From assembly GCF_000970685.1 (NCBI RefSeq), contig NZ_LAJB01000002.1:62001-126000 (forward strand): a stretch of DNA of 64,000 nt, written 5' to 3'. Position numbers and translations under genes: made by a program. This stretch comes from Domibacillus indicus. GTDB taxonomy: Bacteria; Bacillota; Bacilli; Bacillales; Domibacillaceae. Of the stretch, positions 1-64,000 are shown piece by piece (position 1 is the stretch's first letter; each line of letters starts with the position of its first letter). The notes beneath the pieces are model-generated. The model did no database searches. It had not been told where the DNA came from and worked only from the letters and a program-made list of their open reading frames with translations.

Positions 1-22
1 GTTTAAAACAATAATAATGGCA

Positions 23-54
23 AAAAGCTGTCCTGAAGCAGGACAGCTTTTTTA
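23..54 (-). terminator. intrinsic terminator after brnQ
   Basis: A perfect 12-bp hairpin (AAAGCTGTCCTG, loop AAG) is followed on the minus strand by a short T-rich tail. It ends the brnQ transcript and its edge overlaps the brnQ stop codon. A run of T also follows it on the plus strand, so it could act in both directions. Confidence 0.85.
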
Positions 55-1335
55 TTTAGGCTTTATAAGTTTTCCAGCTAATGCTCCTGCAGCAGCCGGA
101 AACACCCAGCCGAGCCCGCTCTCGAAGAACGGCACCCAGCCAATCCACTGTGCAAGCGGGCCTGTGTTTAATCCAAATGCAGCGGCACCATCATAGAGGC
201 TGTATACAGCTGTTAATATCATGGCTCCTGCATACATAAAGCGCGACTGGCCAATCAGCGGCTGAAGCAGTGACAAAATAATCAGAACAATAGCAAAAGG
301 ATACAGCATTACCAGGATGGGCACCGAGACAGAGATAATCGTGCTTAATCCCAGGTTGGCAATCAAAAAGCTGATTACTGTAAAAAGCCCCACGTATGTT
401 TTATAAGAAAGGGCCGGCTGCTTTTCCTCAAAAAACTGTGCGCAGGCCGATGTTAAGCCAATACATGTCGTCAAGCAGGCCAGCGCCACAATAATGCCCA
501 GCAGCAGCTTGCCAAATGAACCGAATAAAGCGGAAGAAGCCGCCGTTAAAATAGCAGCGCCATTGTTAAACTGCTCCGCACCCGGCATATGAACACCAAT
601 CCATCCAATTGATCCGTATACAACGGCAAGCCCTGCCGCCGCAATCAGGCCGGCTATGCCGGTATAGCGGAGGATCTCCTTCTGGCCGGTAATGCCTTTG
701 CTGCGCAGCGAATTGATTACCACGATGCCAAAAGCCAGCGCCGCAATTGTATCCATTGTTAAATAGCCTTCAATAAACCCGGCTGTAAATGGAGCTTCCG
801 CATACTTTTCGGCCGTGTCTCCTGCCGGGTGGTCAAACTGGAAAAATGCCGCCACACAAAGAGCGGCAATGGCGAGCAGCAAAACCGGTGTTAAAAACTG
901 GCCGATCATATCTACAAGCCTGGAGGGATTTAAGCTCAGCACGTATACAAGCGCAAAAAAGAAAGCGGTAAACACAAATAAAACAAGCCGTGATTCGCCA
1001 TCAAAAAAGGGAGCCGCCCCCATTTCAAAGGCGACACTCGCTCCGCGCGGGATGCCAAAAAACGGGCCGATTGCAAGATAAATAAGCACGGCGAACATCA
1101 AACCAAACAGCGGGTGTACACGGCTGCCAATTGACGTAATGCCGTCTTTTGACAGCGCAATAGCCAGCACAGCTAAAAACGGAAGGCTGACGCCGGTTAT
1201 GATAAACCCGGTAATGGCAGGCAGAAACGATGACCCTGCCTCCATACCAAGATACGGCGGGAAAATTAAATTTCCGGCACCGAAAAAAAGAGCAAATAAC
1301 ATAAGCCCGATGAGAACAATATCGGTTTTTTTCAA
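52..1335 (-). CDS. brnQ: branched-chain amino acid transporter BrnQ (LIVCS family)
   Basis: This 427-residue, very hydrophobic protein is an LIVCS-family carrier that imports leucine, isoleucine and valine with sodium or protons across the cytoplasmic membrane. The N-terminal signature GAGNLIFPP (about residues 20-28) and about a dozen predicted membrane segments spread over the full length match BrnQ, and the length is normal for the family. The start is TTG, with AAAGGA nine bases upstream. It begins only 15 bases after the VWA gene and may be transcribed from the same promoter. No T-box or CodY-type site is apparent in that short gap. The exact substrate among branched-chain amino acids is inferred from the family. 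Confidence 0.92.
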   Translation of the reverse strand: MKKTDIVLIGLMLFALFFGAGNLIFPPYLGMEAGSSFLPAITGFIITGVSLPFLAVLAIALSKDGITSIGSRVHPLFGLMFAVLIYLAIGPFFGIPRGASVAFEMGAAPFFDGESRLVLFVFTAFFFALVYVLSLNPSRLVDMIGQFLTPVLLLAIAALCVAAFFQFDHPAGDTAEKYAEAPFTAGFIEGYLTMDTIAALAFGIVVINSLRSKGITGQKEILRYTGIAGLIAAAGLAVVYGSIGWIGVHMPGAEQFNNGAAILTAASSALFGSFGKLLLGIIVALACLTTCIGLTSACAQFFEEKQPALSYKTYVGLFTVISFLIANLGLSTIISVSVPILVMLYPFAIVLIILSLLQPLIGQSRFMYAGAMILTAVYSLYDGAAAFGLNTGPLAQWIGWVPFFESGLGWVFPAAAGALAGKLIKPK

Positions 1336-1350
1336 GATGAAACGTCCTTT

Positions 1351-3246
1351 CTAAATGCTGTCGAACAGTAATTTTTTTAAAATTGGTGCCAAAACGTGCG
1401 GAAGTTCGGAAACATCCGGCGCCATAATCGATCCATGTCCATAGATCGTCTTCATTGTCTCCCGGCGCGCTTCATCAAGTGCTTCATCCCCGATAAATAA
1501 ATTAAACACCGTCATGCCTTTTTTGCGCGCTGCCATGACAGCCTCGTGTGTATCGAGCACGCCGTTTTTATCATAATCAGCGGCAGAAGGCTCCCCATCA
1601 GAAAACACAATCAAAAACTTCCGCTCTTCACTGCGGCGCTCCATTTTTTCAATCGCCAGGCGCAGCGCAAAACCATCACGATTGTCTTCTTCTGGACGAA
1701 GCTGCATAATCGCGTATCCGGTTTCCGCCTGATAGGATGAGTGAAATGGCACAGCAGTCAAAAAGTAGTTCGGCTTAACTTCTTTTGACAGAGATGAAGT
1801 ATCTTCCCAAAAACCGGTAATTTCATGCGGCACTCGAAGCGCCGCCAGCGTTTCATGAAACAGGACCGCACTTTTTTTCACGTCGTCCATTTTATCATAC
1901 ATAGACGCCGAACTATCAATTAATAAATAAAAAGAAGCATTAATTTCTCGGGAAGGCTCCTGTTTTTTAAAGAAAAGGCGCGGATTATCGTCGGTATAAA
2001 ACCGTGTCAGCTTCCGTCCAAGCCGCCCTGTCAGCAAATCGGTCCGAGGACTTGTTTTTTTCTTTTCAATTGATTTTTGAATCATTCGTTTTAATGTTTG
2101 CACAACCGGCGCGGTTTCTTCTTTCATCTGCCGGTACTGCTCCCGCTCTGCATCGGAAGCAGGGCGGGGCTTTTCGTAAATGGCTCTGGCACCGATATTT
2201 TCTTTCCCGTAGCGGGTATCATCTGCTTTTGATTCCGCATCCCGCCGTTCGGCAAGCAGGCGGCTGTACTGCTCGCGTGAGGATTTCTTTGATTTCCCCT
2301 GCACGGAAGCAAGCGCAGCGTCCCCTTCCTCCCCTTCCCGGGCTGTATTGCCTATCATGGGCGTTTTGGTTCCCTGATCAAGATCAAACTGCATAAAGGT
2401 TCCGCGCGTTTCTTCCGATTCCCGGTGCCAGGTGGAAAACTGCTCCTCAAACCGTTCATGCTCGTCTTCTTCCTGCTCATCGTCATTGGCGAGCGGGTCC
2501 TGCCGCCTGCCCGGGTCTGCTGCTTTTTCTTCGGCCGGAGTCTCCCGATAATCCGGAAGGTGGCTATACGTATTCACCATATCCCGGACTTCCAGCTCTT
2601 CAAGCACTTCCGCTATATCTTCTACCATTTTGATCACATCTTTTGTAGAGCGCGCATCAAACAGCATCCGTGCCGTCCGGTCAATAAAGGGCAGGGCGCC
2701 GTCAATTCCTGGATAAATGTCCGGCCACTCAAATGGCGTATCTGCCTGCCATAGAACGAACAAAGCATTATAAACGGCATCAGAAAAAAAACCTTTTGAG
2801 CGGTTAACCGACAGCTGCCCCTCATGATAACGCCTCATTACCTGTTTCCGGAGGCCAAACGCTTTCTTCGTTCCCGGGCGCTCCTGAATACAAAGAGACT
2901 CCAGCCGGATATCTTCCGCGGCTGCAAGCAGCTGTCTGGCAAATCCGTCCGGATACCGCTTTGTAAAGGCCTTAACGGCTGCCTCGTCTGTCCACTTGCG
3001 CGTTCCAAGCGCACGCAGATAAATGTCTGTTTTCATTCCTGCCGTTTCTTCCTCGCGGGAGCGGTGATTCCAGAAGTGGCTGACGAACAAAACAGCCGGC
3101 TCCTTTTGAAAGTACGCAAGCGGGCCGTATTCTACTTTTAAATCAGGGTTTTCGGATAAAGCGGCCGCGAGATCAGACAGCTCCATCCAAAAAGCGGAAT
3201 TCACTGTTTCATCGTTAAACTGGATAAATCGTTCCACGTCACACAA
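1351..3246 (-). CDS. yojO: VWA-domain protein, YojO-like partner of a MoxR ATPase
   Basis: This 631-residue protein has a long charged middle part (about 230-430, rich in E, K and R) and a C-terminal von Willebrand A domain (about 435-625). The MIDAS metal-binding signature DSSASM lies at the start of that domain. Cytoplasmic MoxR/VWA pairs act as chaperone-like systems that load metals or assemble complexes; the client here is unknown. Its start overlaps the stop of the MoxR gene by 8 bases, so translation is probably coupled. The marked start is TTG; a GTG three codons inside is possible and the ribosome site is weak. B. subtilis has the same gene order (yojN, yojO near odhAB), which supports the name. 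Confidence 0.85.
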
Positions 3247-4108
3247 ACCACGTTTCTGCCGCGTTCATGACGGCGGCTTTTTCACGTTCATCATCAAGCT
3301 TGCCCGCAATCGCACTTTCAATTGCCCGGAGCGGCGGAATATACAGGGCAAGGTCGCATGCGTCGACAAGCGCACGGATAGAAGAGGCTTCCTCAGGCAG
3401 ACGGCCGCTTTCGACAAGCGTTGTTAAATCACGGGATAATGAAACAAACTGGCGAAGGAGAGGCTCATCCTGCAGGATGGACTGCTGCTTCAGCACCTGA
3501 AGCAGGATATCTCCTGAAATGTATGGAACATCAAAGACGATAAACCGGTTTTTAAGGGCTTCATTCATCGGTGCGGTACCGGCATATCCTTCGTTCACAG
3601 CAGCAATAACACTGAACGTCGGCTGCGCCTGCACAACCTCTCCTGTAAACGGGTTCGTAATCTGGCGGCGGTAATCAAGAACGCCATTTAAAATGGGCAG
3701 TGTTTCGGGCTTGGCCATATTAATTTCATCAATGTATAATAAGTGCCCCTTTTTCATTGCTTGAATCACAGGACCTTCAACAAAATCAATCTGCGTTTTT
3801 CCATCTTTCTCCACAATGGTTTTAAAGCCAAGCATTGCTTCTGCATCCAGGTCGACGGAGCAGTTAATGCTGTGAACAGGCTGTCCGAAATAAGCGGCCA
3901 GTGACTCAGACAGCTTTGTTTTTCCGGAGCCGGTCGGCCCTTTTAATAAAATATTTTTACCGAGCGCGAGAGAAACCACCGTATCCGTTACCAGATCCTC
4001 GTCCTGGGCAATATATGCTGCAGAAAGCGCCGGTGCTTCCTGCCCAAATTGCTCTTTTCTTTTTTCTATTACATTCATTATTTGTTCTGGCAGTGTTGAA
4101 ATGTTCAA
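3239..4108 (-). CDS. yojN: MoxR-family AAA+ ATPase, YojN-like
   Basis: A single AAA+ domain of the MoxR type fills about 289 residues. Walker A is GPTGSGKT (near residue 57) and Walker B is [13 protein letters not shown], with sensor and arginine-finger regions following. MoxR ATPases remodel proteins together with a VWA partner, here the overlapping downstream gene. I chose the TTG start at 4108 because GGAAAGGA lies nine bases before it; an upstream ATG at 4138 has no ribosome site. The expected partner and gene order match B. subtilis yojN-yojO. The substrate is unknown. Confidence 0.87.
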
Positions 4109-4145
4109 AAAAAATCTTCCTTTCCAATCGCTTTGCACGCTTCAT

Positions 4146-4175
4146 ATCATACACCCATAGAGGCATATAACGCAA
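4146..4175 (-). promoter_or_regulatory. sigma-A-type promoter for yojN-yojO-brnQ
   Basis: On the minus strand TTGCGT (4170-4175) and TATGAT (4146-4151) are separated by 18 bases, about 40 bases upstream of the yojN start. The -35 box overlaps the T-tract of the preceding terminator. Confidence 0.5.
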
Positions 4176-4205
4176 AAAAAGCGGGCCAATCCGCCCGCTT
4201 TTTTG
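4173..4205 (-). terminator. intrinsic terminator after rok-like gene
   Basis: The stem AAAAAGCGGGC pairs with GCCCGCTTTTT around a short loop and is followed by T residues on both strands. It lies directly after the rok-like stop codon. Confidence 0.8.
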
Positions 4206-4206
4206 C

Positions 4207-4623
4207 TTATACATCATATTCGTAAATGTAAAGACCCCGTCCAAGCTTGCGAACGTGTGCATTTTCACGCTCCAGGCTGTTCATAAACGTTGTCATATTG
4301 GCAATTTTTCTGCCGGCCTGCTCCTCCACGTACCGCTGCAGTTCAATACCGCGAATCGGCGTGTTTTGTTCTTTTAAAATGCGGATTGTGGTATCCCGAA
4401 GCTCTGTCAGCCCTTCACTCCGGCGGCCGCGCCTTGCTTTCGGCGGCGCGGCTCCCACTGTAGTGATAGCCGCCACTTCAATGTGGTCTTCTTCCCCTTC
4501 GTCCAGCTCTTGCAGCCTCGTGAAAATGGCTTCCCGTTCTTTTTTAAATTCCTGCATTACGCGTATTTCCGCATCTGCTAACTGGTCAAGCCTGATTTTT
4601 AATGCCATTCTTTCATCAAACAA
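4207..4623 (-). CDS. rok: Rok-like nucleoid-associated repressor, short form
   Basis: This 138-residue protein resembles B. subtilis Rok, which binds AT-rich DNA, silences comK and foreign genes, and interacts with DnaA. The N-terminal part (about 1-45, FDERMALKIRLDQLADAE...) follows the Rok oligomerisation region. The C-terminal part carries the winged-helix signature NMTTFMNSLE seen in Rok as NMTTFMQSL. The linker between them is much shorter than in the 191-residue B. subtilis protein and holds a basic patch KARRGRR. The TTG start at 4623 is chosen because AGGGGG lies eight bases upstream and the protein then begins where Rok begins. It follows nnr and a DUF6501 gene, probably in one operon. 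Confidence 0.8.
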   Translation of the reverse strand: MFDERMALKIRLDQLADAEIRVMQEFKKEREAIFTRLQELDEGEEDHIEVAAITTVGAAPPKARRGRRSEGLTELRDTTIRILKEQNTPIRGIELQRYVEEQAGRKIANMTTFMNSLERENAHVRKLGRGLYIYEYDV

Positions 4624-4653
4624 TATTTTCGCCCCCTGTAGCCGTACGTTCAT

Positions 4654-4863
4654 TTATCCGTTCGCTTCTTCGAAATAATCTTTATAGAAGCCGGACACAC
4701 GGCCTTTGTTGTCAACAACAAAGTAAAATTCCTCTGTTTCATTTTTCACATCGTATACCTGGCCTTTTGTCAAAACGTTTTCCACCACATATTTCTCGGC
4801 ATTGGTATGAACGCATGTGACTTGTTTCCGTGTTTTTCTTTCATTCCAGTTTAAATGGATCAT
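4654..4863 (-). CDS. small conserved Bacillus protein (DUF6501-like)
   Basis: This 69-residue protein starts MIHLNWNERKTRKQ and contains the pattern KNETEEFYFVVDN. I recall this from a small conserved Bacillus family (DUF6501), whose function is unknown. The start has a strong AAAGGAGG site placed inside the end of the nnr gene, and ATGA overlaps the nnr stop, so translation is likely coupled. It has no membrane segment or signal peptide and is probably cytoplasmic. Confidence 0.8.
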   Translation of the reverse strand: MIHLNWNERKTRKQVTCVHTNAEKYVVENVLTKGQVYDVKNETEEFYFVVDNKGRVSGFYKDYFEEANG

Positions 4864-6308
4864 TCGTTTGCCTCCTTTATTAGTTCATTTATTGCATCCG
4901 GGATCAGCTGATGAATGCCAAGCGGGCGCATTGCCTGAGCCGGGTATGTGCGCTTCCAAATATCCGCGCACTTTCCATGCAAATAAACAGCATCCGCAAC
5001 AGCCGTTTTTACATCGGGATTGCGCATAATAAGCGCCAGAAGAATGCCGGTTAATGTATCGCCGCTGCCGCCTTTTGAAAGGCCTTCATTGCCCGTTGCG
5101 TTAATATAGCCGCTGCCATCTGCAAACGCTGTAACCGTGTATTCCCCTTTTAACACCACCGTGACCCCATGCTCTACCGCATAAGCGGATGCTTCCTCCA
5201 GGCGGTTTTTCTGAATATGACCGACTGATTTTCCGGTCATCCGGGAGAATTCCCCCGGATGCGGCGTTAAAATGACGGGACAGGATGCTTTCTTCCAGCT
5301 TCTTTCTCCAAGCGCTCCTGCATCGAAAACAGCCGGCTTTGTTTGCTGCAGGAGAAGCCTGACGATGGTATCCATCTTACCATCTGCTGCTCTTCCGCAT
5401 CCAGCAGCAAGCGCATCAAAAGAGTGATCCGCTTCGATGCCTGTTCCCAAATCATACATGGCTTCCGGAACATGGGACGCGATGACAGGAACTGCTTCTT
5501 TATCGGTCTGGACCGTTATTTTGCCAGCTCCGCATGATACCGCTCCCAGTGCTGCCAGAGCGGCACTTCCCGGCATTGTGCCCGTTCCAGCAATCAAAAG
5601 CCCATGGCCAAATGTTCCTTTATGAGCATTATGGCCGCTGTAGGAAAAAGACGCTGTTGTCCGCGATGGTTCATATACACTCCAATTAGACTCATGGGGA
5701 AGCCCAATATCTACTAATATGGATTCCCCGTAGCAGGCGGCAGCCGGGTATAAAAATCGTGACGGCTTATATCCATGCAGTATGTAAGTTTTATCCGCCT
5801 GAACAGCAGAATTATCACAATCTCCCGAATCAGAGGCTGAACCGGTTGGCAAATCAATTGAAAGGCGGTGCGCTTTTTGCGCGTTGATCCAATCCGTACA
5901 TTGCTTTACCTGAGCAGACAACGGAAGCCTTGTCCCGGCCCCCAAAAGGGCATCTACAATAACAGTCGCCGTTTTTTCCTTCTGATCGGTTCCATATGAA
6001 TAGCCAAGCGCTTCGTAATACTGTAAATGGCTGATTGAAGGACCTGTTTCCGGAAGGCCAAGCGGAAAATAAAGGCTGCAGTCTGCACCCGCCTGCTTTA
6101 AATGGCGCGCCAGCACAATCCCATCACCGCCATTATTGCCTTTTCCGGCCACGATTAAAAAAGAATGCTTCTTTATATTATAAGAAGCGGAAATGTTCTT
6201 AAACAAACCAGCACCGGCAGCTTCCATCAAAGTAAAAGCAGGCAGGCCTTTTTCTTCAGCATTCTGATCCATTTGCTTTATTTCACTACCCTTATAAATA
6301 TACAACAT
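4860..6308 (-). CDS. nnr: bifunctional NAD(P)HX epimerase / ADP-dependent dehydratase
   Basis: This 482-residue enzyme repairs hydrated NADH and NADPH. The N-terminal half (about 1-210) is a YjeF_N epimerase domain with AGKGNNGGDG (about 53-62). The C-terminal half (about 220-480) is a YjeF_C ribokinase-like dehydratase with LTPHPGEFSRM and NEGLSKGGSGDTLTG, which carries the catalytic aspartate. The length matches full bifunctional Nnr proteins. AAAGGAGG lies four bases before the ATG; the next codon, TTG, would give better spacing. It heads the unit nnr-DUF6501-rok, and a TATAAT box near 6376-6381 may be its -10. Confidence 0.92.
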   Translation of the reverse strand: MLYIYKGSEIKQMDQNAEEKGLPAFTLMEAAGAGLFKNISASYNIKKHSFLIVAGKGNNGGDGIVLARHLKQAGADCSLYFPLGLPETGPSISHLQYYEALGYSYGTDQKEKTATVIVDALLGAGTRLPLSAQVKQCTDWINAQKAHRLSIDLPTGSASDSGDCDNSAVQADKTYILHGYKPSRFLYPAAACYGESILVDIGLPHESNWSVYEPSRTTASFSYSGHNAHKGTFGHGLLIAGTGTMPGSAALAALGAVSCGAGKITVQTDKEAVPVIASHVPEAMYDLGTGIEADHSFDALAAGCGRAADGKMDTIVRLLLQQTKPAVFDAGALGERSWKKASCPVILTPHPGEFSRMTGKSVGHIQKNRLEEASAYAVEHGVTVVLKGEYTVTAFADGSGYINATGNEGLSKGGSGDTLTGILLALIMRNPDVKTAVADAVYLHGKCADIWKRTYPAQAMRPLGIHQLIPDAINELIKEANE

Positions 6309-6404
6309 AATGCCTCCTTTTTCATGATTTTATGTAAATATTTCTAAAAAATATTTAAAGTTCTGGGAATATTATAACATTTTTCTATATGCGGCTGTTA
6401 TTGA

Positions 6405-6432
6405 TTGCCTTTTATCAGATAGCTAGTATAAT
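6405..6432 (+). promoter_or_regulatory. sigma-A-type promoter of the sda-like gene
   Basis: TTGCCT (6405-6410) and TATAAT (6427-6432) are separated by 16 bases, upstream of the small sda-like gene. I did not find a convincing DnaA box (TTATNCACA), which is present upstream of B. subtilis sda. Confidence 0.6.
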
Positions 6433-6439
6433 AAGCAGA

Positions 6440-6465
6440 AAATAAAGAGAATTATCTCTTTATTT
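6440..6465 (+). promoter_or_regulatory. perfect 11-bp inverted repeat at the 5' end of the sda-like mRNA
   Basis: AAATAAAGAGA, a four-base loop ATTA and TCTCTTTATTT form a perfect hairpin that begins about where transcription should start (about eight bases after the -10). It could be a 5' mRNA-stabilising stem or an operator covering the start point. Confidence 0.6.
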
Positions 6466-6492
6466 GAACACCAAATCAAAGGAGGTCATAAA

Positions 6493-6630
6493 ATGAAAAT
6501 TATGAGTGACGAGATGCTGGTGGCGGCTTACAGGGACGCATTGAAGCAGGACCGGAATAAAGCTGAGATTGAAACATTAAAAACAGAAGTGCATAAACGG
6601 GGTCTTTCCCCAAAACTTGAAAAAGAGTAA
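6493..6630 (+). CDS. sda: Sda-like sporulation checkpoint protein
   Basis: This 45-residue protein begins MKIMSDEMLVAAYRDALK and ends ...EVHKRGLSPKLEKE. The spacing of SDE-L-AY, the helical middle and the E(V/I)xxRxLS motif match Sda, the small helical-hairpin inhibitor of sporulation kinases KinA and KinB that delays sporulation when replication is disturbed. AAAGGAGG lies seven bases before the ATG; a second in-frame ATG (codon 4) is a less likely start. A strong terminator follows, so it is monocistronic. The assignment rests on pattern similarity recalled from B. subtilis Sda. Confidence 0.8.
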   Translation: MKIMSDEMLVAAYRDALKQDRNKAEIETLKTEVHKRGLSPKLEKE

Positions 6631-6639
6631 ATAAAAGCA

Positions 6640-6669
6640 CCCCCGCAGCGCCTGCTGCGGGGGTTTCTT
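6640..6669 (+). terminator. intrinsic terminator of the sda-like gene
   Basis: CCCCCGCAGC, loop GCCT and GCTGCGGGGG form a perfect 10-bp stem followed by TTTCTT. Its core is almost identical to the odhB terminator at 7192-7226. Confidence 0.88.
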
Positions 6670-6768
6670 GCCGCTTAAAAAAGAATTTGTCGATCTTAAA
6701 AAACCTAATAAAAGGCCTGAAAACACTGCCGTTTCTGAATGCATCCATTTTTATTGCAAGCAGCGTAA

Positions 6769-6875
6769 TGGCTGCGGGCTGGCGGCTTCGCTTTCCTGCA
6801 GGGCTAATACTGAACCAGCCGTTTCAGCTTGTCCGCTCCTCCTGCGGGAGTCTGTGAGGCCACCCCTCTGCCGTT
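6769..6875. repeat. GC-rich dispersed intergenic repeat, family 1, copy 1
   Basis: About 105 bases that are clearly related to 38189-38287. Shared blocks include CTGGCGGCTTCGCT, ACTGAACCAGC and TCCTGCGGGAGTCT in the same order and spacing. The segment has no start or ribosome site of its own and contains internal short palindromes, as in REP-like elements. Confidence 0.75.
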
Positions 6876-6891
6876 CCGTTTCAGGGTAAAC

Positions 6892-7185
6892 AGCTATAAA
6901 TGAACAATAGTGCTTCGTTTTTTTAATAAAAGAAGAAAAACAAATTTTGCTCCTTTTCCTCCCCACAAAGGCGGGAGGCGTAGACTTCGATAAGATAAGC
7001 GGGCTTATTTCCTGCTTCATGGAACGTGAAGCCCATGAATACCGCTTTTTTTACCTGGTTTTCCCACTTTTTAAAAGCGTGTAACCTCGTCTGTTCCACT
7101 TGTCTAAATGACCGTTTTATAAAATTTCTGGAGAGACATTTTTCAAAAACGAATGAAAGGACTCTTGATAAATTTATTTTTTAAA
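6892..7185. repeat. AT-rich dispersed intergenic repeat, family 2, copy 1
   Basis: This stretch aligns over most of its length with 39411-39648. Shared blocks in the same order are ATAAATGAxCA, AGTGCT, TTTTCCTCCCxACAAAGGC, TTTTTAAAA, TGTTC, TAAATG and AAAAACGAATGAAA. Copy 1 carries about 60 extra bases in the middle. No convincing gene lies in it. In both places the element ends just before the terminator of a minus-strand gene. Confidence 0.72.
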
Positions 7186-7191
7186 TCCGTG

Positions 7192-7226
7192 CTAAAAAAC
7201 CCCGCAGCGCCTGCTGCGGAGTTTTT
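7192..7226 (-). terminator. intrinsic terminator of odhAB
   Basis: On the minus strand ACTCCGCAGC, loop AGGC and GCTGCGGGGT precede TTTTT, right after the odhB stop codon. Confidence 0.87.
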
Positions 7227-7228
7227 TA

Positions 7229-8479
7229 TTAGCCTTCTAGAAGAAGATCTTCTGGGTTTTCAATCAGTTCTTTGACCATTTTCAAGAATCCAACCGCTTC
7301 TTTTCCATCGATAATGCGGTGGTCATACGAAAGGGCCACGTACATCATCGGGCGAATCTCAACTGCGTCTCCGACAGCAATCGGGCGTCTTTGAATGGTA
7401 TGCATACCGAGAATACCAACCTGTGAGCCATTTAGGATTGGTGTAGATAGAAGTGATCCAAATACGCCGCCGTTTGTGATGGTAAACGAGCCGCCCTGCA
7501 AATCGGCAAGTGCAAGCTTGTTATCACGGGCTTTCACTGCCATGTCCATGATGGAGCCTTCGATTTCGGCAAAGTTTTTGCGGTCACAGTCACGTACCAC
7601 TGGAACAACCAGTCCTTCTTCTGTCGATACAGCGACACCGATGTCATAAAACTTTTTCAGTACAACTTCATCACCGTCGATTTCTGCGTTCACATACGGA
7701 TATTTTTTCAAAGCGGCGACAACAGCTTTTGTGAAAAATGACATAAAGCCGAGACGGACATCATGATCGTCAAAGAATTTGTCTTTTTTGCGCTTGCGCA
7801 GATCCATAATATTCGTCATATCAATTTCATTAAACGTTGTCAGCATCGCAGCCGTCTGCTGTACTTCCACAAGGCGCTTAGCGATTGTCTGACGGCGGCG
7901 GCTCATACGCTCGCGCTCAACCGGCTTGCCGCCGTCCTGTGCTTTTGGTGCGGCTGCTTTTTGCGGTGCTGCCTGCTGTGGTGATTTTCGTGGTGCAGCT
8001 GGTGCGTTTTGATGAGCATCTATATCCTGTACACGAACACGGCCAAGCGGGTCAGCAGTCTTGACAGCATTCAGGTCAATGCCTTTTTCACGGGCATGCT
8101 TGCGGGCCGCCGGTGACGCGATTGTCCGGCTTCCGGCCGCTTCTTCCTTCGGCTGCGCGGGCTCTTCTTTCACGATGTCTTCTTTTGATTTTGCTTCAGC
8201 CTGAACCGGTGCTTCTTCCTTCGGAGCCGAAGCAGATGGAGAGCCTGATGTTTCCACCACTGCAATAACCTGTCCAACTTCAACTGTATCGCCTTCTGCT
8301 GCCTGCAATTCCGTAATGGTTCCTGCTTCTTCTGAAATCACTTCTACATTGACTTTATCTGTTTCAAGCTCGACGATATATTCGCCCTTCTCCACATAGT
8401 CACCCGGCTGTTTCAGCCATTGTGCGATTGTGCCCTCTGTAATTGATTCTGCTAGTTCAGGAACTCTAATTTCAGCCAC
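7229..8479 (-). CDS. odhB: 2-oxoglutarate dehydrogenase E2, dihydrolipoyl succinyltransferase
   Basis: This 416-residue protein is the E2 core of the 2-oxoglutarate dehydrogenase complex of the TCA cycle and transfers succinyl groups to CoA. It has an N-terminal lipoyl domain with the lipoylated lysine in ETDKVNVEV (about residue 42), an Ala/Pro/Glu linker, an E1/E3-binding domain ([18 protein letters not shown]) and a C-terminal catalytic domain with [11 protein letters not shown]. The GTG start at 8479 follows GAGGAGG by eight bases; longer readings lack a ribosome site. It is co-transcribed behind odhA after an 84-base spacer containing a hairpin. Confidence 0.96.
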
Positions 8480-8530
8480 TGTAAAATCCTCCTCAATAGT
8501 TTGCATCTCTGTTTTTATATGTACATTTCC

Positions 8531-8552
8531 GGCTCCAGTTCGATCTGGAGCC
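8531..8552 (-). other. intercistronic hairpin between odhA and odhB
   Basis: GGCTCCAG, a six-base loop and CTGGAGCC form a perfect 8-bp stem. No T-tract follows on the minus strand, so it is more likely a processing or stability element than a terminator. Confidence 0.65.
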
Positions 8553-8563
8553 GTCACGTGGCC

Positions 8564-11383
8564 TTACTGGCCTTTTGTTAAAACCGTGCGAAGAATACGT
8601 GCTTGTTCTTTTTTATGAACAATTGCATCCCCTTCAGACGGACTTGAACGGCGGCGGCGTCCGACATAACGGACTGTCACACCTTCAGGAACTGTATCAC
8701 GCAGTCTCGGGTCCATGTATGTCCATGCCCCCATGTTCTGCGGTTCTTCCTGAAGCCAGATCACTTCCTCTACATTCGGGAAGCGGTCTAAAAGAGCCGT
8801 GATTTCTTCTTTCGGGAATGGATATAATTCTTCTACCCGCAATACATGAAGCCAATCCAGGTTTTCTTCTGATTTATCAATTTGTTCGGCCAGATCAATT
8901 GATACTTTTCCGCTGCAAAGAACAAGGCGTTTCACCTGCTTCGGCTTGCTGCCTGTTCTCGGCTCCTCAACAATAATATTGAAGTTGCCATCTGAGAAAT
9001 CAGACGCTTTTGAAGCTGCCAGCGGATGGCGCAGCAGGCTTTTCGGCGTCATGATAACAAGCGGGCGTACTTCTTCTTTTTTCAAGATGGATGCCTGGCG
9101 GCGAAGGATATGGAAATACTGCGACGTTGACGACAGATTGGCAACCGTCCAGTTGTTTTCAGCCGCCATCTGCAGAAAGCGCTCCATGCGTCCGCTTGAG
9201 TGCTCAGGCCCCTGTCCTTCGTAGCCATGAGGCAGCAGGATAACAAGCCCTGATTTTTGGCCCCATTTTGCCCGTCCAGAAGAAACAAACTGGTCAAACA
9301 TAACCTGCGCCATGTTGGCAAAATCACCGAACTGGGCTTCCCATAAAACGAGCGTTTCCGGTGCGAAAACGTTATAGCCATATTCGAATCCGACAACCGC
9401 TGTTTCTGTAAGCGGTGAGTTAATTACATCAAACGAAGCGGATACATTGCTCAGGCCGTAGAGCTGATTGTATTCCTGGCCATTTTTTTCATCATGCAGC
9501 ACAAGATTGCGGTGTGCGAACGTGCCGCGCTGTGAATCCTGACCCGTTAGTCGGATTGGGGTGCCTTCTTTTAAAATAGAAGCAAATGCCAGTGTTTCAG
9601 CATGTCCCCAGTCAATCTGGCCGTCTTCTTCAAAAACCTGCTCGCGGCGCTTTAAAATACGCTCCAGCTTTTTAAATGGCTGGAAGTCTTCCGGCCACTG
9701 AAGAAGCTCGCGGTTGATAACTTTTAAGTCTTCTTCGCTTACACCTGTTTTATTGCTTGGAAGATCCTGCTCTACCACTTCCGGCGGATTCATAACGATA
9801 TCCGGATTTTCATCTTTTTTCGGCACAGTTTCAAAGAGTTCTTTAAGTTTTTGTTCGTTTTCTTTGTAAACCTCGTCCGCAAAGCCCGCTTCAATCACAC
9901 CGCGGTCTGCCAGCTTGTCGGCGTAAAGCTCGCGAACTGTTTTATGCTTATGAATAATATTGTACATATTTGGATTCGTCGTCATCGGCTCATCCATTTC
10001 GTTATGGCCAAACCGGCGGTAACCGATCAAGTCAATTACAAAGTCTTTGCCAAACCGCATCCGGTAATTTACTGCGATAAAAGCAGCCGCCACACAGGCT
10101 TCTGGATCATCCGCATTTACATGGACAATCGGCACTTCAAATCCTTTTGCCACATCGGATGCATAGCGGGTGGAACGAGAATCATATGTTTCGGTTGTAA
10201 AACCGATCATGTTGTTTGCGATAATGTGAATCGAGCCGCCTGTTTTATAACCGTTAATCTGGCTCATGTTAAATGTTTCACCAACAATGCCCTGGCCTGG
10301 AAAAGCCGCGTCACCGTGAATAATGATGGACATCGCTTTTGATACATCAAGCTCCGGTTTTCCTTTACTTGTCCGGTTTTCCTGGGCAGCACGTGTATAG
10401 CCGGCAACAACCGGGCTGACCACTTCAAGGTGGCTCGGGTTGTTCGCGAGCGTAATGCGCGCTGTCTGTGTATCTTCTTCCTTATAGCTGCGGTCAGCGC
10501 CAAGGTGGTATTTTACGTCACCCGTCCAGCCGTAATAGTTCATTTTCATTGAGCCGAGCGGCAGCATTTTTTTATTCGGGGCATGCGCAAACTCTGCAAA
10601 AATCATTTCATACGGCTTGCCAAGAATATGGGCAAGCACATTCAGCCGGCCGCGGTGGGCCATCCCGATATTAATGGTCTGCGAGCCTTTTACAGCTGAA
10701 TGGTGAACGAGCTCATCCAAAAGCGGCACCATTGCGTCGAGTCCTTCAATTGAGAAACGCTTCTGGCCGACGAAGGTTTTGTGGATAAACTTCTCAAAGC
10801 CTTCTACCTGTGTAAGACGTTTTAATAGTTTTTTCTTATCATCATCTGAGAAAGTCGGATAGTAATCGGTTGATTCGATTTGCTGGCGAAGCCATTGTTT
10901 TTCTTCCAGGTCATGTACCTGCGCAAACTCGAAGGCTACTTTATCCGTGTACACTTTTTTCAGGTGCATAATTGCATCGTAGCCATCCCGCACATGTGAC
11001 GGAGCTCCCGGACAAATATACTCGACCGGTATCTGGCGCAAATCTGCTTCTGATAACTCATAAGTTTCAAGATCAATCCGGCGCGTATCTTTTTTGCTGT
11101 CATCAAGCGGGTCAATATCCGCCGCCAGATGGCCGTAAATACGGATGCTGTCCGCAAGCTTTACCGCACGGAAGAGCTTGTCAAGATCACCCGCTGATGC
11201 GCCGTGCTGAGATGCATTGCCAGTTAATGATTCGGGCGGTCCCCACTGATCAAATAGCTGGCGCAGTTCCTGATCGACTCCATCCGGGTCAGTCAAGTAC
11301 TGTTCGTACACTTCCATTACATACCCAAGGTTCGGTCCCGAAAAATTTTTCCACGGGTTCCCCTGGCCAGTTTGCATGTTCAT
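8564..11383 (-). CDS. odhA: 2-oxoglutarate dehydrogenase E1 (thiamine diphosphate-dependent)
   Basis: This 939-residue protein decarboxylates 2-oxoglutarate and passes the succinyl group to lipoylated OdhB. The N-terminal segment [22 protein letters not shown], the ThDP region [13 protein letters not shown], the [10 protein letters not shown] motif and the C-terminal transketolase-like part ([16 protein letters not shown]) are in the expected order, and the length is typical of Bacillus OdhA. GGAGG lies nine bases upstream of ATG 11383; a second ATG two codons in is possible. A cre-like site about 80 bases upstream suggests carbon catabolite control by CcpA. Confidence 0.96.
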
Positions 11384-11438
11384 TCTGAAAAACCTCCACC
11401 TGTTTTGCCCATTTGATTTTTCTGTATACGTTCGCTGT

Positions 11439-11564
11439 TTACAAAATATGTACTAATAAGTTTAAAAACGCTTTCAGATCATCTTTACCACTCTGATTGC
11501 GAATTAAACAAAAAGGCAATTTCCGACTGTAAATGTTCAGCCGTTTTGCTGCTGCCTTTTTCAT
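11439..11564 (-). CDS. possible 41-aa small gene, apparently leaderless
   Basis: An ATG at 11564 opens 41 codons (begins [18 protein letters not shown], ends LLVHIL). The promoter-like pair at 11570-11598 would place the transcription start on the ATG itself, and no Shine-Dalgarno sequence is present, so any translation would be leaderless. Within the coding part, AAAAAGGCA pairs with TGCCTTTTT, so the same stretch could instead be a roughly 70-base terminated RNA. I do not recognise the peptide. It may also be the odhA leader. Confidence 0.3.
11463..11476 (-). promoter_or_regulatory. cre-like site (CcpA) upstream of odhA
   Basis: On the minus strand TGAAAGCGTTTTTA matches the cre consensus TGWAANCGNTNWCA at all positions but one. 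It lies about 80 bases before the odhA start. No clear sigma-A promoter stands between it and odhA. Confidence 0.5.
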
Positions 11565-11569
11565 GTACA

Positions 11570-11598
11570 ATCTTACTACTGTTCTTTGGAAAAACCAA
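11570..11598 (-). promoter_or_regulatory. sigma-A-like promoter upstream of odhA
   Basis: TTGGTT (11593-11598) and TAAGAT (11570-11575) are separated by exactly 17 bases on the minus strand. It could drive odhAB with a long leader, or a short RNA. Confidence 0.5.
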
Positions 11599-11922
11599 TG
11601 CTTTTTTGCAAAATTATTGAATAATTTTTAACTTTTCCTGAAAACGCTCCAAACGGCGCCGTTATGCGGTTTTTTTTAGATTAAATTGATAAAAAAGCGT
11701 TATAGAACCACCCTCTTTCATTAGTGAAATATTATACTGTTTCCACGTCATTTACGGCATTATATTAATGCCAATAAGATATTATTTTCTATCAATGAAA
11801 TGCCCTGGCGAGATTAAAAGCTGCTTTTTTAGGAAATAAATTTCTTTCTTTTTCAGCACCCCGCTTTTTTCTTTTCTTTCGTTTTTCTTTTTCTGCTAAA
11901 ATGAGGAAGGGAGTGATAAGAA

Positions 11923-12711
11923 ATGAGTCAGTTAATTTCATATGAGCACGTTCGGTTTGTCCGGGACAAAAATGTCATTTTAGAAAACATAAACTGGTCG
12001 GTTAATCCGGGCGAGCACTGGGCTATTCTTGGTTTGAACGGCTCCGGGAAATCGACTATGCTGAATATGATGGGCGGCTATGAATTTCCTTCAAGCGGCA
12101 CTATCCGCGTATTTGGCCACGAATACGGGCGTTATAACTGGGAATACGTGAAAAAGCGGCTTGGCTTTGTCGGCAATACCCTTAACCGGTTTTTAGAGAC
12201 ACTTAATATGGAAACGGCACGGGAAATTGTGGTCAGCGGGCGGTTTAATTCCATTGGGCTTTATGAGCAGACAGAAGCCTCGGACTGGAAAAAAGCAGAT
12301 GAACTGCTTGCTTCGTTCCGCCTGTCTTACCTGGCGGACAAGCCATACCGTCTCATGTCGCAGGGAGAGCAGCGGCGGGTGCTGATCGCGCGGGCGTTTA
12401 TGGCGGAGCCCGATGCCATGATTCTGGATGAGCCCTGTTCAGGACTTGATGTGCGTGCGCGGGAGGAACTGCTGGAAACGCTCGAGGTTCAGGCTGCAAC
12501 ACGCCGCACATCTCTTTTGTACGTAACGCATCATATTGAAGAGATTTTTCCGGCTGTTACGCATGCGGCAGTGCTGAAAGAAGGAAAATTCATGGCTGCC
12601 GGAGAGAAAAGAAGTGTATTAACGAACGAGGTTTTATCAGAGGCGTTTGGTCTGCCGGTTCAAATTGAGTGGCAGAACGGACGGGGCTGGCTGAAAGTCA
12701 TGCCTGAATAA
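11923..12711 (+). CDS. ylmA: ABC transporter ATP-binding protein, YlmA-like
   Basis: This 262-residue soluble ATPase has Walker A GLNGSGKST (about 38-46), a signature-like MSQGEQRR, Walker B DAMILDEPCSGLD and the switch histidine in YVTHHIEEI. It resembles B. subtilis YlmA and the ModF group, cytoplasmic ABC ATPases without an adjacent permease, and no permease gene is next to it here. GGGAGTG lies seven bases before the ATG. A TAAAAT box just upstream may be the -10. It is monocistronic and ends at a shared terminator facing trpA. Its transport partner, if any, is unknown. Confidence 0.83.
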   Translation: MSQLISYEHVRFVRDKNVILENINWSVNPGEHWAILGLNGSGKSTMLNMMGGYEFPSSGTIRVFGHEYGRYNWEYVKKRLGFVGNTLNRFLETLNMETAREIVVSGRFNSIGLYEQTEASDWKKADELLASFRLSYLADKPYRLMSQGEQRRVLIARAFMAEPDAMILDEPCSGLDVRAREELLETLEVQAATRRTSLLYVTHHIEEIFPAVTHAAVLKEGKFMAAGEKRSVLTNEVLSEAFGLPVQIEWQNGRGWLKVMPE

Positions 12712-12735
12712 TTAATACCGAATGCATCGGCTTTT

Positions 12736-12842
12736 GGGGCGGTATCACGAAATTTCAGGCGGTATTTCCATTTCCCGGGGCGGCAAAAAAATATATCGGC
12801 CCTGGCACACAGGAAACCGCCCCTGGATGATCAATACCGGCC
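12736..12842. repeat. cluster of GGSCGGTAT motifs in an intergenic region
   Basis: Between ylmA and the shared terminator lie GGGGCGGTAT (12736), GGCGGTATT (12758), GGGGCGG (12777), and in inverse orientation ACCGCCCC (12816) and AATACCGGCC (12833). They can pair into a branched hairpin. A second cluster of the same motifs lies at 20919-21006. No gene is evident here. Confidence 0.6.
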
Positions 12843-12870
12843 ATAAAGGCAAATCGGCTCGTTGTTTTCA

Positions 12871-12912
12871 TAAAAAAGCAGAAAGGTTCATGCCTGAACC
12901 TTTCTGCTTTTT
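12871..12912. terminator. shared bidirectional terminator of ylmA and the trp operon
   Basis: A perfect stem of 19 bp with a four-base loop (core GCAGAAAGGTTCA / TGAACCTTTCTGC), flanked by A and T runs on both sides, sits between the convergent ylmA and trpA. Confidence 0.92.
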
Positions 12913-12917
12913 TCGTT

Positions 12918-13682
12918 TTATGGAATGAGCTGCTTAATTTCACGGCCTTTTCCTTCATGCAGCAGCTGGACGATTTTGCTGCCGACAATCACGCCGCCGC
13001 AGGCTGAACCAAGTGCTTCCGCCTGCTCTTTCGAGGAAACGCCAAATCCCGCCAGTACAGGAACCGGGCTTTTTTCGGCAATGCGTGACAGGTGGGCATT
13101 AAGGTCGCCTGAAAAGCCGGCCCGTGCTCCGGTGATTCCGTTTACGGTTACAGCATAAATAAAGCCTTCTGCGTCTTTCACCGTTTCCGCAATCCGTTCC
13201 TCTGAACTTGTCAGCGTAACAAAGCGGATCATGGCGATGTCACGTTTTGCAAGCGGCTCCTTAAATTCGGCTTCTTCCTCCATCGGAACGTCCGGTATAA
13301 TCACGCCGGACACTCCAGCCGCTTCACATAACTGGGCAAAACGGTCTGCGCCGATTTTGAACACCGGGTTCGCATAGGTCATAATAACGACCGGTACGCT
13401 GATTTCGTCTTTAAAAGAAGCAAGTTCCTTTAAAATCTGGGTCAGCGTCACCTTTTCCTTCAAGGCCCGCTGGCCGGCTTCCTGAATAACCGGGCCATCT
13501 GCGACCGGATCTGAAAACGGGATGCCGAGTTCAACGACCGTTACACCTGCTTCTTCCAAAAGCAGAATGGTCTCTTTTAACGTATGAAGACCGCCGTCTC
13601 CTGCCATAATATAAGCCGTGAACGCTTTTTTTCCTTCCTGTGCTGCTTTTTGAAATGCTTCCGCCATTTTAAACTTCGTCAT
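12918..13682 (-). CDS. trpA: tryptophan synthase alpha subunit
   Basis: This 254-residue TIM-barrel protein cleaves indole-3-glycerol phosphate to indole, which channels to TrpB. The catalytic glutamate is in [13 protein letters not shown] (about residues 48-60) and the aspartate region is YIMAGDGG. The late GFGVSSKEQ and GVIVGSKIV phosphate-binding motifs are intact. It overlaps trpB by four bases (ATGA), indicating coupled translation of the alpha2beta2 complex. It is the last gene of the operon. Confidence 0.96.
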
Positions 13683-14890
13683 GCCTGCTTGCCCTCTCTT
13701 TCAAACCGATCTTTTATTTGCGCCACGTCTTTGTCGCCGCGGCCGGATAAGCAGATGGCAATGATTTCGTCTTTTTTCATTTTCGGCGCAAGCTTCAGCG
13801 CATAAGCGATCGCATGGGAGCTTTCCAGCGCCGGGATAATGCCTTCTGTTCTGGTCAGGGCTTTAAAGCCTTCCAGTGCTTCTTCATCCGTAATATGTTC
13901 ATAAATAACACGCCCGGAATCTTTTAAAAAGCTGTGCTCCGGCCCAACACCCGGATAATCGAGGCCTGCTGAAATCGAATGAGCTTCCTGAATTTGCCCG
14001 GCTTCATCCTGAAGCAGATACATTTTGCTGCCGTGCAGGACGCCGACACTGCCCATGGTCATGGACGCTGCGTGCTTGTCTGTATCAATGCCGCTGCCTG
14101 ACGCTTCCACACCGTACATTTTTACCGACTCATCTTCAATAAAGGGATAAAACATGCCCATTGCATTGCTGCCGCCGCCAATGCAGGCTACTACTGCATC
14201 CGGCAGGCGCCCTTCTTTTTCCTGCAGCTGTTTTTTTGTTTCTTGGCCGATGACTGCCTGGAAATCGCGGACAATCTGCGGAAATGGATGAGGCCCGAGA
14301 ACCGATCCCATAATATAATGAGTGTCTTCCACGTTTGTCACCCAGTAGCGAAGCGCTTCATTTACGGCATCCTTCAGCGTGCCGCTGCCCTGGGAAACAC
14401 TTTCAACACGCGCGCCAAGAAGCTCCATCCGGAACACGTTCAATTCCTGACGGCGGATATCTTCTTCCCCCATAAAAATAACGCATTCTAAATTTAAAAG
14501 AGCGCAGACGGTTGCGGTTGCGACGCCGTGCTGGCCGGCCCCTGTTTCTGCGACCACTTTCTTTTTGCCCATCCGTACCGCCAGGAGGGCCTGTCCAATC
14601 GTGTTGTTGATTTTGTGGGCGCCTGTATGGTTGAGATCTTCCCTCTTCAGGTATATTTTTGCGCCGCCTGCCGCTTTTGTTAAGTTTTCCGCAAAGTAAA
14701 GCGGATTTTCACGGCCGACATAATCGGTTAAATAATGATTTAATTCGGAAAGGAACGCCTCATCCTTCATTGCCGATTGATATGCTTCCTCTAGCTCTTT
14801 AACCGCACGCATTAATGATTCCGGGACGTAGCGGCCGCCGTACGGGCCGAAATGGCCTTTTTCATCCGGCTGACTGTATATATTACTCAT
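13679..14890 (-). CDS. trpB: tryptophan synthase beta subunit
   Basis: This 403-residue PLP enzyme joins indole and serine to make tryptophan. The PLP lysine lies in HTGAHKINN (about residues 92-100), the phosphate cup is [10 protein letters not shown], and [10 protein letters not shown] follows. Length and motif order are standard. It overlaps trpF by four bases and trpA by four, within the compact trpCFBA block. Confidence 0.97.
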
Positions 14891-15501
14891 CCTTTTCTGG
14901 CTCCTTTCGCACGCTGCACAAATTGAAAAATTTTCTCTTCATCTTTTCGTCCGTCTCTTTCAACGCCGCTTGAAATATCGACTGCAAACGGGCCCACGGA
15001 CTGAACAGCCTCTTTTATATTATCAGGATTCAAGCCGCCTGCCAAAATTAGCCGGCTTTTGTCTACATCCGCATTTTCAAGAACCGACCAGTCAAACGCA
15101 TGGCCGCTGCCGCCGCGGTACTTGGCAGGCGGGCTGTCGATTAAAATGTAATCAGCAGGGAATGCAAACATTTCTTTAAAGGACAAACCCTGCTTCACAG
15201 AAAAAGCCTTAATGACGGGAACCGGCATTTTTTGGGCAAATTGCGCCGTTTCGTCTCCATGCAGCTGAATATAATCGAGCCCGACCTCTTCGGCAATGGA
15301 ACGAATAGATTCTTCGGGTTCGTTAACAAAAACGCCCACTTTCTTCACGTCCGGACCAACCGCTTCGGCAAGCTGGCGGGCAAATTCGGCAGGGATTTTC
15401 CGGCTGCTCTCTGCAAAAACAAATCCGATCATATCGGCGCCGGCTTCCCGTGCCCAGCTGGCTGCTTCAAATGAGGTAATACCGCAAATTTTTACTTTCA
15501 T
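14887..15501 (-). CDS. trpF: phosphoribosylanthranilate isomerase
   Basis: This 204-residue beta/alpha-barrel enzyme isomerises N-(5-phosphoribosyl)anthranilate to CdRP. The N-terminal KVKICGIT carries the catalytic cysteine, the catalytic aspartate is in ILIDSP, and LAGGLNPDN and VDISSGVE bind the substrate phosphate. It starts one base before the trpC stop and overlaps trpB by four bases. Confidence 0.95.
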
Positions 15502-16272
15502 TTACAAATCCACCTTTAGTGAACGGACGGCCTGTGCCACATCGCCGGCTTTCATTAATGTTTCGCCGACAAGCAGCGCCCGCGCACCCGCTTCCTTCAT
15601 TCGCAGGGCGTCCTCCCGTGAGGTAATGCCGCTTTCCGAAACAAAAAAGGCGTTTTCCCTGCCGTACAAACGAAGCAGACGTTCGGTTACCGCTAAATCG
15701 ATTTCAAACGTTTTTAAATTCCGGTTATTAATCCCAATAATATTTGCTTCAAGCTTCAGCGCCCGTTCCATTTCTGCTTCGTCATGCACCTCAACGAGCA
15801 CATCCAGTGCTTTTTCTCTGGCATGGGCATACAGCCCCTTCATTTCCTCATCGGTTAAGGCGGCTGCAATTAATAAAATAATATCCCCGCCGGCTGCATA
15901 AGCCCGGTCAATTTGCACCGGATCAATAATAAAGTCTTTATTCAGCACCGGAATACCGATATTTTCTTTGACCGCTTTTAAATCGTCCATGGTCCCTTTG
16001 AAAAAAGGAGTATCTGTTAAAACGGATACCGCATCTGCTCCATTGTCCGCGTAGATAGAGGCCTGCTCAATTGGATTGACCCCAATATTGATGTTCCCTT
16101 TGGAGGGGGAAGCCCGTTTTACCTCTGCAATGAGAGCCATCGTCTTTGATGCCGCAATCCGGTTATAAAAAGAAACCGGGCTGCGGTCTGCCGCGTAGGA
16201 CAGGCCCGATGTTTTCAGCAGAGCCACTTCTTCTTTTTTCTTATCAATGATTTTATCTAAAATGGTCGTCAT
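15502..16272 (-). CDS. trpC: indole-3-glycerol phosphate synthase
   Basis: This 256-residue barrel enzyme closes the indole ring. The catalytic lysine lies in [12 protein letters not shown] (about residues 48-59). [22 protein letters not shown] and ESGIT are the expected later motifs. It overlaps trpGD by four bases and abuts trpF, so the operon is tightly packed. Confidence 0.96.
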
Positions 16273-17885
16273 CCGAGCACCGCCTCTTTTTGTCTGGATT
16301 TCGAGTAATCAACAAGATAATTCAGCTTCGACAGCGCTGCACCTGAATCGATGCTTTCCCGCGCCATCTCCACGCCTTCTTTTACGGTAGCCGCCTTGCC
16401 GTTGGCAAACAGGCCAATGCCTGCATTTAACAGGACTGTGTCTCGGCAGGCTCCCTGTTCTTCGCCTTCTAAGATTCGTTTTAAAATTTCAGCGTTTTCA
16501 ATGGCTTCTCCGCCTTTAATTTCTTCAAGAGAGTATTCCGGCAGGCCGACTGATTCTGGCGTGATGATCATCTTTTCCACCTGGCCGTTCTCCAGCACAA
16601 CGAGATGGTTTTCACCGGCCAGTGACGCTTCATCCATATAGCCCGCTCCGTTCAGGACAACGGCACGCTTGCGTCCAAGCCGGTTTAATACATCGGCCAT
16701 CATCTCAAGCATATCGCGGCGGTAAATGCCAAGCAGCTGTGTATCCAGCTGCACAGGATTGGTAAGCGGTCCAATCAGGTTGAAAATGGTCGGAATTTTC
16801 AAGTCACGACGAACTTTCATAATCCGCTTCATTTTCGGGTGCACATGCGGAGCGAACAGGAAGGTAATCCCGTTTTCCTCAAGCAGCCTGTCCGTTTCTC
16901 CTCCAACAAAGTCAAGCGAGACACCGAGATGCTCCAGTACATCGGCGCTGCCCGTTTTGCTTGAGACACTCCGGTTGCCGTGCTTGGCCACTTTAACGCC
17001 GGCTCCTGCAAGTACAAAAGCAGACGTTGTGGAAATATTAAAGCTTTGCGAGCCGTCGCCGCCGGTTCCGCAGTTATCCATTACATTTTTCCATGGCGTC
17101 CGGGTAGAAACGGCATTCTGGCGGAGTACGTGAACGAGCGCCGCAATTTCATCAACTGTTTCTCCTTTTGCTTTAAGCGCCATTAAAAAAGCAGCAATTT
17201 CGCTGTCGGAAACATCCTCCTGCAAAATTTCTTCAACCGCGTCCGTCATTTCCTCAAAAGAAAGCGGCTGTCCTTCTGAAAGCTTTACCAGGTATTTTTT
17301 CATGTTTTTCTCTTTCCGGTAGGAACGGAAAAATTCAGCAATTAATTCGTCGCCAATTTGAGTGCCAATGGACTCGGGATGAAACTGAAGGCCAAATACC
17401 GGATATTCTTTATGGCGGATAGCCATAATTTCATTGTCGTCTATCGCTTCTGCGATCACTTCAAGCTTCGGGCTGAGCGTCTGGCGGTCAGCTACAAGCG
17501 AGTGGTACCGCATAACCGGCACCGGTCCCTGTACAGGCGCAAATAACCCTTTCCCTTCATGGCGGACCATCGACAGCTTGCCGTGTTTAATGGTTTTGGC
17601 CTGGATAATATCGGTGCCAAAAGCCGCTGCGATGGCCTGGTGGCCAAGGCAGATCCCTAAAATCGGAATACGGTGGTAAAAAGCATGCACCACATCAACC
17701 GAAATTCCCGCTTCTTCCGGGGTGCCCGGCCCCGGTGAAATGACGATGGCTTCCGGCTCCAGCGCTTCAATTTCATCAATGGTAATTTCATCATTACGGA
17801 CAACACGGACATTTTTGCCGATCCGGCTGATTTGCTGATACAGATTATAGGTGAATGAATCGTAATTATCGATAAGTAAAATCAT
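16269..17885 (-). CDS. trpGD: fused anthranilate synthase glutaminase / anthranilate phosphoribosyltransferase
   Basis: This 538-residue protein joins two trp enzymes in one frame. Residues 1 to about 190 are a class I glutamine amidotransferase (SPGPGTP 50-56, nucleophile Cys79 in [13 protein letters not shown]) that feeds ammonia to TrpE. From Met195 ([14 protein letters not shown]) it is a complete TrpD with the PRPP-binding DNCGTGGDG and KHGNRSVSS. The linker is only a few residues. GGAAAG lies eight bases before Met195, so a separate TrpD (344 residues) could also be made from an internal start. In B. subtilis the glutaminase is encoded elsewhere (pabA). It overlaps trpE by one base and trpC by four. 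Confidence 0.93.
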
Positions 17886-19279
17886 TATTTTTGCACCTCC
17901 AGTAATGCTTTAGCTTTATGCATCGTTTCTTCATATTCCATTTCCGGAACTGAGTCGTATACAATACCGGCACCGGCCTGCACATGGGCTGTGCTGTCTT
18001 TTACAACCATCGTGCGGATGGCCAGGGCAAAATCCATGCTGCCGGTTGCGGACAGATATCCAACGGCTCCCGAATACACACCGCGTTTTACCGGCTCAAG
18101 GTTATTGATGATCTGCATGGCTCGGATTTTTGGCGCTCCGGATACGGTTCCCGCCGGCAGGCAGGCGGTCAGGGCATCAAGCGGATGGTAGTCTTCTTTT
18201 AATTCGCCGGATACTTCTGAGACAATATGCATTACGTGTTTGTATTTTTCAATTTTCATGTATTTATCGAGTGTGACCGAGCCGATTTCGGAAATTTTGC
18301 CGACATCGTTGCGGCCAAGATCCACCAGCATACGGTGTTCCGCAATTTCTTTTTCGTCTGCCAGCAGTTCTTCAGACAAGCGTGTATCTTCCTCGGGCGA
18401 CTTTCCGCGGGGGCGCGTTCCCGCGATTGGATTTGTTGTCACCGTCCGGCCGCTTACCTTCACCAGGCTTTCCGGCGACGTTCCAAGAACGGTATAGCCG
18501 CCAAAGTCGATATAAAACATATAAGGGGACGGATTGGACGTCCGCAGCCGGCGGTACAGTGTAAAGGGATCGCCTTCAAACGGTGAAGAAAGGCGCTGCG
18601 ACAGCACGACCTGAAAAATGTCTCCCCGCACAATGTGCTCTTTCGCTTTTTCAACCATCCGGCAAAATGTGTTCCGTTCCAGCTTCGAGCTGAACGCGAG
18701 CACGTTCGTTTCATTATCGGTATGCGGCTTTTGCTCCGCATGAATGTCATCGTATATTCTTTCAATGGCTTTCTGCATTTCCGCCTCGGGCCGGCCTCCA
18801 AACAGGTCAACGGCCGCAATGGTAACGCGCTGTGTTAAATGGTCGTATACGACAAAAGTATCGTAAAACATAAGGTGCACATCCGGCATGCCAAGCTCAT
18901 CTGTAAGCGGCTCGCCAATTTTTTCTTCAAAAAAAACCGTATCGTAGCCAATGTAGCCGGCTGCTCCGCCGAAAAACGGAAACGGGTATTCCTGATGATG
19001 ATGGGCAGGCATGAGATCTTTTAGCTTGTCCATAAATTTGCCCGAGCCATTTTCCGCTGTTCCGTCTTTTTTGGTTAGTGTATAGCCGCCTGCATTCGCT
19101 GTAAACTCCGCTACTGGATCAATGGCAATAAACGAATACCGGCCGCTTTCTTCATGTTTGGCGGATGATTCGAACAGCATTTTTTTTGAACCTGAAAGCA
19201 AATGGTAAATGGAAATCGGCGTAATCATATCCCCTTCCATTTCTTTTAATTTGTACAAAATGTTTTTTTGTAAGTTCAT
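17885..19279 (-). CDS. trpE: anthranilate synthase component I
   Basis: This 464-residue enzyme converts chorismate and ammonia to anthranilate, the first step to tryptophan. The N-terminal LFESS (35-39) is the usual feedback-inhibition site for tryptophan. The C-terminal chorismate-binding part has [27 protein letters not shown] and GTVSGAPK in order. I chose ATG 19279, which AAAGGGG precedes; an upstream reading extends into the leader terminator and is unlikely. Expression is governed by two tandem T-boxes in the leader. Confidence 0.96.
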
Positions 19280-19305
19280 TTTACATTCCCCTTTCAGTGC
19301 ATAAA

Positions 19306-19335
19306 AAAATCCATAGATGATGATCATCTATGGAG
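19306..19335 (-). terminator. T-box 2 terminator before trpE
   Basis: On the minus strand TCCATAGATGATCATCATC-type palindromic arms form a long stem directly followed by seven T residues, about 25 bases before the trpE start. Confidence 0.88.
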
Positions 19336-19530
19336 GACGGTTTCCCGCGGTGCCACCTCTCGTTGAAGCCTGCGCTTCCACTTAAACCCGGTTAACGGCC
19401 GGCTGCCGGGCGCTCTACTTCTTTCAAGCTGCCACTCACGGACCCATTCAGGCTGTCGCTGCGTACCGGTTTCCACCATTCCGGCTCTCTGTTACGTGCT
19501 TTTCAGCCCTACTTTTTCCGATCAACGTAT
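19306..19530 (-). ncRNA. tryptophan T-box leader 2 (proximal to trpE)
   Basis: The leader carries the conserved T-box sequence GGTGGCACCGCG (revcomp of about 19343-19357) before a perfect terminator. The stem I region includes GAGAGCCGG, and the likely specifier loop reads CTGAATGGGT with the Trp codon TGG. Uncharged tRNA-Trp should favour antitermination and trp expression. Confidence 0.88.
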
Positions 19531-19539
19531 TTTTTATAT

Positions 19540-19800
19540 ACAAAAAGGCCCCCTCATCAACAAAAGGACGGGGAGCCGTGGTACCACCTTTATTGGCCGC
19601 GAAATTGCAGCCCACTTTAACAGCAGAATGATCTGCCTGTCTTTGATAACGTAAGACATACGCCGGAGCCTACTGCTAAACGTTCGGTCCGGTGCTCAGA
19701 AGCCCATTCACACTGTTTCCTGCACCGGCTTGCACCTACCGCCGGCTCTCTTCAGCATTTCACAGAGTTACTTTTCTTCTTCAATGCATTTGTATTTGAC
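19540..19800 (-). ncRNA. tryptophan T-box leader 1 (distal)
   Basis: A second, complete T-box precedes the first. It has GGTGGTACCACG (revcomp of about 19577-19589), a stem I with GAGAGCCGGCGGTAGG, and a specifier-loop candidate GTGAATGGGC with Trp codon TGG. Its own terminator is at 19541-19576. Two T-boxes in series should give tighter and steeper control than one. Confidence 0.87.
19541..19576 (-). terminator. T-box 1 terminator
   Basis: On the minus strand GGCTCCC pairs with GGGGGCC (one G-U pair) and is followed by TTTTTG. It competes with the antiterminator of the first T-box. Confidence 0.8.
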
Positions 19801-19808
19801 TGATTATT

Positions 19809-19837
19809 ATCATAATACAATCAATTTAAAATTTCAA
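19809..19837 (-). promoter_or_regulatory. trp operon promoter
   Basis: TTGAAA (19832-19837) and TATGAT (19809-19814) are separated by exactly 17 bases on the minus strand, just ahead of the first T-box. Transcription should start near 19802. Confidence 0.8.
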
Positions 19838-19937
19838 TGATTTTTTCATGATTTTCTTCAGCTTTTTTCGATCTCCAAATTTCTTTATGCATAGCTTCTG
19901 CTGGCGCGGGCACAATAGTCACCGACCCTTTCACTTG

Positions 19938-19969
19938 GAAACAGCCATTGTTCTGACACTGGCTGTTTC
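19938..19969. promoter_or_regulatory. 10-bp inverted repeat upstream of yhcN
   Basis: GAAACAGCCA and TGGCTGTTTC are separated by 12 bases, between the trp promoter and yhcN. It may be a terminator-like hairpin on the plus strand (TTTCTTTG follows) or an operator. No gene ends here on the plus strand. Confidence 0.5.
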
Positions 19970-20047
19970 TTTGATCAGCCCTACAGAATAGAAATCAGCT
20001 GATTGGAGAGTCTATCCATTGTTAACACGTATAAAGGAGGCCTATCA

Positions 20048-20629
20048 ATGAAAAAAACAGCTATTTATGCAGCAGCTCTTATGACGACGTTTTTGCTTGG
20101 CGCTTGTATGAATAATGATAACGCCGCCGATAACAACCGGCAAAACAACCAGCCCCAGAATGTTTCATATGATCAGCAGGGAGGCGACCTTGACACGAAC
20201 GGTTCTGGTGACGGTACAGGCGGAATGGGCGGCGGTACAAATAACGGAACAAACGGCGCAAATGGACCTGACAATAATACTGGCAACGGCGGAGACAATC
20301 AGAACGATTTAGGCGTCAATGAAGAAGCCGCAAATCGTGTCGGTGATATGAAGGAAGTCGAGGATACAACTGTCATGGTGACCGGCCAGACTGCTTATGT
20401 GGCCGTTAATTTAAAAAACCAGCAGGAGCTTTCTGATGACCTGAAACAGAAAATTGAACAGAGAGTAAAAGAAGCAGATAATTCTGTGGAAACGGTGTAT
20501 GTATCCGCCGATCCGGATTTCAGCAACAGAATGAGAAACTACGCTGACCGAATTGATAACGGCGAGCCAGTGCAGGGCTTCTTTGATGAATTTGGTGAAT
20601 CGGTCCGCAGAGTGTTTCCTAACTCTTAA
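20048..20629 (+). CDS. yhcN: YhcN/YlaJ-family sporulation lipoprotein
   Basis: This 193-residue lipoprotein has a signal peptide ending in the lipobox LLGAC (Cys about residue 19). A low-complexity Asn/Gly/Asp stretch (about 20-95) follows, then the YhcN domain with NRVGDMKEVEDTTVMVTGQTAYVAV-like order and the C-terminal VYVSADPDFSNRM ... FFDEF ... RRVFPNS. B. subtilis YhcN is a spore-associated lipoprotein with the same ending. AAAGGAGG lies before ATG 20048; an upstream reading adds a segment without a ribosome site. I see no convincing forespore promoter. Confidence 0.9.
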   Translation: MKKTAIYAAALMTTFLLGACMNNDNAADNNRQNNQPQNVSYDQQGGDLDTNGSGDGTGGMGGGTNNGTNGANGPDNNTGNGGDNQNDLGVNEEAANRVGDMKEVEDTTVMVTGQTAYVAVNLKNQQELSDDLKQKIEQRVKEADNSVETVYVSADPDFSNRMRNYADRIDNGEPVQGFFDEFGESVRRVFPNS

Positions 20630-20657
20630 TCCTTCCAAAACGAACCCTTTTTTTGCA

Positions 20658-20684
20658 GCCGGGAATTCTTTTCCGGCTTTTTTG
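20658..20684 (+). terminator. yhcN terminator 1
   Basis: GCCGGGAA pairs with TTTTCCGGC (small imperfection) and is followed by TTTTTTG. Confidence 0.78.
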
Positions 20685-20760
20685 TATATTTTCCGCTGGA
20701 ATGGGAATGCTGGAAAGTGTAAGGAACCCATCCTTCTAACTCCTATAGTAACCCTTGTTT

Positions 20761-20788
20761 GCCGGGGAAATTTCCCCGGCTTTTTTTT
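20761..20788 (+). terminator. yhcN terminator 2
   Basis: The perfect 20-base palindrome GCCGGGGAAATTTCCCCGGC is followed by eight T residues, about 80 bases after the first terminator. No gene lies between the two. Confidence 0.8.
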
Positions 20789-20918
20789 CTGTGTTTATTT
20801 TTCTTTATAAAAATAAAAGCCCCTTTTTTCAAGGGGGTCCAACAGACTGGTAAAAAGCGGTCGATGCCATGCTTTTTCTTGTTATGCGAGACATATGGGT
20901 TCGTTTTTCATCTGTCAT

Positions 20919-21006
20919 GGCCGGTATTTTTTAGCTTAGGGCGGTTTTCCGCTTGCTTCGGCCGGTATTTGTGTTTACCCGGCCCAAAAAGAATAAATAC
21001 CGCCCC
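20919..21006. repeat. second cluster of GGSCGGTAT motifs
   Basis: GGCCGGTATT (20919), GGGCGGT (20939), GGCCGGTATT (20960) and the inverse AAATACCGCCCC (20995) lie in an otherwise empty intergenic stretch (20790-21128). The same motifs cluster at 12736-12842. Confidence 0.6.
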
Positions 21007-21128
21007 AAGGTCCGCTTTTTTATGCCGGCAAACGGGCGTCTGTTACCCTTTCAGGGAGCTTCAAAACGATATACAGACGATTGATTATTGGCCACTGCAT
21101 GTATGAACAGGCTGAATTCGGCCTGATT

Positions 21129-21803
21129 TTATGTAGTGGCAGCTTTAAAAGGGTTTTTCCATTCCATCAGGGCCGCGCAGTTTTTGGACTCTTCGTCATC
21201 GAGATAATCGCGCATGACCCCTGCCGGAACCCTGCCGGCCCTCATTAAAAAGGTAATAACCGGATCATTTATTTCTCCTGCCGCTACTTTTTCAAGATAT
21301 TCTTCAGGAGTCATGGCCGCCGAGAATACGTGATAGCCGGGCATCCGGCCGCCGCCAAGCAGCCGGTCAAGGTTAAAGTGAACAACCGTTTCATACATCG
21401 ACTGCATCATTTTTTTGGCCAGGCCGAGCTTTCGGAAAGCCGGCTTTACACAAATGTCCACTACATAAAGCGTGTTGCCATCGGGATTATGATTTCCAAT
21501 CGAGCCGTTGTCGGTGATCTCTTCCCATGAATGAGAATCCCCCGGCTTATACTGCACAATGAGCGCTGTCATCGATCCAGCAATTTCCCCGTTGATTTCC
21601 ACACAGAGAGCCCCCTGAGGAAAAAGCTTTACGTGCTGCAGAAGCTGCTCTTTATTCCAGAGCAGCTCCTGCGGAAAAGGCAGAGGAAAAGCCTCCTTTT
21701 GCACCTCAATCAATCCGCCAAAATCACGTTCCCCGTAATTACGCACAATCGCTTTGACCGGCTTGCTGCCCTGGAAGGCAAAATACTCCTGATAATAGGT
21801 CAT
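21129..21803 (-). CDS. GNAT acetyltransferase, YhcX N-terminal-domain homologue
   Basis: This 224-residue acetyltransferase resembles the N-terminal half of B. subtilis YhcX: the segments NGSIGNHNPDGNTLYVVDICVKP-like, FRKLGLAKKMM (acetyl-CoA loop), GGRMPGYH, MTPEEYLEKV and ALMEWKN appear in the same order. The acceptor is unknown. It overlaps the upstream nitrilase-family gene by four bases, so the two are translationally coupled. In B. subtilis the same two domains are one protein with the acetyltransferase first. No strong terminator follows. Confidence 0.83.
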   Translation of the reverse strand: MTYYQEYFAFQGSKPVKAIVRNYGERDFGGLIEVQKEAFPLPFPQELLWNKEQLLQHVKLFPQGALCVEINGEIAGSMTALIVQYKPGDSHSWEEITDNGSIGNHNPDGNTLYVVDICVKPAFRKLGLAKKMMQSMYETVVHFNLDRLLGGGRMPGYHVFSAAMTPEEYLEKVAAGEINDPVITFLMRAGRVPAGVMRDYLDDEESKNCAALMEWKNPFKAATT

Positions 21804-22669
21804 TCATTTTCCCACCAGTCAGGATACAAATCTGTCCGCCGGTCGCGCCATGTTGTAACAGAGCCTTTCTTGCGCACTTCATATAAAAGTGATAAATCTA
21901 AATCCGCTGTAATGATCATGTCATCATTCATAATGCCTTCGGCGACAATGCCGCCCGGTGGAAATGGAATGTCATTAGGGGAAATGACAACCGCCTGCCC
22001 CACGTTGGAACGCATTAAATCAACGGTTGGCAGCGAGCCGACCGTCCCTGCCCCGACAACATAAATTTGATTTTCCACTGCGCGGGCATGGCTCGTATAG
22101 CGGACACGGTGAAAGCCATGGCGGTCATCGGTGCAGGACGGGCAGAAAACAACGTCTGCGCCTTTTGCCTTTGCCATGCGGACCACTTCCGGAAATTCAA
22201 TGTCATAGCAGGTTAAAATGGCAATCGTGCCTTTTTCTGTTTCAAAAATGCGGAATGTTTCTCCCTGCTGCATGTTCCACCCCTCTATTTCCGCCGGAGT
22301 AATATGCAGCTTGGACTGCATCTGGTACGAGCCGTCCGGGTAAAACAAATACGCTGTGTTTTGAATGCCGTCTTTCCATTCGGTTACATGCGTGCCTCCG
22401 ATAATATGAACGTTATATTCTTTGGCGAAATTGGAAAACAGCCGTTCATACCGCTCTGTAAACAGCGGCAGGTCTGTTATTTTTAATGCTTCTCCGGTTT
22501 TTTCATCGCCGATGGATAAAAGCTGGGTCGTAAAAAATTCCGGAAACAGAATAAACTCCGCTTCAAATTCCATCGCTGTTTTTATATAATGCTCGCATTG
22601 CTTTGCGAACTCATCGAATGAACTGATTGTGTGCAGATGATACTGCACGGCTGATACTCTCATTTTCAA
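21800..22669 (-). CDS. carbon-nitrogen hydrolase (nitrilase superfamily), YhcX C-terminal-domain homologue
   Basis: This 289-residue amidase-type enzyme has the Glu-Lys-Cys triad: Glu in FILFPEFF, Lys in KLHITPAE and Cys in ILTCYDIEFPE. It hydrolyses an unknown amide or nitrile, and the closest recalled relative is the C-terminal half of YhcX. I chose TTG 22669, with AAGGAG eight bases upstream; an ATG two codons later is possible. Its leader contains an intrinsic terminator, and a Fur-like site covers the transcription start. It is the first gene of a two-gene unit with the acetyltransferase. Confidence 0.87.
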   Translation of the reverse strand: MKMRVSAVQYHLHTISSFDEFAKQCEHYIKTAMEFEAEFILFPEFFTTQLLSIGDEKTGEALKITDLPLFTERYERLFSNFAKEYNVHIIGGTHVTEWKDGIQNTAYLFYPDGSYQMQSKLHITPAEIEGWNMQQGETFRIFETEKGTIAILTCYDIEFPEVVRMAKAKGADVVFCPSCTDDRHGFHRVRYTSHARAVENQIYVVGAGTVGSLPTVDLMRSNVGQAVVISPNDIPFPPGGIVAEGIMNDDMIITADLDLSLLYEVRKKGSVTTWRDRRTDLYPDWWENE

Positions 22670-22721
22670 CGTAATCGCTCCTTTCACTTTCTCTAAAGTA
22701 GAGGAAACGAGTTCTTTTTGC

Positions 22722-22751
22722 AAGAAAAAAAGACGGCAGTCGCTGCCGTCC
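22722..22751 (-). terminator. leader terminator ahead of the nitrilase-family gene
   Basis: On the minus strand GACGGCAG, loop CGA and CTGCCGTC precede TTTTTTTC, about 55 bases before the start codon and about 75 after the predicted transcription start. Its position inside the 5' leader points to attenuation. Confidence 0.75.
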
Positions 22752-22812
22752 AAAGTTGGATGCCCGCAAGATCAGGGCTGATCAATCAATTCATGCTCAT
22801 AAGAGGGGGTAA

Positions 22813-22827
22813 TGAGAATGAATCTCA
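22813..22827. promoter_or_regulatory. Fur-like box at the nitrilase operon start point
   Basis: TGAGAATGAATCTCA is a near-palindrome close to the 7-1-7 Fur motif TGATAATNATTATCA (11 of 14 defined positions). It overlaps the expected transcription start just below the -10. Fur is inferred; a related regulator is possible. Confidence 0.5.
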
Positions 22828-22833
22828 ATTTCA

Positions 22834-22861
22834 ATTATAATGGAATTACCAGAAATGTCAA
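22834..22861 (-). promoter_or_regulatory. strong sigma-A promoter of the nitrilase-acetyltransferase operon
   Basis: Consensus TTGACA (22856-22861) and TATAAT (22834-22839) are separated by 16 bases on the minus strand. Confidence 0.8.
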
Positions 22862-22956
22862 CTGCTTTATCTATACTTTTTTATAGCTTAAAACATATGG
22901 CTATTTTCTTTCAAAAACAGGGAAAAGAGATAGACAGTCTCCTATTTCAACAAAAC

Positions 22957-22990
22957 CAAAAAACCAGCGGAGGAATTCCGCTGGTTTTTT
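22957..22990 (-). terminator. terminator of hom-thrC-thrB
   Basis: AAAAACCAGCGGA pairs with TCCGCTGGTTTTT around a short loop, right after thrB, with T/A runs on both sides. Confidence 0.9.
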
Positions 22991-23880
22991 CAAAGCCACA
23001 CTGGGCCGTTTGATTCTACTTTTACGTTTAGTACGTCACAGTCAGGAAACTGCGTGCGGAATGCCGAAGCTATTTCCTCTCCTTTGCCCTTTGGCGCAAG
23101 AGTTAAAACGGTCGGGCCGGCCCCGCTGATCACTGTTGCATAAGCGCCCAGTTCACGGGCACGCTCGCGCGCCGGTGCAAATTCTTTAATAAGCGCGGCA
23201 CGGTATGGCTCATGAAATACATCCCGGCCCATCATGCGCCCGGCCGTCTCATAGTCGTGCTGCATAAACGCAGCGACAAGCATATTGGATACAGCGCTCG
23301 CAAGCACTGCGTCTTTCCGGTCAAAGGAATCCGGCAGCACGCTGCGGGCATCTTCTGTTTTCAGCTCGTATGGCGGGACAAGGGCAACCAGGTCTAGATC
23401 CGGCGCCGGCAGTGCCAGAAGCTCGGCTGTGCTGCCCAATGACACGCCGCACACCATCCCGCCAAACAGGGAAGCCCCGATGTTATCGGGATGCCCTTCA
23501 AACTGGTCGCCAATGTTTAATTTTTCGGCATCGGTTAATTGAAGATCAGCAAACCGGTCTGCAATCTCAATGCCGGCCGCAATTGCCGCAGCACTGCTGC
23601 CGAGCCCGCGGGCAAGCGGAATATCGCTTTTCAGCACCGCTTCAACTGGCGGCATTTCTACGCCCCGCAGCTCAGCTGTTTTTTTCGCGACAACCGCAAT
23701 TAAATGACGGTCATCTTCCGGAAGGCCGGCAAGCAGCTCGGATTCATGAGAAAAAGCCCATTTTTCCGCCCGCTTGACGTCCACCGTTAAATAAAGACTG
23801 AAAGCCAGGCCGATAGAGTCAAAACCCGGCCCTAAATTGGCCGTTGATGCCGGCACTTTCAAAGAGCCGGAAGACATCAT
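22990..23880 (-). CDS. thrB: homoserine kinase
   Basis: This 296-residue GHMP kinase phosphorylates homoserine with ATP. The N-terminal [16 protein letters not shown], the ATP loop [13 protein letters not shown] (about residues 88-100) and the C-terminal ISGAGPTVL are the three family motifs. Its start overlaps the thrC stop (ATGA), with GAGG close upstream. It is the last gene of the threonine operon. Confidence 0.96.
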
Positions 23881-24941
23881 GCCTCAACCACTCCACGGAT
23901 AAAGTCAAATACCGCTTCTTCATTGTTCGGCAGGACAGTTGGCTTTTTCTCGATTTGCGCAATGGCTGTCTGTGGATCTTTCAGCCCATTTCCAGTCAGC
24001 ACGGCCACGATATTCGCACCCTGCTCGATTTCGCCTGATTTCACATGCTTGATAATACCCGCGATTGAGGCATTCGAAGCAGGTTCCGCGAAGATACCTT
24101 CTTCCCGTGTCATCATTTCATATGCTTCTAAAATTTCCGCATCGGTTACAAAATCAATTTTCCCGCCGGACTCGTCACGGGCAGCTTCGGCAAACTTCCA
24201 GCTGGCCGGGTTGCCGATACGGATCGCGGTTGCGACTGTTTCCGGCTGTGCGATTGGCGCGCCCTGTACGATCGCTGCCGCTCCTTCCGCTTCAAAGCCA
24301 TGCATACGCGGCAGGCCTGTGCCAAATTTTTCGTTATATTCTTTAAAGCCTTTCCAGTATGCCGTAATGTTTCCGGCATTTCCAACCGGAATCGCCAGAA
24401 CGTCCGGTGCTTGTCCAAGCTGGTCGCACACTTCAAACGCCGCTGTTTTCTGTCCTTCAATCCGATACGGGTTTACCGAGTTTACAAGTGTGATCGGTGA
24501 TTTTTCGCTGATGTTGCGCACCATTGTTAGGGCTTCGTCAAAGTTTCCTTCGATAGCCACGATTTCGGCTCCGTACATCATTGCCTGGGCAAGCTTGCCA
24601 AGCGCAATTTTCCCGTCCGGAATAACGACGATCGTTTTCATGCCGGCGCGTGACGCATACGCTGCCGCTGCTGCTGACGTATTTCCTGTTGAAGCGCAGA
24701 TCACCGTATTGCTGCCTTCTTCTTTTGCTTTGGCAACAGCCATTACCATGCCGCGGTCTTTAAAGGATCCTGTTGGATTGGCGCCTTCCACTTTTACATG
24801 AATGTTGACACCGAGCTTTTTTGAAATGTTGACAAGCGGAATCAGCGGTGTGTTTCCTTCCATTAATGAAAGCGCCGGTGTGTTTTCGTTAACCGGTAAA
24901 AACTCTTTGTATTGATGTAATAAACCTTCCCATTTAGCCAT
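23877..24941 (-). CDS. thrC: threonine synthase
   Basis: This 354-residue PLP enzyme turns O-phosphohomoserine into threonine. The PLP lysine lies in TGSFKDRGM (about residues 57-65), and [14 protein letters not shown] and [11 protein letters not shown] are the phosphate and cofactor loops. This is the short Bacillus-type form. GAAGGAG precedes the ATG, and it is separated from hom by two bases. Confidence 0.96.
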
Positions 24942-24943
24942 GA

Positions 24944-26242
24944 TTATGCTCCTTCTCCTTCAACGCGGTAGAAACTTTCAATTGAACGTACAACCGCCAA
25001 ATCTTTAATTTGTTCCTGCATTTGTTGATAGCTTTCTTCTGATGCCTGGTGTGTTACAATGACGATTTCGGCAACGCCTTCTTCTTCAAGCGGCAGCTGA
25101 AGAATTTTTTCAAAGCTGATGCCGTTTGAGGAAAACAGCTTCGTAAGCTCAGAAAATGCGCCCACTTCATCCCGCACATGAAGGCGGATAAAGTATTTCG
25201 CAAATTTTTCTTGCGGTGCTTTCAGCTGCTTTTCAAATTGCGGCGCAAAAATGCTTTTGCCGTTTACGCCAAGGCGCATATTGGTAATAACCGCGACGAG
25301 GTCACTCACAATGGAGGTTGCAGTCGGCAGGCTGCCGGCACCCGGTCCGTAAAACATCGTTTCGCCCACGGCTTCTCCATATACATAAACCGCATTGTAC
25401 TCGTCATTCACAGCAGCAAGCGGATGGTTGTTAGATAGGAATGTCGGCTGAACGCTCACTTCCGCCCCGCCGTTTTGCTGATCAGCGTAGCCGATTAGCT
25501 TCATCGTATAGCCAAGCGTCTGGCCGTGCTTTAAGTCACTGTCAGATACTTTGGAAATTCCGTTTACATCCACGTCTTCAAGTTCAATGTCCATTGAAAA
25601 AGCAAGGCGTGCCAGAATAGCCATTTTGCGTGCCGCATCAAGCCCTTCAACATCTGACGTCGGGTCTGCCTCCGCAAAGCCAAGCTCCTGCGCTTCTTTG
25701 AGCGCTACATCATACGACATGCCTTCTTTATTCATTTTCGTAAGAATAAAGTTTGTCGTACCGTTGACAATCCCCATCATTGTTCTGATTTTATCTGAGG
25801 CAAGGCCGTCTGCAAGACCGCGGATAATCGGAATACCGCCGGCAACACTCGCTTCATAATAAAAATCGCAGCCGTTTTCGGACGCTGCTTTTAACAGCTC
25901 AGAGCCGTACAGGGCAACAAGATCTTTGTTGGCCGTAACCACATGCTTTTTTTGATGAAGCGCATCAAGCAGCAGTTTTTTTGTTTCATCAATGCCGCCC
26001 ATTACTTCAACGATCACATCTACGTCCGGATCGTTAATGACATCATATGGATCAAGGGTAAGCGCCTCTTTCGGCAGCTCCACATCCCGTTTTTTCTCTA
26101 CGTTTTTTACAAGCACCTTCGTTACCTGCACCGAGCAGCCGACGCGGTGGGCAAGCTGTTCCTGATGATCCTGGATCATCTTCACAACACCTGTTCCAAC
26201 TGTGCCAAGACCGAGTAATCCTACTTTTACGTTGTCCTTCAT
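24944..26242 (-). CDS. hom: homoserine dehydrogenase
   Basis: This 432-residue enzyme reduces aspartate semialdehyde to homoserine, the branch point to threonine and methionine. The Rossmann motif [13 protein letters not shown] is at the N-terminus, the catalytic region includes [11 protein letters not shown] and [18 protein letters not shown], and a C-terminal ACT domain (about 350-430, [14 protein letters not shown]) suggests feedback control by threonine. ATG 26242 is preceded by GGGGTGA at eight bases; an upstream GTG lies inside that ribosome site. It heads hom-thrC-thrB. Confidence 0.96.
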
Positions 26243-26301
26243 TCTAAACGTCACCCCAATTATGTATTCTTCTGATGCACATTTGTTTTTGTATAGTAGA
26301 C

Positions 26302-26330
26302 ATTATATCGGTCTTTGCTTGAGAATACAA
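26302..26330 (-). promoter_or_regulatory. promoter of hom-thrC-thrB
   Basis: TTGTAT (26325-26330) and TATAAT (26302-26307) are separated by 17 bases on the minus strand. The leader of about 55 bases shows no riboswitch. Confidence 0.72.
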
Positions 26331-26404
26331 CCATATCTTTTGTAAAATTGTGTTGAATTGCTTTTTTACAAAAACAATATTTTCATACAATTCTTATATT
26401 ATAG

Positions 26405-26431
26405 AAAACAACCGCTTCTTTCAAGCGGTTG
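26405..26431 (-). terminator. terminator of the beta-helix gene
   Basis: ACAACCGCTT, a five-base loop and AAGCGGTTGT form a perfect stem followed by TTTTCT on the minus strand. The stem overlaps the last codons of the gene. Confidence 0.8.
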
Positions 26432-27911
26432 TCACGTTTTCGAGGACAGCTCCGGTAATCTCTTTCGCGATAAAAATCGGTTTTTTGCCGCAGTTGGCAA
26501 AATGGGCGTTTTTTATCGTCACGTACTCTGCCCGGTTGGTGCCGCCAAACACTTTTAATCCGGCTCCTGCTGTGACAAAATCGCGCATCACAATATCCTG
26601 CACGTGTACATATCTCGCTTTGTACTGGATACCGGCTGCCGGGAGTCCTTTATAATCATAAGCCGGATCGGCAATGGCACGAAGCCCGTTGATCACGACG
26701 TGGCGATAAGCTGATACAGTCAGCGCGCGCGGTTTTGAAGCCGTGTATAAATTCGTATAAACGGGCTGAATGGACACAATTCGGGTGGCCGTCAGGAAGC
26801 GGGCCGTTTTTGACTCCGGGTCCTCCGCCGAATGGTGGCCAATGTGACGGAAATTATAAGACCGGTTATCATTTTGGGACAGATGCCCGATAATATGAAC
26901 ATTGGCGGCAGCAGAGCTCGTCGCGTGCGCTTTTGCTTCAACACCGCCAAAACAGCGGGCCGAGACGTTATTCACAAGCCAGACGGATCTGGAGCCGTCA
27001 TCGACTTCAAACCCGTTCGAATTGGAAACCCCCGTTTTATGGCTCCGGCCGGACGGATCACGCATAAAGCAATTTGAGATCAAAATATAATCACTGTGAT
27101 GAGTCGTTACCCCGTCATCCCCAAAGCCCGAGCCGGTACAGCCGTCAATCCAGACAAACCGGCTTCCTCCTCTTGCCCGGTGCCCGTCGCCCGAGTAATC
27201 ATACAGGGTAGAGGAAACATCGTAGCAGTGCAGACCCGGATTGACCGCATCGCAATTTTTTACCCAGCCGTAGGTTACATTAGCAAGCGTTAAGCAGCTT
27301 GAACGGTTATTGCCGCTTGCTGATTTTTCTTCCGGCCGAAGCCGCTCAAGCGCCCAGTCGAGTGTCATTCCTTCTATTAATATATGATGATTGCCTTTTA
27401 CATGGTTTTCATTTGTGACAACAAAGCTTCTCTTTGGCGCGGTATCTCGCAATTTCAGGATGGTTTTGCCCGGTCCGGCTCCCCTGAAAATTGTATTGGA
27501 GGGAATATGCAGCTCATCGACAATATATTCTCCCTCTGCCAGCTGCACTGTTTTTCTGCCGCCGGACAGCGCTTTTTGTAGGTTATCCCCCGGCTTTACA
27601 TGAACAACAGCGGCGGCTTTTTTTTGAAGCTCATCAAACTCCCGGTCCAGCACCGGCTGCCAGTCAGGATAAGCAGTCCCTTTCCTGACAAGCGTGCGGT
27701 GAAGCTTGATCGGCTCTTCTTTTTTTGTCCAGAGCGATTTCAGCCTGTCAAAAAGGCTTTTTCGTGTTTTCACAGGCTGCCAGCTGGCGGCAGAAGCAAA
27801 AAAAAGCTCATTTGTTTCGGCAACGGCTTCCTCGAGCGGCTTGCTGTCAGCGAAATAAGAATCGATTAAAGCGGCGTTTTGGTCAGGTTTGTATTTTTTG
27901 TTGAACTGCAT
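26421..27911 (-). CDS. right-handed beta-helix protein, pectate-lyase-like fold
   Basis: This 496-residue protein has an N-terminal segment with charged and aromatic residues (about 1-90) and then a long right-handed beta-helix (about 100-490), seen in repeated turns such as HILIEGMTLD, SRFVWIDGC, DYILISNCFM, RHVVINGL, RYVHVQDIVM and EYVTIKNAHF. This fold is typical of polysaccharide lyases and glycoside hydrolases. There is no signal peptide, so the protein is cytoplasmic or exported in another way. ATG 27911 is preceded by AAGGAGG at five bases. It follows the NRDE gene by 36 bases. The substrate is unknown. Confidence 0.75.
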   Translation of the reverse strand: MQFNKKYKPDQNAALIDSYFADSKPLEEAVAETNELFFASAASWQPVKTRKSLFDRLKSLWTKKEEPIKLHRTLVRKGTAYPDWQPVLDREFDELQKKAAAVVHVKPGDNLQKALSGGRKTVQLAEGEYIVDELHIPSNTIFRGAGPGKTILKLRDTAPKRSFVVTNENHVKGNHHILIEGMTLDWALERLRPEEKSASGNNRSSCLTLANVTYGWVKNCDAVNPGLHCYDVSSTLYDYSGDGHRARGGSRFVWIDGCTGSGFGDDGVTTHHSDYILISNCFMRDPSGRSHKTGVSNSNGFEVDDGSRSVWLVNNVSARCFGGVEAKAHATSSAAANVHIIGHLSQNDNRSYNFRHIGHHSAEDPESKTARFLTATRIVSIQPVYTNLYTASKPRALTVSAYRHVVINGLRAIADPAYDYKGLPAAGIQYKARYVHVQDIVMRDFVTAGAGLKVFGGTNRAEYVTIKNAHFANCGKKPIFIAKEITGAVLENVTTA

Positions 27912-27947
27912 GTTTTCCTCCTTTTTTGAATTTTGCATAAAATGTTT

Positions 27948-28697
27948 TTAGTTTATTTGAAATGAAAAAGTGTGTTCTTTTGCCGGTTTTCCCGGTTTAA
28001 AAATTCGTTCTGTCCAAACAGCTGAACGGCCCTCGTTTATTTCCAATATAGTCGAGCTGCGCGTCCCATATGTCTCGCTTTCAATAAAAACAGGCGACAG
28101 CAGGCGTTCCCATTCAATCGGCACCCCTGTATGGGGAAGTGCCTGGTCAGCAGCGGCAGAGCGGTCGCCGAGCATATGAAACAGCTCCTCCCTGCTGTTT
28201 AAGGCACCGGCCATTTTCTTCTTGACCCTGGCTGTTTTGGGCCATGGTGTATTCATAAAAGCATTGCTGACAGCGTGTATGCCCGCCGGCAGCAAATACG
28301 CTTTTTCCCCTGAACGGCTTCCGTAAGCATACAATTCATCCTGTGTGCCGGCGACAAGATTAAAGCCCGGATAACGGTTCTTTTCCCTGTCCAATTCTTC
28401 CAAAAACGCCGGGGCATCCAGATGGCTTTCTAAAAAAGCCCGGACAATATGGCCGCGTGATTTCCTGCCTGCTGACTGTTCACCCGGGTCCCGGTAATTC
28501 GTCAGTGCGCAAAACCGGCCGCTTTTCGAAATCCCCATCCATGTCCCGCCTTTTTCGATATCCCGTCCTGCTAGAATGGGAGATTCTTTCCACCAGTTGG
28601 ACGGCTCTGTCGGACGCCTGTAAAATTCATCCCGGTTTGCTGCGACAATCAGCGGCTTTTCGGGATGCTGCCGAATGGCAATGGCAATTAAACACAT
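27948..28697 (-). CDS. NRDE-family protein (TANGO2-like)
   Basis: This 249-residue protein begins MCLIAIA and has the signature VAANRDEFYRRPT (about residues 18-30) that names the NRDE family, related to eukaryotic TANGO2. The conserved Cys2 would become N-terminal after Met removal, as in Ntn-type enzymes. The biochemical role is not settled. AGGAG lies upstream of the ATG. It is the first gene of a probable pair with the beta-helix gene and is divergent from the alcohol dehydrogenase operon. Confidence 0.83.
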   Translation of the reverse strand: MCLIAIAIRQHPEKPLIVAANRDEFYRRPTEPSNWWKESPILAGRDIEKGGTWMGISKSGRFCALTNYRDPGEQSAGRKSRGHIVRAFLESHLDAPAFLEELDREKNRYPGFNLVAGTQDELYAYGSRSGEKAYLLPAGIHAVSNAFMNTPWPKTARVKKKMAGALNSREELFHMLGDRSAAADQALPHTGVPIEWERLLSPVFIESETYGTRSSTILEINEGRSAVWTERIFKPGKPAKEHTFSFQIN

Positions 28698-28724
28698 TTA
28701 TTTCTCCTGCTTTCTTTTTCTTCA

Positions 28725-28754
28725 ATTATATAAGTGAATGGTACAATAGAACAA
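28725..28754 (-). promoter_or_regulatory. promoter of the NRDE gene
   Basis: TTGTTC (28749-28754) and TATAAT (28725-28730) are separated by 18 bases on the minus strand. It overlaps the region where the divergent plus-strand operon must start (TACAAT 28742-28747), so the two promoters may interfere. Confidence 0.5.
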
Positions 28755-28782
28755 ACAGCAGAATAAGAGGATGGTGGAGAAT

Positions 28783-29928
28783 ATGTACAAATTCGTAATG
28801 CCGGAAGTGATTTTTGGAAGCGGCTCCATCTCGCAGACAGGCGAATGCTGTGCACGTCTCGGTGCACGTCATGTCCTGGTTGTCACAGATCAGGGAATCA
28901 TGGATGCCGGCTGGACGGAGCAGGTTTTAAAAAGCTGCCGGGTTGCGGGGCTGGCGGCCACTTTGTTTTGCGGTGTTTCCGTTAACCCGACAGATGATGA
29001 AGCGGATATCTGTACCCGCGTTTATCAGGAAAACGGCTGTGATGCCATCATGGCTGTTGGCGGCGGCAGTGCCATCGACATCGGAAAAGCAGCGGCTGTG
29101 CTGGCAGCAAACGGAGGGCATATTCGCGATTATGAAGGAGTGGATCGGATTTTGCACCCTCTCCCCCCTCTTGTTATGGTGCCGACAACGGCCGGCTCCG
29201 GGTCGGAGGTATCCCAGTTTTCTGTTATTGTGGACAGCTCCCGCCGGAAAAAAATGACCATCGTGTCAAAATCACTTGTTCCGGATATTGCTGTCATTGA
29301 CCCGGATGTGCTGGCAACAAAAAGTGCCCGCCTGACCGCCACGACCGGGCTGGATGTGATTACCCATGCGATTGAATCATTTGTGAGCGTGGCGGCCACT
29401 CCGATGACGGATGTGCAGGCAAAAAATGCGTTAATGCTTGCGTCCCGTTATCTGCGCCCGTCCGTCGCGTCAAAATATAACAGGGAAGCCAAGGAAAAAA
29501 TGGCCATGGCCAGCCTGCAGGCGGGTCTCGCTTTTTCAAACGCCATTTTAGGAGCTGCTCACGCGATGAGCCATACAATCGGCGGCCGGTATCCTTTTTT
29601 GCATGGCGATATTAATGCCGTCCTGCTGCCTCATGTAATGGAGTTTAACTTTATTGCCTGCCCGGATAAATTTCGGGAAATGGCCGTTTTAATGGGCGAG
29701 GATGTAACCGGACTTTCAGACATCGCCGCCGGTGAAAAAGCGATTCAATCGGTCCGGAAGCTGGCCGTTGATATCGGGGCGCCGCTGACGCTTTCGGAAA
29801 TGGGCTTTGAGGCCGAAGCGATTGCGGAAATCAGTGAAATCGCCCTGACAGATGCCTGCATGATTACCAATCCGCGCGATATTTCCGCTGAAGAAGTAGC
29901 CGTTCTGTTAACGAGGGCGCTGTCATGA
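28783..29928 (+). CDS. iron-containing alcohol dehydrogenase (group III)
   Basis: This 381-residue NAD(P)-dependent dehydrogenase oxidises an alcohol to an aldehyde in the cytoplasm. The nucleotide-binding GGGSAIDIGKAAA (about 94-106), TTAGSGSEVSQF and the metal ligands in AHAMSHTIGGRY and HGDINAVLLPHVMEFN place it in the Fe-ADH family. ATG 28783 is chosen with GGTGGAG just upstream; a more distal ATG overlaps that site. Its stop overlaps the start of the kinase gene (ATGA), tying enzyme and sensor together. The alcohol substrate is not known. Confidence 0.88.
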   Translation: MYKFVMPEVIFGSGSISQTGECCARLGARHVLVVTDQGIMDAGWTEQVLKSCRVAGLAATLFCGVSVNPTDDEADICTRVYQENGCDAIMAVGGGSAIDIGKAAAVLAANGGHIRDYEGVDRILHPLPPLVMVPTTAGSGSEVSQFSVIVDSSRRKKMTIVSKSLVPDIAVIDPDVLATKSARLTATTGLDVITHAIESFVSVAATPMTDVQAKNALMLASRYLRPSVASKYNREAKEKMAMASLQAGLAFSNAILGAAHAMSHTIGGRYPFLHGDINAVLLPHVMEFNFIACPDKFREMAVLMGEDVTGLSDIAAGEKAIQSVRKLAVDIGAPLTLSEMGFEAEAIAEISEIALTDACMITNPRDISAEEVAVLLTRALS

Positions 29929-31520
29929 ACCGGCCGGAAATGATTCATTTGCTGACCGGCGTGCAGTCATCGAAGCGAAACTATTACACAGAATTAAAAC
30001 GGACTGTCGATGAACTGCAGAGAAAAAACGAGCAGCTGAACATCATGAATAAAATGATGCACAGCTTTAATGTAAATATGTCCATCCAGGATATGCTGAA
30101 GCAAACCCAGGAAGCGCTGCAGGCAGCCTGGAAAATTGACCGGCTGAGCCTGGCTATGTGGGAGGATGGAGCGCTGAAAATGGCGGATGTTTATCCTGAA
30201 AACACGGCGTTTTTACCAGAAGGCACTGCTTTTCCCGTTCGGTCTTCTCTTTATTTCCGCGTTTTTTCAGCGGGACGGGATCTTTTGCATTCCGTTCAAC
30301 AAACGGATGCTTTTTTTGAATCGGATGCCTTTGAAGCACTCGGGCTCTGCACTGTCTGGCTGTTTCCGCTTCGAAGCCGCGGGGCTGTGATCGGCGTGCT
30401 CGGCCTTGCTTCTCATGAGGCAATTTGGTTTTCAGCAGAAGACCGGTCTTTTTTTCAGCATTTATCGGAGCAGGCAGCCGTTTGTATTGAAAATGCCCGG
30501 CTTTACCAGGAAGTCCTGCTCAGTGAATCAAGATGGGAATCGACGTTTCGCGCCGTGGCGGATTCGATCTTCGTGGCGGATCTTGACGGAACCATTTTAA
30601 CGAGAAATGACAGCGCAGCGGCCAGATGGCCGGATGCAAAAGCTGTTCTTGATTTTTTGCCGTCCCGCTCTTTTTTTCAAACGCTTCAAAAAGCAATTCC
30701 GCATACAGAAGAAATTTCAATACAAAACGAGATATATGAGTGCGCGTATTACCCGCTTCTTGATCAGAATCAATTGAACGGCATCATTGTTTACTTGAAA
30801 AACATTACCGAAAAACAGCTGATGCAGGCCCAGCTGATTCATTCGGGGCAGCTTGCCGCGATCGGGGAAATGGCTGCCGGAGTGGCGCATGAGCTTAATA
30901 ATCCGCTCACTGCGATTATCGGCAATACCCAGCTTTTGCTGAGGCTGTCCACTGAAGAAACAAAGCCCTTACTCGACGATATTGACGAATGCGGCAAGCG
31001 CTGCCGGGCCATTATCCGCAGCCTGCTCGCCTTTTCACGCCAGGAGCCTTCTGCGTATGCTCCCTGCTCGCTTAATGAAGCCGTATCTGAAGCGCTGCGC
31101 CTGACTGGACGGCAGCTTGAAAAGCAGCAGATCGAGCTGGCTGTTACAATGGACCCCCGGCTGCCGATGATTGAGGGAAATGTGCAGCAGCTCAGCCAGA
31201 TTGCGGTCAACCTGCTTATAAATGCGAAAGATGCCTGTCTGGAAAACGACGGGGACAGGCACGTGGCCGTTTGGACAAAAGCTGATGAAAACAGGGTGTC
31301 TCTTTTTGTGTCGGATAATGGCTGTGGAATGAAGCAGGAGCTGCTGGACGATATTTTCCACCCGTTTTTCACAACAAAAGCGGCGCATAACGGGACTGGC
31401 CTCGGGCTTTCTGTAAGCTTTGGCATCGCGGAATCGCATGGCGGAACGCTTTCGGTCGCAAGCGAACCTGGAAAAGGAAGCACCTTTCAACTGGCGCTTC
31501 CCATCTTAAAAAGGATGTGA
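29925..31520 (+). CDS. GAF/PAS-type sensor histidine kinase of the alcohol cluster
   Basis: This 531-residue soluble kinase starts with a coiled-coil-like segment (about 20-50). A GAF-type domain (about 50-190), a PAS-like region (about 195-290), a HisKA domain with phospho-acceptor His322 in GVAHELNNPL and an HATPase domain (NLLINAKDAC, DNGCGM, GTGLGLS) follow. It has no membrane segment, so it probably senses an intracellular signal such as an alcohol or aldehyde, or redox state. It is translationally coupled to the Fe-ADH and lies four bases before the sigma54 regulator, its obvious partner. Confidence 0.88.
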   Translation: MNRPEMIHLLTGVQSSKRNYYTELKRTVDELQRKNEQLNIMNKMMHSFNVNMSIQDMLKQTQEALQAAWKIDRLSLAMWEDGALKMADVYPENTAFLPEGTAFPVRSSLYFRVFSAGRDLLHSVQQTDAFFESDAFEALGLCTVWLFPLRSRGAVIGVLGLASHEAIWFSAEDRSFFQHLSEQAAVCIENARLYQEVLLSESRWESTFRAVADSIFVADLDGTILTRNDSAAARWPDAKAVLDFLPSRSFFQTLQKAIPHTEEISIQNEIYECAYYPLLDQNQLNGIIVYLKNITEKQLMQAQLIHSGQLAAIGEMAAGVAHELNNPLTAIIGNTQLLLRLSTEETKPLLDDIDECGKRCRAIIRSLLAFSRQEPSAYAPCSLNEAVSEALRLTGRQLEKQQIELAVTMDPRLPMIEGNVQQLSQIAVNLLINAKDACLENDGDRHVAVWTKADENRVSLFVSDNGCGMKQELLDDIFHPFFTTKAAHNGTGLGLSVSFGIAESHGGTLSVASEPGKGSTFQLALPILKRM

Positions 31521-31524
31521 ACGG

Positions 31525-32934
31525 ATGGCAAACATATTAATTGTTGACGATGAACAGGAAATCGGCCGCTTTTTAACTCGTCTTTTTCAGCTCCGAAACA
31601 TGAACGTTACCTATATTGACAGCGGCCGTGCTTTTGACCGGCTTAAACGGCTTGAACAGTTTGATGCCGCTTTTTTAGATGTACGGCTTCCGGACCGGAA
31701 TGGGCTTGACCTTTTAAAGAAGCTGAAAAAGCAGGCGCCGCTTTGCAAGGCGGTGGTGATGACCGGCTACAGCACGGTGAAAATGGCAGTGGAGGCCATC
31801 CAGCTGGGAGCGGAGGATTTCCTGGAAAAACCATTTGAAGATATCCAGCTGATTGAGGAATTAGCGAGCCGGCTGACCGAACAGGCAGATAAAGAAGAAT
31901 ACTTGCTGGCCGCCGGTGGAGAAGGAATTTTTTTAGGAACCAGCCCCGCAATGCATGAGCTGTACCGTCTGGCGCATAAACTGGCGTCAAAGCAGGTGAC
32001 GATCTTAATTGAAGGAGAAACGGGCACCGGGAAAGAACGGCTCGCAGAATTTCTGCACCGTGCCGGCAGCCGGGCTGAAAAACCGTTTATCGGCCTTAAC
32101 TGCGGGGCGCTCTCGGAATCCCTCCTGGAGAGTGAATTGTTTGGCCACGCAAAAGGAGCGTTCACCGGCGCCGCTTTTGACCGCGCCGGCTATTTTGAAG
32201 CGGCCTCATCGGGCACTCTGTTTCTCGATGAAATCGCAGAAGCCTCGCCTTCCACTCAGGTGAAGCTGCTGCGTGTTCTCGAAACGGGCGAGTTTTTTAA
32301 AATCGGCGATTCCGCACCGAAGCGGACCGGCGCACGCATTATTGCCGCAAGCCATGCCAATTTAGAAGAATCAGTCCGAGAAGGCTCCTTCCGTGAAGAT
32401 TTACTGTACCGGCTCGATATTGTAAAGCTGAGAATCCCGCCGCTTCGTGAGCGGCAGCAGGATATCCCCGCGTTTATTGATCGACACGCCAGGCAGTATG
32501 GTCTTACCTTTTCATTTTCTCCGGAAGCGATGAATGCTTTTAAACAGTACCGCTGGCCGGGCAATATGCGCGAGCTTGTCAACACGCTGCAGCGGCTTGG
32601 TGTTTTATATGCCGATGAACCGGTCATTACTCCATCAATGCTGCCGGAAAAAATGCTTCGGCCGGGTGCCGCGCCGAAAATAGGACAGTCGAATTCCACC
32701 GGTTCTTTTCATGCTGAATGGAGCTGTTTTTCAGATGAACTGATAGAGCTGTATAACAGTGATGAACCGCTGGAACTGGACCGGCTGCTGCACACCATGA
32801 AGCGGATGGAAAAGCGGGCCGCTGAAGCGTTTATTCGAAAAACATTAAAAGAAACAGCGGGCTGCCGGGAGCAGGCGGCGAAAAAGCTGGGTATCTCCAA
32901 ACGAAAAATACGGTATTACTTAAATGAAACGTAA
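31525..32934 (+). CDS. NtrC-type sigma54-dependent response regulator of the alcohol cluster
   Basis: This 469-residue regulator has a receiver domain (acidic D8/D9, phosphorylation site D52 in FLDVRLPD, Lys in EKPFED), an AAA+ sigma54-activation domain (about 135-365; Walker A EGETGTGKE, GAFTGA at 211-216, Walker B LFLDEIAEA) and a Fis-type helix-turn-helix at the end (AAKKLGISKRKIRYYL). GAFTGA contacts sigma54, so this protein should activate -24/-12 promoters. One such promoter lies at 36113-36129 upstream of the zinc alcohol dehydrogenase in the same cluster. Confidence 0.92.
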   Translation: MANILIVDDEQEIGRFLTRLFQLRNMNVTYIDSGRAFDRLKRLEQFDAAFLDVRLPDRNGLDLLKKLKKQAPLCKAVVMTGYSTVKMAVEAIQLGAEDFLEKPFEDIQLIEELASRLTEQADKEEYLLAAGGEGIFLGTSPAMHELYRLAHKLASKQVTILIEGETGTGKERLAEFLHRAGSRAEKPFIGLNCGALSESLLESELFGHAKGAFTGAAFDRAGYFEAASSGTLFLDEIAEASPSTQVKLLRVLETGEFFKIGDSAPKRTGARIIAASHANLEESVREGSFREDLLYRLDIVKLRIPPLRERQQDIPAFIDRHARQYGLTFSFSPEAMNAFKQYRWPGNMRELVNTLQRLGVLYADEPVITPSMLPEKMLRPGAAPKIGQSNSTGSFHAEWSCFSDELIELYNSDEPLELDRLLHTMKRMEKRAAEAFIRKTLKETAGCREQAAKKLGISKRKIRYYLNET

Positions 32935-32966
32935 AACAAGCTTCCCGGATGGCGGAAGCTTGTTTT
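32935..32966. terminator. shared terminator between regulator and DUF779 gene
   Basis: AAACAAGCTTCC and GGAAGCTTGTTT form a 12-bp stem with an eight-base loop and T runs on both sides, between convergent genes. Confidence 0.88.
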
Positions 32967-33323
32967 CTACTGGTTTAATTCCTGTCTCTCTTCCTCGGTG
33001 AATACGCGTGACCTTGTTAAAAACCGCTTTCCTTCCGGGCCTTCAAGGGAAAACATGCCGCCCCGCCCATCCACTACATCAATAATAAGCTGTGTATGCT
33101 TCCAGTATTCATACTGGGCATCACTGATATAAAACTTCGCACCGCCAATTTCTCCGAGCAGCCTGTCCGCGTCCCCGGTTAAAAATTCGCCGTCGGGGTA
33201 GCACATGGGCGAGCTTCCGTCGCAGCAGCCGCCTGACTGGTGAAACATAAGCGGGCCATGCCTGGCTTTTAGCGTTTCAATCAGCTCCAGAGCGGCGGGC
33301 GTTGCGGTTACCCGTTCTGTCAT
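32967..33323 (-). CDS. DUF779 protein linked to aldehyde dehydrogenase
   Basis: This 118-residue protein contains HQSGGCCDGSSPMCYP (about residues 27-42), a cysteine-rich motif typical of DUF779, a family repeatedly found next to aldehyde dehydrogenases of alcohol and acetoin catabolism. The role is unknown; the cysteines suggest metal binding or an accessory role to the dehydrogenase. ATG 33323 follows AAGGAGG by eight bases; an upstream reading lacks a site. It lies downstream of the aldehyde dehydrogenase gene, after a GC-rich hairpin. Confidence 0.85.
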   Translation of the reverse strand: MTERVTATPAALELIETLKARHGPLMFHQSGGCCDGSSPMCYPDGEFLTGDADRLLGEIGGAKFYISDAQYEYWKHTQLIIDVVDGRGGMFSLEGPEGKRFLTRSRVFTEEERQELNQ

Positions 33324-33334
33324 TGTCTGAGCCT

Positions 33335-33380
33335 CCTTATGAAAACAGCGCCGCCGCATCGTGCGGACAGCGCTTTTTTC
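33335..33380 (-). terminator. intercistronic hairpin after the aldehyde dehydrogenase gene
   Basis: On the minus strand a GC-rich stem with the inner core CCGCA-CGA-TGCGG and outer GCGC arms is followed by TGTTTTC. It may partly terminate before the DUF779 gene. Confidence 0.45.
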
Positions 33381-33382
33381 TA

Positions 33383-34900
33383 TTAAAAGAATCCAAGGGC
33401 GTCTTCTGAATAGCTGACAAGCAGGTTTTTCGTCTGCTGATAATGATTCAGCATCATCAGGTGATTTTCACGGCCGATGCCGGACATTTTGTAGCCGCCA
33501 AATGCCGCATGAGCCGGGTACTGGTGGTAACAGTTTGTCCAGACGCGGCCCGCCTGGATATTGCGGCCAAAGCGGTATGCCCTGTTTTGGTGGCGTGACC
33601 AGACACCGGCACCAAGGCCATAAAGGGTATCATTGGCCATTTCAAGCGCCTCTGCTTCATCTTTAAACGTAGTAACGGAGACAACCGGCCCGAAAATTTC
33701 TTCCTGGAAAATTCGCATTTTGTTGTTTCCTTTAAATACGGTCGGCTTTATGTAGTAGCCGTTTTCAAAGCCTTCTACAGTGTTGCGTTCTCCCCCGGTT
33801 AAGCATTCGGCGCCTTCCTGCTTGCCGATATCAAGGTAGGAAAGAATTTTTTCCATTTGCTCGTTTGATGCCTGTGCCCCCATCATGGTATCTGTATCAA
33901 GCGGGTTGCCTGTTTTAATTTCATTTACCCGTTTGATGACTCGTTCCATAAACTGATCGTAAATGCTTTCATGAATGAGCGCACGGGATGGGCATGTACA
34001 AACTTCTCCCTGATTAAGGGCGAACATCACGAAGCCTTCCACCGCTTTGTTTAAAAATGCATCGTCCTGTTCCATAATATCTTCAAAGAAAATATTCGGT
34101 GACTTGCCGCCCAGTTCAAGCGTAACCGGAATCAGGTTTTGTGAGGCATACTGCATAATCAGGCGGCCTGTTGTTGTTTCACCGGTAAACGCAATTTTGG
34201 CAATGCGTTTGTTGGACGCAAGCGGCTTTCCTGCTTCAAGCCCGAAGCCATTCACAATGTTGACCACACCCGGCGGCAGAAGATCCTCGATCAGCTCCAT
34301 AAAGACCATAATCGAAGCCGGTGTCTGCTCGGCCGGCTTCAGCACAACGCAGTTGCCTGCTGCAAGAGCCGGTGCGAGCTTCCATACGCCCATTAAAAGC
34401 GGAAAGTTCCATGGAATAATCTGCCCGACCACGCCGAGCGGCTCATGGAAATGATAGGCAACGGTGTCGTCATCAATCTGCGACAGCGAGCCTTCCTGCG
34501 CCCGGATCGCTCCGGCGAAATAACGGAAGTGGTCAATGGCAAGCGGCAGATCGGCATTTAATGTTTCCCGGACCGCTTTTCCGTTGTCCCAGGTTTCCGC
34601 AACGGCGAGCATTTCCAAGTTTTCTTCCAGGCGGTCTGCAATTTTGTTTAAAATAACCGCACGCTCCGCAGCCGAGGTTTTGCCCCAGGCATCCTTTGCC
34701 GCGTGTGCCGCATCAAGGGCCAGCTCAATATCTTCCGCCTGCGAGCGGGCGACTTCACAAAACACTTCGCCCGTCACCGGCGTAACGTTTTCAAAATACT
34801 GGCCGCCGACCGGCGCCGTCCATTCCCCGTTAATAAAGTTGTCGTACCTCTGCTTGAATGATACCTTTGACCCTTCTTGCCCTGGATTTGCGTAAATCAT
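33383..34900 (-). CDS. NAD-dependent aldehyde dehydrogenase
   Basis: This 505-residue enzyme oxidises an aldehyde, probably acetaldehyde, to the acid. The glutamate motif is [10 protein letters not shown], the catalytic cysteine lies in [13 protein letters not shown] (about residue 302), and NAD-binding motifs [10 protein letters not shown] and [10 protein letters not shown] are intact. Length and motifs match the AldA/ExaC/AcoD group that acts in ethanol and acetoin breakdown. AAAGGGGG lies about ten bases before the ATG. It is followed by the DUF779 gene and sits between the sigma54 regulator and the zinc alcohol dehydrogenase. Confidence 0.93.
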
Positions 34901-34938
34901 ATACCCGGTTCCCCCTTTGAATGTTGGAAATCTGCTAT

Positions 34939-34952
34939 ATAAAACGCTTACA
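34939..34952 (-). promoter_or_regulatory. cre-like site at the aldehyde dehydrogenase promoter
   Basis: TGTAAGCGTTTTAT on the minus strand agrees with the cre consensus TGWAANCGNTNWCA except at its last two positions. It covers the predicted transcription start, a place where CcpA would block transcription. Confidence 0.45.
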
Positions 34953-34957
34953 TTTCC

Positions 34958-34986
34958 AAAATAACGCCTTCTAAACTGAATGTCAA
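34958..34986 (-). promoter_or_regulatory. sigma-A promoter of the aldehyde dehydrogenase
   Basis: TTGACA (34981-34986) and TATTTT (34958-34963) are separated by 17 bases on the minus strand. No -24/-12 element is visible here. Confidence 0.62.
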
Positions 34987-34996
34987 CTCATTTGAC

Positions 34997-36070
34997 TTAC
35001 ATTGTCAGGACGATACGGCCGTTAATTTTTCCCTTTTCCATTTTGTCGAATACTTCATTAATGTTATCAAGCGGAGCAGTTTCAACCTGTGCTCTCACTT
35101 TGCCGCGGGCCGCAAAATCAAGTGCTTCTTTCATATCAAGCCTTGTCCCGACAATCGAGCCTTTGACGGATACACCATTTAAAACCGTATTGAAAATGGG
35201 GATTGGCAGCTCATCGTTCGGCAGTCCGACAACCACAAGCGTCCCGCCTCTTTTCACCGATTGATACGCCTGCTCAAACGCTTTTCTTGTGACAGCCACG
35301 CTGATGGCTGCCTGTACGCCGCCTACTTTTTCCTGAATCGCTTCTGCCGGGTCTTCGTTTAATCCATTTACCGTTTCATCGGCACCGAGGCTTCTAGCAA
35401 GCTCTAATTTTTCGTCGGCAATATCGACCGCGACGACGTTAAAGCCCATCGCTTTCGCGTATTGAAGCGCAATATGGCCCAGGCCGCCAATCCCGTAAAT
35501 CGCCACCCAATCGCCCGGCCTGGCTCCGGAAACCTTTAATGCTTTGTAGGTTGTGACTCCTGCACACAGGATCGGTGCTACTTCAACCGGATCGAGTCCG
35601 TCCGGAATTCTTGCCACATAGTCAGCCGGTGCCACACAATATTCAGCGTACCCGCCATCGACCGAGTACCCGCCGTTTTCCTGGTGCGGACAAAGCGTCT
35701 CCTGTCCCTGCAGGCAGTATTCACATTCTCCGCAAGCGGAATAAAGCCATGGGATTCCCACGCGGTCGCCCGCTTTTAATGAGGTAACTCCTTCGCCTAT
35801 TTCCTCGATAATACCGACTCCTTCATGTCCGGGAATAAGCGGCAGCTTCGGCTTGACCGGCCAGTCGCCATGCGCGGCATGCAGGTCAGTATGGCATACA
35901 CCGCACGCTTCGATTTTAACAAGCACCTCACCGCGTCCCGCTGCTGGCTTTGGCATATCCTTTACTTCCAGCTGCTGGTGAAACTCGTTGACAACAGCCG
36001 CCTTCATATTCGTACCTGCTGTTTTTCCTTCCTGCTCCCTATTAAATTCGTTGATAGTTGATGTTTCCAT
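34997..36070 (-). CDS. adhP: zinc-dependent alcohol dehydrogenase (AdhP/AdhA type)
   Basis: This 357-residue medium-chain dehydrogenase oxidises ethanol or related primary alcohols with NAD. It has the catalytic zinc motif [15 protein letters not shown] and [15 protein letters not shown], the structural zinc loop [15 protein letters not shown], and the Rossmann motif [16 protein letters not shown] 36070 follows AAAGGAGG by eight bases, which gives a 21-residue N-terminal extension before the usual beginning MKAAVV; that extension is unusual for the family. A sigma54 promoter lies about 45 bases upstream, so it is the likely target of the neighbouring NtrC-type regulator. Confidence 0.94.
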
Positions 36071-36112
36071 TTCTCATTCCTCCTTTTTTTAGTAGCCCTT
36101 CACGTTTTTTAA

Positions 36113-36129
36113 TGCAACTACCGTGCCAA
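36113..36129 (-). promoter_or_regulatory. sigma54 (-24/-12) promoter of adhP
   Basis: On the minus strand TTGGCAC, five bases and TTGCA match the sigma54 consensus completely, with GG at -24 and GC at -12. Transcription should start about 30 bases before the adhP ribosome site. The upstream 36186-36212 stretch contains separated TTCAGC/GCTGAA half-sites that might bind the activator. Confidence 0.85.
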
Positions 36130-36216
36130 TTGAAACACACCTGCTTTTAAGGATCTTTTGTAAAGGCGGGCCGAATTTTCGGCTTCTTCAGCCGTAAAGC
36201 CGGTCTGCTGAAACGA

Positions 36217-36246
36217 AAAAACGGCTTTCTCATCTTCGAGAAAGCC
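36217..36246 (-). terminator. terminator of the PAP2 gene
   Basis: CGGCTTTCTC and GAGAAAGCCG pair around a six-base loop, followed by TTTTTTCG on the minus strand. The stem overlaps the last codons of the gene. Confidence 0.82.
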
Positions 36247-36916
36247 GCCGGCGCATCCAGTATTCGGTAAAATGAAACAGCATAATGCAAAAAAACAGCC
36301 AGGCGGCACCGATGGAAAAGCCTCCGATCACGTCACTTGGATAATGAACTCCGAGATAAATCCGCGTTAAACCAACCAGCAGGATCATACAGCCGGCAAG
36401 CACGGCGGCCGTGATCTTTTTCCATTTTCCTTTCACAAGCTGAAACAGCATAAAAGACAGTGCTCCATAAAAAATAAAGGAACCCATCGAATGCCCGCTC
36501 GGAAAGCTGTAGCCTCCCTGCTCAATCAGGGGCAGAATATCCGGACGCTGGCGCTGAAACAGTTCTTTTAAAAAGCCGTTGAATACACCGCCAAGCCCGT
36601 TCACGAGCACGAAAAAAAGCGCCCACCCGTATCTTTTCCGAAAAAGCAGGAACAGGGCGATCAGCCCGGTCGCAGCCGTTAAAAATTTCACCGAGGCAAG
36701 GTCCGTAATAAACACCATGCGTGCGGTGCGCCCTTCATTGATCCAGGACTGTACCTCCTGAATGATCATTTTGTCAAAAGCGGCTACTTCATTTTCCTCA
36801 AGTGCGTCTACTACTTCAAAAAAGCCCCATGTAAACAAAACAAGGAATAAGGCAAGTGCCCCGTAATACGCATAAGGACGCCAGTTTTTTTGATTCAAAT
36901 CCGGTCTTCCTTTCAT
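36230..36916 (-). CDS. membrane PAP2-family phosphatase
   Basis: This 228-residue membrane protein has about six hydrophobic segments and the three PAP2 motifs: KELFQRQRP, PSGHS and GLTRIYLGVHYPSDV. Such enzymes dephosphorylate lipid phosphates, for example undecaprenyl pyrophosphate or phosphatidylglycerol phosphate, on the outer face of the membrane. The ATG at 36916 lacks a strong ribosome site; a TTG at 36949 would add 11 residues. It lies between adhP and dapF and is probably monocistronic. The exact lipid substrate cannot be read from sequence. Confidence 0.85.
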   Translation of the reverse strand: MKGRPDLNQKNWRPYAYYGALALFLVLFTWGFFEVVDALEENEVAAFDKMIIQEVQSWINEGRTARMVFITDLASVKFLTAATGLIALFLLFRKRYGWALFFVLVNGLGGVFNGFLKELFQRQRPDILPLIEQGGYSFPSGHSMGSFIFYGALSFMLFQLVKGKWKKITAAVLAGCMILLVGLTRIYLGVHYPSDVIGGFSIGAAWLFFCIMLFHFTEYWMRRRLSRR

Positions 36917-36949
36917 CTTATCGTCTTTTTTTATACCCTTTATATGCAA

Positions 36950-36976
36950 AAAAAAATCCAGGAATGCTCCTGGATT
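36950..36976 (-). terminator. terminator of dapF
   Basis: AAATCCAGGA, a four-base loop and TCCTGGATTT precede a T run on the minus strand. Confidence 0.85.
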
Positions 36977-37962
36977 TAAAAAACGCGGGCAGCTAAGTAG
37001 GATTCCGCTTCTTCACGGAGGCGCTCATATGCATTTTGTTCGGACAGCGCCCGCTGGTTGTGAACCGTAAAATGACTTGGTGTGTCAAGATCCATGTGTA
37101 TTGTGCCTTCAAACATATAGGTTCCGTTGCCGATCAGGTCAATGGAATAGCGCCCTGCTTCATGCTGGTGCACCTCGCAGCGGACTTTTCCGCCATTGTT
37201 ATACACTTCGATCGGCGTTTCAAAATCGTTTAAGCCAAGCTGGCATGTGGTTAGCGTGGAAGCTGACATGGCAGTGCCGCACGCATTGGTAAAGCCGACT
37301 CCCCGCTCAAATGTCCGCACATAAAGCGTTCCCCTTTCAATCGGGTGAACGAAGCTGACATTCACGCCATCGGGCGTAATATCATTCACGCCATTTAACA
37401 GCTCCGCAATCCGCTTTTGTTCACCGGACGCAATCAGCTCCCGGCCGCCAACTGCAATTAAATGGGGATTCGGTACGGCCACCGCTGAAAACGAAATCGA
37501 ATCTGATAAAGCCGGAACGACTTCGTTAAACAAACGTTCTTTTCCGATTGTCATAGGCAGAGCCGCAAGGTCAAATAAAACAGGTGAAATTTCCACACGG
37601 TACGCTGGCACTCCTTCATAAATATCGCCGTCCCGTTTCACGTAGAGGTCCGCTTTATTGGTTTCTACAACAATCTCATTTTTTCCAAGTTTGTCTAATA
37701 CGTAACGACCGTGGAGGCGGAGTCCGTTCCCGCACATAGAGGCTTCGGATCCGTCGCTGTTAAAAATACGCATTTTCGCATCGGCATGCACGCTTTCCAT
37801 TACAAATACAATGCCGTCTGCACCGATCCCCGTTTCCCGGCTGCAAAGAGCCGCCGCCAGATCGCGGCGGTTGTCCTCAGTGAATGTATATCGGTGTGTC
37901 CATTCATCGATTAAAATAAAATCATTCCCTGAGCCATGCCCTTTAATAAATTGAATCTCCAA
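36976..37962 (-). CDS. dapF: diaminopimelate epimerase
   Basis: This 328-residue enzyme converts LL- to meso-diaminopimelate for lysine and peptidoglycan. The two catalytic cysteines lie in SMCGNGLRL and NACGTAMSA, and FIKGHGSGNDF opens the protein. It is somewhat longer than typical enzymes (about 280) because of a C-terminal extension of about 40 residues after the usual end. The TTG start at 37962 has AAGAGGG seven bases upstream. It appears monocistronic. Confidence 0.93.
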   Translation of the reverse strand: MEIQFIKGHGSGNDFILIDEWTHRYTFTEDNRRDLAAALCSRETGIGADGIVFVMESVHADAKMRIFNSDGSEASMCGNGLRLHGRYVLDKLGKNEIVVETNKADLYVKRDGDIYEGVPAYRVEISPVLFDLAALPMTIGKERLFNEVVPALSDSISFSAVAVPNPHLIAVGGRELIASGEQKRIAELLNGVNDITPDGVNVSFVHPIERGTLYVRTFERGVGFTNACGTAMSASTLTTCQLGLNDFETPIEVYNNGGKVRCEVHQHEAGRYSIDLIGNGTYMFEGTIHMDLDTPSHFTVHNQRALSEQNAYERLREEAESYLAARVF

Positions 37963-38188
37963 CCTGAATCCCTCTTTCAAAACAAATTTGTTTTTGTTTA
38001 GTATAGCAGATTTGTGCGGATTGGTGTGAGTTTATAAGAAGGAAAGAATGGATGAAATGGCTCTTAACGAGTTTGTATTTAACGATATTGAAAAATAGAT
38101 CATCTTAAGAAGACATTTCGTTTTTCGGCTAAAATCGTTTGCTTCTTAGCAGTCAGTAACGCGCTATTTTTTTAAAATGCAGTGCCAG

Positions 38189-38287
38189 GGGCTGCGGACT
38201 GGCGGCTTCGCTCACAGCCGGGGCGAACACTGAACCAGCACGTCCGCTCGTCCTGCGGGAGTCTTCGCTGCCAGCCCTCCGCCCGCT
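38189..38287. repeat. GC-rich dispersed intergenic repeat, family 1, copy 2
   Basis: This matches 6769-6875 with shared blocks ACTGGCGGCTTCGCT-like, ACTGAACCAGC, GTCCGCTC and TCCTGCGGGAGTCT. No gene lies within it. The rest of the 38000-38330 gap shows nothing recognisable. Confidence 0.75.
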
Positions 38288-38337
38288 CCTTTTTAAAAAG
38301 GCTATGTTAAATGCAAATGTTGATTTTTGACGATAAG

Positions 38338-38364
38338 AAAACCGCCTTGATAAAAAGGCGGTTT
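38338..38364 (-). terminator. hairpin between repeat and DHFR-like gene
   Basis: AACCGCCTT and AAGGCGGTT form a stem with a short loop, A- and T-rich on both sides. It could end the DHFR-like transcript, which stops about 100 bases before. Confidence 0.6.
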
Positions 38365-38470
38365 ATTGAGCTATCGTTTCCCGTTAGCAGCCGACAAATG
38401 TTTGCCGGCTTCATCTTGTACTCGCACATATTCGTCTGGCAGTGCCAAGCCGCAGTGATCAGCCAAGCAG

Positions 38471-39022
38471 TCAACGAACTGGCGTATATCGGAGCAGCAC
38501 GACGCCGGAGCCGAAGGATTTGGTCTCGCTCAGCTTCAGATTCAGTCGATCACGAACTCCTCCCAATAATTGGGGGCCATGTCCAGCAACGATTGGCTGT
38601 ACCAGGAAGTGATACTCATCCACCAAGCCTAGTTGTGCCAGGGTGGAACCGAGGCCGGGACCTCCGTTAACGACTAGGTTCTTCCCTTCTGCCGTAAGCT
38701 GTGGCACCTCCTCTGAAACAGGCCCCTTCAACAAGAAAGAGTTCTGCCACGACACGTGATCCAGCGTCCGCGAGAAGACGTACTTGGGTTTCCGATCGAG
38801 CTTGCGTGCGAAGTCGACCATGAATTGAGGTCCGTCGCCGCTGCTGGCAATGGCTGGCCAGGCACTTTCCATCAGCTGGTAGATTTTACGTCCAAAAAGC
38901 AAACCATTGGACTGGTCCATCAGGTCCGCCGTATACTGATGAAGCTCCTCATCCGCAATCACCTGCGTGTGGTCACAGCAACCGTCCAGTGTCACATTCA
39001 TCATCAGTATTACAAGTCCCAT
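38471..39022 (-). CDS. dihydrofolate reductase-like / RibD C-terminal-domain protein
   Basis: This 183-residue protein belongs to the DHFR-like family that includes the RibD reductase domain (B. subtilis YyaP/YwjB type). It has LFGRKIYQLMESAWP and the nucleotide-binding LVVNGGPGLGSTLAQLGLVDEY. The true substrate of these small reductases is generally unknown. ATG follows AAGGAGG by six bases. The gene lies alone between two repeat elements and its codon use (many CAG, GCC, CTG) looks different from its neighbours, so recent acquisition is possible. Confidence 0.85.
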   Translation of the reverse strand: MGLVILMMNVTLDGCCDHTQVIADEELHQYTADLMDQSNGLLFGRKIYQLMESAWPAIASSGDGPQFMVDFARKLDRKPKYVFSRTLDHVSWQNSFLLKGPVSEEVPQLTAEGKNLVVNGGPGLGSTLAQLGLVDEYHFLVQPIVAGHGPQLLGGVRDRLNLKLSETKSFGSGVVLLRYTPVR

Positions 39023-39228
39023 ATGCAGCCTCCTTATGTCTACATTTTATCATCCAAAAGCAGGACCGGTTTCTCATGGATTGCTAATGTGCACAGTCAG
39101 GGCCCTATCGAATACAAGTTTAGTTTAACGGAAGATGGCAGGTTAAACAATTCTGCCCGTTAGCTTAACAAGAATGAGCAGAAAGCCGAAATTTGGTGTT
39201 CGTGTCGGTCACAGGAAACAGGCACGAT

Positions 39229-39372
39229 TTAATCAACATACTGCAAAAAGTAGATAAACTTTCGCTTGTCATTATCATCCAACGTACCAGCAAGCAATTT
39301 CAGTTCCTTTAAATCCATAGATAAATCATCTCCGAACAGTGATATTACCCTCGTTAAAGAACGTTTGTTCAT
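39229..39372 (-). CDS. possible 47-aa small gene of unknown function
   Basis: An ATG at 39372 opens 47 codons (begins MNKRSLTRVISLFG, ends KRKFIYFLQYVD). The C-terminal half is strongly helical and charged, like small cytoplasmic helical proteins or the tail of a regulator. There is no good ribosome site at this ATG; an inner ATG (MDLKELKLLAG) also lacks one. It may be a relic of a longer gene in this transferred-looking stretch. Confidence 0.3.
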   Translation of the reverse strand: MNKRSLTRVISLFGDDLSMDLKELKLLAGTLDDNDKRKFIYFLQYVD

Positions 39373-39410
39373 ATATCAACAACAAAGTTTAACATAGTCT
39401 TTAAAAAAAG

Positions 39411-39648
39411 AGGCATAAATGAGCAGCAGTGCTCGATACCTTTTGACAGGAGAAGAGAATCAAATCCGGCTGTTTTTCCTCCCAACAAAGGCTTCTGGCC
39501 TGGACCAAGTGTAATTCTTTTTCGCTTTTTTAAAAAAGAGCAGATAACACTGCTTGTTCTGCTTATATAAATGGCCCGGTTGTGAATTTTCCAGATAGAA
39601 ATCCTTTAAAAACGAATGAAACGGCTCTGGACAAACTTGTTTTTCCAT
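39411..39648. repeat. AT-rich dispersed intergenic repeat, family 2, copy 2
   Basis: This aligns with 6892-7185: GCATAAATGAGCA, AGTGCT, TTTTTCCTCCCAACAAAGGC, TTTTTTAAAA, TGTTC, TAAATGGCC and AAAAACGAATGAAAC occur in the same order. It is about 60 bases shorter in the middle. It ends next to the permease terminator. Confidence 0.72.
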
Positions 39649-39652
39649 ACTG

Positions 39653-39682
39653 TAAAAAAATCCGCCTCAAAAAAGGCGGATT
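39653..39682 (-). terminator. terminator of the permease gene
   Basis: AAAATCCGCCT and AGGCGGATTTT form a stem with T runs on both sides, directly after the permease stop. Confidence 0.9.
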
Positions 39683-39684
39683 TT

Positions 39685-40902
39685 TTAGTGAATCATTGTA
39701 TTCATCAGGAACAGCACCGCGATGATGTACATCGGAACGGGTACTTCGCGGAATCGTCCGCGGGTTGCTTTTAAGATCGGATACAAAATAAATCCGGCCG
39801 CGATGCCATCGGCGATGCTCGAGGTGAGCGGTATAATCGCGATAATGGCAAGAGCGGGAACTGTTTCAGACCAATCAGAGAAAGACAGCCGGCGGATGTT
39901 TAACGCCATCAAGGAGCCGATAATGATTAAGATTGGTGCGATTGCAGAGCCGGGCACCATGTTTAAGTATGGCGCCGCGATAAATGCTGCCGGAAACAAA
40001 AGGCCTGCCGTAAGCGGCACAAGACCCGTCCGGCCGCCAGAGGCAATCGGGGCTGCACTTTCAACGGCTGACACGTTTGCGCTTGAACCGGCAATACCGC
40101 TTGCCACAACGGCCGCCGCATTTGCTTGAACAGACCGCTTAAATTTCTCCGGCTGCCCGGCCAGCTCCAAATGGCCGTGGACAAGGCCGATGTTTTCAAA
40201 CAGCAGCACCATTGTCAGTGAAAAAACAGCGGGAATCATCACAAATGGTGACACGCCCTGGAAGGTCCAGGCGCCAAAAACAGCCAGGTAGCTTTCCAGG
40301 CTGACACCGGACGCTGGAGCCGGGAGTGTCCCAAACAGCCAGGCGATGACGGTGCCGGCGAGAATAACCCAGATAAAGGTACCCGGCACTTTCCGCCAGA
40401 ACAAAAAAACAGCCAGCGCCAGCGTCATGAATGCTGCCAGTGAAAATCCCGCTTTTTGGACCCCGATTACAATCAGAAACAAGCCAAGCCCGATCGTAAT
40501 GGCTTCTTTCAGCGCTGCCGGCACAATCTCATTCAATTTTCCAGCCAGCGGCGTCAGAGCCACTGCCATAAACAAAAAGCCGGCGATGACCGTGACGCCA
40601 AGCGCCTGCTGCCAGGTCATACCCATTTCATTCACGAAGGTGTACGTAAACATGGCGTTAATGCCCATGCCCGGCACGACAATAATCGGTGCATTCGCCC
40701 AGAAAGCCATGATAAGGCAGCCGGCAGCCGCTGAAACTATTGTAGCCGCAGCCGCTGCTTCAAAGGGCATGCCTGCTTCCGACAAAATCATTCCGTTTAC
40801 GGCGATAATGTAAATAACCGTTAAAAAGCCGGTCATTCCTGCGGACAGTTCCTTTACGAAAGTTGTTCCGTGTTCGCGAAGCTTGAAAATTCCTCCATTC
40901 AT
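39685..40902 (-). CDS. NCS2-family purine-type permease (PbuG/AzgA-like)
   Basis: This 405-residue membrane protein has about 12 hydrophobic segments. The N-terminal FKLREHGTTFVKELSAGMTGFLTVIYIIAVN and the motif PGMGINAMFTYTF match the AzgA-like group of NCS2 carriers, which import hypoxanthine, guanine or adenine with protons. Its place after the riboflavin operon is notable because guanine nucleotides feed riboflavin synthesis, but it has its own promoter. ATG 40902 is preceded by AGCAGG at eight bases, a weak site; a longer reading has no site. The substrate is a family-based inference. Confidence 0.82.
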   Translation of the reverse strand: MNGGIFKLREHGTTFVKELSAGMTGFLTVIYIIAVNGMILSEAGMPFEAAAAATIVSAAAGCLIMAFWANAPIIVVPGMGINAMFTYTFVNEMGMTWQQALGVTVIAGFLFMAVALTPLAGKLNEIVPAALKEAITIGLGLFLIVIGVQKAGFSLAAFMTLALAVFLFWRKVPGTFIWVILAGTVIAWLFGTLPAPASGVSLESYLAVFGAWTFQGVSPFVMIPAVFSLTMVLLFENIGLVHGHLELAGQPEKFKRSVQANAAAVVASGIAGSSANVSAVESAAPIASGGRTGLVPLTAGLLFPAAFIAAPYLNMVPGSAIAPILIIIGSLMALNIRRLSFSDWSETVPALAIIAIIPLTSSIADGIAAGFILYPILKATRGRFREVPVPMYIIAVLFLMNTMIH

Positions 40903-41033
40903 TATAAAAACCTGCTTACTGTAAAACGCCCTCTCCCTACCCGCTGAAAGCCCGCTATCCCGGGACAGTTCACTAAAGACCAAATCGCAGCGTCTTTGTG
41001 AGCTGGCCGCCAGGGGCTTCAGCCACAAGCGAC

Positions 41034-41063
41034 ATTATATCACGCGTCAAAAGAGCGAAGCAA
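41034..41063 (-). promoter_or_regulatory. promoter of the permease inside the end of ribH
   Basis: TTGCTT (41058-41063) and TATAAT (41034-41039) are separated by 18 bases on the minus strand and lie mostly within the ribH coding end. The transcript would have a 125-base GC-rich leader (41028-40903) in which I recognise no known riboswitch. Confidence 0.62.
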
Positions 41064-41510
41064 GTTTGCCATTTCGATCGCGGAAACAGCGGATTCCCAG
41101 CCTTTGTTGCCCGCTTTTGTGCCGGCGCGCTCAATCGCCTGCTCGATCGTATCGGTTGTAAGCAGGCCGAACACAACTGGTACGCCCGTCTGCATTCCTG
41201 CCTGGGCAATGCCTTTGGCTGCTTCGTTGCACACGTAGTCAAAATGGGCTGTTGCTCCGCGGATGACTGCACCCAGCGTAATGACTGCATCGTATTTTCC
41301 GCTTTCCGCCATTTTTTTCGCTACAAGCGGCAGTTCAAATGCGCCCGGCACCCAGGCGATATCAATGTTTTCTGCGTCCACGCCGTGGCGGATAAATCCG
41401 TCTTCCGCTCCTGACACAAGCTTGCCGGTAATAAATTCGTTAAACCGCCCGGCAACAATCCCTACTTTTAGTCCTGTTCCAATTAAATGTCCTTCAAATG
41501 TTTTTCCCAT
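41040..41510 (-). CDS. ribH: 6,7-dimethyl-8-ribityllumazine synthase
   Basis: This 156-residue protein condenses the ribitylamino-uracil with dihydroxybutanone phosphate; 60 subunits form an icosahedral shell in Bacillus. [15 protein letters not shown], the central [28 protein letters not shown] and [19 protein letters not shown]-like segments are intact. It begins on the last base of the ribBA stop and is the last gene of the rib operon. Confidence 0.97.
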
Positions 41511-42718
41511 CAGTTATTCTCCTCTTCTACGTGTAATAAGTGGCCAAGCTTGGAAATTTTTGTTTTCAAATAGCTGCGGTTGGCATCTTTCGCCGGCATT
41601 TCAATCGGCACCCGCTCGACAATATCAAGCCCGTAGCCGTTTAAGCCGGTAATTTTACGCGGATTATTGGTTAAAAGCCGCATTTTGGAAATGCCGAGGT
41701 CACGTAAAATCTGGGCGCCAATACCATAGTCCCGCAGGTCGTCTTTAAAGCCAAGCTTTAAGTTGGCTTCCACGGTATCATAGCCCTGCTCCTGAAGCTC
41801 GTAGGCTTTCAGCTTGTTGATCAGCCCGATGCCGCGGCCTTCCTGGCGCATATATAAAAGCACCCCGCGGCCTTCTTCTTCAATTTGCGCGAGCGCCGCA
41901 TGAAGCTGCGGGCCGCAGTCGCAGCGGTGCGAGCCAAAAATGTCACCTGTGAGGCATTCCGAATGAACGCGGACAAGCACCGGCTCATCACCGGAGATAT
42001 CGCCTTTTACGAGAGCCACATGGTCTTTGCCGGTTAAGTCCTCTTCATAGCCGACGGCGCGAAAATGGCCGAAGTCGGTCGGCAGCTGAATGTCTGCTTC
42101 CCGGCGGATTAACGTTTCACGGCTGCGGCGGTAGGCAACGAGCTGTTCAATCGTGACGATTTTCAAGTCGAATTTTTCCGCCATTTTTTCCAGCTCCGGC
42201 AGGCGTGCCATCGTGCCATCGTCGTTCATAACTTCACAAATCACACCAGCCGGCTTGAATCCGGCCAGCTTGGCAAAATCCACGGCCGCTTCCGTATGGC
42301 CGGTTCTGCGCAGAACACCGCCGGCTTTTGCGACCAGCGGAAAAATATGCCCCGGCCGTTTAAAATCGGACGGCGCTGACGCGTCATCCACCAATGCTTT
42401 TACCGTATCAGCCCGTTCAAATGCGCTGATGCCGGTTGTCGTGGAAATATGGTCGACACTGACCGTAAACGCCGTGCCGTGGCTGTCGGTGTTATGCTCC
42501 ACCATCGAATGAAGCTGAAGCCGGCTGGCAAGCTGCTCCTCCACCGGAACACAGATCAGGCCGCGCCCTTCCCTGGCCATAAAATTGATCATGGCTCCGT
42601 CTGCGAGCTCTGCAATACCGAGCAGGTCGCCTTCGTTTTCGCGGTCCTCGTCATCGACCACGATGATGACTTTGCCCTGCTTTAAATCCTGAATGGCTTC
42701 GTCAATTGTTGAAAACAT
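41510..42718 (-). CDS. ribBA: bifunctional DHBP synthase / GTP cyclohydrolase II
   Basis: This 402-residue protein supplies both riboflavin precursors. Residues 1 to about 200 ([37 protein letters not shown]) make dihydroxybutanone phosphate from ribulose 5-phosphate. The rest is GTP cyclohydrolase II with zinc cysteines in [17 protein letters not shown] and EGRGIGL. AAGGAGG lies upstream of the ATG. It is the third gene of ribD-ribE-ribBA-ribH. Confidence 0.97.
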
Positions 42719-42730
42719 AGAGGTTCCTCC

Positions 42731-43375
42731 TTACAAATAGCCGTTCTCTTTTAACAGATCCATCGTAACGCCGCGCTTGGGCGCTTCTTTTTTCTCAAGC
42801 ATGCTGCCAACGTATTTCGCCAGCATGTCGCACTCGATATTAACCGGATCACCGACGCTTTTCGCGGCCAGAATGGTTTCATCCCTTGTATGCGGAATAA
42901 GCGAAACCGTAACGGCTTCATCCGTTACACCGAACAGGGTAAGCGATGTGCCGTCAAGCGCAATCGATCCCTTATATAAAAAGTAGCGGCCCAGTTCCCT
43001 CGGATAGGAGATGGTCACATAAAGCGCATTTTCTTCCTGCTTTTTTGAGATAATATGCCCAACGCCGTCTACATGCCCGGAAACAAAATGCCCCCCAAAC
43101 CGGCCGTTTGCTGCCATGGCCCGCTCTAAATTCACACGCGAGCCGGCCGTCAGCGCCGCAAGCGCCGTTGAGGTAAACGTTTCAGGCATAACATCTGCCG
43201 TAAAATGCGTTTTGGTAAACGCGGTGATCGTTAAGCAGACGCCGCTTACGGAAATGCTGTCACCGAGCCCGGCATCCTGCAGTACCTTTTTGGCGCCGAT
43301 CGTCAGCTGAAGTGATTTCCCGCCGCGCACAATGCGTTCTACCGTGCCGATTTCTTCTATTATTCCTGTAAACAT
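42731..43375 (-). CDS. ribE: riboflavin synthase alpha chain
   Basis: This 214-residue enzyme joins two lumazines into riboflavin. It contains two repeated lumazine-binding barrels, the first starting MFTGIIEEIGTVERI and the second FGGHFVSGHVDGVGHI, each followed by an SVSGVCLT or ALDGTSLT motif. It follows ribD by four bases and precedes ribBA by 12. Confidence 0.97.
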   Translation of the reverse strand: MFTGIIEEIGTVERIVRGGKSLQLTIGAKKVLQDAGLGDSISVSGVCLTITAFTKTHFTADVMPETFTSTALAALTAGSRVNLERAMAANGRFGGHFVSGHVDGVGHIISKKQEENALYVTISYPRELGRYFLYKGSIALDGTSLTLFGVTDEAVTVSLIPHTRDETILAAKSVGDPVNIECDMLAKYVGSMLEKKEAPKRGVTMDLLKENGYL

Positions 43376-43379
43376 TCCA

Positions 43380-44456
43380 TCACCTTTTTTTCATAACGAT
43401 TTTTAAATCCGGGCCGACCGGGCCGATGGAAACAAACTCAAGGTCGAGCGCTTCATCCATGGAAGAGCCGCCGAGTCCGCCAAAGGAAGAGGGAGCGGAT
43501 TTGCCGCCAATCAGCTTTGGCGCCATATACATAATCAGCCGGTTAAATGCACCAATATCTAAAAAAGACGCATTCATTTCAGCGCCGGCTTCAACGAGCA
43601 GGGTCATGATATTCCTTTTCCCGAGCTCATCGAGCACAGCATCAATCGACATATACGGGAGCCGGATAACGGTCACGCCTTCGTCTTCTAAGGCACGCTG
43701 TTTTTTCGTCTGGGCATCAGAGGCGCAGAAAATAATCGTTTTAGCTTCTTTGTTTTGCACGATATGAAAATCGAGCGGAACACGCAAATGGGTGTCCAGT
43801 AAAATTCGAATTGGGTTTTTTCCTCCCTGGGGCAATCGGGAAGTGAGGAGCGGATTATCCAGCAGCACCGTACCAATGCCGGTTAAAATGGCATCATGGC
43901 GGCTTCTGAGAAGGTGTACATCTTCTCTGGCCTCACTGCTTGTAATCCAGCGGCTGTGCCCGGTATGGGCGGCTGTTTTGCCGTCAGCGGTAACGGCTGT
44001 TTTAATCGTCACATAAGGACGCTTCGTCTGGATAAAATGAAAAAATGGCGTCAATAGTTCTGCTGCTTCCTGCTCGCAGATGCCGGTTTCAACTTCGATG
44101 CCGGCTGCCTCCAGCCTCTGGATGCCTTTTCCGCCTACAAGCGGATTCGGATCAACGGCAGCAATAAATACGCGGCGCAGCCCTTTTTCAATAATCAGGT
44201 CGGCGCAGGGCGGTGTTTTCCCAAAGTGGGCGCACGGCTCCAGCGTCACGTAAATGTCCGCACCTTCTGCTCCGGCGCCTGCCTGCTTCAGCGCGCTGAC
44301 TTCCGCGTGGGCTTCGCCTGCTTTTAAATGAGCGCCCATACCGAGAATCCGGCCATTCTTAACTACAACGGCTCCAACCGGCGGGTTGGGTGAAGTCTGA
44401 TAGGCGGCACTTTCAGCAAGCGACAATGCCAGCTTCATATAATACTCTTCATTCAT
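43380..44456 (-). CDS. ribD: bifunctional riboflavin deaminase/reductase
   Basis: This 358-residue enzyme performs two steps of riboflavin synthesis. The N-terminal zinc deaminase (about 1-145) has HAEVSALKQ and EPCAHFGKTPPC; the C-terminal reductase (about 146-358) has TAVTADGKTA, LLVEAGAEMNASFL and PKLIGG. AAAGGGGG lies nine bases before the ATG. It heads the rib operon and follows the FMN riboswitch and its terminator. Confidence 0.97.
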   Translation of the reverse strand: MNEEYYMKLALSLAESAAYQTSPNPPVGAVVVKNGRILGMGAHLKAGEAHAEVSALKQAGAGAEGADIYVTLEPCAHFGKTPPCADLIIEKGLRRVFIAAVDPNPLVGGKGIQRLEAAGIEVETGICEQEAAELLTPFFHFIQTKRPYVTIKTAVTADGKTAAHTGHSRWITSSEAREDVHLLRSRHDAILTGIGTVLLDNPLLTSRLPQGGKNPIRILLDTHLRVPLDFHIVQNKEAKTIIFCASDAQTKKQRALEDEGVTVIRLPYMSIDAVLDELGKRNIMTLLVEAGAEMNASFLDIGAFNRLIMYMAPKLIGGKSAPSSFGGLGGSSMDEALDLEFVSIGPVGPDLKIVMKKR

Positions 44457-44499
44457 AGAAGGGAACCCCCTTTATTAAAAAATACCGCCTGTACACAAG

Positions 44500-44536
44500 A
44501 AAAGCCCCGTATTGTCATTTCATACGGGGCTTTTTT
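44500..44536 (-). terminator. terminator of the FMN riboswitch expression platform
   Basis: AAAAGCCCCGTAT and ATACGGGGCTTTT pair around a nine-base loop, followed by TTTTCTTG on the minus strand. It lies between the riboswitch and ribD. Confidence 0.9.
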
Positions 44537-44589
44537 ACTCATTAATAAATAAACGTTTCCTATCTGAAAAAATTCAGAAAACGCGCACT

Positions 44590-44725
44590 GTCCTTTCCTC
44601 CCATCCAGACTGTTACTGTCGGCTCCGGAATTGCACCGGATCCACCGCACGCATGCGGGTCACGGACTAAAGGCTTGATCGCCTATCACCGCCGGTCGGG
44701 AGTTTCACCCTGCCCCGGAAAGGTT
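44590..44725 (-). ncRNA. FMN riboswitch (RFN element)
   Basis: On the minus strand the conserved RFN segments appear in order: GGGGCAGGGTGAAACTCCC, GACCGGCGGTGATAG, AGTCCGTGACCCGC, GTGGATCCGGTGCAATTCC and CGACAGT...AGTCTGGATGGGAG. FMN binding should favour the terminator downstream and lower rib expression. Confidence 0.97.
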
Positions 44726-44742
44726 TATTCGAATGTGTTTTT

Positions 44743-44772
44743 ATTATGGACTTTGTTTAAATCGTCTGTCAA
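44743..44772 (-). promoter_or_regulatory. rib operon promoter
   Basis: TTGACA (44767-44772) and CATAAT (44743-44748) are separated by 18 bases on the minus strand, just upstream of the FMN riboswitch. Confidence 0.68.
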
Positions 44773-45144
44773 GCAAGTGATTCTCGTTTTCTCAGCAATA
44801 CAGCGGCCTGTAAAAATAAAATGTCTGCCCCCTTCACTTTGAAGACCCGCACAGCATACAATAAACCAAACAACCGCCGGCTTATTACTTAGCATCATGT
44901 TTTTTAAACCAGTACACAATCAATTAAGCTTCCCCTTCTTTTTCACGAACAGCCGCCTGCCCTTTTGCCGGGCTTCTGCCAGGCAATCTTGTGCGTTGCC
45001 CACATGCTTTATACCGCTGCCGATTTTACCTTTATAAATCGAATCTTTCTTTCCTTCGCAGACTTATTCCATCTTTTATTATCTATCATGCTTGGAGCGC
45101 TTCAAAAACTGTCGAAAATATTTTTAATTTGCGGTTAAAACCTA

Positions 45145-45172
45145 TTTTCAAATGGGTAAAAATTTTATATTA
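45145..45172 (+). promoter_or_regulatory. possible promoter for the tRNA-like leader and GNAT gene
   Basis: TTTTCA (45145-45150) and TATATT (45167-45172) are separated by 16 bases on the plus strand, placing a start near 45179, just before the tRNA-like element. Confidence 0.4.
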
Positions 45173-45201
45173 TGAAAGTAACGACATGTGAATGCTAGTT
45201 G

Positions 45202-45273
45202 TAATGGGAAGGCAAATGGTGCGCCACCGGTTTCTTCAGCCGGTTCTAATGGGTTCGATTCCCATCCCGAAAT
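45202..45273 (+). ncRNA. tRNA-like element with degenerate acceptor stem, anticodon position CTT
   Basis: The sequence folds like a tRNA: a D-arm (GGC / GCC with GG in the loop), a 5-bp anticodon arm CCGGT / GCCGG with the seven-base loop TTCTTCA, a five-base variable loop, and a canonical T-arm ATGGG-TTCGATT-CCCAT. The anticodon position reads CTT (Lys). The acceptor pairs at only about five of seven positions, position 8 is A instead of T, position 37 is C, and no CCA is encoded. It is therefore not a normal tRNA. It may be a pseudo-tRNA, an integration scar, or a tRNA mimic in the leader of the acetyltransferase gene 120 bases downstream. Confidence 0.55.
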
Positions 45274-45329
45274 TTTTTGTGGACAGGCTGCGGAAGTGAC
45301 GGTCTTGTTTGATTGTTAAAAAATTTCGA
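45268..45329 (+). other. inverted repeat downstream of the tRNA-like element
   Basis: CGAAATTTTTT (45268-45278) and AAAAAATTTCG (45319-45329) are perfectly complementary over 11 bases and overlap the 3' part of the tRNA-like acceptor. A second pair, GAGGGT and ACCCTC, follows in the same leader. Confidence 0.6.
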
Positions 45330-45390
45330 GGGTGGATCGGGACACTACTGAACCGTTATACCCTCACTATGTAAAAAGGAGGGAATTACC

Positions 45391-45942
45391 ATGTTGAAGA
45401 AGCGCGATGTTCATGAAAGTCATGCTTTGTTTGAGTTGATGACGCACCCCGAAGTCTTCCCTTTTGTGCGCCATAAAGCCCAGTCTTATGAGGAGTTTGT
45501 GTTTGTGACAAAACAAACCATTGAAGCAGAGGAACGGGGCGAATTGATTTCACGGACGATTTTGGACGAATGGGGCAGCCCGATCGGCACAATTAACTTG
45601 TATGACATTGAAAATGGCGCCGGCTTTCTCGGCACCTGGCTCGGCAAGCCATTCCACGGCAAAGGCTACAATGCACCGGCCAAAGAAGAATTTTTTAAAG
45701 AGCTTTTTTATGAAGCAGGCATTGAATCCATTTACATGTCTATCCGCAAGGTGAACATCCGCTCGCGTAAAGCTGCCGAAAAACTGCCTTATGTTGTGCC
45801 GGCCAATGAAACCCGTCCGGATGTATATGCGAAATTAAACCAGAATGAGGCTGTCTTTGATTTATATGAAGTGCCAAGAGACCTCTTCACTCTTTATTTA
45901 ATGCGCAAAGACCAGGAGAACGAACAGGCAATGGAAGCGTAA
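45391..45942 (+). CDS. GNAT-family N-acetyltransferase
   Basis: This 183-residue protein has the ribosomal-protein/spermidine acetyltransferase-like layout: KRDVHESHALFELMTHPEVFPF at the start and the acetyl-CoA loop in WLGKPFHGKGYN (about residues 85-96). The acceptor is unknown. AAAAGGAGGG lies before the ATG. Its leader of about 200 bases contains the tRNA-like element and several inverted repeats, which suggests post-transcriptional control. A strong terminator follows. Confidence 0.82.
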   Translation: MLKKRDVHESHALFELMTHPEVFPFVRHKAQSYEEFVFVTKQTIEAEERGELISRTILDEWGSPIGTINLYDIENGAGFLGTWLGKPFHGKGYNAPAKEEFFKELFYEAGIESIYMSIRKVNIRSRKAAEKLPYVVPANETRPDVYAKLNQNEAVFDLYEVPRDLFTLYLMRKDQENEQAMEA

Positions 45943-46031
45943 CAAACAATTCCAACTATCCCCGCCCATACTCTTTCACTCGTAAAGCACCAGGGTTCTT
46001 CCTGATGCTCATTCAATAAGAATAAATCCCA

Positions 46032-46063
46032 AAAAAACCGGCTGCAGGTGCAGCCGGTTTTTT
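46032..46063. terminator. shared terminator of the GNAT and glucosidase genes
   Basis: AAAAAACCGGCTGCA and TGCAGCCGGTTTTTT form a perfect 15-bp stem with a two-base loop between convergent genes. Confidence 0.92.
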
Positions 46064-46078
46064 CATTCCGCGATTTAT

Positions 46079-47758
46079 TTACTGCCCGCATAGATAAATT
46101 CTTGTTTCATACGGGCGCAGCCGGATGGATTCTTCCGGCAATGTCTGGTCCGCTGGATAATTGGCGAGAAGCAGCTCGCCGGACTTTATGGAGAGATTCT
46201 GCTGGCGCAGATCGAAAATCGCCTCGCCTTCTCCAAACTGGCTGATCACCAGAAGCAGCTTGTTTTCAAAACGCCGCGTGTATACAAAAAGAGAAGGATG
46301 CTCGCGTTCTAAAAGATCGAAGGTTCCTTCCGTTACAATCGGGTGTGTTTTCCTGATTTGAATCAGCTTCTGATAAAACCAAAAAACCGAGTCGGGGTCC
46401 ATTACTGCCTGCTCCGCATTAACGTGCGAATAATTGCCGTTCAGTTTGATCCACGGCGTTCCATCGGTGAAGCCTCCATTTTCCGCATCGCTCCATTGCA
46501 TCGGTGTTCTGGCATTATCCCGGGTTGTTTCGTTTAATCCCTCTAGTATCTTGCTTTTTTCTTCATTTCCCTCAAAATACCGCTGCTGAAATTCCGTCAG
46601 GGACTTGCTGTCGCGGAACTCATCGATGCTGTCAAAAACGGGATTGGTCATGCCGAGTTCTTCTCCCTGGTAAATATAAGGAGTGCCCTTCATCATATGT
46701 AAAGTGGCCGCCAGCATTTTGGCAGATTCTGCGCGGTATTCCCGGTCATTTCCGTAACGGGAAACGATGCGCGGTTCATCGTGATTGCACCAAAAAAGCG
46801 TATTCCAGCCTTTGTTTTCAAGTGTTTTCTGCCATTTTTCCATTACTTTTTTTAACTTAATCACATCGGAAGCATCGGTTTGCTTTTTCTCTTTCTCCTT
46901 TGCCTGGAGATGTTCAGACGAAAAAATCATATTTACTTCTTTTCTGTCAGGGTCCGTGTACAGAAGGGCTTCCTCCGGTGTAGAAGAGGTGCTTTCGCCG
47001 ACCGTCATCATGCCGTATTTTGAAAAAATTGCTTCGTTTAACTGGCGTATATAGGGATGAGCGCCTTCATCCTTAATGATTTTGAAGTGGGGGTCTGCAT
47101 GCTTGTTCGCAAATTCTTCGTAGGAAGGAAGCGATTTCTTTTTGTTAATATGGCCGAGCTGGTCAATACGGAAGCCGGAAACGCCTTTGCGCACCCAGTA
47201 GGTCATCATGTCCTCCACTTCCCGGATCACATCAGGGTTTTCCCAGTTTAAGTCAATCTGCCGCCGGCTGTTCATATGCAGATAGTACTCTCCGGTCTGT
47301 TCATCCAGCTCCCAGGCAGAGGTATTGTACGCTGACACCCAGTCTGTCGGCGGCCCGTCTGATGTACCCGGCCGCCAGTGGTAATAATCGCGGTACCGGC
47401 TTTTTTTCGACCGCCTTGCCTCAAGAAACCACCGATGCTGATCGGAAGTGTGGTTGTAGACAATGTCTAAAATGACTTTTATGCCATACCGGTTTGCTTC
47501 AAAAATAAGCTCTTCCATATCCGTCATCGTCCCGTAGTCTTTTGAAATGGCCCGGTGGTCTGATACATCGTATCCATAATCGACGTTGGGCGACTCGTAA
47601 ACTGGAGACAGCCAGATGGCATCCACCCCTAATGTTTGTAAATAATCAAGCCTTGAAATAATGCCCTGCAAATCGCCGATTCCATCCCCGTTGCTGTCCC
47701 GGAAGCTGCGGGGATAAATTTGATAAATCACTGCGTTTTTCCACCAATCGTTTGCCAA
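46079..47758 (-). CDS. malL: oligo-1,6-glucosidase / alpha-glucosidase (GH13)
   Basis: This 559-residue cytoplasmic enzyme hydrolyses isomalto-oligosaccharides, maltose-type sugars or sucrose. GH13 motifs appear in order: DIVYNHTSDQH, GFRIDQLGHI (nucleophile Asp), TVGES (acid/base Glu) and CNHDEPRIVSRYG. The nucleophile context and NHDEPR differ slightly from the usual DVIN and NHDQPR of this subfamily, so specificity is uncertain. The TTG start at 47758 has GGAGGG seven bases upstream. It stands alone, without a sugar transporter nearby. Confidence 0.9.
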   Translation of the reverse strand: MANDWWKNAVIYQIYPRSFRDSNGDGIGDLQGIISRLDYLQTLGVDAIWLSPVYESPNVDYGYDVSDHRAISKDYGTMTDMEELIFEANRYGIKVILDIVYNHTSDQHRWFLEARRSKKSRYRDYYHWRPGTSDGPPTDWVSAYNTSAWELDEQTGEYYLHMNSRRQIDLNWENPDVIREVEDMMTYWVRKGVSGFRIDQLGHINKKKSLPSYEEFANKHADPHFKIIKDEGAHPYIRQLNEAIFSKYGMMTVGESTSSTPEEALLYTDPDRKEVNMIFSSEHLQAKEKEKKQTDASDVIKLKKVMEKWQKTLENKGWNTLFWCNHDEPRIVSRYGNDREYRAESAKMLAATLHMMKGTPYIYQGEELGMTNPVFDSIDEFRDSKSLTEFQQRYFEGNEEKSKILEGLNETTRDNARTPMQWSDAENGGFTDGTPWIKLNGNYSHVNAEQAVMDPDSVFWFYQKLIQIRKTHPIVTEGTFDLLEREHPSLFVYTRRFENKLLLVISQFGEGEAIFDLRQQNLSIKSGELLLANYPADQTLPEESIRLRPYETRIYLCGQ

Positions 47759-47843
47759 ACGATTTCCCTCCTTCTTTGTTGCGTTTACTACCAAACGTTC
47801 CCTTTTGGCTTTTTTGTAAACACAAGTCCCTATAAGGAAGGTG

Positions 47844-48662
47844 TTACTGCACTTCTATATTTCCTACGGATACAGAAATGGCCAGCTGTGCCTGGCTGCC
47901 GGCTGGATCATGGCTGATTTCCCTGCCTGGCCCTTTTTGAACAGCCGTAAACGGAGCATTTTTCCATTTGATTTTTCCGTTTCTCGTTTTCAGGCTTACG
48001 TTAATTTTTTCCGGGTCCAGGCCATCGGGCAGCCTCACTGCTGCATGTCCGTTGGAAAGCGTAATTTTGTTTTCGCCGCTTATTTTCTTTAAATGTAAGC
48101 TTTTTAAACTCCCGACTTTGTTTTCAATATCAACTTCTGCTTCTACCTCACCGAGATGGAGAGAGCCGTTTTTGGACCGTACCAGGAGCGATTTTCCCTG
48201 AAAGCCGTTTAAGCTGATATTTCCTGCATCAGAGAAAAGAGACAGATGCTGAAGGCCGGGAATTTTGTCCGCCGTAATGTTTCCGTTTTTCGTTTTCAGC
48301 TCCATTGCTTCTGCAGAACCAGGCGGAATATTTACCGTCAGCCTGCTCCTTTTTTTCTGAATGGACGCAAGCTTCGACCATGTGTTTGGAAAGGGCTTTT
48401 CCGTAATCATCACTTCATCGTCCCTGTACTCGACTTTCATATCCGGCTTTCCAAAAAGGGGCTTATGTCCCTCATATTCCACATAAAAATCCCCCTCCCG
48501 GTTTGTCACATACAGGCTGGCAAGCTCCGCATTCACCATCACTTTTGTTACTTTTTTCAAGCTTGACTTGTATTCGAAATGTTTCCCGGCTCCCTGTGCT
48601 GCTCCCAGTACGAGTAAAAGCATCATCATTATTGCCCCCGCTTTCCACTTTTTTCGGTTCAT
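47844..48662 (-). CDS. DUF4097 beta-strand repeat protein, membrane-anchored
   Basis: This 272-residue protein has an N-terminal hydrophobic signal or anchor (about 8-26), followed by a DUF4097 region rich in short beta strands (IEVKTKNGNI-like turns such as MELKTKNGNITADK, LLVRSKNGSLHLGE, VSLKTRNGKIKWK), which form a helix-like adhesin fold. The function of DUF4097 proteins is not defined; several respond to envelope stress. A perfect palindrome upstream and an adjacent MarR gene suggest repression by that regulator. Confidence 0.8.
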   Translation of the reverse strand: MNRKKWKAGAIMMMLLLVLGAAQGAGKHFEYKSSLKKVTKVMVNAELASLYVTNREGDFYVEYEGHKPLFGKPDMKVEYRDDEVMITEKPFPNTWSKLASIQKKRSRLTVNIPPGSAEAMELKTKNGNITADKIPGLQHLSLFSDAGNISLNGFQGKSLLVRSKNGSLHLGEVEAEVDIENKVGSLKSLHLKKISGENKITLSNGHAAVRLPDGLDPEKINVSLKTRNGKIKWKNAPFTAVQKGPGREISHDPAGSQAQLAISVSVGNIEVQ

Positions 48663-48679
48663 GTTTCCTCTCCTCTTAA

Positions 48680-48700
48680 ATATTTTAATAATTAAAATAT
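48680..48700. promoter_or_regulatory. MarR-type operator upstream of the DUF4097 gene
   Basis: ATATTTTAAT, one base and ATTAAAATAT form a perfect 10-1-10 palindrome. A further half-site follows at 48705-48716. It lies 18 bases before the DUF4097 start codon, in a place where a bound MarR dimer would block expression. Confidence 0.6.
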
Positions 48701-48742
48701 TTATTAATTAAAATATAAAAGAAGGTCTTTAATTATGTCAAT

Positions 48743-48771
48743 AAAAAAAACAGATCGATATCGATCTGTTC
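48743..48771 (-). terminator. terminator of the MarR gene
   Basis: The palindrome CAGATCGATATCGATCTG is followed by TTTTTTTTT on the minus strand, after the MarR stop codon. Confidence 0.85.
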
Positions 48772-48812
48772 AACGTGCGGAAAAAGCAGGATTGGTCAGT
48801 AGACCCAATCCA

Positions 48813-49232
48813 TTAAAGGGTATCTTCTATTTTTTCAAACAGCAGACGAATTTGAGTCAGTGAGCTGATAACGGTTTCGAGCTGCTCGGCCGAGAACTTG
48901 GCAAAAATGTCGTGAACCCGCTCTTCCCCTTTTTTCGTTAATGCAACCCGAACCACTCTGCGGTCTTCCTTCAGCCTGATCCGTTCGACAAGGCCAAGGC
49001 GTTCAAGCTTGTCACACATGTTAGTGGCGGCACCCGGTGTCAGCAAAAAAAACTCCGCGATTTCCGTCACTTTTAAAAATTCGGACCATTTCAGCTTCAG
49101 AAGTAAAAACACTAAGTTATCCGACAGTTCTTCCTCCCGGGTAAGGGACTTCATAAATTGATTTGCTTTCAGCTGAATTTGAAACATTTCTTCTGTTAAT
49201 TGCCGTACCGACTGGTCTTTCTTATTATCCAT
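48813..49232 (-). CDS. MarR-family transcriptional regulator
   Basis: This 139-residue winged-helix repressor has the MarR pattern: a helical dimer part, VTEIAEFFLLTPGAATNMCDKLERLGLVER (recognition helix) and the wing KEDRRVVRVALTKKGEE. AAAGGA lies eight bases before ATG 49232; an ATG three codons earlier is closer to the site than usual. It sits upstream of the DUF4097 gene across a terminator, and the palindrome at 48680-48700 is a plausible operator. The ligand is unknown. Confidence 0.87.
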   Translation of the reverse strand: MDNKKDQSVRQLTEEMFQIQLKANQFMKSLTREEELSDNLVFLLLKLKWSEFLKVTEIAEFFLLTPGAATNMCDKLERLGLVERIRLKEDRRVVRVALTKKGEERVHDIFAKFSAEQLETVISSLTQIRLLFEKIEDTL

Positions 49233-49273
49233 TGCTATCATCCTTTTTTCTTTCTTTCCTCCTGCCGGCTTGT

Positions 49274-49429
49274 TCAGGAAAAGGGAACATTCAGCCCGCT
49301 CAGCGTGACCATCAGGCTTCCGCCGCCTGGATGGGCAGTACTGCCGGCATGCGGGTTTCCGTCAAATATCGTTACCCGGACTTCTTTCGAATGCATCGTA
49401 GCCGCGCCTATCACAATTGCTTTTTTCAC
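49274..49429 (-). CDS. small 51-aa protein of unknown function
   Basis: A GTG at 49429 with AAAGGAGG seven bases upstream opens a 51-residue protein (begins MKKAIVIGAATMHSKEVRV, ends TLSGLNVPFS). It has one short hydrophobic strand and a glycine-rich tail HAGSTAHPGGGS. The strong ribosome site argues that it is real. I do not recognise the family. It precedes the MarR gene and may be co-transcribed. Confidence 0.6.
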   Translation of the reverse strand: MKKAIVIGAATMHSKEVRVTIFDGNPHAGSTAHPGGGSLMVTLSGLNVPFS

Positions 49430-49500
49430 CTGTCGTCCTCCTTTACTATTGCCGCCATTATACATTAGAATGGATATATCTTGAACGATAAAGGAGTTTT

Positions 49501-50307
49501 ATGCCAATGGAAACAAGAAAAAATATGTTTTTTTCCTATAAAAAAGACCCGGCTAAACTAGAAGATATCGAAAATTTGATTGCGCTTGCAAAAAAACAGG
49601 GCTTCACCGTTGTTGACCACTCGGCGGATGCGAACATTATTGTCGGAGTCGGCGGAGACGGGGCGTTTTTGCAGGCTGTCCGGAAATCCGGCTTCCGTGA
49701 TGACTGCCTGTATGTGGGCATTACGGATGAAGAAGAAGCAAGCCTGTACTGCGATTTTCATATCCATGACACACAGGCGATGATCGAAGCGGTTCAAACG
49801 GCCGGCGTTGAAGTGCGCCGCTATCCTGTTATTGATGTTCATTTAGATGGAGAGACGCATTTTCAATGTTTAAATGAACTGTCCATCCGCTCTTCTATCA
49901 TTAAAACATTTGTTATTGACGTTCATATCGATGATCTGCATTTTGAAACATTCCGCGGGGACGGTATTGTTGTATCCACTCCAACGGGCAGCACAGCCTA
50001 CAACCGCTCGCTGAACGGGGCAGTGGTAGATCCGCGCATCCCTTGCATGCAGGTAAGCGAAATTGCTTCACTGAACAACAACCAGTTCCGCACGCTCGGC
50101 TCGCCGTTTATTTTAGGCGACAGCCGCAAGCTGACCTTAAGCATCGTGCAGGATGGCAACGATTACCCGATTATCGGGCTCGACAACGAAGCGCTGAGCG
50201 TCCGCAATACGAAAAACATTGAAGTTGAAATGTCAGGGAAAATCATTAAAACCGTTAAATTAAAAAACAATTCATTCTGGCATAAAGTACAGCGGACCTT
50301 TTTATAA
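49501..50307 (+). CDS. nadK: NAD kinase (second type, PpnKB/YtdI-like)
   Basis: This 268-residue enzyme phosphorylates NAD to NADP. It has the GGDG motif (IIVGVGGDGAFLQAV, about residues 41-55), a CLNELSI segment and the substrate motif GDGIVVSTPTGSTAYNRSLNGA. Length and order match the second Bacillus NAD kinase. AAAGGAG lies four bases before the first ATG and ten before the in-frame third codon, also ATG. It is monocistronic. Confidence 0.93.
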   Translation: MPMETRKNMFFSYKKDPAKLEDIENLIALAKKQGFTVVDHSADANIIVGVGGDGAFLQAVRKSGFRDDCLYVGITDEEEASLYCDFHIHDTQAMIEAVQTAGVEVRRYPVIDVHLDGETHFQCLNELSIRSSIIKTFVIDVHIDDLHFETFRGDGIVVSTPTGSTAYNRSLNGAVVDPRIPCMQVSEIASLNNNQFRTLGSPFILGDSRKLTLSIVQDGNDYPIIGLDNEALSVRNTKNIEVEMSGKIIKTVKLKNNSFWHKVQRTFL

Positions 50308-50432
50308 AAAAAGCGGGCTTCTCCAAAGTGCAGATAAAGGTAGAAAGCAGGCTGATTGAAAACGTTTGGCTTTCCAGGAACGCCGCCGGCCGGGAAGCGG
50401 AGTGACCTTTCAGGGAGTCATAAGCATTCACA

Positions 50433-50470
50433 GCCGGCAAATGACACCGAAAGCGAGCGTTTGCTGGCAG
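50433..50470. other. hairpin-rich intergenic element after nadK
   Basis: GCCGGCAAA and TTTGCTGGC pair (one G-T) around an 18-base loop. The 50310-50475 gap holds further GC-rich short palindromes but no gene that I can support. Confidence 0.45.
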
Positions 50471-50474
50471 CCTG

Positions 50475-50504
50475 AAGCGGACTTGTGAAAAGTCCGCTTT
50501 TTCG
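50475..50504 (+). terminator. terminator after nadK
   Basis: AGCGGACTT and AAGTCCGCT pair around a short loop and are followed by TTTTCG on the plus strand. It lies between convergent nadK and the oxidoreductase gene. Confidence 0.75.
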
Positions 50505-50513
50505 TATGCACCA

Positions 50514-51518
50514 TCAGCTCTCCTCTAGTTCCACCCGCCTCTTTTCCCTGGCGGACGTTAAACAGGCATCCAGTACACGCATATTTAAAACGGCATCCGA
50601 GGCATTGAACGGCAGCGGCTCTCCTTTCTCGATGCAGCGGCCCATTACATCCGCCTGCAGTGTATACTGGTTGACAATTGGCACTTCTACCTCCCGCCGC
50701 CCGCTTTCAGTGGAAACAAAAAAGAAATCTTCTCTGTTTTGATGGGTTATAAAGGCGGATGGAATGTCAATCCGTCCTTTTGTGCCGGCAATTGACAGCT
50801 CATTTTGAAAATGGGCCCACATGCCGCACTGGAACGTAAGAGCCGTCCCACCTGGAAATTCTACTACCCCGGACGCCATCATATCGACATGGTCATGCTC
50901 TGGGGAAAACTGAGCATGCACCGACACGGCCGATGGCTCCTCCTCCAGCAGCAGGCGGGCTGCACTGAGCGGGTACACGCCGATATCATATAATGATCCG
51001 CCGCCCCAGTCCTTTTTAAAGCGGACATTCTGCTTATCTTCTGCATTATTAAACATAAAGGTTCCATGCAGGCTGCGCACTTCTCCAATTTCGCCGGATT
51101 GAATGATTTCCCGGATCGTTTGATAGCGGGGATGATAGCGGTACATAAACGCTTCCGCAAAAAGCACCTTTGCTTTTTCACAGGCTTCCTTCATCTCTTC
51201 TGCCTCCCCGGCATTCAGGGCCGCCGGCTTTTCGCATAACACATGCTTGCCTGCTTCCGCTGCCCGGATGGTCCATTCCCTATGCAAATGATTCGGCAGC
51301 GGAATGTAAACGGCATCTATATTCGGGTCGGCAAGCAGCTCCTCGTAGCTTCCATATGCTGTTTCAATTCCCAATTCTGCCGCCGCCTCCTCAGCTTTCT
51401 CAATCGTGCGGCTCGCAATCGCTTTCACAATACCCGTTGCCGATTTTTGGATGCCCGGTATAACCGCCTGCTTTGCAATCGCGGCACAGCCGAGAATACC
51501 CCAGCGAATGTTCGTCAT
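50514..51518 (-). CDS. Gfo/Idh/MocA-family oxidoreductase
   Basis: This 334-residue NAD(P)-dependent oxidoreductase has the Rossmann motif WGILGCAAIAKQAVIPG (about 6-22), the family signature EKPAALNAGEAEEM (Lys in EKP) and the C-terminal substrate domain with GGGSLYDIGVYPL, including the conserved D-x-x-x-Y/H pattern. It oxidises or reduces a sugar or inositol-type substrate that cannot be named. ATG 51518 has AAAGGAGAG upstream; longer readings are not supported. Confidence 0.88.
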   Translation of the reverse strand: MTNIRWGILGCAAIAKQAVIPGIQKSATGIVKAIASRTIEKAEEAAAELGIETAYGSYEELLADPNIDAVYIPLPNHLHREWTIRAAEAGKHVLCEKPAALNAGEAEEMKEACEKAKVLFAEAFMYRYHPRYQTIREIIQSGEIGEVRSLHGTFMFNNAEDKQNVRFKKDWGGGSLYDIGVYPLSAARLLLEEEPSAVSVHAQFSPEHDHVDMMASGVVEFPGGTALTFQCGMWAHFQNELSIAGTKGRIDIPSAFITHQNREDFFFVSTESGRREVEVPIVNQYTLQADVMGRCIEKGEPLPFNASDAVLNMRVLDACLTSAREKRRVELEES

Positions 51519-51605
51519 CTTTTTCTCTCCTTTTCTCCTATTTACTATTCTTATTATATATAAAAAGACAGCGTTTCCGCAAAGAGTGTCCCGGCATATC
51601 AAAAA

Positions 51606-51645
51606 GCAAAAAAGCTGCCTCCGATCGGTAACCGGGCAGCTTATT
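51606..51645 (-). terminator. terminator after a small 79-aa gene
   Basis: AAGCTGCC and GGCAGCTT form an 8-bp stem with a partly paired loop and are followed by TTTTTTGC on the minus strand. Confidence 0.75.
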
Positions 51646-51666
51646 AGGTGTATTTTGTTTATCGGG

Positions 51667-51906
51667 CTACTTGTTGGCAATGGATGAAAGAGATTCATAT
51701 TCTGACTTTTTTGCGACAGGCGGGTTCTGGCGCCGCTCTTTTTCTATTTTTTGAATGGACTGGTTTAACAGGCTTTGAATCCCCATCGCAAAAGCCATTT
51801 CCACTTTTGGGCTGAGCTTCCCGCCTATTTCAATCATATCATTTAATTCATCGAGCTTGTCCATCATAATATCTCGAATAAATTCAATATCTTCTTTCAC
51901 TTCCAT
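51667..51906 (-). CDS. small helical protein of unknown function
   Basis: This 79-residue protein (begins MEVKEDIEFIRDIMMDKLDE) is almost entirely helical and charged, with a hydrophobic stretch MAFAMGIQSLLNQ in the middle. AGGAG lies seven bases before ATG 51906; an ATG two codons upstream is too close to the site. No family is recognised. It is followed by a clear terminator, so it is likely a real single gene. Confidence 0.65.
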   Translation of the reverse strand: MEVKEDIEFIRDIMMDKLDELNDMIEIGGKLSPKVEMAFAMGIQSLLNQSIQKIEKERRQNPPVAKKSEYESLSSIANK

Positions 51907-52011
51907 TCTCATTCTCCTCTCCCACGAAAAAAATATGTTTCTAATCATCCAGTTTATGCGCTTTCTTGTCCAAATATACCGCTAAATCCGGAACGCTTCT
52001 TTCTTCACTAA

Positions 52012-52060
52012 AACACCCTCTTTTCTGCGCCGAAATGAGCACATCCAAGAGGGTGCAAAA
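52012..52060 (-). terminator. terminator after yjzC-like gene
   Basis: CACCCTCTT and AAGAGGGTG pair around a long, partly structured loop and TTTTAG follows on the minus strand. Confidence 0.6.
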
Positions 52061-52073
52061 AGAAAAACCGTGA

Positions 52074-52253
52074 TCATGGTTTCGGCTGATACGTCCAGAT
52101 GCGGTTTTGATTGGTTGTTTCAGGAAAATGATCGCCTGCTTCGAGCTTGATTTTCAGCGGATTCTCCACACTCGTTCCTTTTTCGCCTATTTCCATGTAC
52201 ACTCCATTGTTTGGCGCTTTTTGTCCGGGCTTAAATTGATGGTTTTGTCCCAA
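52074..52253 (-). CDS. yjzC: YjzC-like small protein
   Basis: A TTG at 52253 with AAAGGAGG seven bases upstream opens 59 codons (begins MGQNHQFKPGQKAPNNGVY, ends NRIWTYQPKP). B. subtilis YjzC has the same beginning (MGQNKQFRPGQKAPNDGVY) and the same WTY ending, so this is a confident family match. The function of YjzC is not established. It has no membrane segment. Confidence 0.85.
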   Translation of the reverse strand: MGQNHQFKPGQKAPNNGVYMEIGEKGTSVENPLKIKLEAGDHFPETTNQNRIWTYQPKP

Positions 52254-52277
52254 GCTGCTTCCTCCTTTGACTCATAC

Positions 52278-52442
52278 TTATTCCTGGCCCCGCCCTTTAC
52301 GGCCCAGTTTTGAATTACGGTTGGCTCCTTTCATGGGATCTTCGCCATCTGCAAATTCGGCCGTATAATCAAGCTCGTCCGTGTTTTTCTTTGGGGTTTT
52401 TGTATACTTTTCCACTGCATTTCGCGTTGCTTTTCGCTTCAT
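52278..52442 (-). CDS. small basic 54-aa protein, possibly spore-related
   Basis: An ATG at 52442 preceded by GGAGGAGCAGAGG opens 54 codons (begins MKRKATRNAVEKYTKTPKK, ends SKLGRKGRGQE). It is rich in K, R, N and G, similar in composition to minor spore proteins, and contains DYTAEFADGEDPMKGANRN. I cannot name the family. It lies 24 bases upstream of the yjzC-like gene, likely in the same transcript. Confidence 0.6.
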   Translation of the reverse strand: MKRKATRNAVEKYTKTPKKNTDELDYTAEFADGEDPMKGANRNSKLGRKGRGQE

Positions 52443-52623
52443 CCTCTGCTCCTCCTTTTACATTCTCATTCCTCTCCACCAGTTTTCCCTGCTCTTCCCG
52501 CTGTATGCATGGCGCGTTTTCTAGGCTCTTTCTACTAATTCGACAGAATCTCGTTTTTGTTGACAGTTCAATGTTATAATAGTGCCAAATTATTATAAAA
52601 CTGACAAAATGGAGAGATTTCCT

Positions 52624-53394
52624 ATGACAAGAGAAAACAAACCAGCCAGGCCTTTTTATGAAAAATGGTGGTTCTGGCTGCTTGCCACTGTCATTATTGT
52701 AACGGTTGTGAATAAGGGATATAACAGCGGCTCCGGCAGTGAAAAAGCGGTGCCTGCGGAAAAAGCGCCGGCTGTCGAAGAACCGGTCGAAACAGCAGCC
52801 GCAGTGGAAGCGCCGGCCCAATCAGCCGAAGACAGCCAGAGAGAAAAACCATCCTCCGAAAAAGGGACCTTCGCCAATCCGATTCTTTCGATAAGCGCGG
52901 ACGAAGCTGCAAAAGCGATCCAAGAAAAAGCGGAAGCCGACTATAAAGACGATTACGTGATGCAGGAATTTGTAATCGAGCAACAAACGAAAGCCTACGA
53001 AAATTTAAAAAACTACAAAATTGACTCTGATTTAAAACAAAAGCAAATAGAAAATGCCATCAACAAATACGGCAAGGACTTTTCCGCGGTACAGTATGAA
53101 TACGACGAACAGATGGCTGCGTACGATGCGCTGCAGGGCTACAATCTGGATACTGATGTGAAAAAGAAACAAATGGAGCGGGCTGAAAACAAATGGAACA
53201 AGGACTATAAAATGGTCAAGTACGAGTATGATAAGCAAATAGCCGCCTACGAAGCCCTGCAAAATTATGAGCTTGACACAAAGGTAAAGAAAAAGCAGAT
53301 GGAGCTCGCCGAAGATAAATGGGGCGATGACTATTCAATGGTCAAGTACGAGTATGATGAGCAAATGAAGGCCTACAATGCCAAACACAACTGA
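52624..53394 (+). CDS. membrane-anchored tandem-repeat protein
   Basis: This 256-residue protein has an N-terminal anchor (about 14-31, WWFWLLATVIIVTVV), an Ala/Glu/Pro-rich linker (about 35-82) and then about three and a half tandem copies of a roughly 44-residue helical repeat from about residue 110 to the end. Each repeat contains the pattern YEYDEQMAAYDALQ, YxLDTxVKKKQME and WxxDYxMVK. The repeats are charged and probably form extended helical rods outside the membrane. GGAGAG lies before ATG 52624. I do not recognise a named family. Confidence 0.7.
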   Translation: MTRENKPARPFYEKWWFWLLATVIIVTVVNKGYNSGSGSEKAVPAEKAPAVEEPVETAAAVEAPAQSAEDSQREKPSSEKGTFANPILSISADEAAKAIQEKAEADYKDDYVMQEFVIEQQTKAYENLKNYKIDSDLKQKQIENAINKYGKDFSAVQYEYDEQMAAYDALQGYNLDTDVKKKQMERAENKWNKDYKMVKYEYDKQIAAYEALQNYELDTKVKKKQMELAEDKWGDDYSMVKYEYDEQMKAYNAKHN

Positions 53395-53409
53395 TGACTC
53401 ACCTGAACA

Positions 53410-53438
53410 GAACGCTTGCTGAACGAGCGTTCTTTTTT
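53410..53438 (+). terminator. terminator of the tandem-repeat gene
   Basis: GAACGCT and AGCGTTC pair around a nine-base loop and are followed by TTTTTTCT. Confidence 0.82.
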
Positions 53439-53536
53439 CTATTTACCGGGTCCGGCCTCTGTAAGCATTTCAGTTTGTTTTGATCTTTTCTGCTGGTACC
53501 ATAGAGGGGAGACTTCACCAGGAAAGGACCAACAAC

Positions 53537-54538
53537 ATGACCAATATCCATATCCCTGTATCGGTTTTAAACCTTGCCCCTCTCCGTCAGGGACAGAACG
53601 CAAAGGACGCCATCGATTCGATGACAGACCTGGCACAGGCAGCAGAAAAAATGGGCTATACCCGCTACTGGATTGCGGAGCATCACAATACGCCCACTCT
53701 TGTCAGCTCAGCGACATCCATTTTAATAAAGCATACACTGGAGCATACTGAGCGCATCCGTGTTGGTTCCGGCGGTATTATGCTGCCGAACCATTCTCCT
53801 CTGGTTGTTGCCGAGCAATTTGGAACCATGGCAGCGATCTATCCGGACCGCCTTGATCTGGGGCTTGGCCGTGCGCCGGGAACAGATATGAAAACAGCCG
53901 GTGCCCTGCGCAGAGCACAGCACGATACGGTTTACACCTTTCCGGATGATGTAAACTCGCTTTTAACGTATTTTGGCCCGAAAGAAGTACAGGGCTCTGT
54001 TAAAGCGTACCCGGGCGTTGGTACGAATATTCCTATTTACATTCTCGGCTCTTCAACTGATTCGGCGTATCTGGCAGCGGAGCTGGGGCTTCCATATGTA
54101 TTTGCGTCCCATTTTGCCCCAAGATATATGGAGGAAGCGATCGCGATTTACCGCAGCCGGTTTAAGCCGTCCCAGTATCTCGATGCTCCTTATATGATCG
54201 TCTGCTTAAATGTGATTGCGGCAGAAAGCGATGAGGAAGCCCGGTTTGAATCCACGACGATGCAGCAGTTTTTCTTGAATGTCGTCCGCGGCTCGCAAAC
54301 GCCGATGAGCCCGCCTGTGGAAGACATGGACCGCCTGTGGAGCGGGCCGGAAAAAGCAATGGCTTCCTCGATGTCCAGCGTTACGCTGCTTGGAAGCAAG
54401 CAGTCGATACGGGAACAGCTGACAGCGTTCCAGGAAAGAAACAATGTGGACGAAATTATGGCCGTTTCTTATATATTTGATCCCGAAAAGCAAAAACGGT
54501 CATACGAAATTTTAAAAGAAGTGGTTGATGGAAAATAA
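53537..54538 (+). CDS. LLM-class flavin-dependent oxidoreductase
   Basis: This 333-residue protein belongs to the bacterial luciferase-like family: [17 protein letters not shown] at the start, [41 protein letters not shown] and [13 protein letters not shown] are typical of the single-subunit Bacillus members. It likely uses FMN and an unknown organic substrate. AAAGGA lies eight bases before ATG 53537. It is monocistronic and ends at a strong terminator. Confidence 0.9.
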
Positions 54539-54574
54539 AAAGAAGCCTTCCCGCGCAGGGAGGGCTTCTTTTTA
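54537..54574 (+). terminator. terminator of the LLM oxidoreductase gene
   Basis: AAAAAGAAGCC and GGCTTCTTTTT pair with a partly paired GC-rich loop. Confidence 0.85.
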
Positions 54575-54702
54575 TATTGTAAAAAAGACTGGAGAGTTTG
54601 GTTTTGAGTAAATTGTAAAATCCACCTTTTTCTATGCCTTCTTTCTCAATTGATGGTATAGCCGTCATTTTGTTGAATATCGTTTAGTAGGAGGTGAAAA
54701 AG

Positions 54703-55092
54703 TTGGCGAAACGACTGATGCATGTTACCAGGCTGTTTGTAGGACTTGTGTTTTTAGCGGCGGGAGTGAATGGGTATTTTTTCATTTTTGGCTTTGAGCC
54801 TTTTATCGAAACCAGCCCCGAAGCCATGGCCTTATTCGAATTTGATTATTTATTAATTGTGGAAAAGTCTCTGGAGATTCTCTGCGGCCTTCTGCTTTTG
54901 GCCAACCGGTTTCTTCCGCTGGCCCTTGCTGTCCTGGCACCGATTGTGGCGAATATTTTTTTGCTGCATCTTTTCCTGGACCAGTCGATGCTCTTACTCG
55001 CAACGGTCCTTCTTGCTGCCTATGGCTATCTCCTGTACTACAGCCGGCGCAGCTTTAAGCGCTTACTTGAGAAAAAGCCGAGTCCTTCCTGA
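54703..55092 (+). CDS. DoxX-like small membrane protein
   Basis: This 129-residue protein has four hydrophobic segments and the opening LMHVTRLFVGLVFLAAGVNGYFF, which matches DoxX-like membrane proteins. It sits in the cytoplasmic membrane; the function of most members is unknown, though some take part in redox or quinone metabolism. The TTG start at 54703 follows AGGAGG by eight bases. It appears monocistronic. Confidence 0.8.
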   Translation: MAKRLMHVTRLFVGLVFLAAGVNGYFFIFGFEPFIETSPEAMALFEFDYLLIVEKSLEILCGLLLLANRFLPLALAVLAPIVANIFLLHLFLDQSMLLLATVLLAAYGYLLYYSRRSFKRLLEKKPSPS

Positions 55093-55121
55093 CCATATTT
55101 TTTGAAGGACTCCACCAGCTG

Positions 55122-55162
55122 GCAGAACAGAGCATGCCTTCTATCATGCTCTGTTCTTTTTT
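55122..55162 (+). terminator. terminator of the DoxX-like gene
   Basis: AACAGAGCATG and CATGCTCTGTT form an 11-bp stem with an eight-base loop followed by CTTTTTT. Confidence 0.85.
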
Positions 55163-55176
55163 ATTGCCGGGCTTGC

Positions 55177-55872
55177 TTATTTCCGGCAGTAAAACACCCG
55201 GTAGCTTAAAGGTGTATCCGGACGGCTCATAAATGCTTCATGGGCATCCCAAATGTCGTACAGCTCCTCGCTGATGTTTTCTGAAAGGCGCAACTCTGTC
55301 AGGGCTTCTTCAAAAACCATATTGTCTAAAAGACGGCAGGAGCGAAAGCCCGCCCGTTGAAAGGACGTTATCCACTCATCTTCTGTTAATACTTCCGTCA
55401 CCCCATACAAATCCTTTACTTCCTGTTCCTGCTCCCCGCTCAGCGGCTTTTCCGCTGTCATTTCAATGACGAGCAGCGTTCCTTCTTTCTTTAACACCCG
55501 GGCCATTTCCGCAATCGTTTGCTGAAGCGGGGAAGTAAAGGCGATAACCGATTCCGCAAGAATAAAATCAAACGTGCCGTCCGGAAATTCAAGCTGCTCG
55601 GCTTCTCCATATTTGACTTCCACATTCAGCGGACTCAGCCGCTCCGCCGCTTTCTCGAGCATCGTCGGATGGCTGTCAATGGCGGTGACCGTACAATGAA
55701 ACACTGTGGCTAAATATTCAGCTGACTGCCCTGTTCCGCACCCGACTTCCAGAACCTTTGCCCCTTCTGGAAGATCAATAGACGAAAAGATTTCTTTCGT
55801 TAAAGAAAAACCGCCCGGATGCGCTCCGCCTATCCCAAACTCCGCTAAAAAATCAAGATAGCTTTTCTTCAA
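55177..55872 (-). CDS. class I SAM-dependent methyltransferase
   Basis: This 231-residue methyltransferase has motif I VLEVGCGTGQSAEYLA (about 38-53), motif II AIDSHPTMLEKA, and motif IV FDFILAESVIAF. The acceptor is unknown; small-molecule or tellurite-type methyltransferases look similar. The TTG start at 55872 follows GGAGGG by six bases. The longer reading upstream lacks a ribosome site. Confidence 0.87.
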   Translation of the reverse strand: MKKSYLDFLAEFGIGGAHPGGFSLTKEIFSSIDLPEGAKVLEVGCGTGQSAEYLATVFHCTVTAIDSHPTMLEKAAERLSPLNVEVKYGEAEQLEFPDGTFDFILAESVIAFTSPLQQTIAEMARVLKKEGTLLVIEMTAEKPLSGEQEQEVKDLYGVTEVLTEDEWITSFQRAGFRSCRLLDNMVFEEALTELRLSENISEELYDIWDAHEAFMSRPDTPLSYRVFYCRK

Positions 55873-55988
55873 CGTTTTCCCTCCTTTTTTTATCATGAGC
55901 ATTTTATGTGAAAATTGGCAGCCGGGTGTTAGTCGTACGCCCTGTTTTCTCATAAAAGTAAAGGAGGAAAAACGAATAGCAGCCAAAA

Positions 55989-56023
55989 CAAAACCACCCT
56001 GCGAAATGTGCAGGGTGGTTTTG
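55989..56023 (-). terminator. terminator of selO
   Basis: AAAACCACCCTG and CAGGGTGGTTTT form a 12-bp stem with a nine-base loop, followed by GTTTTGG on the minus strand. Confidence 0.85.
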
Positions 56024-56037
56024 GCAGCCTGAAAAAA

Positions 56038-57510
56038 TCATGTTCCGCAGAACGTCCGGTATGGCCGGAGCGACGGCTCGGGAAGTGCAGCGTATTCTGC
56101 CTGCTCCGGAGAATGGGCAAATGGATCAGAAAGAGCTTCGAGCAGCCGGTCCATAACAGTGAAATCGCCTTTTCCTGCGGCATCCAGCGCTTCTTCCACC
56201 CGGTGGTTCCGCGGGATGACGGCCGGATTGCTGCTGCGCATCAGCTCGCGGGAGGCTTCTTTTGTTTCTTCCTGCCTGCCGCGTCTTGCTTCCCACCGCT
56301 CGTGCCATTCGGTAAATTCCTTTGTTCCAAACAAAATCGTATCGTCGTATTGATCAAACGTCAAAGCACGGAATGTATTTGTGTAATCCGCCCTGTGCTT
56401 TTCCATCAGGCTGAGCAGCTCTTCCGCAAGCGCTTTGTCCTCCGGCTCTTCCGTTAACAGACCCAGCTTCGCTCTCATGCCTGCAAGCCAGTGGCCTTCG
56501 TACAGATTTGAAAAACCAGAAAGTTCTTCCTGGGCCGTTTTTACTGCCTGCTCCTGGTCCTTGTGAATCAGGGGCAGGAGCGCTTCCGCAAACCGCGCAA
56601 GATTCCAGCCGGCAATCAGCGGCTGATTTTCATACGCATAGCGTCCCTGGACATCAATGGAACTGAACACCGTTTCCGGATTGTACGTATCCATAAACGC
56701 GCACGGCCCGTAGTCAATCGTTTCTCCGCTGATGGCCATGTTATCAGTGTTCATAACGCCATGGATAAAGCCGGCAAGCTGCCATTTGGCCACAAGCTCC
56801 GCCTGGCGCTTCATGACTTCCCGAAGCAGGGAAAGATACGGATTTTTATCTGCTTCCACTTCTGGATAGTGGCGCTTGATTGTGTAATCCGCCAGAGCGC
56901 GGAGGTTCTTCTCATCTCCTGTGCCAGCTGCATATTGAAAGGTGCCGACACGGAGATGACTGGCCGCCACACGGGTTAAAACAGCACCCGGAAGGCTTGT
57001 TTCACGGCTGACGGTCTCCCCTGTTGACACCACGGCAAGACTGCGAGTGGTCGGAATGCGCAGCGCATGCATGGCTTCACTGATTATATATTCACGAAGC
57101 ATCGGCCCGAGTGCCGCCCGGCCGTCGCCGCCGCGGGAATACGGCGTCCGTCCTGATCCTTTCAGCTGAATATCATACCGCTTTCCATCAGGCGTAACTT
57201 GCTCGCCAAGCAGCAGGGCCCGGCCGTCGCCCAGCATAGTAAAGTGGCCAAACTGGTGGCCCGCATATGCCTGGGCAAGCGGCAAAGCGCCACTCGGAAC
57301 CTCATTGCCGGCAAACACCGCTGTGCCCGATTCCTCTTTCAGCTGTTTGGGATTAAGCCCAAGTGAGGCGGCCAGCGTTTCGTTCAGCTTCACAAGCTCC
57401 GGCGAACGTACCGGATTTACCTCCTGCCGGCTGAAAAAAGCTTCCGGCAGTCGGGCATAGCTATTGTCGAAATTCCAGCTTGTATTGATTGTTTCTTTAT
57501 CCTGTGTCAT
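56038..57510 (-). CDS. selO: SelO/YdiU protein adenylyltransferase
   Basis: This 490-residue pseudokinase-fold enzyme transfers AMP to protein side chains and acts in redox stress responses in other species. It has the SelO pattern [59 protein letters not shown] and [22 protein letters not shown] (the active-site region). Length and motifs are complete. AAAGGGG lies five bases before the ATG. It stands alone. B. subtilis YdiU-type targets are not defined. Confidence 0.92.
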
Positions 57511-57751
57511 CGTATCCCCTTTTCTTTTTTTTGTCGTTTGTATTCAAGTCCTTTTTTCACCGCAGCATGCTGTTTCAACCCGGATAGGCTTTTCTTAATG
57601 TCTGCTTTCTCTAAGTCATTATACCCTTTTCCCGGAGGATGACTCTTTTGAACTTCTTTTCTATAAAGAAATTAATATTTGAATTTTGCACATAATGAAT
57701 TAAAAATAAGTATTTTGTGAGGATGCCTGCTGCTTTCGTTTTTGCTTATTA

Positions 57752-57822
57752 CAAAAGCTGGGATTTCGAAATGCCAGCTTTTCTAAACAAATGTGCAGGC
57801 CTGTTTTCCAGGCCTGCACAAG
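57752..57822 (-). terminator. two hairpins after the HPr-like gene
   Basis: AAAAGCTGG / CCAGCTTTT (57752-57785) and TGTGCAGGCCTG / CAGGCCTGCACA (57791-57820) form two consecutive stems downstream of the HPr-like gene. The rest of the 57530-57750 gap shows no gene. Confidence 0.65.
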
Positions 57823-57835
57823 GATCACCTTATTT

Positions 57836-58084
57836 TTAAACGACTTCCACTGGCAGGCTGTGTTTCCAGAACACGCTGGACATCGCGATTTTTGCTTCTT
57901 TTTCGTCCGGTCCGTGGATTTCGAGCTTAAATGATTTAGAATTTAAAATACTGTATGTCAATCCCAGAATGCTTTTGGCGTCAATCGATTGGTTATCGGT
58001 CGTAATGACAATGCTTGATTTAAATTTGCTGGCTGTTTGATTAATCTCTATCACTACTTGTGCTCTTGCTTTGTCGAGTAACAC
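57836..58084 (-). CDS. degenerate HPr-like protein lacking the active histidine
   Basis: This protein of about 82 residues resembles HPr/Crh from the helix INQTASKF onward and keeps the regulatory serine region DAKSILGL (Ser46 equivalent). The first strand and the GxHARPA active site are missing or replaced, so it cannot carry the PEP-derived phosphate on His15. It could be a Crh-like regulatory cofactor or a divergent fold member. The GTG start at 58084 has GAAGGG nine bases upstream; an ATG at 58093 directly abuts the site and is less likely. Confidence 0.75.
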   Translation of the reverse strand: MLLDKARAQVVIEINQTASKFKSSIVITTDNQSIDAKSILGLTYSILNSKSFKLEIHGPDEKEAKIAMSSVFWKHSLPVEVV

Positions 58085-58277
58085 ATAAATCATCCCTTCA
58101 AAAATACAGCACTCTTCCTCCTGGCCTCATGCTGCTTTGCTTAATGACTGACCGCTTTAAACGCTCCAATGAGAATATAGTATACTATTTACATTTAATA
58201 TATATCACAGCCACAGAAGCTTGTCTGCCCTTCCAGGCATTGAGCTCATTTTAATCATAAAATTCATTTTATTCTTT

Positions 58278-58790
58278 TCATCTGCTTCTATTTTGTTTCC
58301 GCAGCTCACCAATTCGTTCAAAGACTTTTCGCCATTGTTCAAACAGCTTTTCTTCTTCCATTTCTTCTTCATCATAGTAGCTGTATAAAAGATAATCATA
58401 AAAAGAAGAAGTGGTTATGATCGCACCATCGCTGTCGTGCATGGACCAATTCACCACAGGACAGTCGCCGTCTTTAAGCCGGGATACGTCCAGGCAATAT
58501 ACATACTCTCCCAAATCTTCTATCACGATCAGCTTTTCGGGAAGCCCGTATTTTCGGTATTTGCCCGTTGCCTCTACAACCGTGTACTCCCCATTTGAAG
58601 CCGCGCCTAAAATGTCGCTGCCATTCACTCCGCCGCTGCCGAAGTTCAACAGAAACCATTTGTAGCTTTCAGGGAGTGCCACCGCCAGTTCGCTTTCGAT
58701 TTCTATTACTTCCTGTTCTCCGACACCGCCTGTAAACAAACTTAACTCTTCATAATCACGGATCATTTGCTCTACATACTGTTTTGCCAT
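58278..58790 (-). CDS. SMI1/KNR4 (SUKH) family protein, possible orphan immunity protein
   Basis: This protein of about 170 residues has the SUKH fold pattern: GVGEQEVIEIESELAVALPESYKWFLLNFGSGGVNG near the start, then a strand-rich part with GEYVYCLDVSRLKDGDCPVVNW and a very acidic tail. SUKH proteins often neutralise contact-dependent or polymorphic nuclease toxins. No toxin gene lies nearby, so this may be an orphan immunity gene or a housekeeping member such as YobK-like proteins. The start is uncertain (58790 or 58853); a TATAAT box lies between them. Confidence 0.78.
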   Translation of the reverse strand: MAKQYVEQMIRDYEELSLFTGGVGEQEVIEIESELAVALPESYKWFLLNFGSGGVNGSDILGAASNGEYTVVEATGKYRKYGLPEKLIVIEDLGEYVYCLDVSRLKDGDCPVVNWSMHDSDGAIITTSSFYDYLLYSYYDEEEMEEEKLFEQWRKVFERIGELRKQNRSR

Positions 58791-58983
58791 TGACTGATCA
58801 GCCCCGCTTGTTTCATAGATTGGTTTCATTATAACGGGATTTTCCACCCTCATAAACGCTTCTATGGAGAAAAAATTGTTTAGTAGAATGAAAAATGGGT
58901 ATAGAAAACTAATAGAAGAAGTTTTTAAAAAAAGAGTCGCTGAAATGCCGGGAAGAAAAAAACAAAAAAAAAGAACCCGAGGC

Positions 58984-59187
58984 TTACACGGCTTCTTCTT
59001 TAATATAAAAGTCTTCCATTACTGCTAACGCTTGTACACTTGTCAGTCCCTGTTCTTTCCGGAGCCAGTTATACAAATCAAGAAGCTGCACTTCAGACTG
59101 AGTAATCCCGCCTGGCCTGTTTTCTTCGCTGATACCGAGCAAAAATTCTTTATGCAGCTGCAGATAACCATATACTGAATTCATCAT
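58984..59187 (-). CDS. small 67-aa protein of unknown function
   Basis: This 67-residue protein begins MMNSVYGYLQLHKEFLLG and has a helical, charged C-terminal half (TSVQALAVMEDFYIKEEAV). GGAGGGG lies seven bases before the ATG, a strong ribosome site, so the gene is probably real. No family is recognised. It is followed by no clear terminator. Confidence 0.6.
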   Translation of the reverse strand: MMNSVYGYLQLHKEFLLGISEENRPGGITQSEVQLLDLYNWLRKEQGLTSVQALAVMEDFYIKEEAV

Positions 59188-59308
59188 AATTAAGCCCCTC
59201 CCTTTTCGGTCTGTTTACCCCGCTTGCCAGGATATAAACTAAAAAAATAAATATTTTTAATTTTTTATATAAAACTAGTTTTTCGTCAAAATACTCGATG
59301 AAACTACT

Positions 59309-59340
59309 AAAGGGGCGCTCCTTTTTAGGAAAACGCCTTT
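59309..59340 (-). terminator. terminator of the DinB gene
   Basis: AAAGG-GCG and CGCCTTTT pair with an inner TCC/GGA stem. T residues follow on the minus strand. Confidence 0.6.
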
Positions 59341-59342
59341 TC

Positions 59343-59846
59343 TTACATCCGGGGTGCTTCCATCCCGATGCTTTCCCACTCTTCTTTTGCCGGTCCATAA
59401 AGACCCGGAACGGCTAAGCCGGCCTGGCGCATAAGGACGGTCATCTGGCCCCGATGATGAACCTGGTGCTGAACCAAAATCAGCAAAAGTGTGCTTTTGG
59501 TTATTTTCTGCCCGTAAAAATCCTGCGTTTCTTCAAGGCTTTCATCCGTCCATTGATTTTTAACAGCCTCCTCCATCGCGCTGCTTGCTTTCCAGTAGCT
59601 GTTCGATATAAAGCTGGCGGAAGAAGGAACCGGATAATCTTCAGCCGGCACATCCAAAGACAGGCCTGCTTTAGAAGTGATATTGCCAATTGCCGTGACG
59701 ACATGCCAGGCAATCCGCCCCAGTGTCCAGTTTTGCGGTGTTACTTCCTGGTGCAGTGATTCATCTGTAAGCTGATTAAGGATTTTCTGAGTGGCAGCTG
59801 CTTCAAATTCCCATGCCTGCAAAAATTCATCTACCGTATGGAACAT
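59343..59846 (-). CDS. DinB-family metalloprotein
   Basis: This 167-residue four-helix-bundle protein has the DinB metal ligands: His in LGRIAWHVVTAI and two in LVQHQVHHRGQM. Such proteins (DinB, YfiT, bacillithiol transferases) add thiols to electrophiles or are stress-induced. Substrate unknown. ATG 59846 is preceded by GGGGAGG at six bases; a longer reading has no ribosome site. Confidence 0.85.
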   Translation of the reverse strand: MFHTVDEFLQAWEFEAAATQKILNQLTDESLHQEVTPQNWTLGRIAWHVVTAIGNITSKAGLSLDVPAEDYPVPSSASFISNSYWKASSAMEEAVKNQWTDESLEETQDFYGQKITKSTLLLILVQHQVHHRGQMTVLMRQAGLAVPGLYGPAKEEWESIGMEAPRM

Positions 59847-59912
59847 TTTTAGCCTCCCCATTTTTTATTCTCCCTTAATGATTTCTGCTTCTCCGCTCAA
59901 TTCCCTTTGAGT

Positions 59913-60143
59913 CTAACTGACCATTTTTATGTATGTTCGGTTATTTCGGCAAACGCCCGGATAGAGAGCGCCCTGTTCAATTTTGCTCATTTGAAATTCG
60001 GTTTCTTCTTCACGAAGCGCCCTTGATCCTTCACGGCCGAGATAATCACATATGATTGGGGCAGCAGAAAAGCCATTATATATCACAAGGCCATTTTCAA
60101 TCGTATGGCTTAAATCAATATATATGCTTGGGCTCAGGGGCAA
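59913..60143 (-). pseudogene. truncated cyclase-family (kynurenine formamidase-like) gene
   Basis: The first 55 codons or so read IYIDLSHTIENGLVIYNG...PIICDYLGREGSR...EFQMSKIE, the N-terminal pattern of metal-dependent cyclases. The remaining 19 residues do not fit the family, and the expected 130-residue remainder with the HxGTHxDxPxH motif is absent. The frame then stops. It looks like a deleted gene remnant next to the DinB gene. The start codon is unclear. Confidence 0.65.
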
Positions 60144-60303
60144 ATGCCTTCTTTTCGCTTTATTTTTTAAAGCAGACTTTCAACAGACCCGCTGCTTCCG
60201 TGTTTCCTCAAGCAGCGGGCATGAAAATGTTTTTGCATGGACGGTCCCGTTTTCCTATTCCGAAATTTATTACGGCAGTTATATCCCATTAATAACAACG
60301 TTG

Positions 60304-61140
60304 TTATTCCAATGAATTAGTAATACTCCCATTTTCGCTGTGCAGGCCTGGAAGCTTTAAAGCATGTACTTCCTCCGCCACAAGCTTCGCTATCAGATGT
60401 GCGCCATGGCTTTGAAAGTGGGTATTGTCTTCGGCGCCTGAAGGATAACAAGAGCTTTCCCCTTCCTTTAGCCAGAGAAACACCTGCTTCGTTTTTTCCG
60501 GTCCGAGCATTTCGAACAGCTTTTTGCTTTTCGCGGAAAGGTCAATAACGGGCACGCCGCACTCCTGCCCGGCTTCCTTCATGGCCTGGGGATAATGTCC
60601 ATGAGTATCCAGGGCCGTTTTTCCTGAAAATCTTCTTCGCTCAACCGGTGTAATGAAAACCGGATATGCCTTCTTCCTCCTCGCTCCTTCAATATACTGC
60701 ATAAGGCAGGCTTTGTAAGCGCCGAACGGGTCTGTGTAACGGGCGGGGTCTTCGTTTTTCTGGTCGTTATGGCCAAATTGAATAAACAAATAATCTCCCG
60801 GCTGAATCCGTTCCAGAATTACAGCCAGCCTGCCTTCCTCGATAAAGCTTTTTGAGCTTCTTCCGGAGGCGGCGTGGTTGGCGACTGTTACTTTTCCGCC
60901 GATGTATTCCTGAAAAACCTGCCCCCACCCTGCCCGCGGAAATACGGATGGGTCATAATCAGAAACCGTAGAATCTCCTGCCAGATAAACCGTCATGCTT
61001 CCCTGTTTATGACTCTCTTTTATACTGCCTGGCCCGGGCTTTCCTGAACCAGCCGGGAGCATTTTTTCCATTCCAGTAAAAGTACGTATAATAAACCCCT
61101 CCTGCTCTATTGTTAAAACGCTTACAATAATGCGTCTCAA
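60304..61140 (-). CDS. SGNH hydrolase, rhamnogalacturonan acetylesterase-like
   Basis: This protein contains an SGNH esterase core: VYLAGDSTVSDY (nucleophile Ser), VANHAASGRSSKSF, FGHNDQKNE and DNTHFQSHGAHL (Asp/His), which removes acetyl groups from rhamnogalacturonan (YesT/YesY type). The TTG start at 61140 has GGAGG six bases upstream and gives a 48-residue N-terminal segment with no signal peptide; an ATG at 60996 would begin exactly at the esterase domain. A cre site lies within this segment. There is no other pectin gene beside it. Confidence 0.83.
   Translation of the reverse strand: MRRIIVSVLTIEQEGFIIRTFTGMEKMLPAGSGKPGPGSIKESHKQGSMTVYLAGDSTVSDYDPSVFPRAGWGQVFQEYIGGKVTVANHAASGRSSKSFIEEGRLAVILERIQPGDYLFIQFGHNDQKNEDPARYTDPFGAYKACLMQYIEGARRKKAYPVFITPVERRRFSGKTALDTHGHYPQAMKEAGQECGVPVIDLSAKSKKLFEMLGPEKTKQVFLWLKEGESSCYPSGAEDNTHFQSHGAHLIAKLVAEEVHALKLPGLHSENGSITNSLE
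61113..61126 (-). promoter_or_regulatory. cre-like site in the esterase gene start
   Basis: TGTAAGCGTTTTAA on the minus strand matches the cre consensus at all but one position. It lies just inside the coding start, where CcpA could act as a roadblock. Confidence 0.55.
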
Positions 61141-61197
61141 AATGTCCTCCGATCGTTTTTAACTATATCATACTTTACATTTTGAAGATCAATAAGC

Positions 61198-61265
61198 GGG
61201 GGCAGAAGAGTTAAATACGGCTAAATGCGCCTCATAGCCGTCTGCCCCATGAAAAGGGGCTGCGC
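61198..61265. other. large hairpin region between esterase and SDR genes
   Basis: GGGGCAGA pairs with TCTGCCCC and encloses the inner stem ACGGCT / AGCCGT; a second small stem CCCC / GGGG follows. No T run follows, so it is not a typical terminator. Nothing else is recognisable in 61141-61353. Confidence 0.5.
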
Positions 61266-61353
61266 GCGGACGCTGCCGATCAAGCCGCAGGCGTTACCAA
61301 TCGTTTGTCTATAGTCTATAGAGTACAGGCACATTCAGCTCTCGCTTGTTCCC

Positions 61354-62256
61354 TTAGTTTTCTTTTTTCATACGTTCGCGCAGACCGGCTGATACTTCTG
61401 TTCCTCCAGCTGCCGGCTCATGCAGGGCTCCGGAAGTCGGCGGTGCGGGCGGCGCGTCCTGAATCACGCTGCTTACATGCCTGGCGTTCAAGCTTTCCGT
61501 TACACCCGGCATGATATTTTTGGAAATAGCCGACCCCTTTGTTTTCACTCCCACTTCCACGCTTTCCTGCGGGTTGTCCAGCATATCAATAATCGACTCG
61601 ATTACGATTTCCGGGTCGTCCATCGGCTTCATCTCCGCCGCATGCCCTGAATAGTTTCCGGCATGGTCAAACCAGGGCGTGTCCGTTGCCCACGGATGCA
61701 CGGTACATACATGAATATTATCGAAATTCTCCAGCTCCATTTCCTGATAAAGGCCCGCACTGAGCCCGGCGACCGCGTGTTTTGTTGCCGCGTAAGCGGT
61801 ATAATACGGAAAAGCCACTTTGCTGGCGATAGACCCCATATTAATTAATGTACCTGATTTTTGCTCCTTGAACTGGCGCAGTGCGAATTGGCTGCCGTAC
61901 ATTGTGCCAAGTATGTTGATTTCCACTACACGCTGCAAATCCGCGGCCGGGAGCTCCGTATACGGACCGATCAATCCGACGCCCGCCATGTTTATCCAGA
62001 CATCAATCCGGCCGAATTTCTCCATGGCCGCCTCATACAGACGCTTTACATCTTCTTCCTTGCTGATATCCATCCCCACCGCCACGGCATTCGAGCCGCA
62101 TTCTGCCGCCAGTTCTTCAATCAAATTCAGGCGGCGGGCGCCAAGCACGAGATTTGCTCCTTCTCCCGCAAGCCTCCGGGCAGTTCCTTTTCCAATTCCG
62201 CTTGATGCGCCGGCGATCACTACAGTCAGCTGGTCATATGATTTTGATTCCGCCAT
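61354..62256 (-). CDS. short-chain dehydrogenase/reductase
   Basis: This 300-residue SDR has the cofactor motif AGASSGIGKGTA (about 15-26), NMAGVG, and the catalytic YTAYAATKHA (Tyr-x-x-x-Lys). The C-terminus carries a Pro/Ala-rich tail (about 265-300) not typical of classical SDRs. The substrate is unknown. AGGAGGAG lies before the ATG. It stands alone. Confidence 0.88.
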   Translation of the reverse strand: MAESKSYDQLTVVIAGASSGIGKGTARRLAGEGANLVLGARRLNLIEELAAECGSNAVAVGMDISKEEDVKRLYEAAMEKFGRIDVWINMAGVGLIGPYTELPAADLQRVVEINILGTMYGSQFALRQFKEQKSGTLINMGSIASKVAFPYYTAYAATKHAVAGLSAGLYQEMELENFDNIHVCTVHPWATDTPWFDHAGNYSGHAAEMKPMDDPEIVIESIIDMLDNPQESVEVGVKTKGSAISKNIMPGVTESLNARHVSSVIQDAPPAPPTSGALHEPAAGGTEVSAGLRERMKKEN

Positions 62257-62514
62257 TTTCTCTCCTCCTCTTCTTAATGGGACGTCCCATAGTTTTGGTT
62301 ACCCGTTTGCCATTTCTCCTAACACCCTGCGCCAGTGAATAAATATTTTACTGCATCAGCCTGCTGAGCAGAAAATTATGTTATGGTCGCTCTACGGGCT
62401 TTGAAAGAATTCACACAGGAAAGAGCCGGATCAGAAGCGTTTAAACCTCCTGGTATAAAAACGATACACAGCGAAAAACAAAATCTGATTTTATGTAAAA
62501 AGGAGAAAACGAAC

Positions 62515-63063
62515 TTGGAGAATGCAACACTAAAAATGGCCCAGGCATTCCAGCAATCCGGCGGCCACACCTTATACTTTTCCAGTGATCTGGAGAATTA
62601 TATTCAAAATGCTGCGGTGTATATCGTTTCTGGCATCGAGCGGGGAGAACAGGTTCTTTTTGTGGAAAATGACAGAAGACAGGCGCTTATCCTGGAGAAA
62701 GTAAAACAGTGTTTAAATAGTAAACAGCTCCAAAATCTTCACTTTATCAATAATTTTGATTTTTACTGGCAGCATGGAGATTTTCATCCGACCACGGTGA
62801 TCTCTGTTTTTTCAAATAAATTGCGTTCTCTTACGCAGAATAATCAGCCGATCCGTACGCGGGGCCACGTTGAATGGAACGACGACAAACAAATCCACAA
62901 AAAACTGGAGGAGTTTGAGCAGGTAGCCGGTCATGCCGTTTCGGCCGCGAGGATGCTGTCGGTTTGTGCTTATGATGCCGAACGGGTTCCGGAATCGCTG
63001 AAAGCAGCATTAATGCGGACCCATGAGTTTTTTATGACCGATAATGAATTTATTCGTTTATAA
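62515..63063 (+). CDS. MEDS-domain protein
   Basis: This 182-residue protein matches the MEDS (DcmR-like sensory) domain: GGHTLYFSSDLENYIQNAAVYIVSGIERGEQVLFVEN, TTVISVFSNKL, and a C-terminal RMLSVCAYDAERVPESL. MEDS proteins sense small ligands and in Bacillus are often linked to stress signalling, but the partner is not obvious here. The TTG start at 62515 follows AAGGAG by nine bases. A terminator follows. Confidence 0.83.
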   Translation: MENATLKMAQAFQQSGGHTLYFSSDLENYIQNAAVYIVSGIERGEQVLFVENDRRQALILEKVKQCLNSKQLQNLHFINNFDFYWQHGDFHPTTVISVFSNKLRSLTQNNQPIRTRGHVEWNDDKQIHKKLEEFEQVAGHAVSAARMLSVCAYDAERVPESLKAALMRTHEFFMTDNEFIRL

Positions 63064-63072
63064 ATATGTTCA

Positions 63073-63113
63073 GGACCCCGGCCGGCCGAAAAAACACCGT
63101 CCAGGGTCTTTTT
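63073..63113 (+). terminator. terminator of the MEDS gene
   Basis: AGGACCC and GGGTCT pair around a GC-rich, partly paired loop and TTTTTT follows on the plus strand. Confidence 0.65.
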
Positions 63114-63149
63114 TCGTCATTTTCTATTGCCGATAAACAAGCCTCACTT

Positions 63150-63473
63150 CTATTCAGCCGGCCTCGGTCCCGGCTCCATGCCGCTCGTCTGCACGGTCAT
63201 AATCGGCCGGACTGTCATATCTCCAGTAATCCGGACCTGGCAGGACAGCCGTATGTTGTCTTCCACCAGCCCTTTTTCATCAAATGCTTTTTTCTCAGCG
63301 GCAGTTACATCCTCAAAGTCTCCTTCCAGTATTTCGATCCGGCAGGTGGTGCATCTGGCTTTGCCTCCGCACCGGTGCAAAATGCCGACACCGTTGTCTT
63401 CCAGTGCCAGCACCAGCTTTTTTCCTGCTTCCACTTCAAAAGCATTCATTCCTAACACCGTTAGCTGCGGCAT
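63150..63473 (-). CDS. 2Fe-2S ferredoxin
   Basis: This 107-residue protein has the plant-type 2Fe-2S cysteine pattern HRCGGKARCTTCRIEILEG (C-x5-C-x2-C, about residues 35-43) and the fourth Cys in RLSCQV. It carries electrons for an unidentified reductase or hydroxylase. The ribosome site is weak (GTGAT near the ATG). It stands beside the L,D-transpeptidase but on the same strand without clear linkage. Confidence 0.88.
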   Translation of the reverse strand: MPQLTVLGMNAFEVEAGKKLVLALEDNGVGILHRCGGKARCTTCRIEILEGDFEDVTAAEKKAFDEKGLVEDNIRLSCQVRITGDMTVRPIMTVQTSGMEPGPRPAE

Positions 63474-63610
63474 GCGATCACTTCTCCCATTCGGTTATTT
63501 TCAAGAAAAATAGCCGTATTATTGTCTCCAGGCAGAGGAAATACATTGCTGTTTATAAAATTCGCTGAATCTAAAAAAATATGCAAAGCGCATCCCGGGG
63601 CGCAGGCTGT

Positions 63611-64000
63611 TTATTGCCGCCAGTTATACAGGATGCCTGGATTTTTTTCATCTTCAAGTGATGTTCCCGCCGCTGCAGCCGGAAGGCCTTCCGGCAGGAA
63701 CGGAGCAGGCGGAGCACCGCTGGATACGTTAAGCCGTGTTCCTTTTGGCACAAAAGGGTACAGCTCCTCCATGTGGGCATTTAGCAGACGAAAACAGCCG
63801 GCTGTCACACTTTTTCCGACCGAAGACGGCCTGTTTGTTCCATGTATGGCTGTGTTTTGTTCCAGTACAAGCCCCCGGGTGCCGAATGGAGAGCCCGGCC
63901 CGTTCGGCTCGATGACTCTTTCTGTTACATGCGAAGAGAAAAACGGCATTCCGTTTTTTCCAACCGCCGCCGGGTAAACCGCAATCGGACGGTCCTGAAA
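63611..64000 (-). CDS. L,D-transpeptidase (YkuD domain), 5' end beyond the window
   Basis: The visible 129 codons contain the YkuD catalytic motif IHGTNRPSSVGKSVTAGCFRL with the nucleophile Cys, and the frame continues upstream past the window edge (DRPIAVYPAAVGKNGMPFF...). L,D-transpeptidases cross-link peptidoglycan by 3-3 bonds and act outside the membrane. The N-terminal part, including any signal peptide or LysM domain, is not in the window. Confidence 0.85.
   Translation of the reverse strand, partial: FQDRPIAVYPAAVGKNGMPFFSSHVTERVIEPNGPGSPFGTRGLVLEQNTAIHGTNRPSSVGKSVTAGCFRLLNAHMEELYPFVPKGTRLNVSSGAPPAPFLPEGLPAAAAGTSLEDEKNPGILYNWRQ

Follow-up and report, generated by a model that had tools for sequence, protein, structure and literature searches.

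Alcohol-responsive two-component systems are already known outside Bacillus, as ErcAS/YiaY and MnoSR. The ercA gene was reportedly studied by Hempel in 2013. In Bacillus itself, the sigma54 activator AcoR is a one-component regulator with acetoin dehydrogenase as its target. For ErcA–ErcS of Pseudomonas aeruginosa and YiaY–PP_2683 of Pseudomonas putida, the available parts of two reports describe an iron alcohol dehydrogenase (Fe-ADH) gene that adjoins a histidine kinase gene, without both of which the genes for alcohol oxidation are not fully expressed; the dehydrogenase is proposed as a sensory partner, and an ExaC-type aldehyde dehydrogenase (ALDH) is present in the cluster (PMC12997753, PMC10308882). 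According to the same parts, ErcS and PP_2683 are hybrid kinases, predicted to lie at the membrane, which act through the LuxR-type AgmR/ErbR on PQQ-dependent alcohol dehydrogenases (PMC12997753, PMC10308882). MnoSR of M. smegmatis is described, in the portion of the source at hand, as a kinase/regulator pair that controls alcohol oxidation and has a 1,3-propanediol dehydrogenase gene, MSMEG_6239, that is a neighbour judging by its locus tag (PMC11303327), and an excerpt on Acinetobacter presents EmaSR as an ethanol sensor/regulator pair (PMC10891947). AdhR of Clostridium, as far as the sections available describe it, is a one-component protein with GAF and PAS domains that acts in alcohol synthesis at a sigma54 -24/-12 promoter of ADH genes, through three upstream sites of the TGT-N10-12-ACA type (PMC7017808, PMC6615313). 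We recognised no description of a two-component sigma54 alcohol system from Bacillales in the open-licence PMC literature, a scope outside which most subscription papers fall.

Organization of the locus

The window, a 64 kb stretch of Domibacillus indicus DNA, carries a 7-kb cluster in which two gene sets face each other, and the cluster lies at the positions given in the initial annotation. The plus-strand set encodes an ErcA-like iron ADH (28771..29928, with a conserved start MYKF... at 28783), a histidine kinase (29925..31520) and an NtrC-type response regulator (31525..32934). The minus-strand set encodes a DUF779 protein (32967..33359; PF05610), an ExaC-type acetaldehyde dehydrogenase (33383..34900; NF050026, 996 bits, cut-off 900) and the zinc ethanol dehydrogenase AdhP (34997..36070), which passed the NCBIfam AdhP cut-off (NF006940, 431 versus 344 bits) and is the probable target of the regulator. 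A terminator-like stem-loop (32933..32966, minus strand) lies between the regulator and DUF779 genes. The translational coupling claimed for the iron ADH and the kinase is borne out by a 4-bp overlap of their ORFs (ATGA), and the regulator starts at 31525, after the four bases previously noted.

Pfam assigned GAF, HisKA and HATPase_c domains to the window kinase, behind an N-terminal LTGVQSSKRNYYTELK element, and no receiver domain. The kinase had been described as soluble and GAF/PAS-like; its highest 19-residue hydropathy was 1.35, with no membrane segment indicated, and the GAF part of the description stood, but Pfam found no PAS domain in the window protein, although one was detected in an ortholog (L052). 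H322 in the H-box was invariant in 25 kinase sequences. Pfam, an NtrC-like NCBIfam model and alignment gave the regulator a receiver domain, an AAA+ domain with the expected GAFTGA motif, and a weak Fis-type HTH (HTH_8, 19.5 bits, under the cut-off of 22). The adjacent genes, with H-box, HATPase and receiver domain, have the make-up of a two-component system, and the regulator, with AAA+ domain, GAFTGA and a sigma54 gene in the same genome, that of an enhancer-binding protein.

The locus shares with ErcAS/YiaY an iron ADH beside a kinase and an ExaC-type ALDH, a likeness by description and by the ErcA model only. Here, instead of a hybrid kinase and a LuxR-type output, there is a simple GAF(-PAS) kinase without a receiver domain, together with an NtrC-type regulator, a sigma54 promoter and AdhP. 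The window regulator has a receiver domain where AdhR has GAF/PAS fused to AAA+, and the available parts of the AdhR reports mention neither a kinase nor an Fe-ADH partner, whereas both are encoded here. AcoR is likewise a sigma54 activator, with a GAF domain.

A predicted sigma54 circuit for alcohol

The self-contained sigma54 circuit for alcohol put forward in the initial annotation is supported in part: a single sigma54 gene, two strong activators and a unique combination of repeat and promoter speak for a two-component sigma54 circuit whose output is adhP. From sequence comparison we consider it likely that the locus is a local, single-target two-component sigma54 switch for alcohol, with the iron ADH and the kinase together as sensor. 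Binding or turnover of an alcohol, or of its aldehyde, by the ErcA-like iron ADH would alter the activity of the soluble kinase, the signal probably passing through a conserved N-terminal element, LTGVxSSKxxYYxELK, and the GAF domain. Judging from its domains and from the gene coupling, the kinase would phosphorylate the adjacent regulator. Oligomers of the regulator may then bind tandem GCCGA-N4-TCGGC repeats, placed and phased by comparison, at distances of 54 and 75 bp on the upstream side of the -24 element, and the GAFTGA loop would open sigma54 polymerase at adhP, where the -24/-12 element is seen and its use is predicted. AdhP would oxidise ethanol, and the acetaldehyde would be removed by the ExaC-type ALDH, whose gene would have a separate sigma-A promoter, probably controlled by CcpA. 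Such a circuit would give concrete wiring for the control of ethanol dehydrogenase in many Bacillales, from sensor enzyme, kinase and activator to site, promoter and one target and, if true, a compact sigma54-based expression system that responds to alcohol in Gram-positive hosts.

The iron ADH as probable sensory partner

The ErcA model NF041833 was the best of 17 NCBIfam models for the window Fe-ADH, at 453 bits and short of its curated equivalog cut-off of 550. Seven other kinase-linked Fe-ADHs, for which it was likewise the best model, scored 456–490 bits against it, and two unlinked ones scored 425 and 436 bits, close to the window's 453. In a tree, the kinase-linked Fe-ADHs of Bacillales and four Actinobacterial (Actinomycetota) loci formed one clade (99/97), separate from those Fe-ADHs of the same genomes whose own genes follow a -24/-12 element. 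A scripted count placed an Fe-ADH directly upstream of the kinase in 69 of 77 loci that had been found by the kinase alone. Because its best NCBIfam model is that of a regulatory protein, though below cut-off, the iron ADH probably belongs to the sensor and is not one more enzyme. It retains what look like metal ligands, and may be no more than an ordinary enzyme.

The alternative that fares best keeps the circuit and has the GAF/PAS part of the kinase sense alcohol, aldehyde or redox state, the iron ADH being a co-transcribed catabolic enzyme. The GAF domain of the window kinase and the PAS domain of its ortholog are consistent with this, as are two Rhodococcus kinases that have the N-terminal element and no Fe-ADH annotated within 4 kb, and the GAF and PAS domains of Clostridium AdhR are assumed to be sensory in the part of that report available (PMC7017808). 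The Fe-ADH may also be dispensable as a sensor, because it is divided into two ORFs in one genome (G023) and displaced from its usual place at one locus (L142). The upstream position in 69 loci, the separate clade and the ErcA/YiaY precedent, so far as the source at hand sets it out (PMC12997753), argue against sensing by the kinase alone, which we regard as rather unlikely.

The Fe-ADH query also matched 305 plasmid-collection records, 40 of which were listed and four examined (H1, H5, H18 and H21). Among the matches listed, the ORFs of two Cupriavidus records of these four included no neighbouring kinase with the N-terminal element, and one Cupriavidus plasmid Fe-ADH, scanned against the models, was best matched by L-threonine dehydrogenase.

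The adhP promoter and its upstream repeats

The full -24/-12 promoter claimed for adhP, TTGGCAC-N5-TTGCA, is present on the minus strand at 36113..36129 (TTGGCACGGTAGTTGCA), 42 nt before the AdhP ATG. It has the -24 GG and the -12 GC at the correct spacing next to the gene, and is the sole zero-mismatch match to TGGCAC-N5-TTGC in the 64 kb. Matches with up to two mismatches (62) were no more frequent than expected (76), so the weight of the element rests on its exactness, place and conservation. The -24/-12 score used our own weighting, slightly altered between the scan of the window's own genome and that of the orthologs. Among 41 genomes, all 17 best AdhP orthologs kept the element, each accompanied by one or more repeats within 260 bp. 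In the 77 kinase loci, which come from named genomes, adhP was present in 64 and the promoter in 58 of these; some are the same genomes as in the 41-genome set, and neighbouring species in both sets are not independent samples. A lone second AdhP copy had neither promoter nor repeat, and of 30 ALDH upstreams in the 41-genome set one had a -24/-12 element and none the repeat.

The new element here is GCCGA-N4-TCGGC, a candidate regulator-binding site which, by sequence comparison, recurs upstream of adhP at positions that are in helical phase. In the window, GCCGAAAATTCGGC (36170..36183, minus strand) starts 54 bp upstream of the -24 element, and a weaker copy, ACCGGCTTTACGGC (36191..36204, minus strand), agreeing by eye at 7 of 10 arm positions, lies 21 bp further upstream, a distance that relatives show more often than any other (14 of 24 pairs). 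Both fall within the region proposed earlier for footprinting (36130-36230). A repeat was found within 140 bp in 51 of the 58 promoter-bearing adhP genes (shuffles: mean 1.37, maximum 5 of 58) and in 43 of 48 after similar upstreams were thinned; it had been defined in the first comparison and was then counted in overlapping species. In the thinned set its starts were phased, 11 bp being the best of seven periods tried (R 0.78 with p about 4e-12, against R 0.72 for 10.5 bp and R 0.05 for 7 bp), in keeping with conserved upstream sites for the activator. The seven promoters without a repeat at the threshold used belong to two Geobacillus adhP genes and five others. At three Alkalihalobacillus/Alkalihalobacterium loci the -24/-12 gene is another Fe-ADH, again with no repeat.

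A genome-wide search for the single palindrome was uninformative, with 4 to 28 matches on each strand of a genome and overall no more than in the reversed control. Unlike the single palindrome, the combination of repeat and promoter is specific: it gave 16 matches in the 41 genomes, 13 of them at adhP, against 2 in the reversed control, and one match in the window's own genome, at adhP, which is the one predicted target found there. This pattern, stricter than the scan of the ortholog upstreams, missed four of the 17 AdhP genomes (G001, G004, G015 and G034).

Another activator could in principle serve this promoter. The genome has one sigma54 gene and six sigma54-interaction domain matches, two strong (E 1e-63 or better) and four weak (20.8–36 bits, cut-off 20.2), and the second strong activator is AcoR-like; in another Domibacillus (G002), moreover, the adhP promoter and repeats are kept while only fragments of kinase and regulator are left. 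The AcoR-like gene, however, has a -24/-12 site of its own next to it, along with an E1/E2 dehydrogenase operon, and every one of the 13 A/T-centred matches to the combined pattern lies at adhP. A whole-protein search, unlike the pattern search behind the 77 loci, found kinase orthologs in 17 of the 41 genomes; AdhP orthologs were present in 17, both together in 16 of the 18 with either and each alone in one (Fisher p 2.7e-9, without tree correction). That adhP depends on an AcoR-like activator or on cross-talk, the neighbouring two-component system serving another purpose, is on this evidence very unlikely. We give hardly any credence to a fortuitous or structural origin of element and repeat (for example a terminator remnant), with adhP transcribed from an undetected sigma-A promoter: two-mismatch matches are common, the genome has three exact sites against four in its reversed control, and a terminator-like stem-loop (36220-36249) lies just upstream, but repeat and promoter persist across genera in helical phase while the surrounding sequence diverges, the repeat has no T tail, and the promoter scan listed no sigma-A-like match within 36071-36229.

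Predicted control of the ALDH gene

The sigma-A promoter and cre-like site attributed to the ALDH gene were both located. The former, sigma-A-like, is TTGACA-17-TATTTT (34958..34986, minus strand), one of nine matches of this kind in the region, where 7.4 were expected. The latter, TGTAAGCGTTTTAT (34939..34952, minus strand), has two mismatches to the cre consensus TGWNANCGNTNWCA, against which ALDH upstreams were scored. Matches with at most one mismatch occurred in 8 of 30 ALDH upstreams, that of the window being one of the 30, and in 0.95% of random 150-mers; the best match had two mismatches in 15 of the 30, and three or four in 7.

Distribution and a possible portable front end

The predicted circuit is not peculiar to one strain and is found in dozens of Bacillales species, including Geobacillus and Anoxybacillus. 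Alignments showed the kinase N-terminus to be near-invariant across relatives, a conservation that in the 77 loci is not independent because the search patterns lay partly inside the element. More tentatively, and with slightly less than even confidence, we suggest that the iron ADH and the kinase are a portable alcohol-sensing front end, the enzyme docked on LTGVxSSKxxYY, with outputs through sigma54/NtrC in Bacillales, a NarL-type regulator in some Actinobacteria and perhaps a hybrid kinase and LuxR in Pseudomonas; Bacillales would then have a single-target ethanol circuit that is widespread and undescribed. Comparing phyla, with a specific candidate for the docking element in hand, could help to show how dehydrogenases of the ErcA/YiaY type signal to kinases.

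Tsukamurella, M. chubuense and two MAGs encode a kinase with a similar N-terminus (LTG-x-RS-x-K) and a GAF-like part (profile match E 1.8e-10), and their linked Fe-ADHs belong to the same clade as those of Bacillales. When the Actinobacterial kinase front end was looked for at E <= 1e-20 in 246 genomes from the phylum to which one genome, G041, belongs, scoring no more than 12 candidates in each, the search matched G041 alone, so this front end seems rare there. The M. smegmatis system is likened to these by description, and we take its MSMEG_6239 enzyme to be of the iron type. The Tsukamurella cluster has a HisKA_3 kinase and a NarL/LuxR-type regulator and no sigma54 activator, whereas the window kinase and regulator have HisKA and AAA+. 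An NDMA-dependent methanol dehydrogenase is encoded near the Tsukamurella cluster.

Organisation of the gene cluster

The Domibacillus indicus genome (3.6 Mb, 99.4% complete) carries, on the plus strand of the window, genes for an iron alcohol dehydrogenase (28771-29928), a histidine kinase (29925-31520) and a regulator (31525-32934), as called from open reading frames and domains. The same calls place genes for DUF779, an ExaC-type aldehyde dehydrogenase (ALDH), AdhP and PAP2, in that order, on the minus strand. A terminator-like stem-loop separates the regulator and DUF779 genes; a scan of the window listed none in the interval from adhP to the ALDH gene, where transcription may therefore read through. 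No stretch of the kinase looks membrane-spanning, the highest hydropathy over 19 residues being 1.35. An inverted repeat seen by eye, GTCAA-CTCAT-TTGAC (34982-34996), overlaps the -35 hexamer of the ALDH promoter and is a possible repressor site.

The adhP promoter and its upstream repeats

A -24/-12 element, TTGGCAC-N5-TTGCA, lies at 36113-36129 and is the only exact match in the 64-kb window. The pattern TTGGCAC-N5-TTGCW has three exact matches in the whole genome, compared with four in a reversed control, and is thus uninformative by count alone. The three sites are at adhP, beside an AcoR-like activator, and amid short open reading frames on contig C12 (297977-297993; region L207). In the 40 relatives compared, forward matches exceeded the reversed control in many genomes, not all. 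AdhP orthologs (E <= 1e-110) were found in 17 of the 41 genomes, own genome included, and an element scoring at least 0.98 was present upstream of all 17 best orthologs. Among 77 loci from named genomes, which overlap in part with the 41-genome set, 64 contain an AdhP gene, and 58 of these have the element at a score of at least 0.93. Scores of 0.90-0.92 were obtained for L133, L154 and L179; L159 also fell below threshold, but has an exact site with repeats further upstream. The element was likewise missing at this threshold from L170 and from L199, an Actinobacterial locus where none is expected.

Side-by-side reading of the upstream regions revealed one to three copies of an inverted repeat, GCCGA-N4-TCGGC, with a perfect copy in the window at 36170-36183 and a weaker copy 21 bp upstream. 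With one mismatch allowed, one repeat was found in the 64 kb against 1.85 expected; as a single copy is not unusual, the weight of the repeat comes from its place and conservation. At a threshold of 8 of 10 arm positions, at least one repeat was located within 260 bp of the -24/-12 element at all 17 best orthologs, the background in the fetched regions being 176 per 398,662 bp. The only second-copy AdhP gene (genome G034, 70% identity) served as an internal control and has neither element nor repeat; in a further control, 30 ALDH upstream regions contained one element and no repeat. Of the 58 adhP genes with an element in the 77 loci, 51 also carry the repeat no more than 140 bp from the promoter (43 of 48 after thinning of similar upstream regions); the exceptions are L129, L136, L143, L144, L145, L148 and L191. 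Dinucleotide shuffles (200 runs) gave a mean of 1.37 and a maximum of 5 of 58.

Repeat starts in the thinned set cluster around -55, -65, -75, -86 and -96, a spacing that places the repeats on one face of the helix. The best of seven periods tried was 11 bp (R 0.78), compared with R 0.72 for 10.5 bp and R 0.05 for 7 bp. Paired repeats are spaced by 21 bp in 14 of 24 pairs, and by 20, 22 or 41-43 bp in the remainder. Because the species are related, p-values for these comparisons are indicative only.

Specificity and choice of activator

A combined pattern, consisting of the repeat, 36-62 bp and then the -24/-12 element, gave 16 matches in the 41 genomes and two in the reversed control. Thirteen are at adhP; the remaining three come from G005, G008 and G012, which share a near-identical sequence with no A/T centre in its repeat. 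This stricter pattern was missed in 4 of the 17 AdhP genomes. The own genome contains one match, at adhP, so the regulator appears to have a single target there, consistent with the initial annotation of the circuit as self-contained.

The sigma54-interaction domain has six matches in the own genome, of which two are strong and four weak yet above cut-off. One strong match is the cluster regulator; the other is a GAF-AAA-Fis activator, after which come a -24/-12 site and E1/E2 genes, the context expected of AcoR. Because the other strong activator is AcoR-like and the remaining four matches are weak, elimination supports the wiring of the regulator to adhP. Action of a sigma54 circuit on adhP is, in our judgement, very probable.

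The iron alcohol dehydrogenase and the kinase N-terminus

The iron alcohol dehydrogenase matches the NCBIfam model ErcA ("alcohol dehydrogenase-like regulatory protein") best, scoring 453 bits, short of the 550-bit cut-off. ErcA is also the best model for seven of seven further kinase-linked enzymes from Bacillota and Actinomycetota (456-490 bits). Two unlinked enzymes matched L-threonine dehydrogenase best and still scored 425 and 436 with ErcA, so this model alone discriminates poorly. In a tree of 36 sequences (linked enzymes: 23 from Bacillota and 4 from Actinobacteria; 9 others; ErcA itself left out), the linked enzymes group in a single clade (99/97) that contains none of the others, although the non-linked set is small and includes long branches and three Actinobacterial sequences have unusual composition. 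Among solved structures, those of methanol and 1,3-propanediol dehydrogenases are nearest. The alignment retains one Asp and three His that are apparent metal ligands of the family, so the enzyme may be catalytically active.

The extreme N-terminus of the kinase carries an element, LTGVxSSKxxYYxELK, that is kept in 17 of 17 loci from a whole-protein search and near-invariant in 25 kinases with 40-75% overall identity to the window kinase. HisKA_3-type kinases near linked iron alcohol dehydrogenases in L199, L200, Tsukamurella and Mycolicibacterium chubuense begin with a similar element (LTG-x-RS-x-K, then a pair of aromatic residues) and a GAF-like part (HisKA_3 by Pfam for L199 and Tsukamurella). 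Profile comparison of the Bacillales and Actinobacterial front ends gave E 1.8e-10 across element and GAF. Two Rhodococcus plasmid kinases, with transposase genes in their surroundings, also have the element; no iron alcohol dehydrogenase is annotated within 4 kb of either.

Gene order, domains, promoter, phased repeats, the single genomic match of the combined pattern and co-occurrence are established at the level of sequence, and we propose the following pathway. The iron alcohol dehydrogenase would act as receptor for an alcohol or aldehyde signal, docked by the kinase N-terminal element; the kinase would phosphorylate the regulator, which would bind the repeats and activate sigma54-dependent transcription of adhP. 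A sensory role for the iron alcohol dehydrogenase is somewhat favoured, and the full scheme, a two-component sigma54 alcohol switch on adhP sensed by this enzyme and the kinase, is likely.

Published reports offer several precedents. An iron alcohol dehydrogenase lies beside a kinase in Pseudomonas (ErcA/YiaY type; PMC10308882), and MnoSR of M. smegmatis governs methanol and propanediol use and a neighbouring propanediol dehydrogenase gene (PMC11303327). The one-component AdhR of Clostridium drives sigma54 alcohol dehydrogenase promoters through three upstream sites (PMC7017808, PMC6615313), a regulon survey predicts class IV alcohol dehydrogenase as a sigma54 target in Bacilli and Clostridia (PMC12316311), and EmaSR is reported to be a sensor/regulator pair for ethanol in Acinetobacter (PMC10891947). 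No description of a two-component sigma54 alcohol system in Bacillales was recognised in searches of the open-licence PMC literature.

Co-occurrence, loss and variants

Orthologs of the kinase (E <= 1e-130) and AdhP each occur in 17 of the 41 genomes, and both in 16; past that threshold the kinase search next hit generic kinases, at about 1e-42 or weaker. G039, with the kinase and no AdhP, has another row of iron alcohol dehydrogenase, ALDH and DUF779 genes, which carries a -24/-12 element and, some 120 bp upstream, a repeat. The Domibacillus relative G002 has AdhP and only fragments of the kinase (449-531) and regulator (1-91, 430-469) at C13:4542-5172 (L055); its adhP promoter and repeats are still intact. 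This is a natural loss of the circuit.

By script, 69 of the 77 loci have the iron alcohol dehydrogenase gene directly preceding that for the kinase. It is displaced in L142, separated by about 0.7 kb from a divergent kinase downstream in L200, overlapping the kinase in L199 and absent from L198. In L159 and L169 it is adjacent, the script having missed a divergent kinase N-terminus, and the L197 sequence stops inside the kinase. Bacillus wudalianchiensis (L127, 8738-14899) has two tandem kinase genes, the first preceded by the iron alcohol dehydrogenase and the second by a fragment of it. A -24/-12-like element, TTGGCAAGCCAGTTGCA, lies ahead of this operon without the repeat, perhaps suggesting autoregulation. 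In the genome of Bacillus sp. FJAT-42315, the source of both L048 and L134, the iron alcohol dehydrogenase of L048 (10745-12472) is split over two reading frames beside a whole kinase and regulator, which could be a sequencing matter or a real loss.

In L167, L172 and L177 (Alkalihalobacillus/Alkalihalobacterium) the gene with the -24/-12 element encodes a different iron alcohol dehydrogenase, not AdhP. These loci lack the repeat, so their activator site is likely another one. L116 (the G032 ALDH gene) and L181 have an exact -24/-12 element on the ALDH gene itself, without the repeat, and in G032 a cre-like site is found just upstream. In the Actinobacterial metagenome-assembled genome of L199 (20-9277), AdhP, two ExaC-like ALDH genes, DUF779, the linked iron alcohol dehydrogenase, a HisKA_3 kinase and a LuxR/NarL-like regulator are clustered together: the metabolic genes are the same set, and the output differs.
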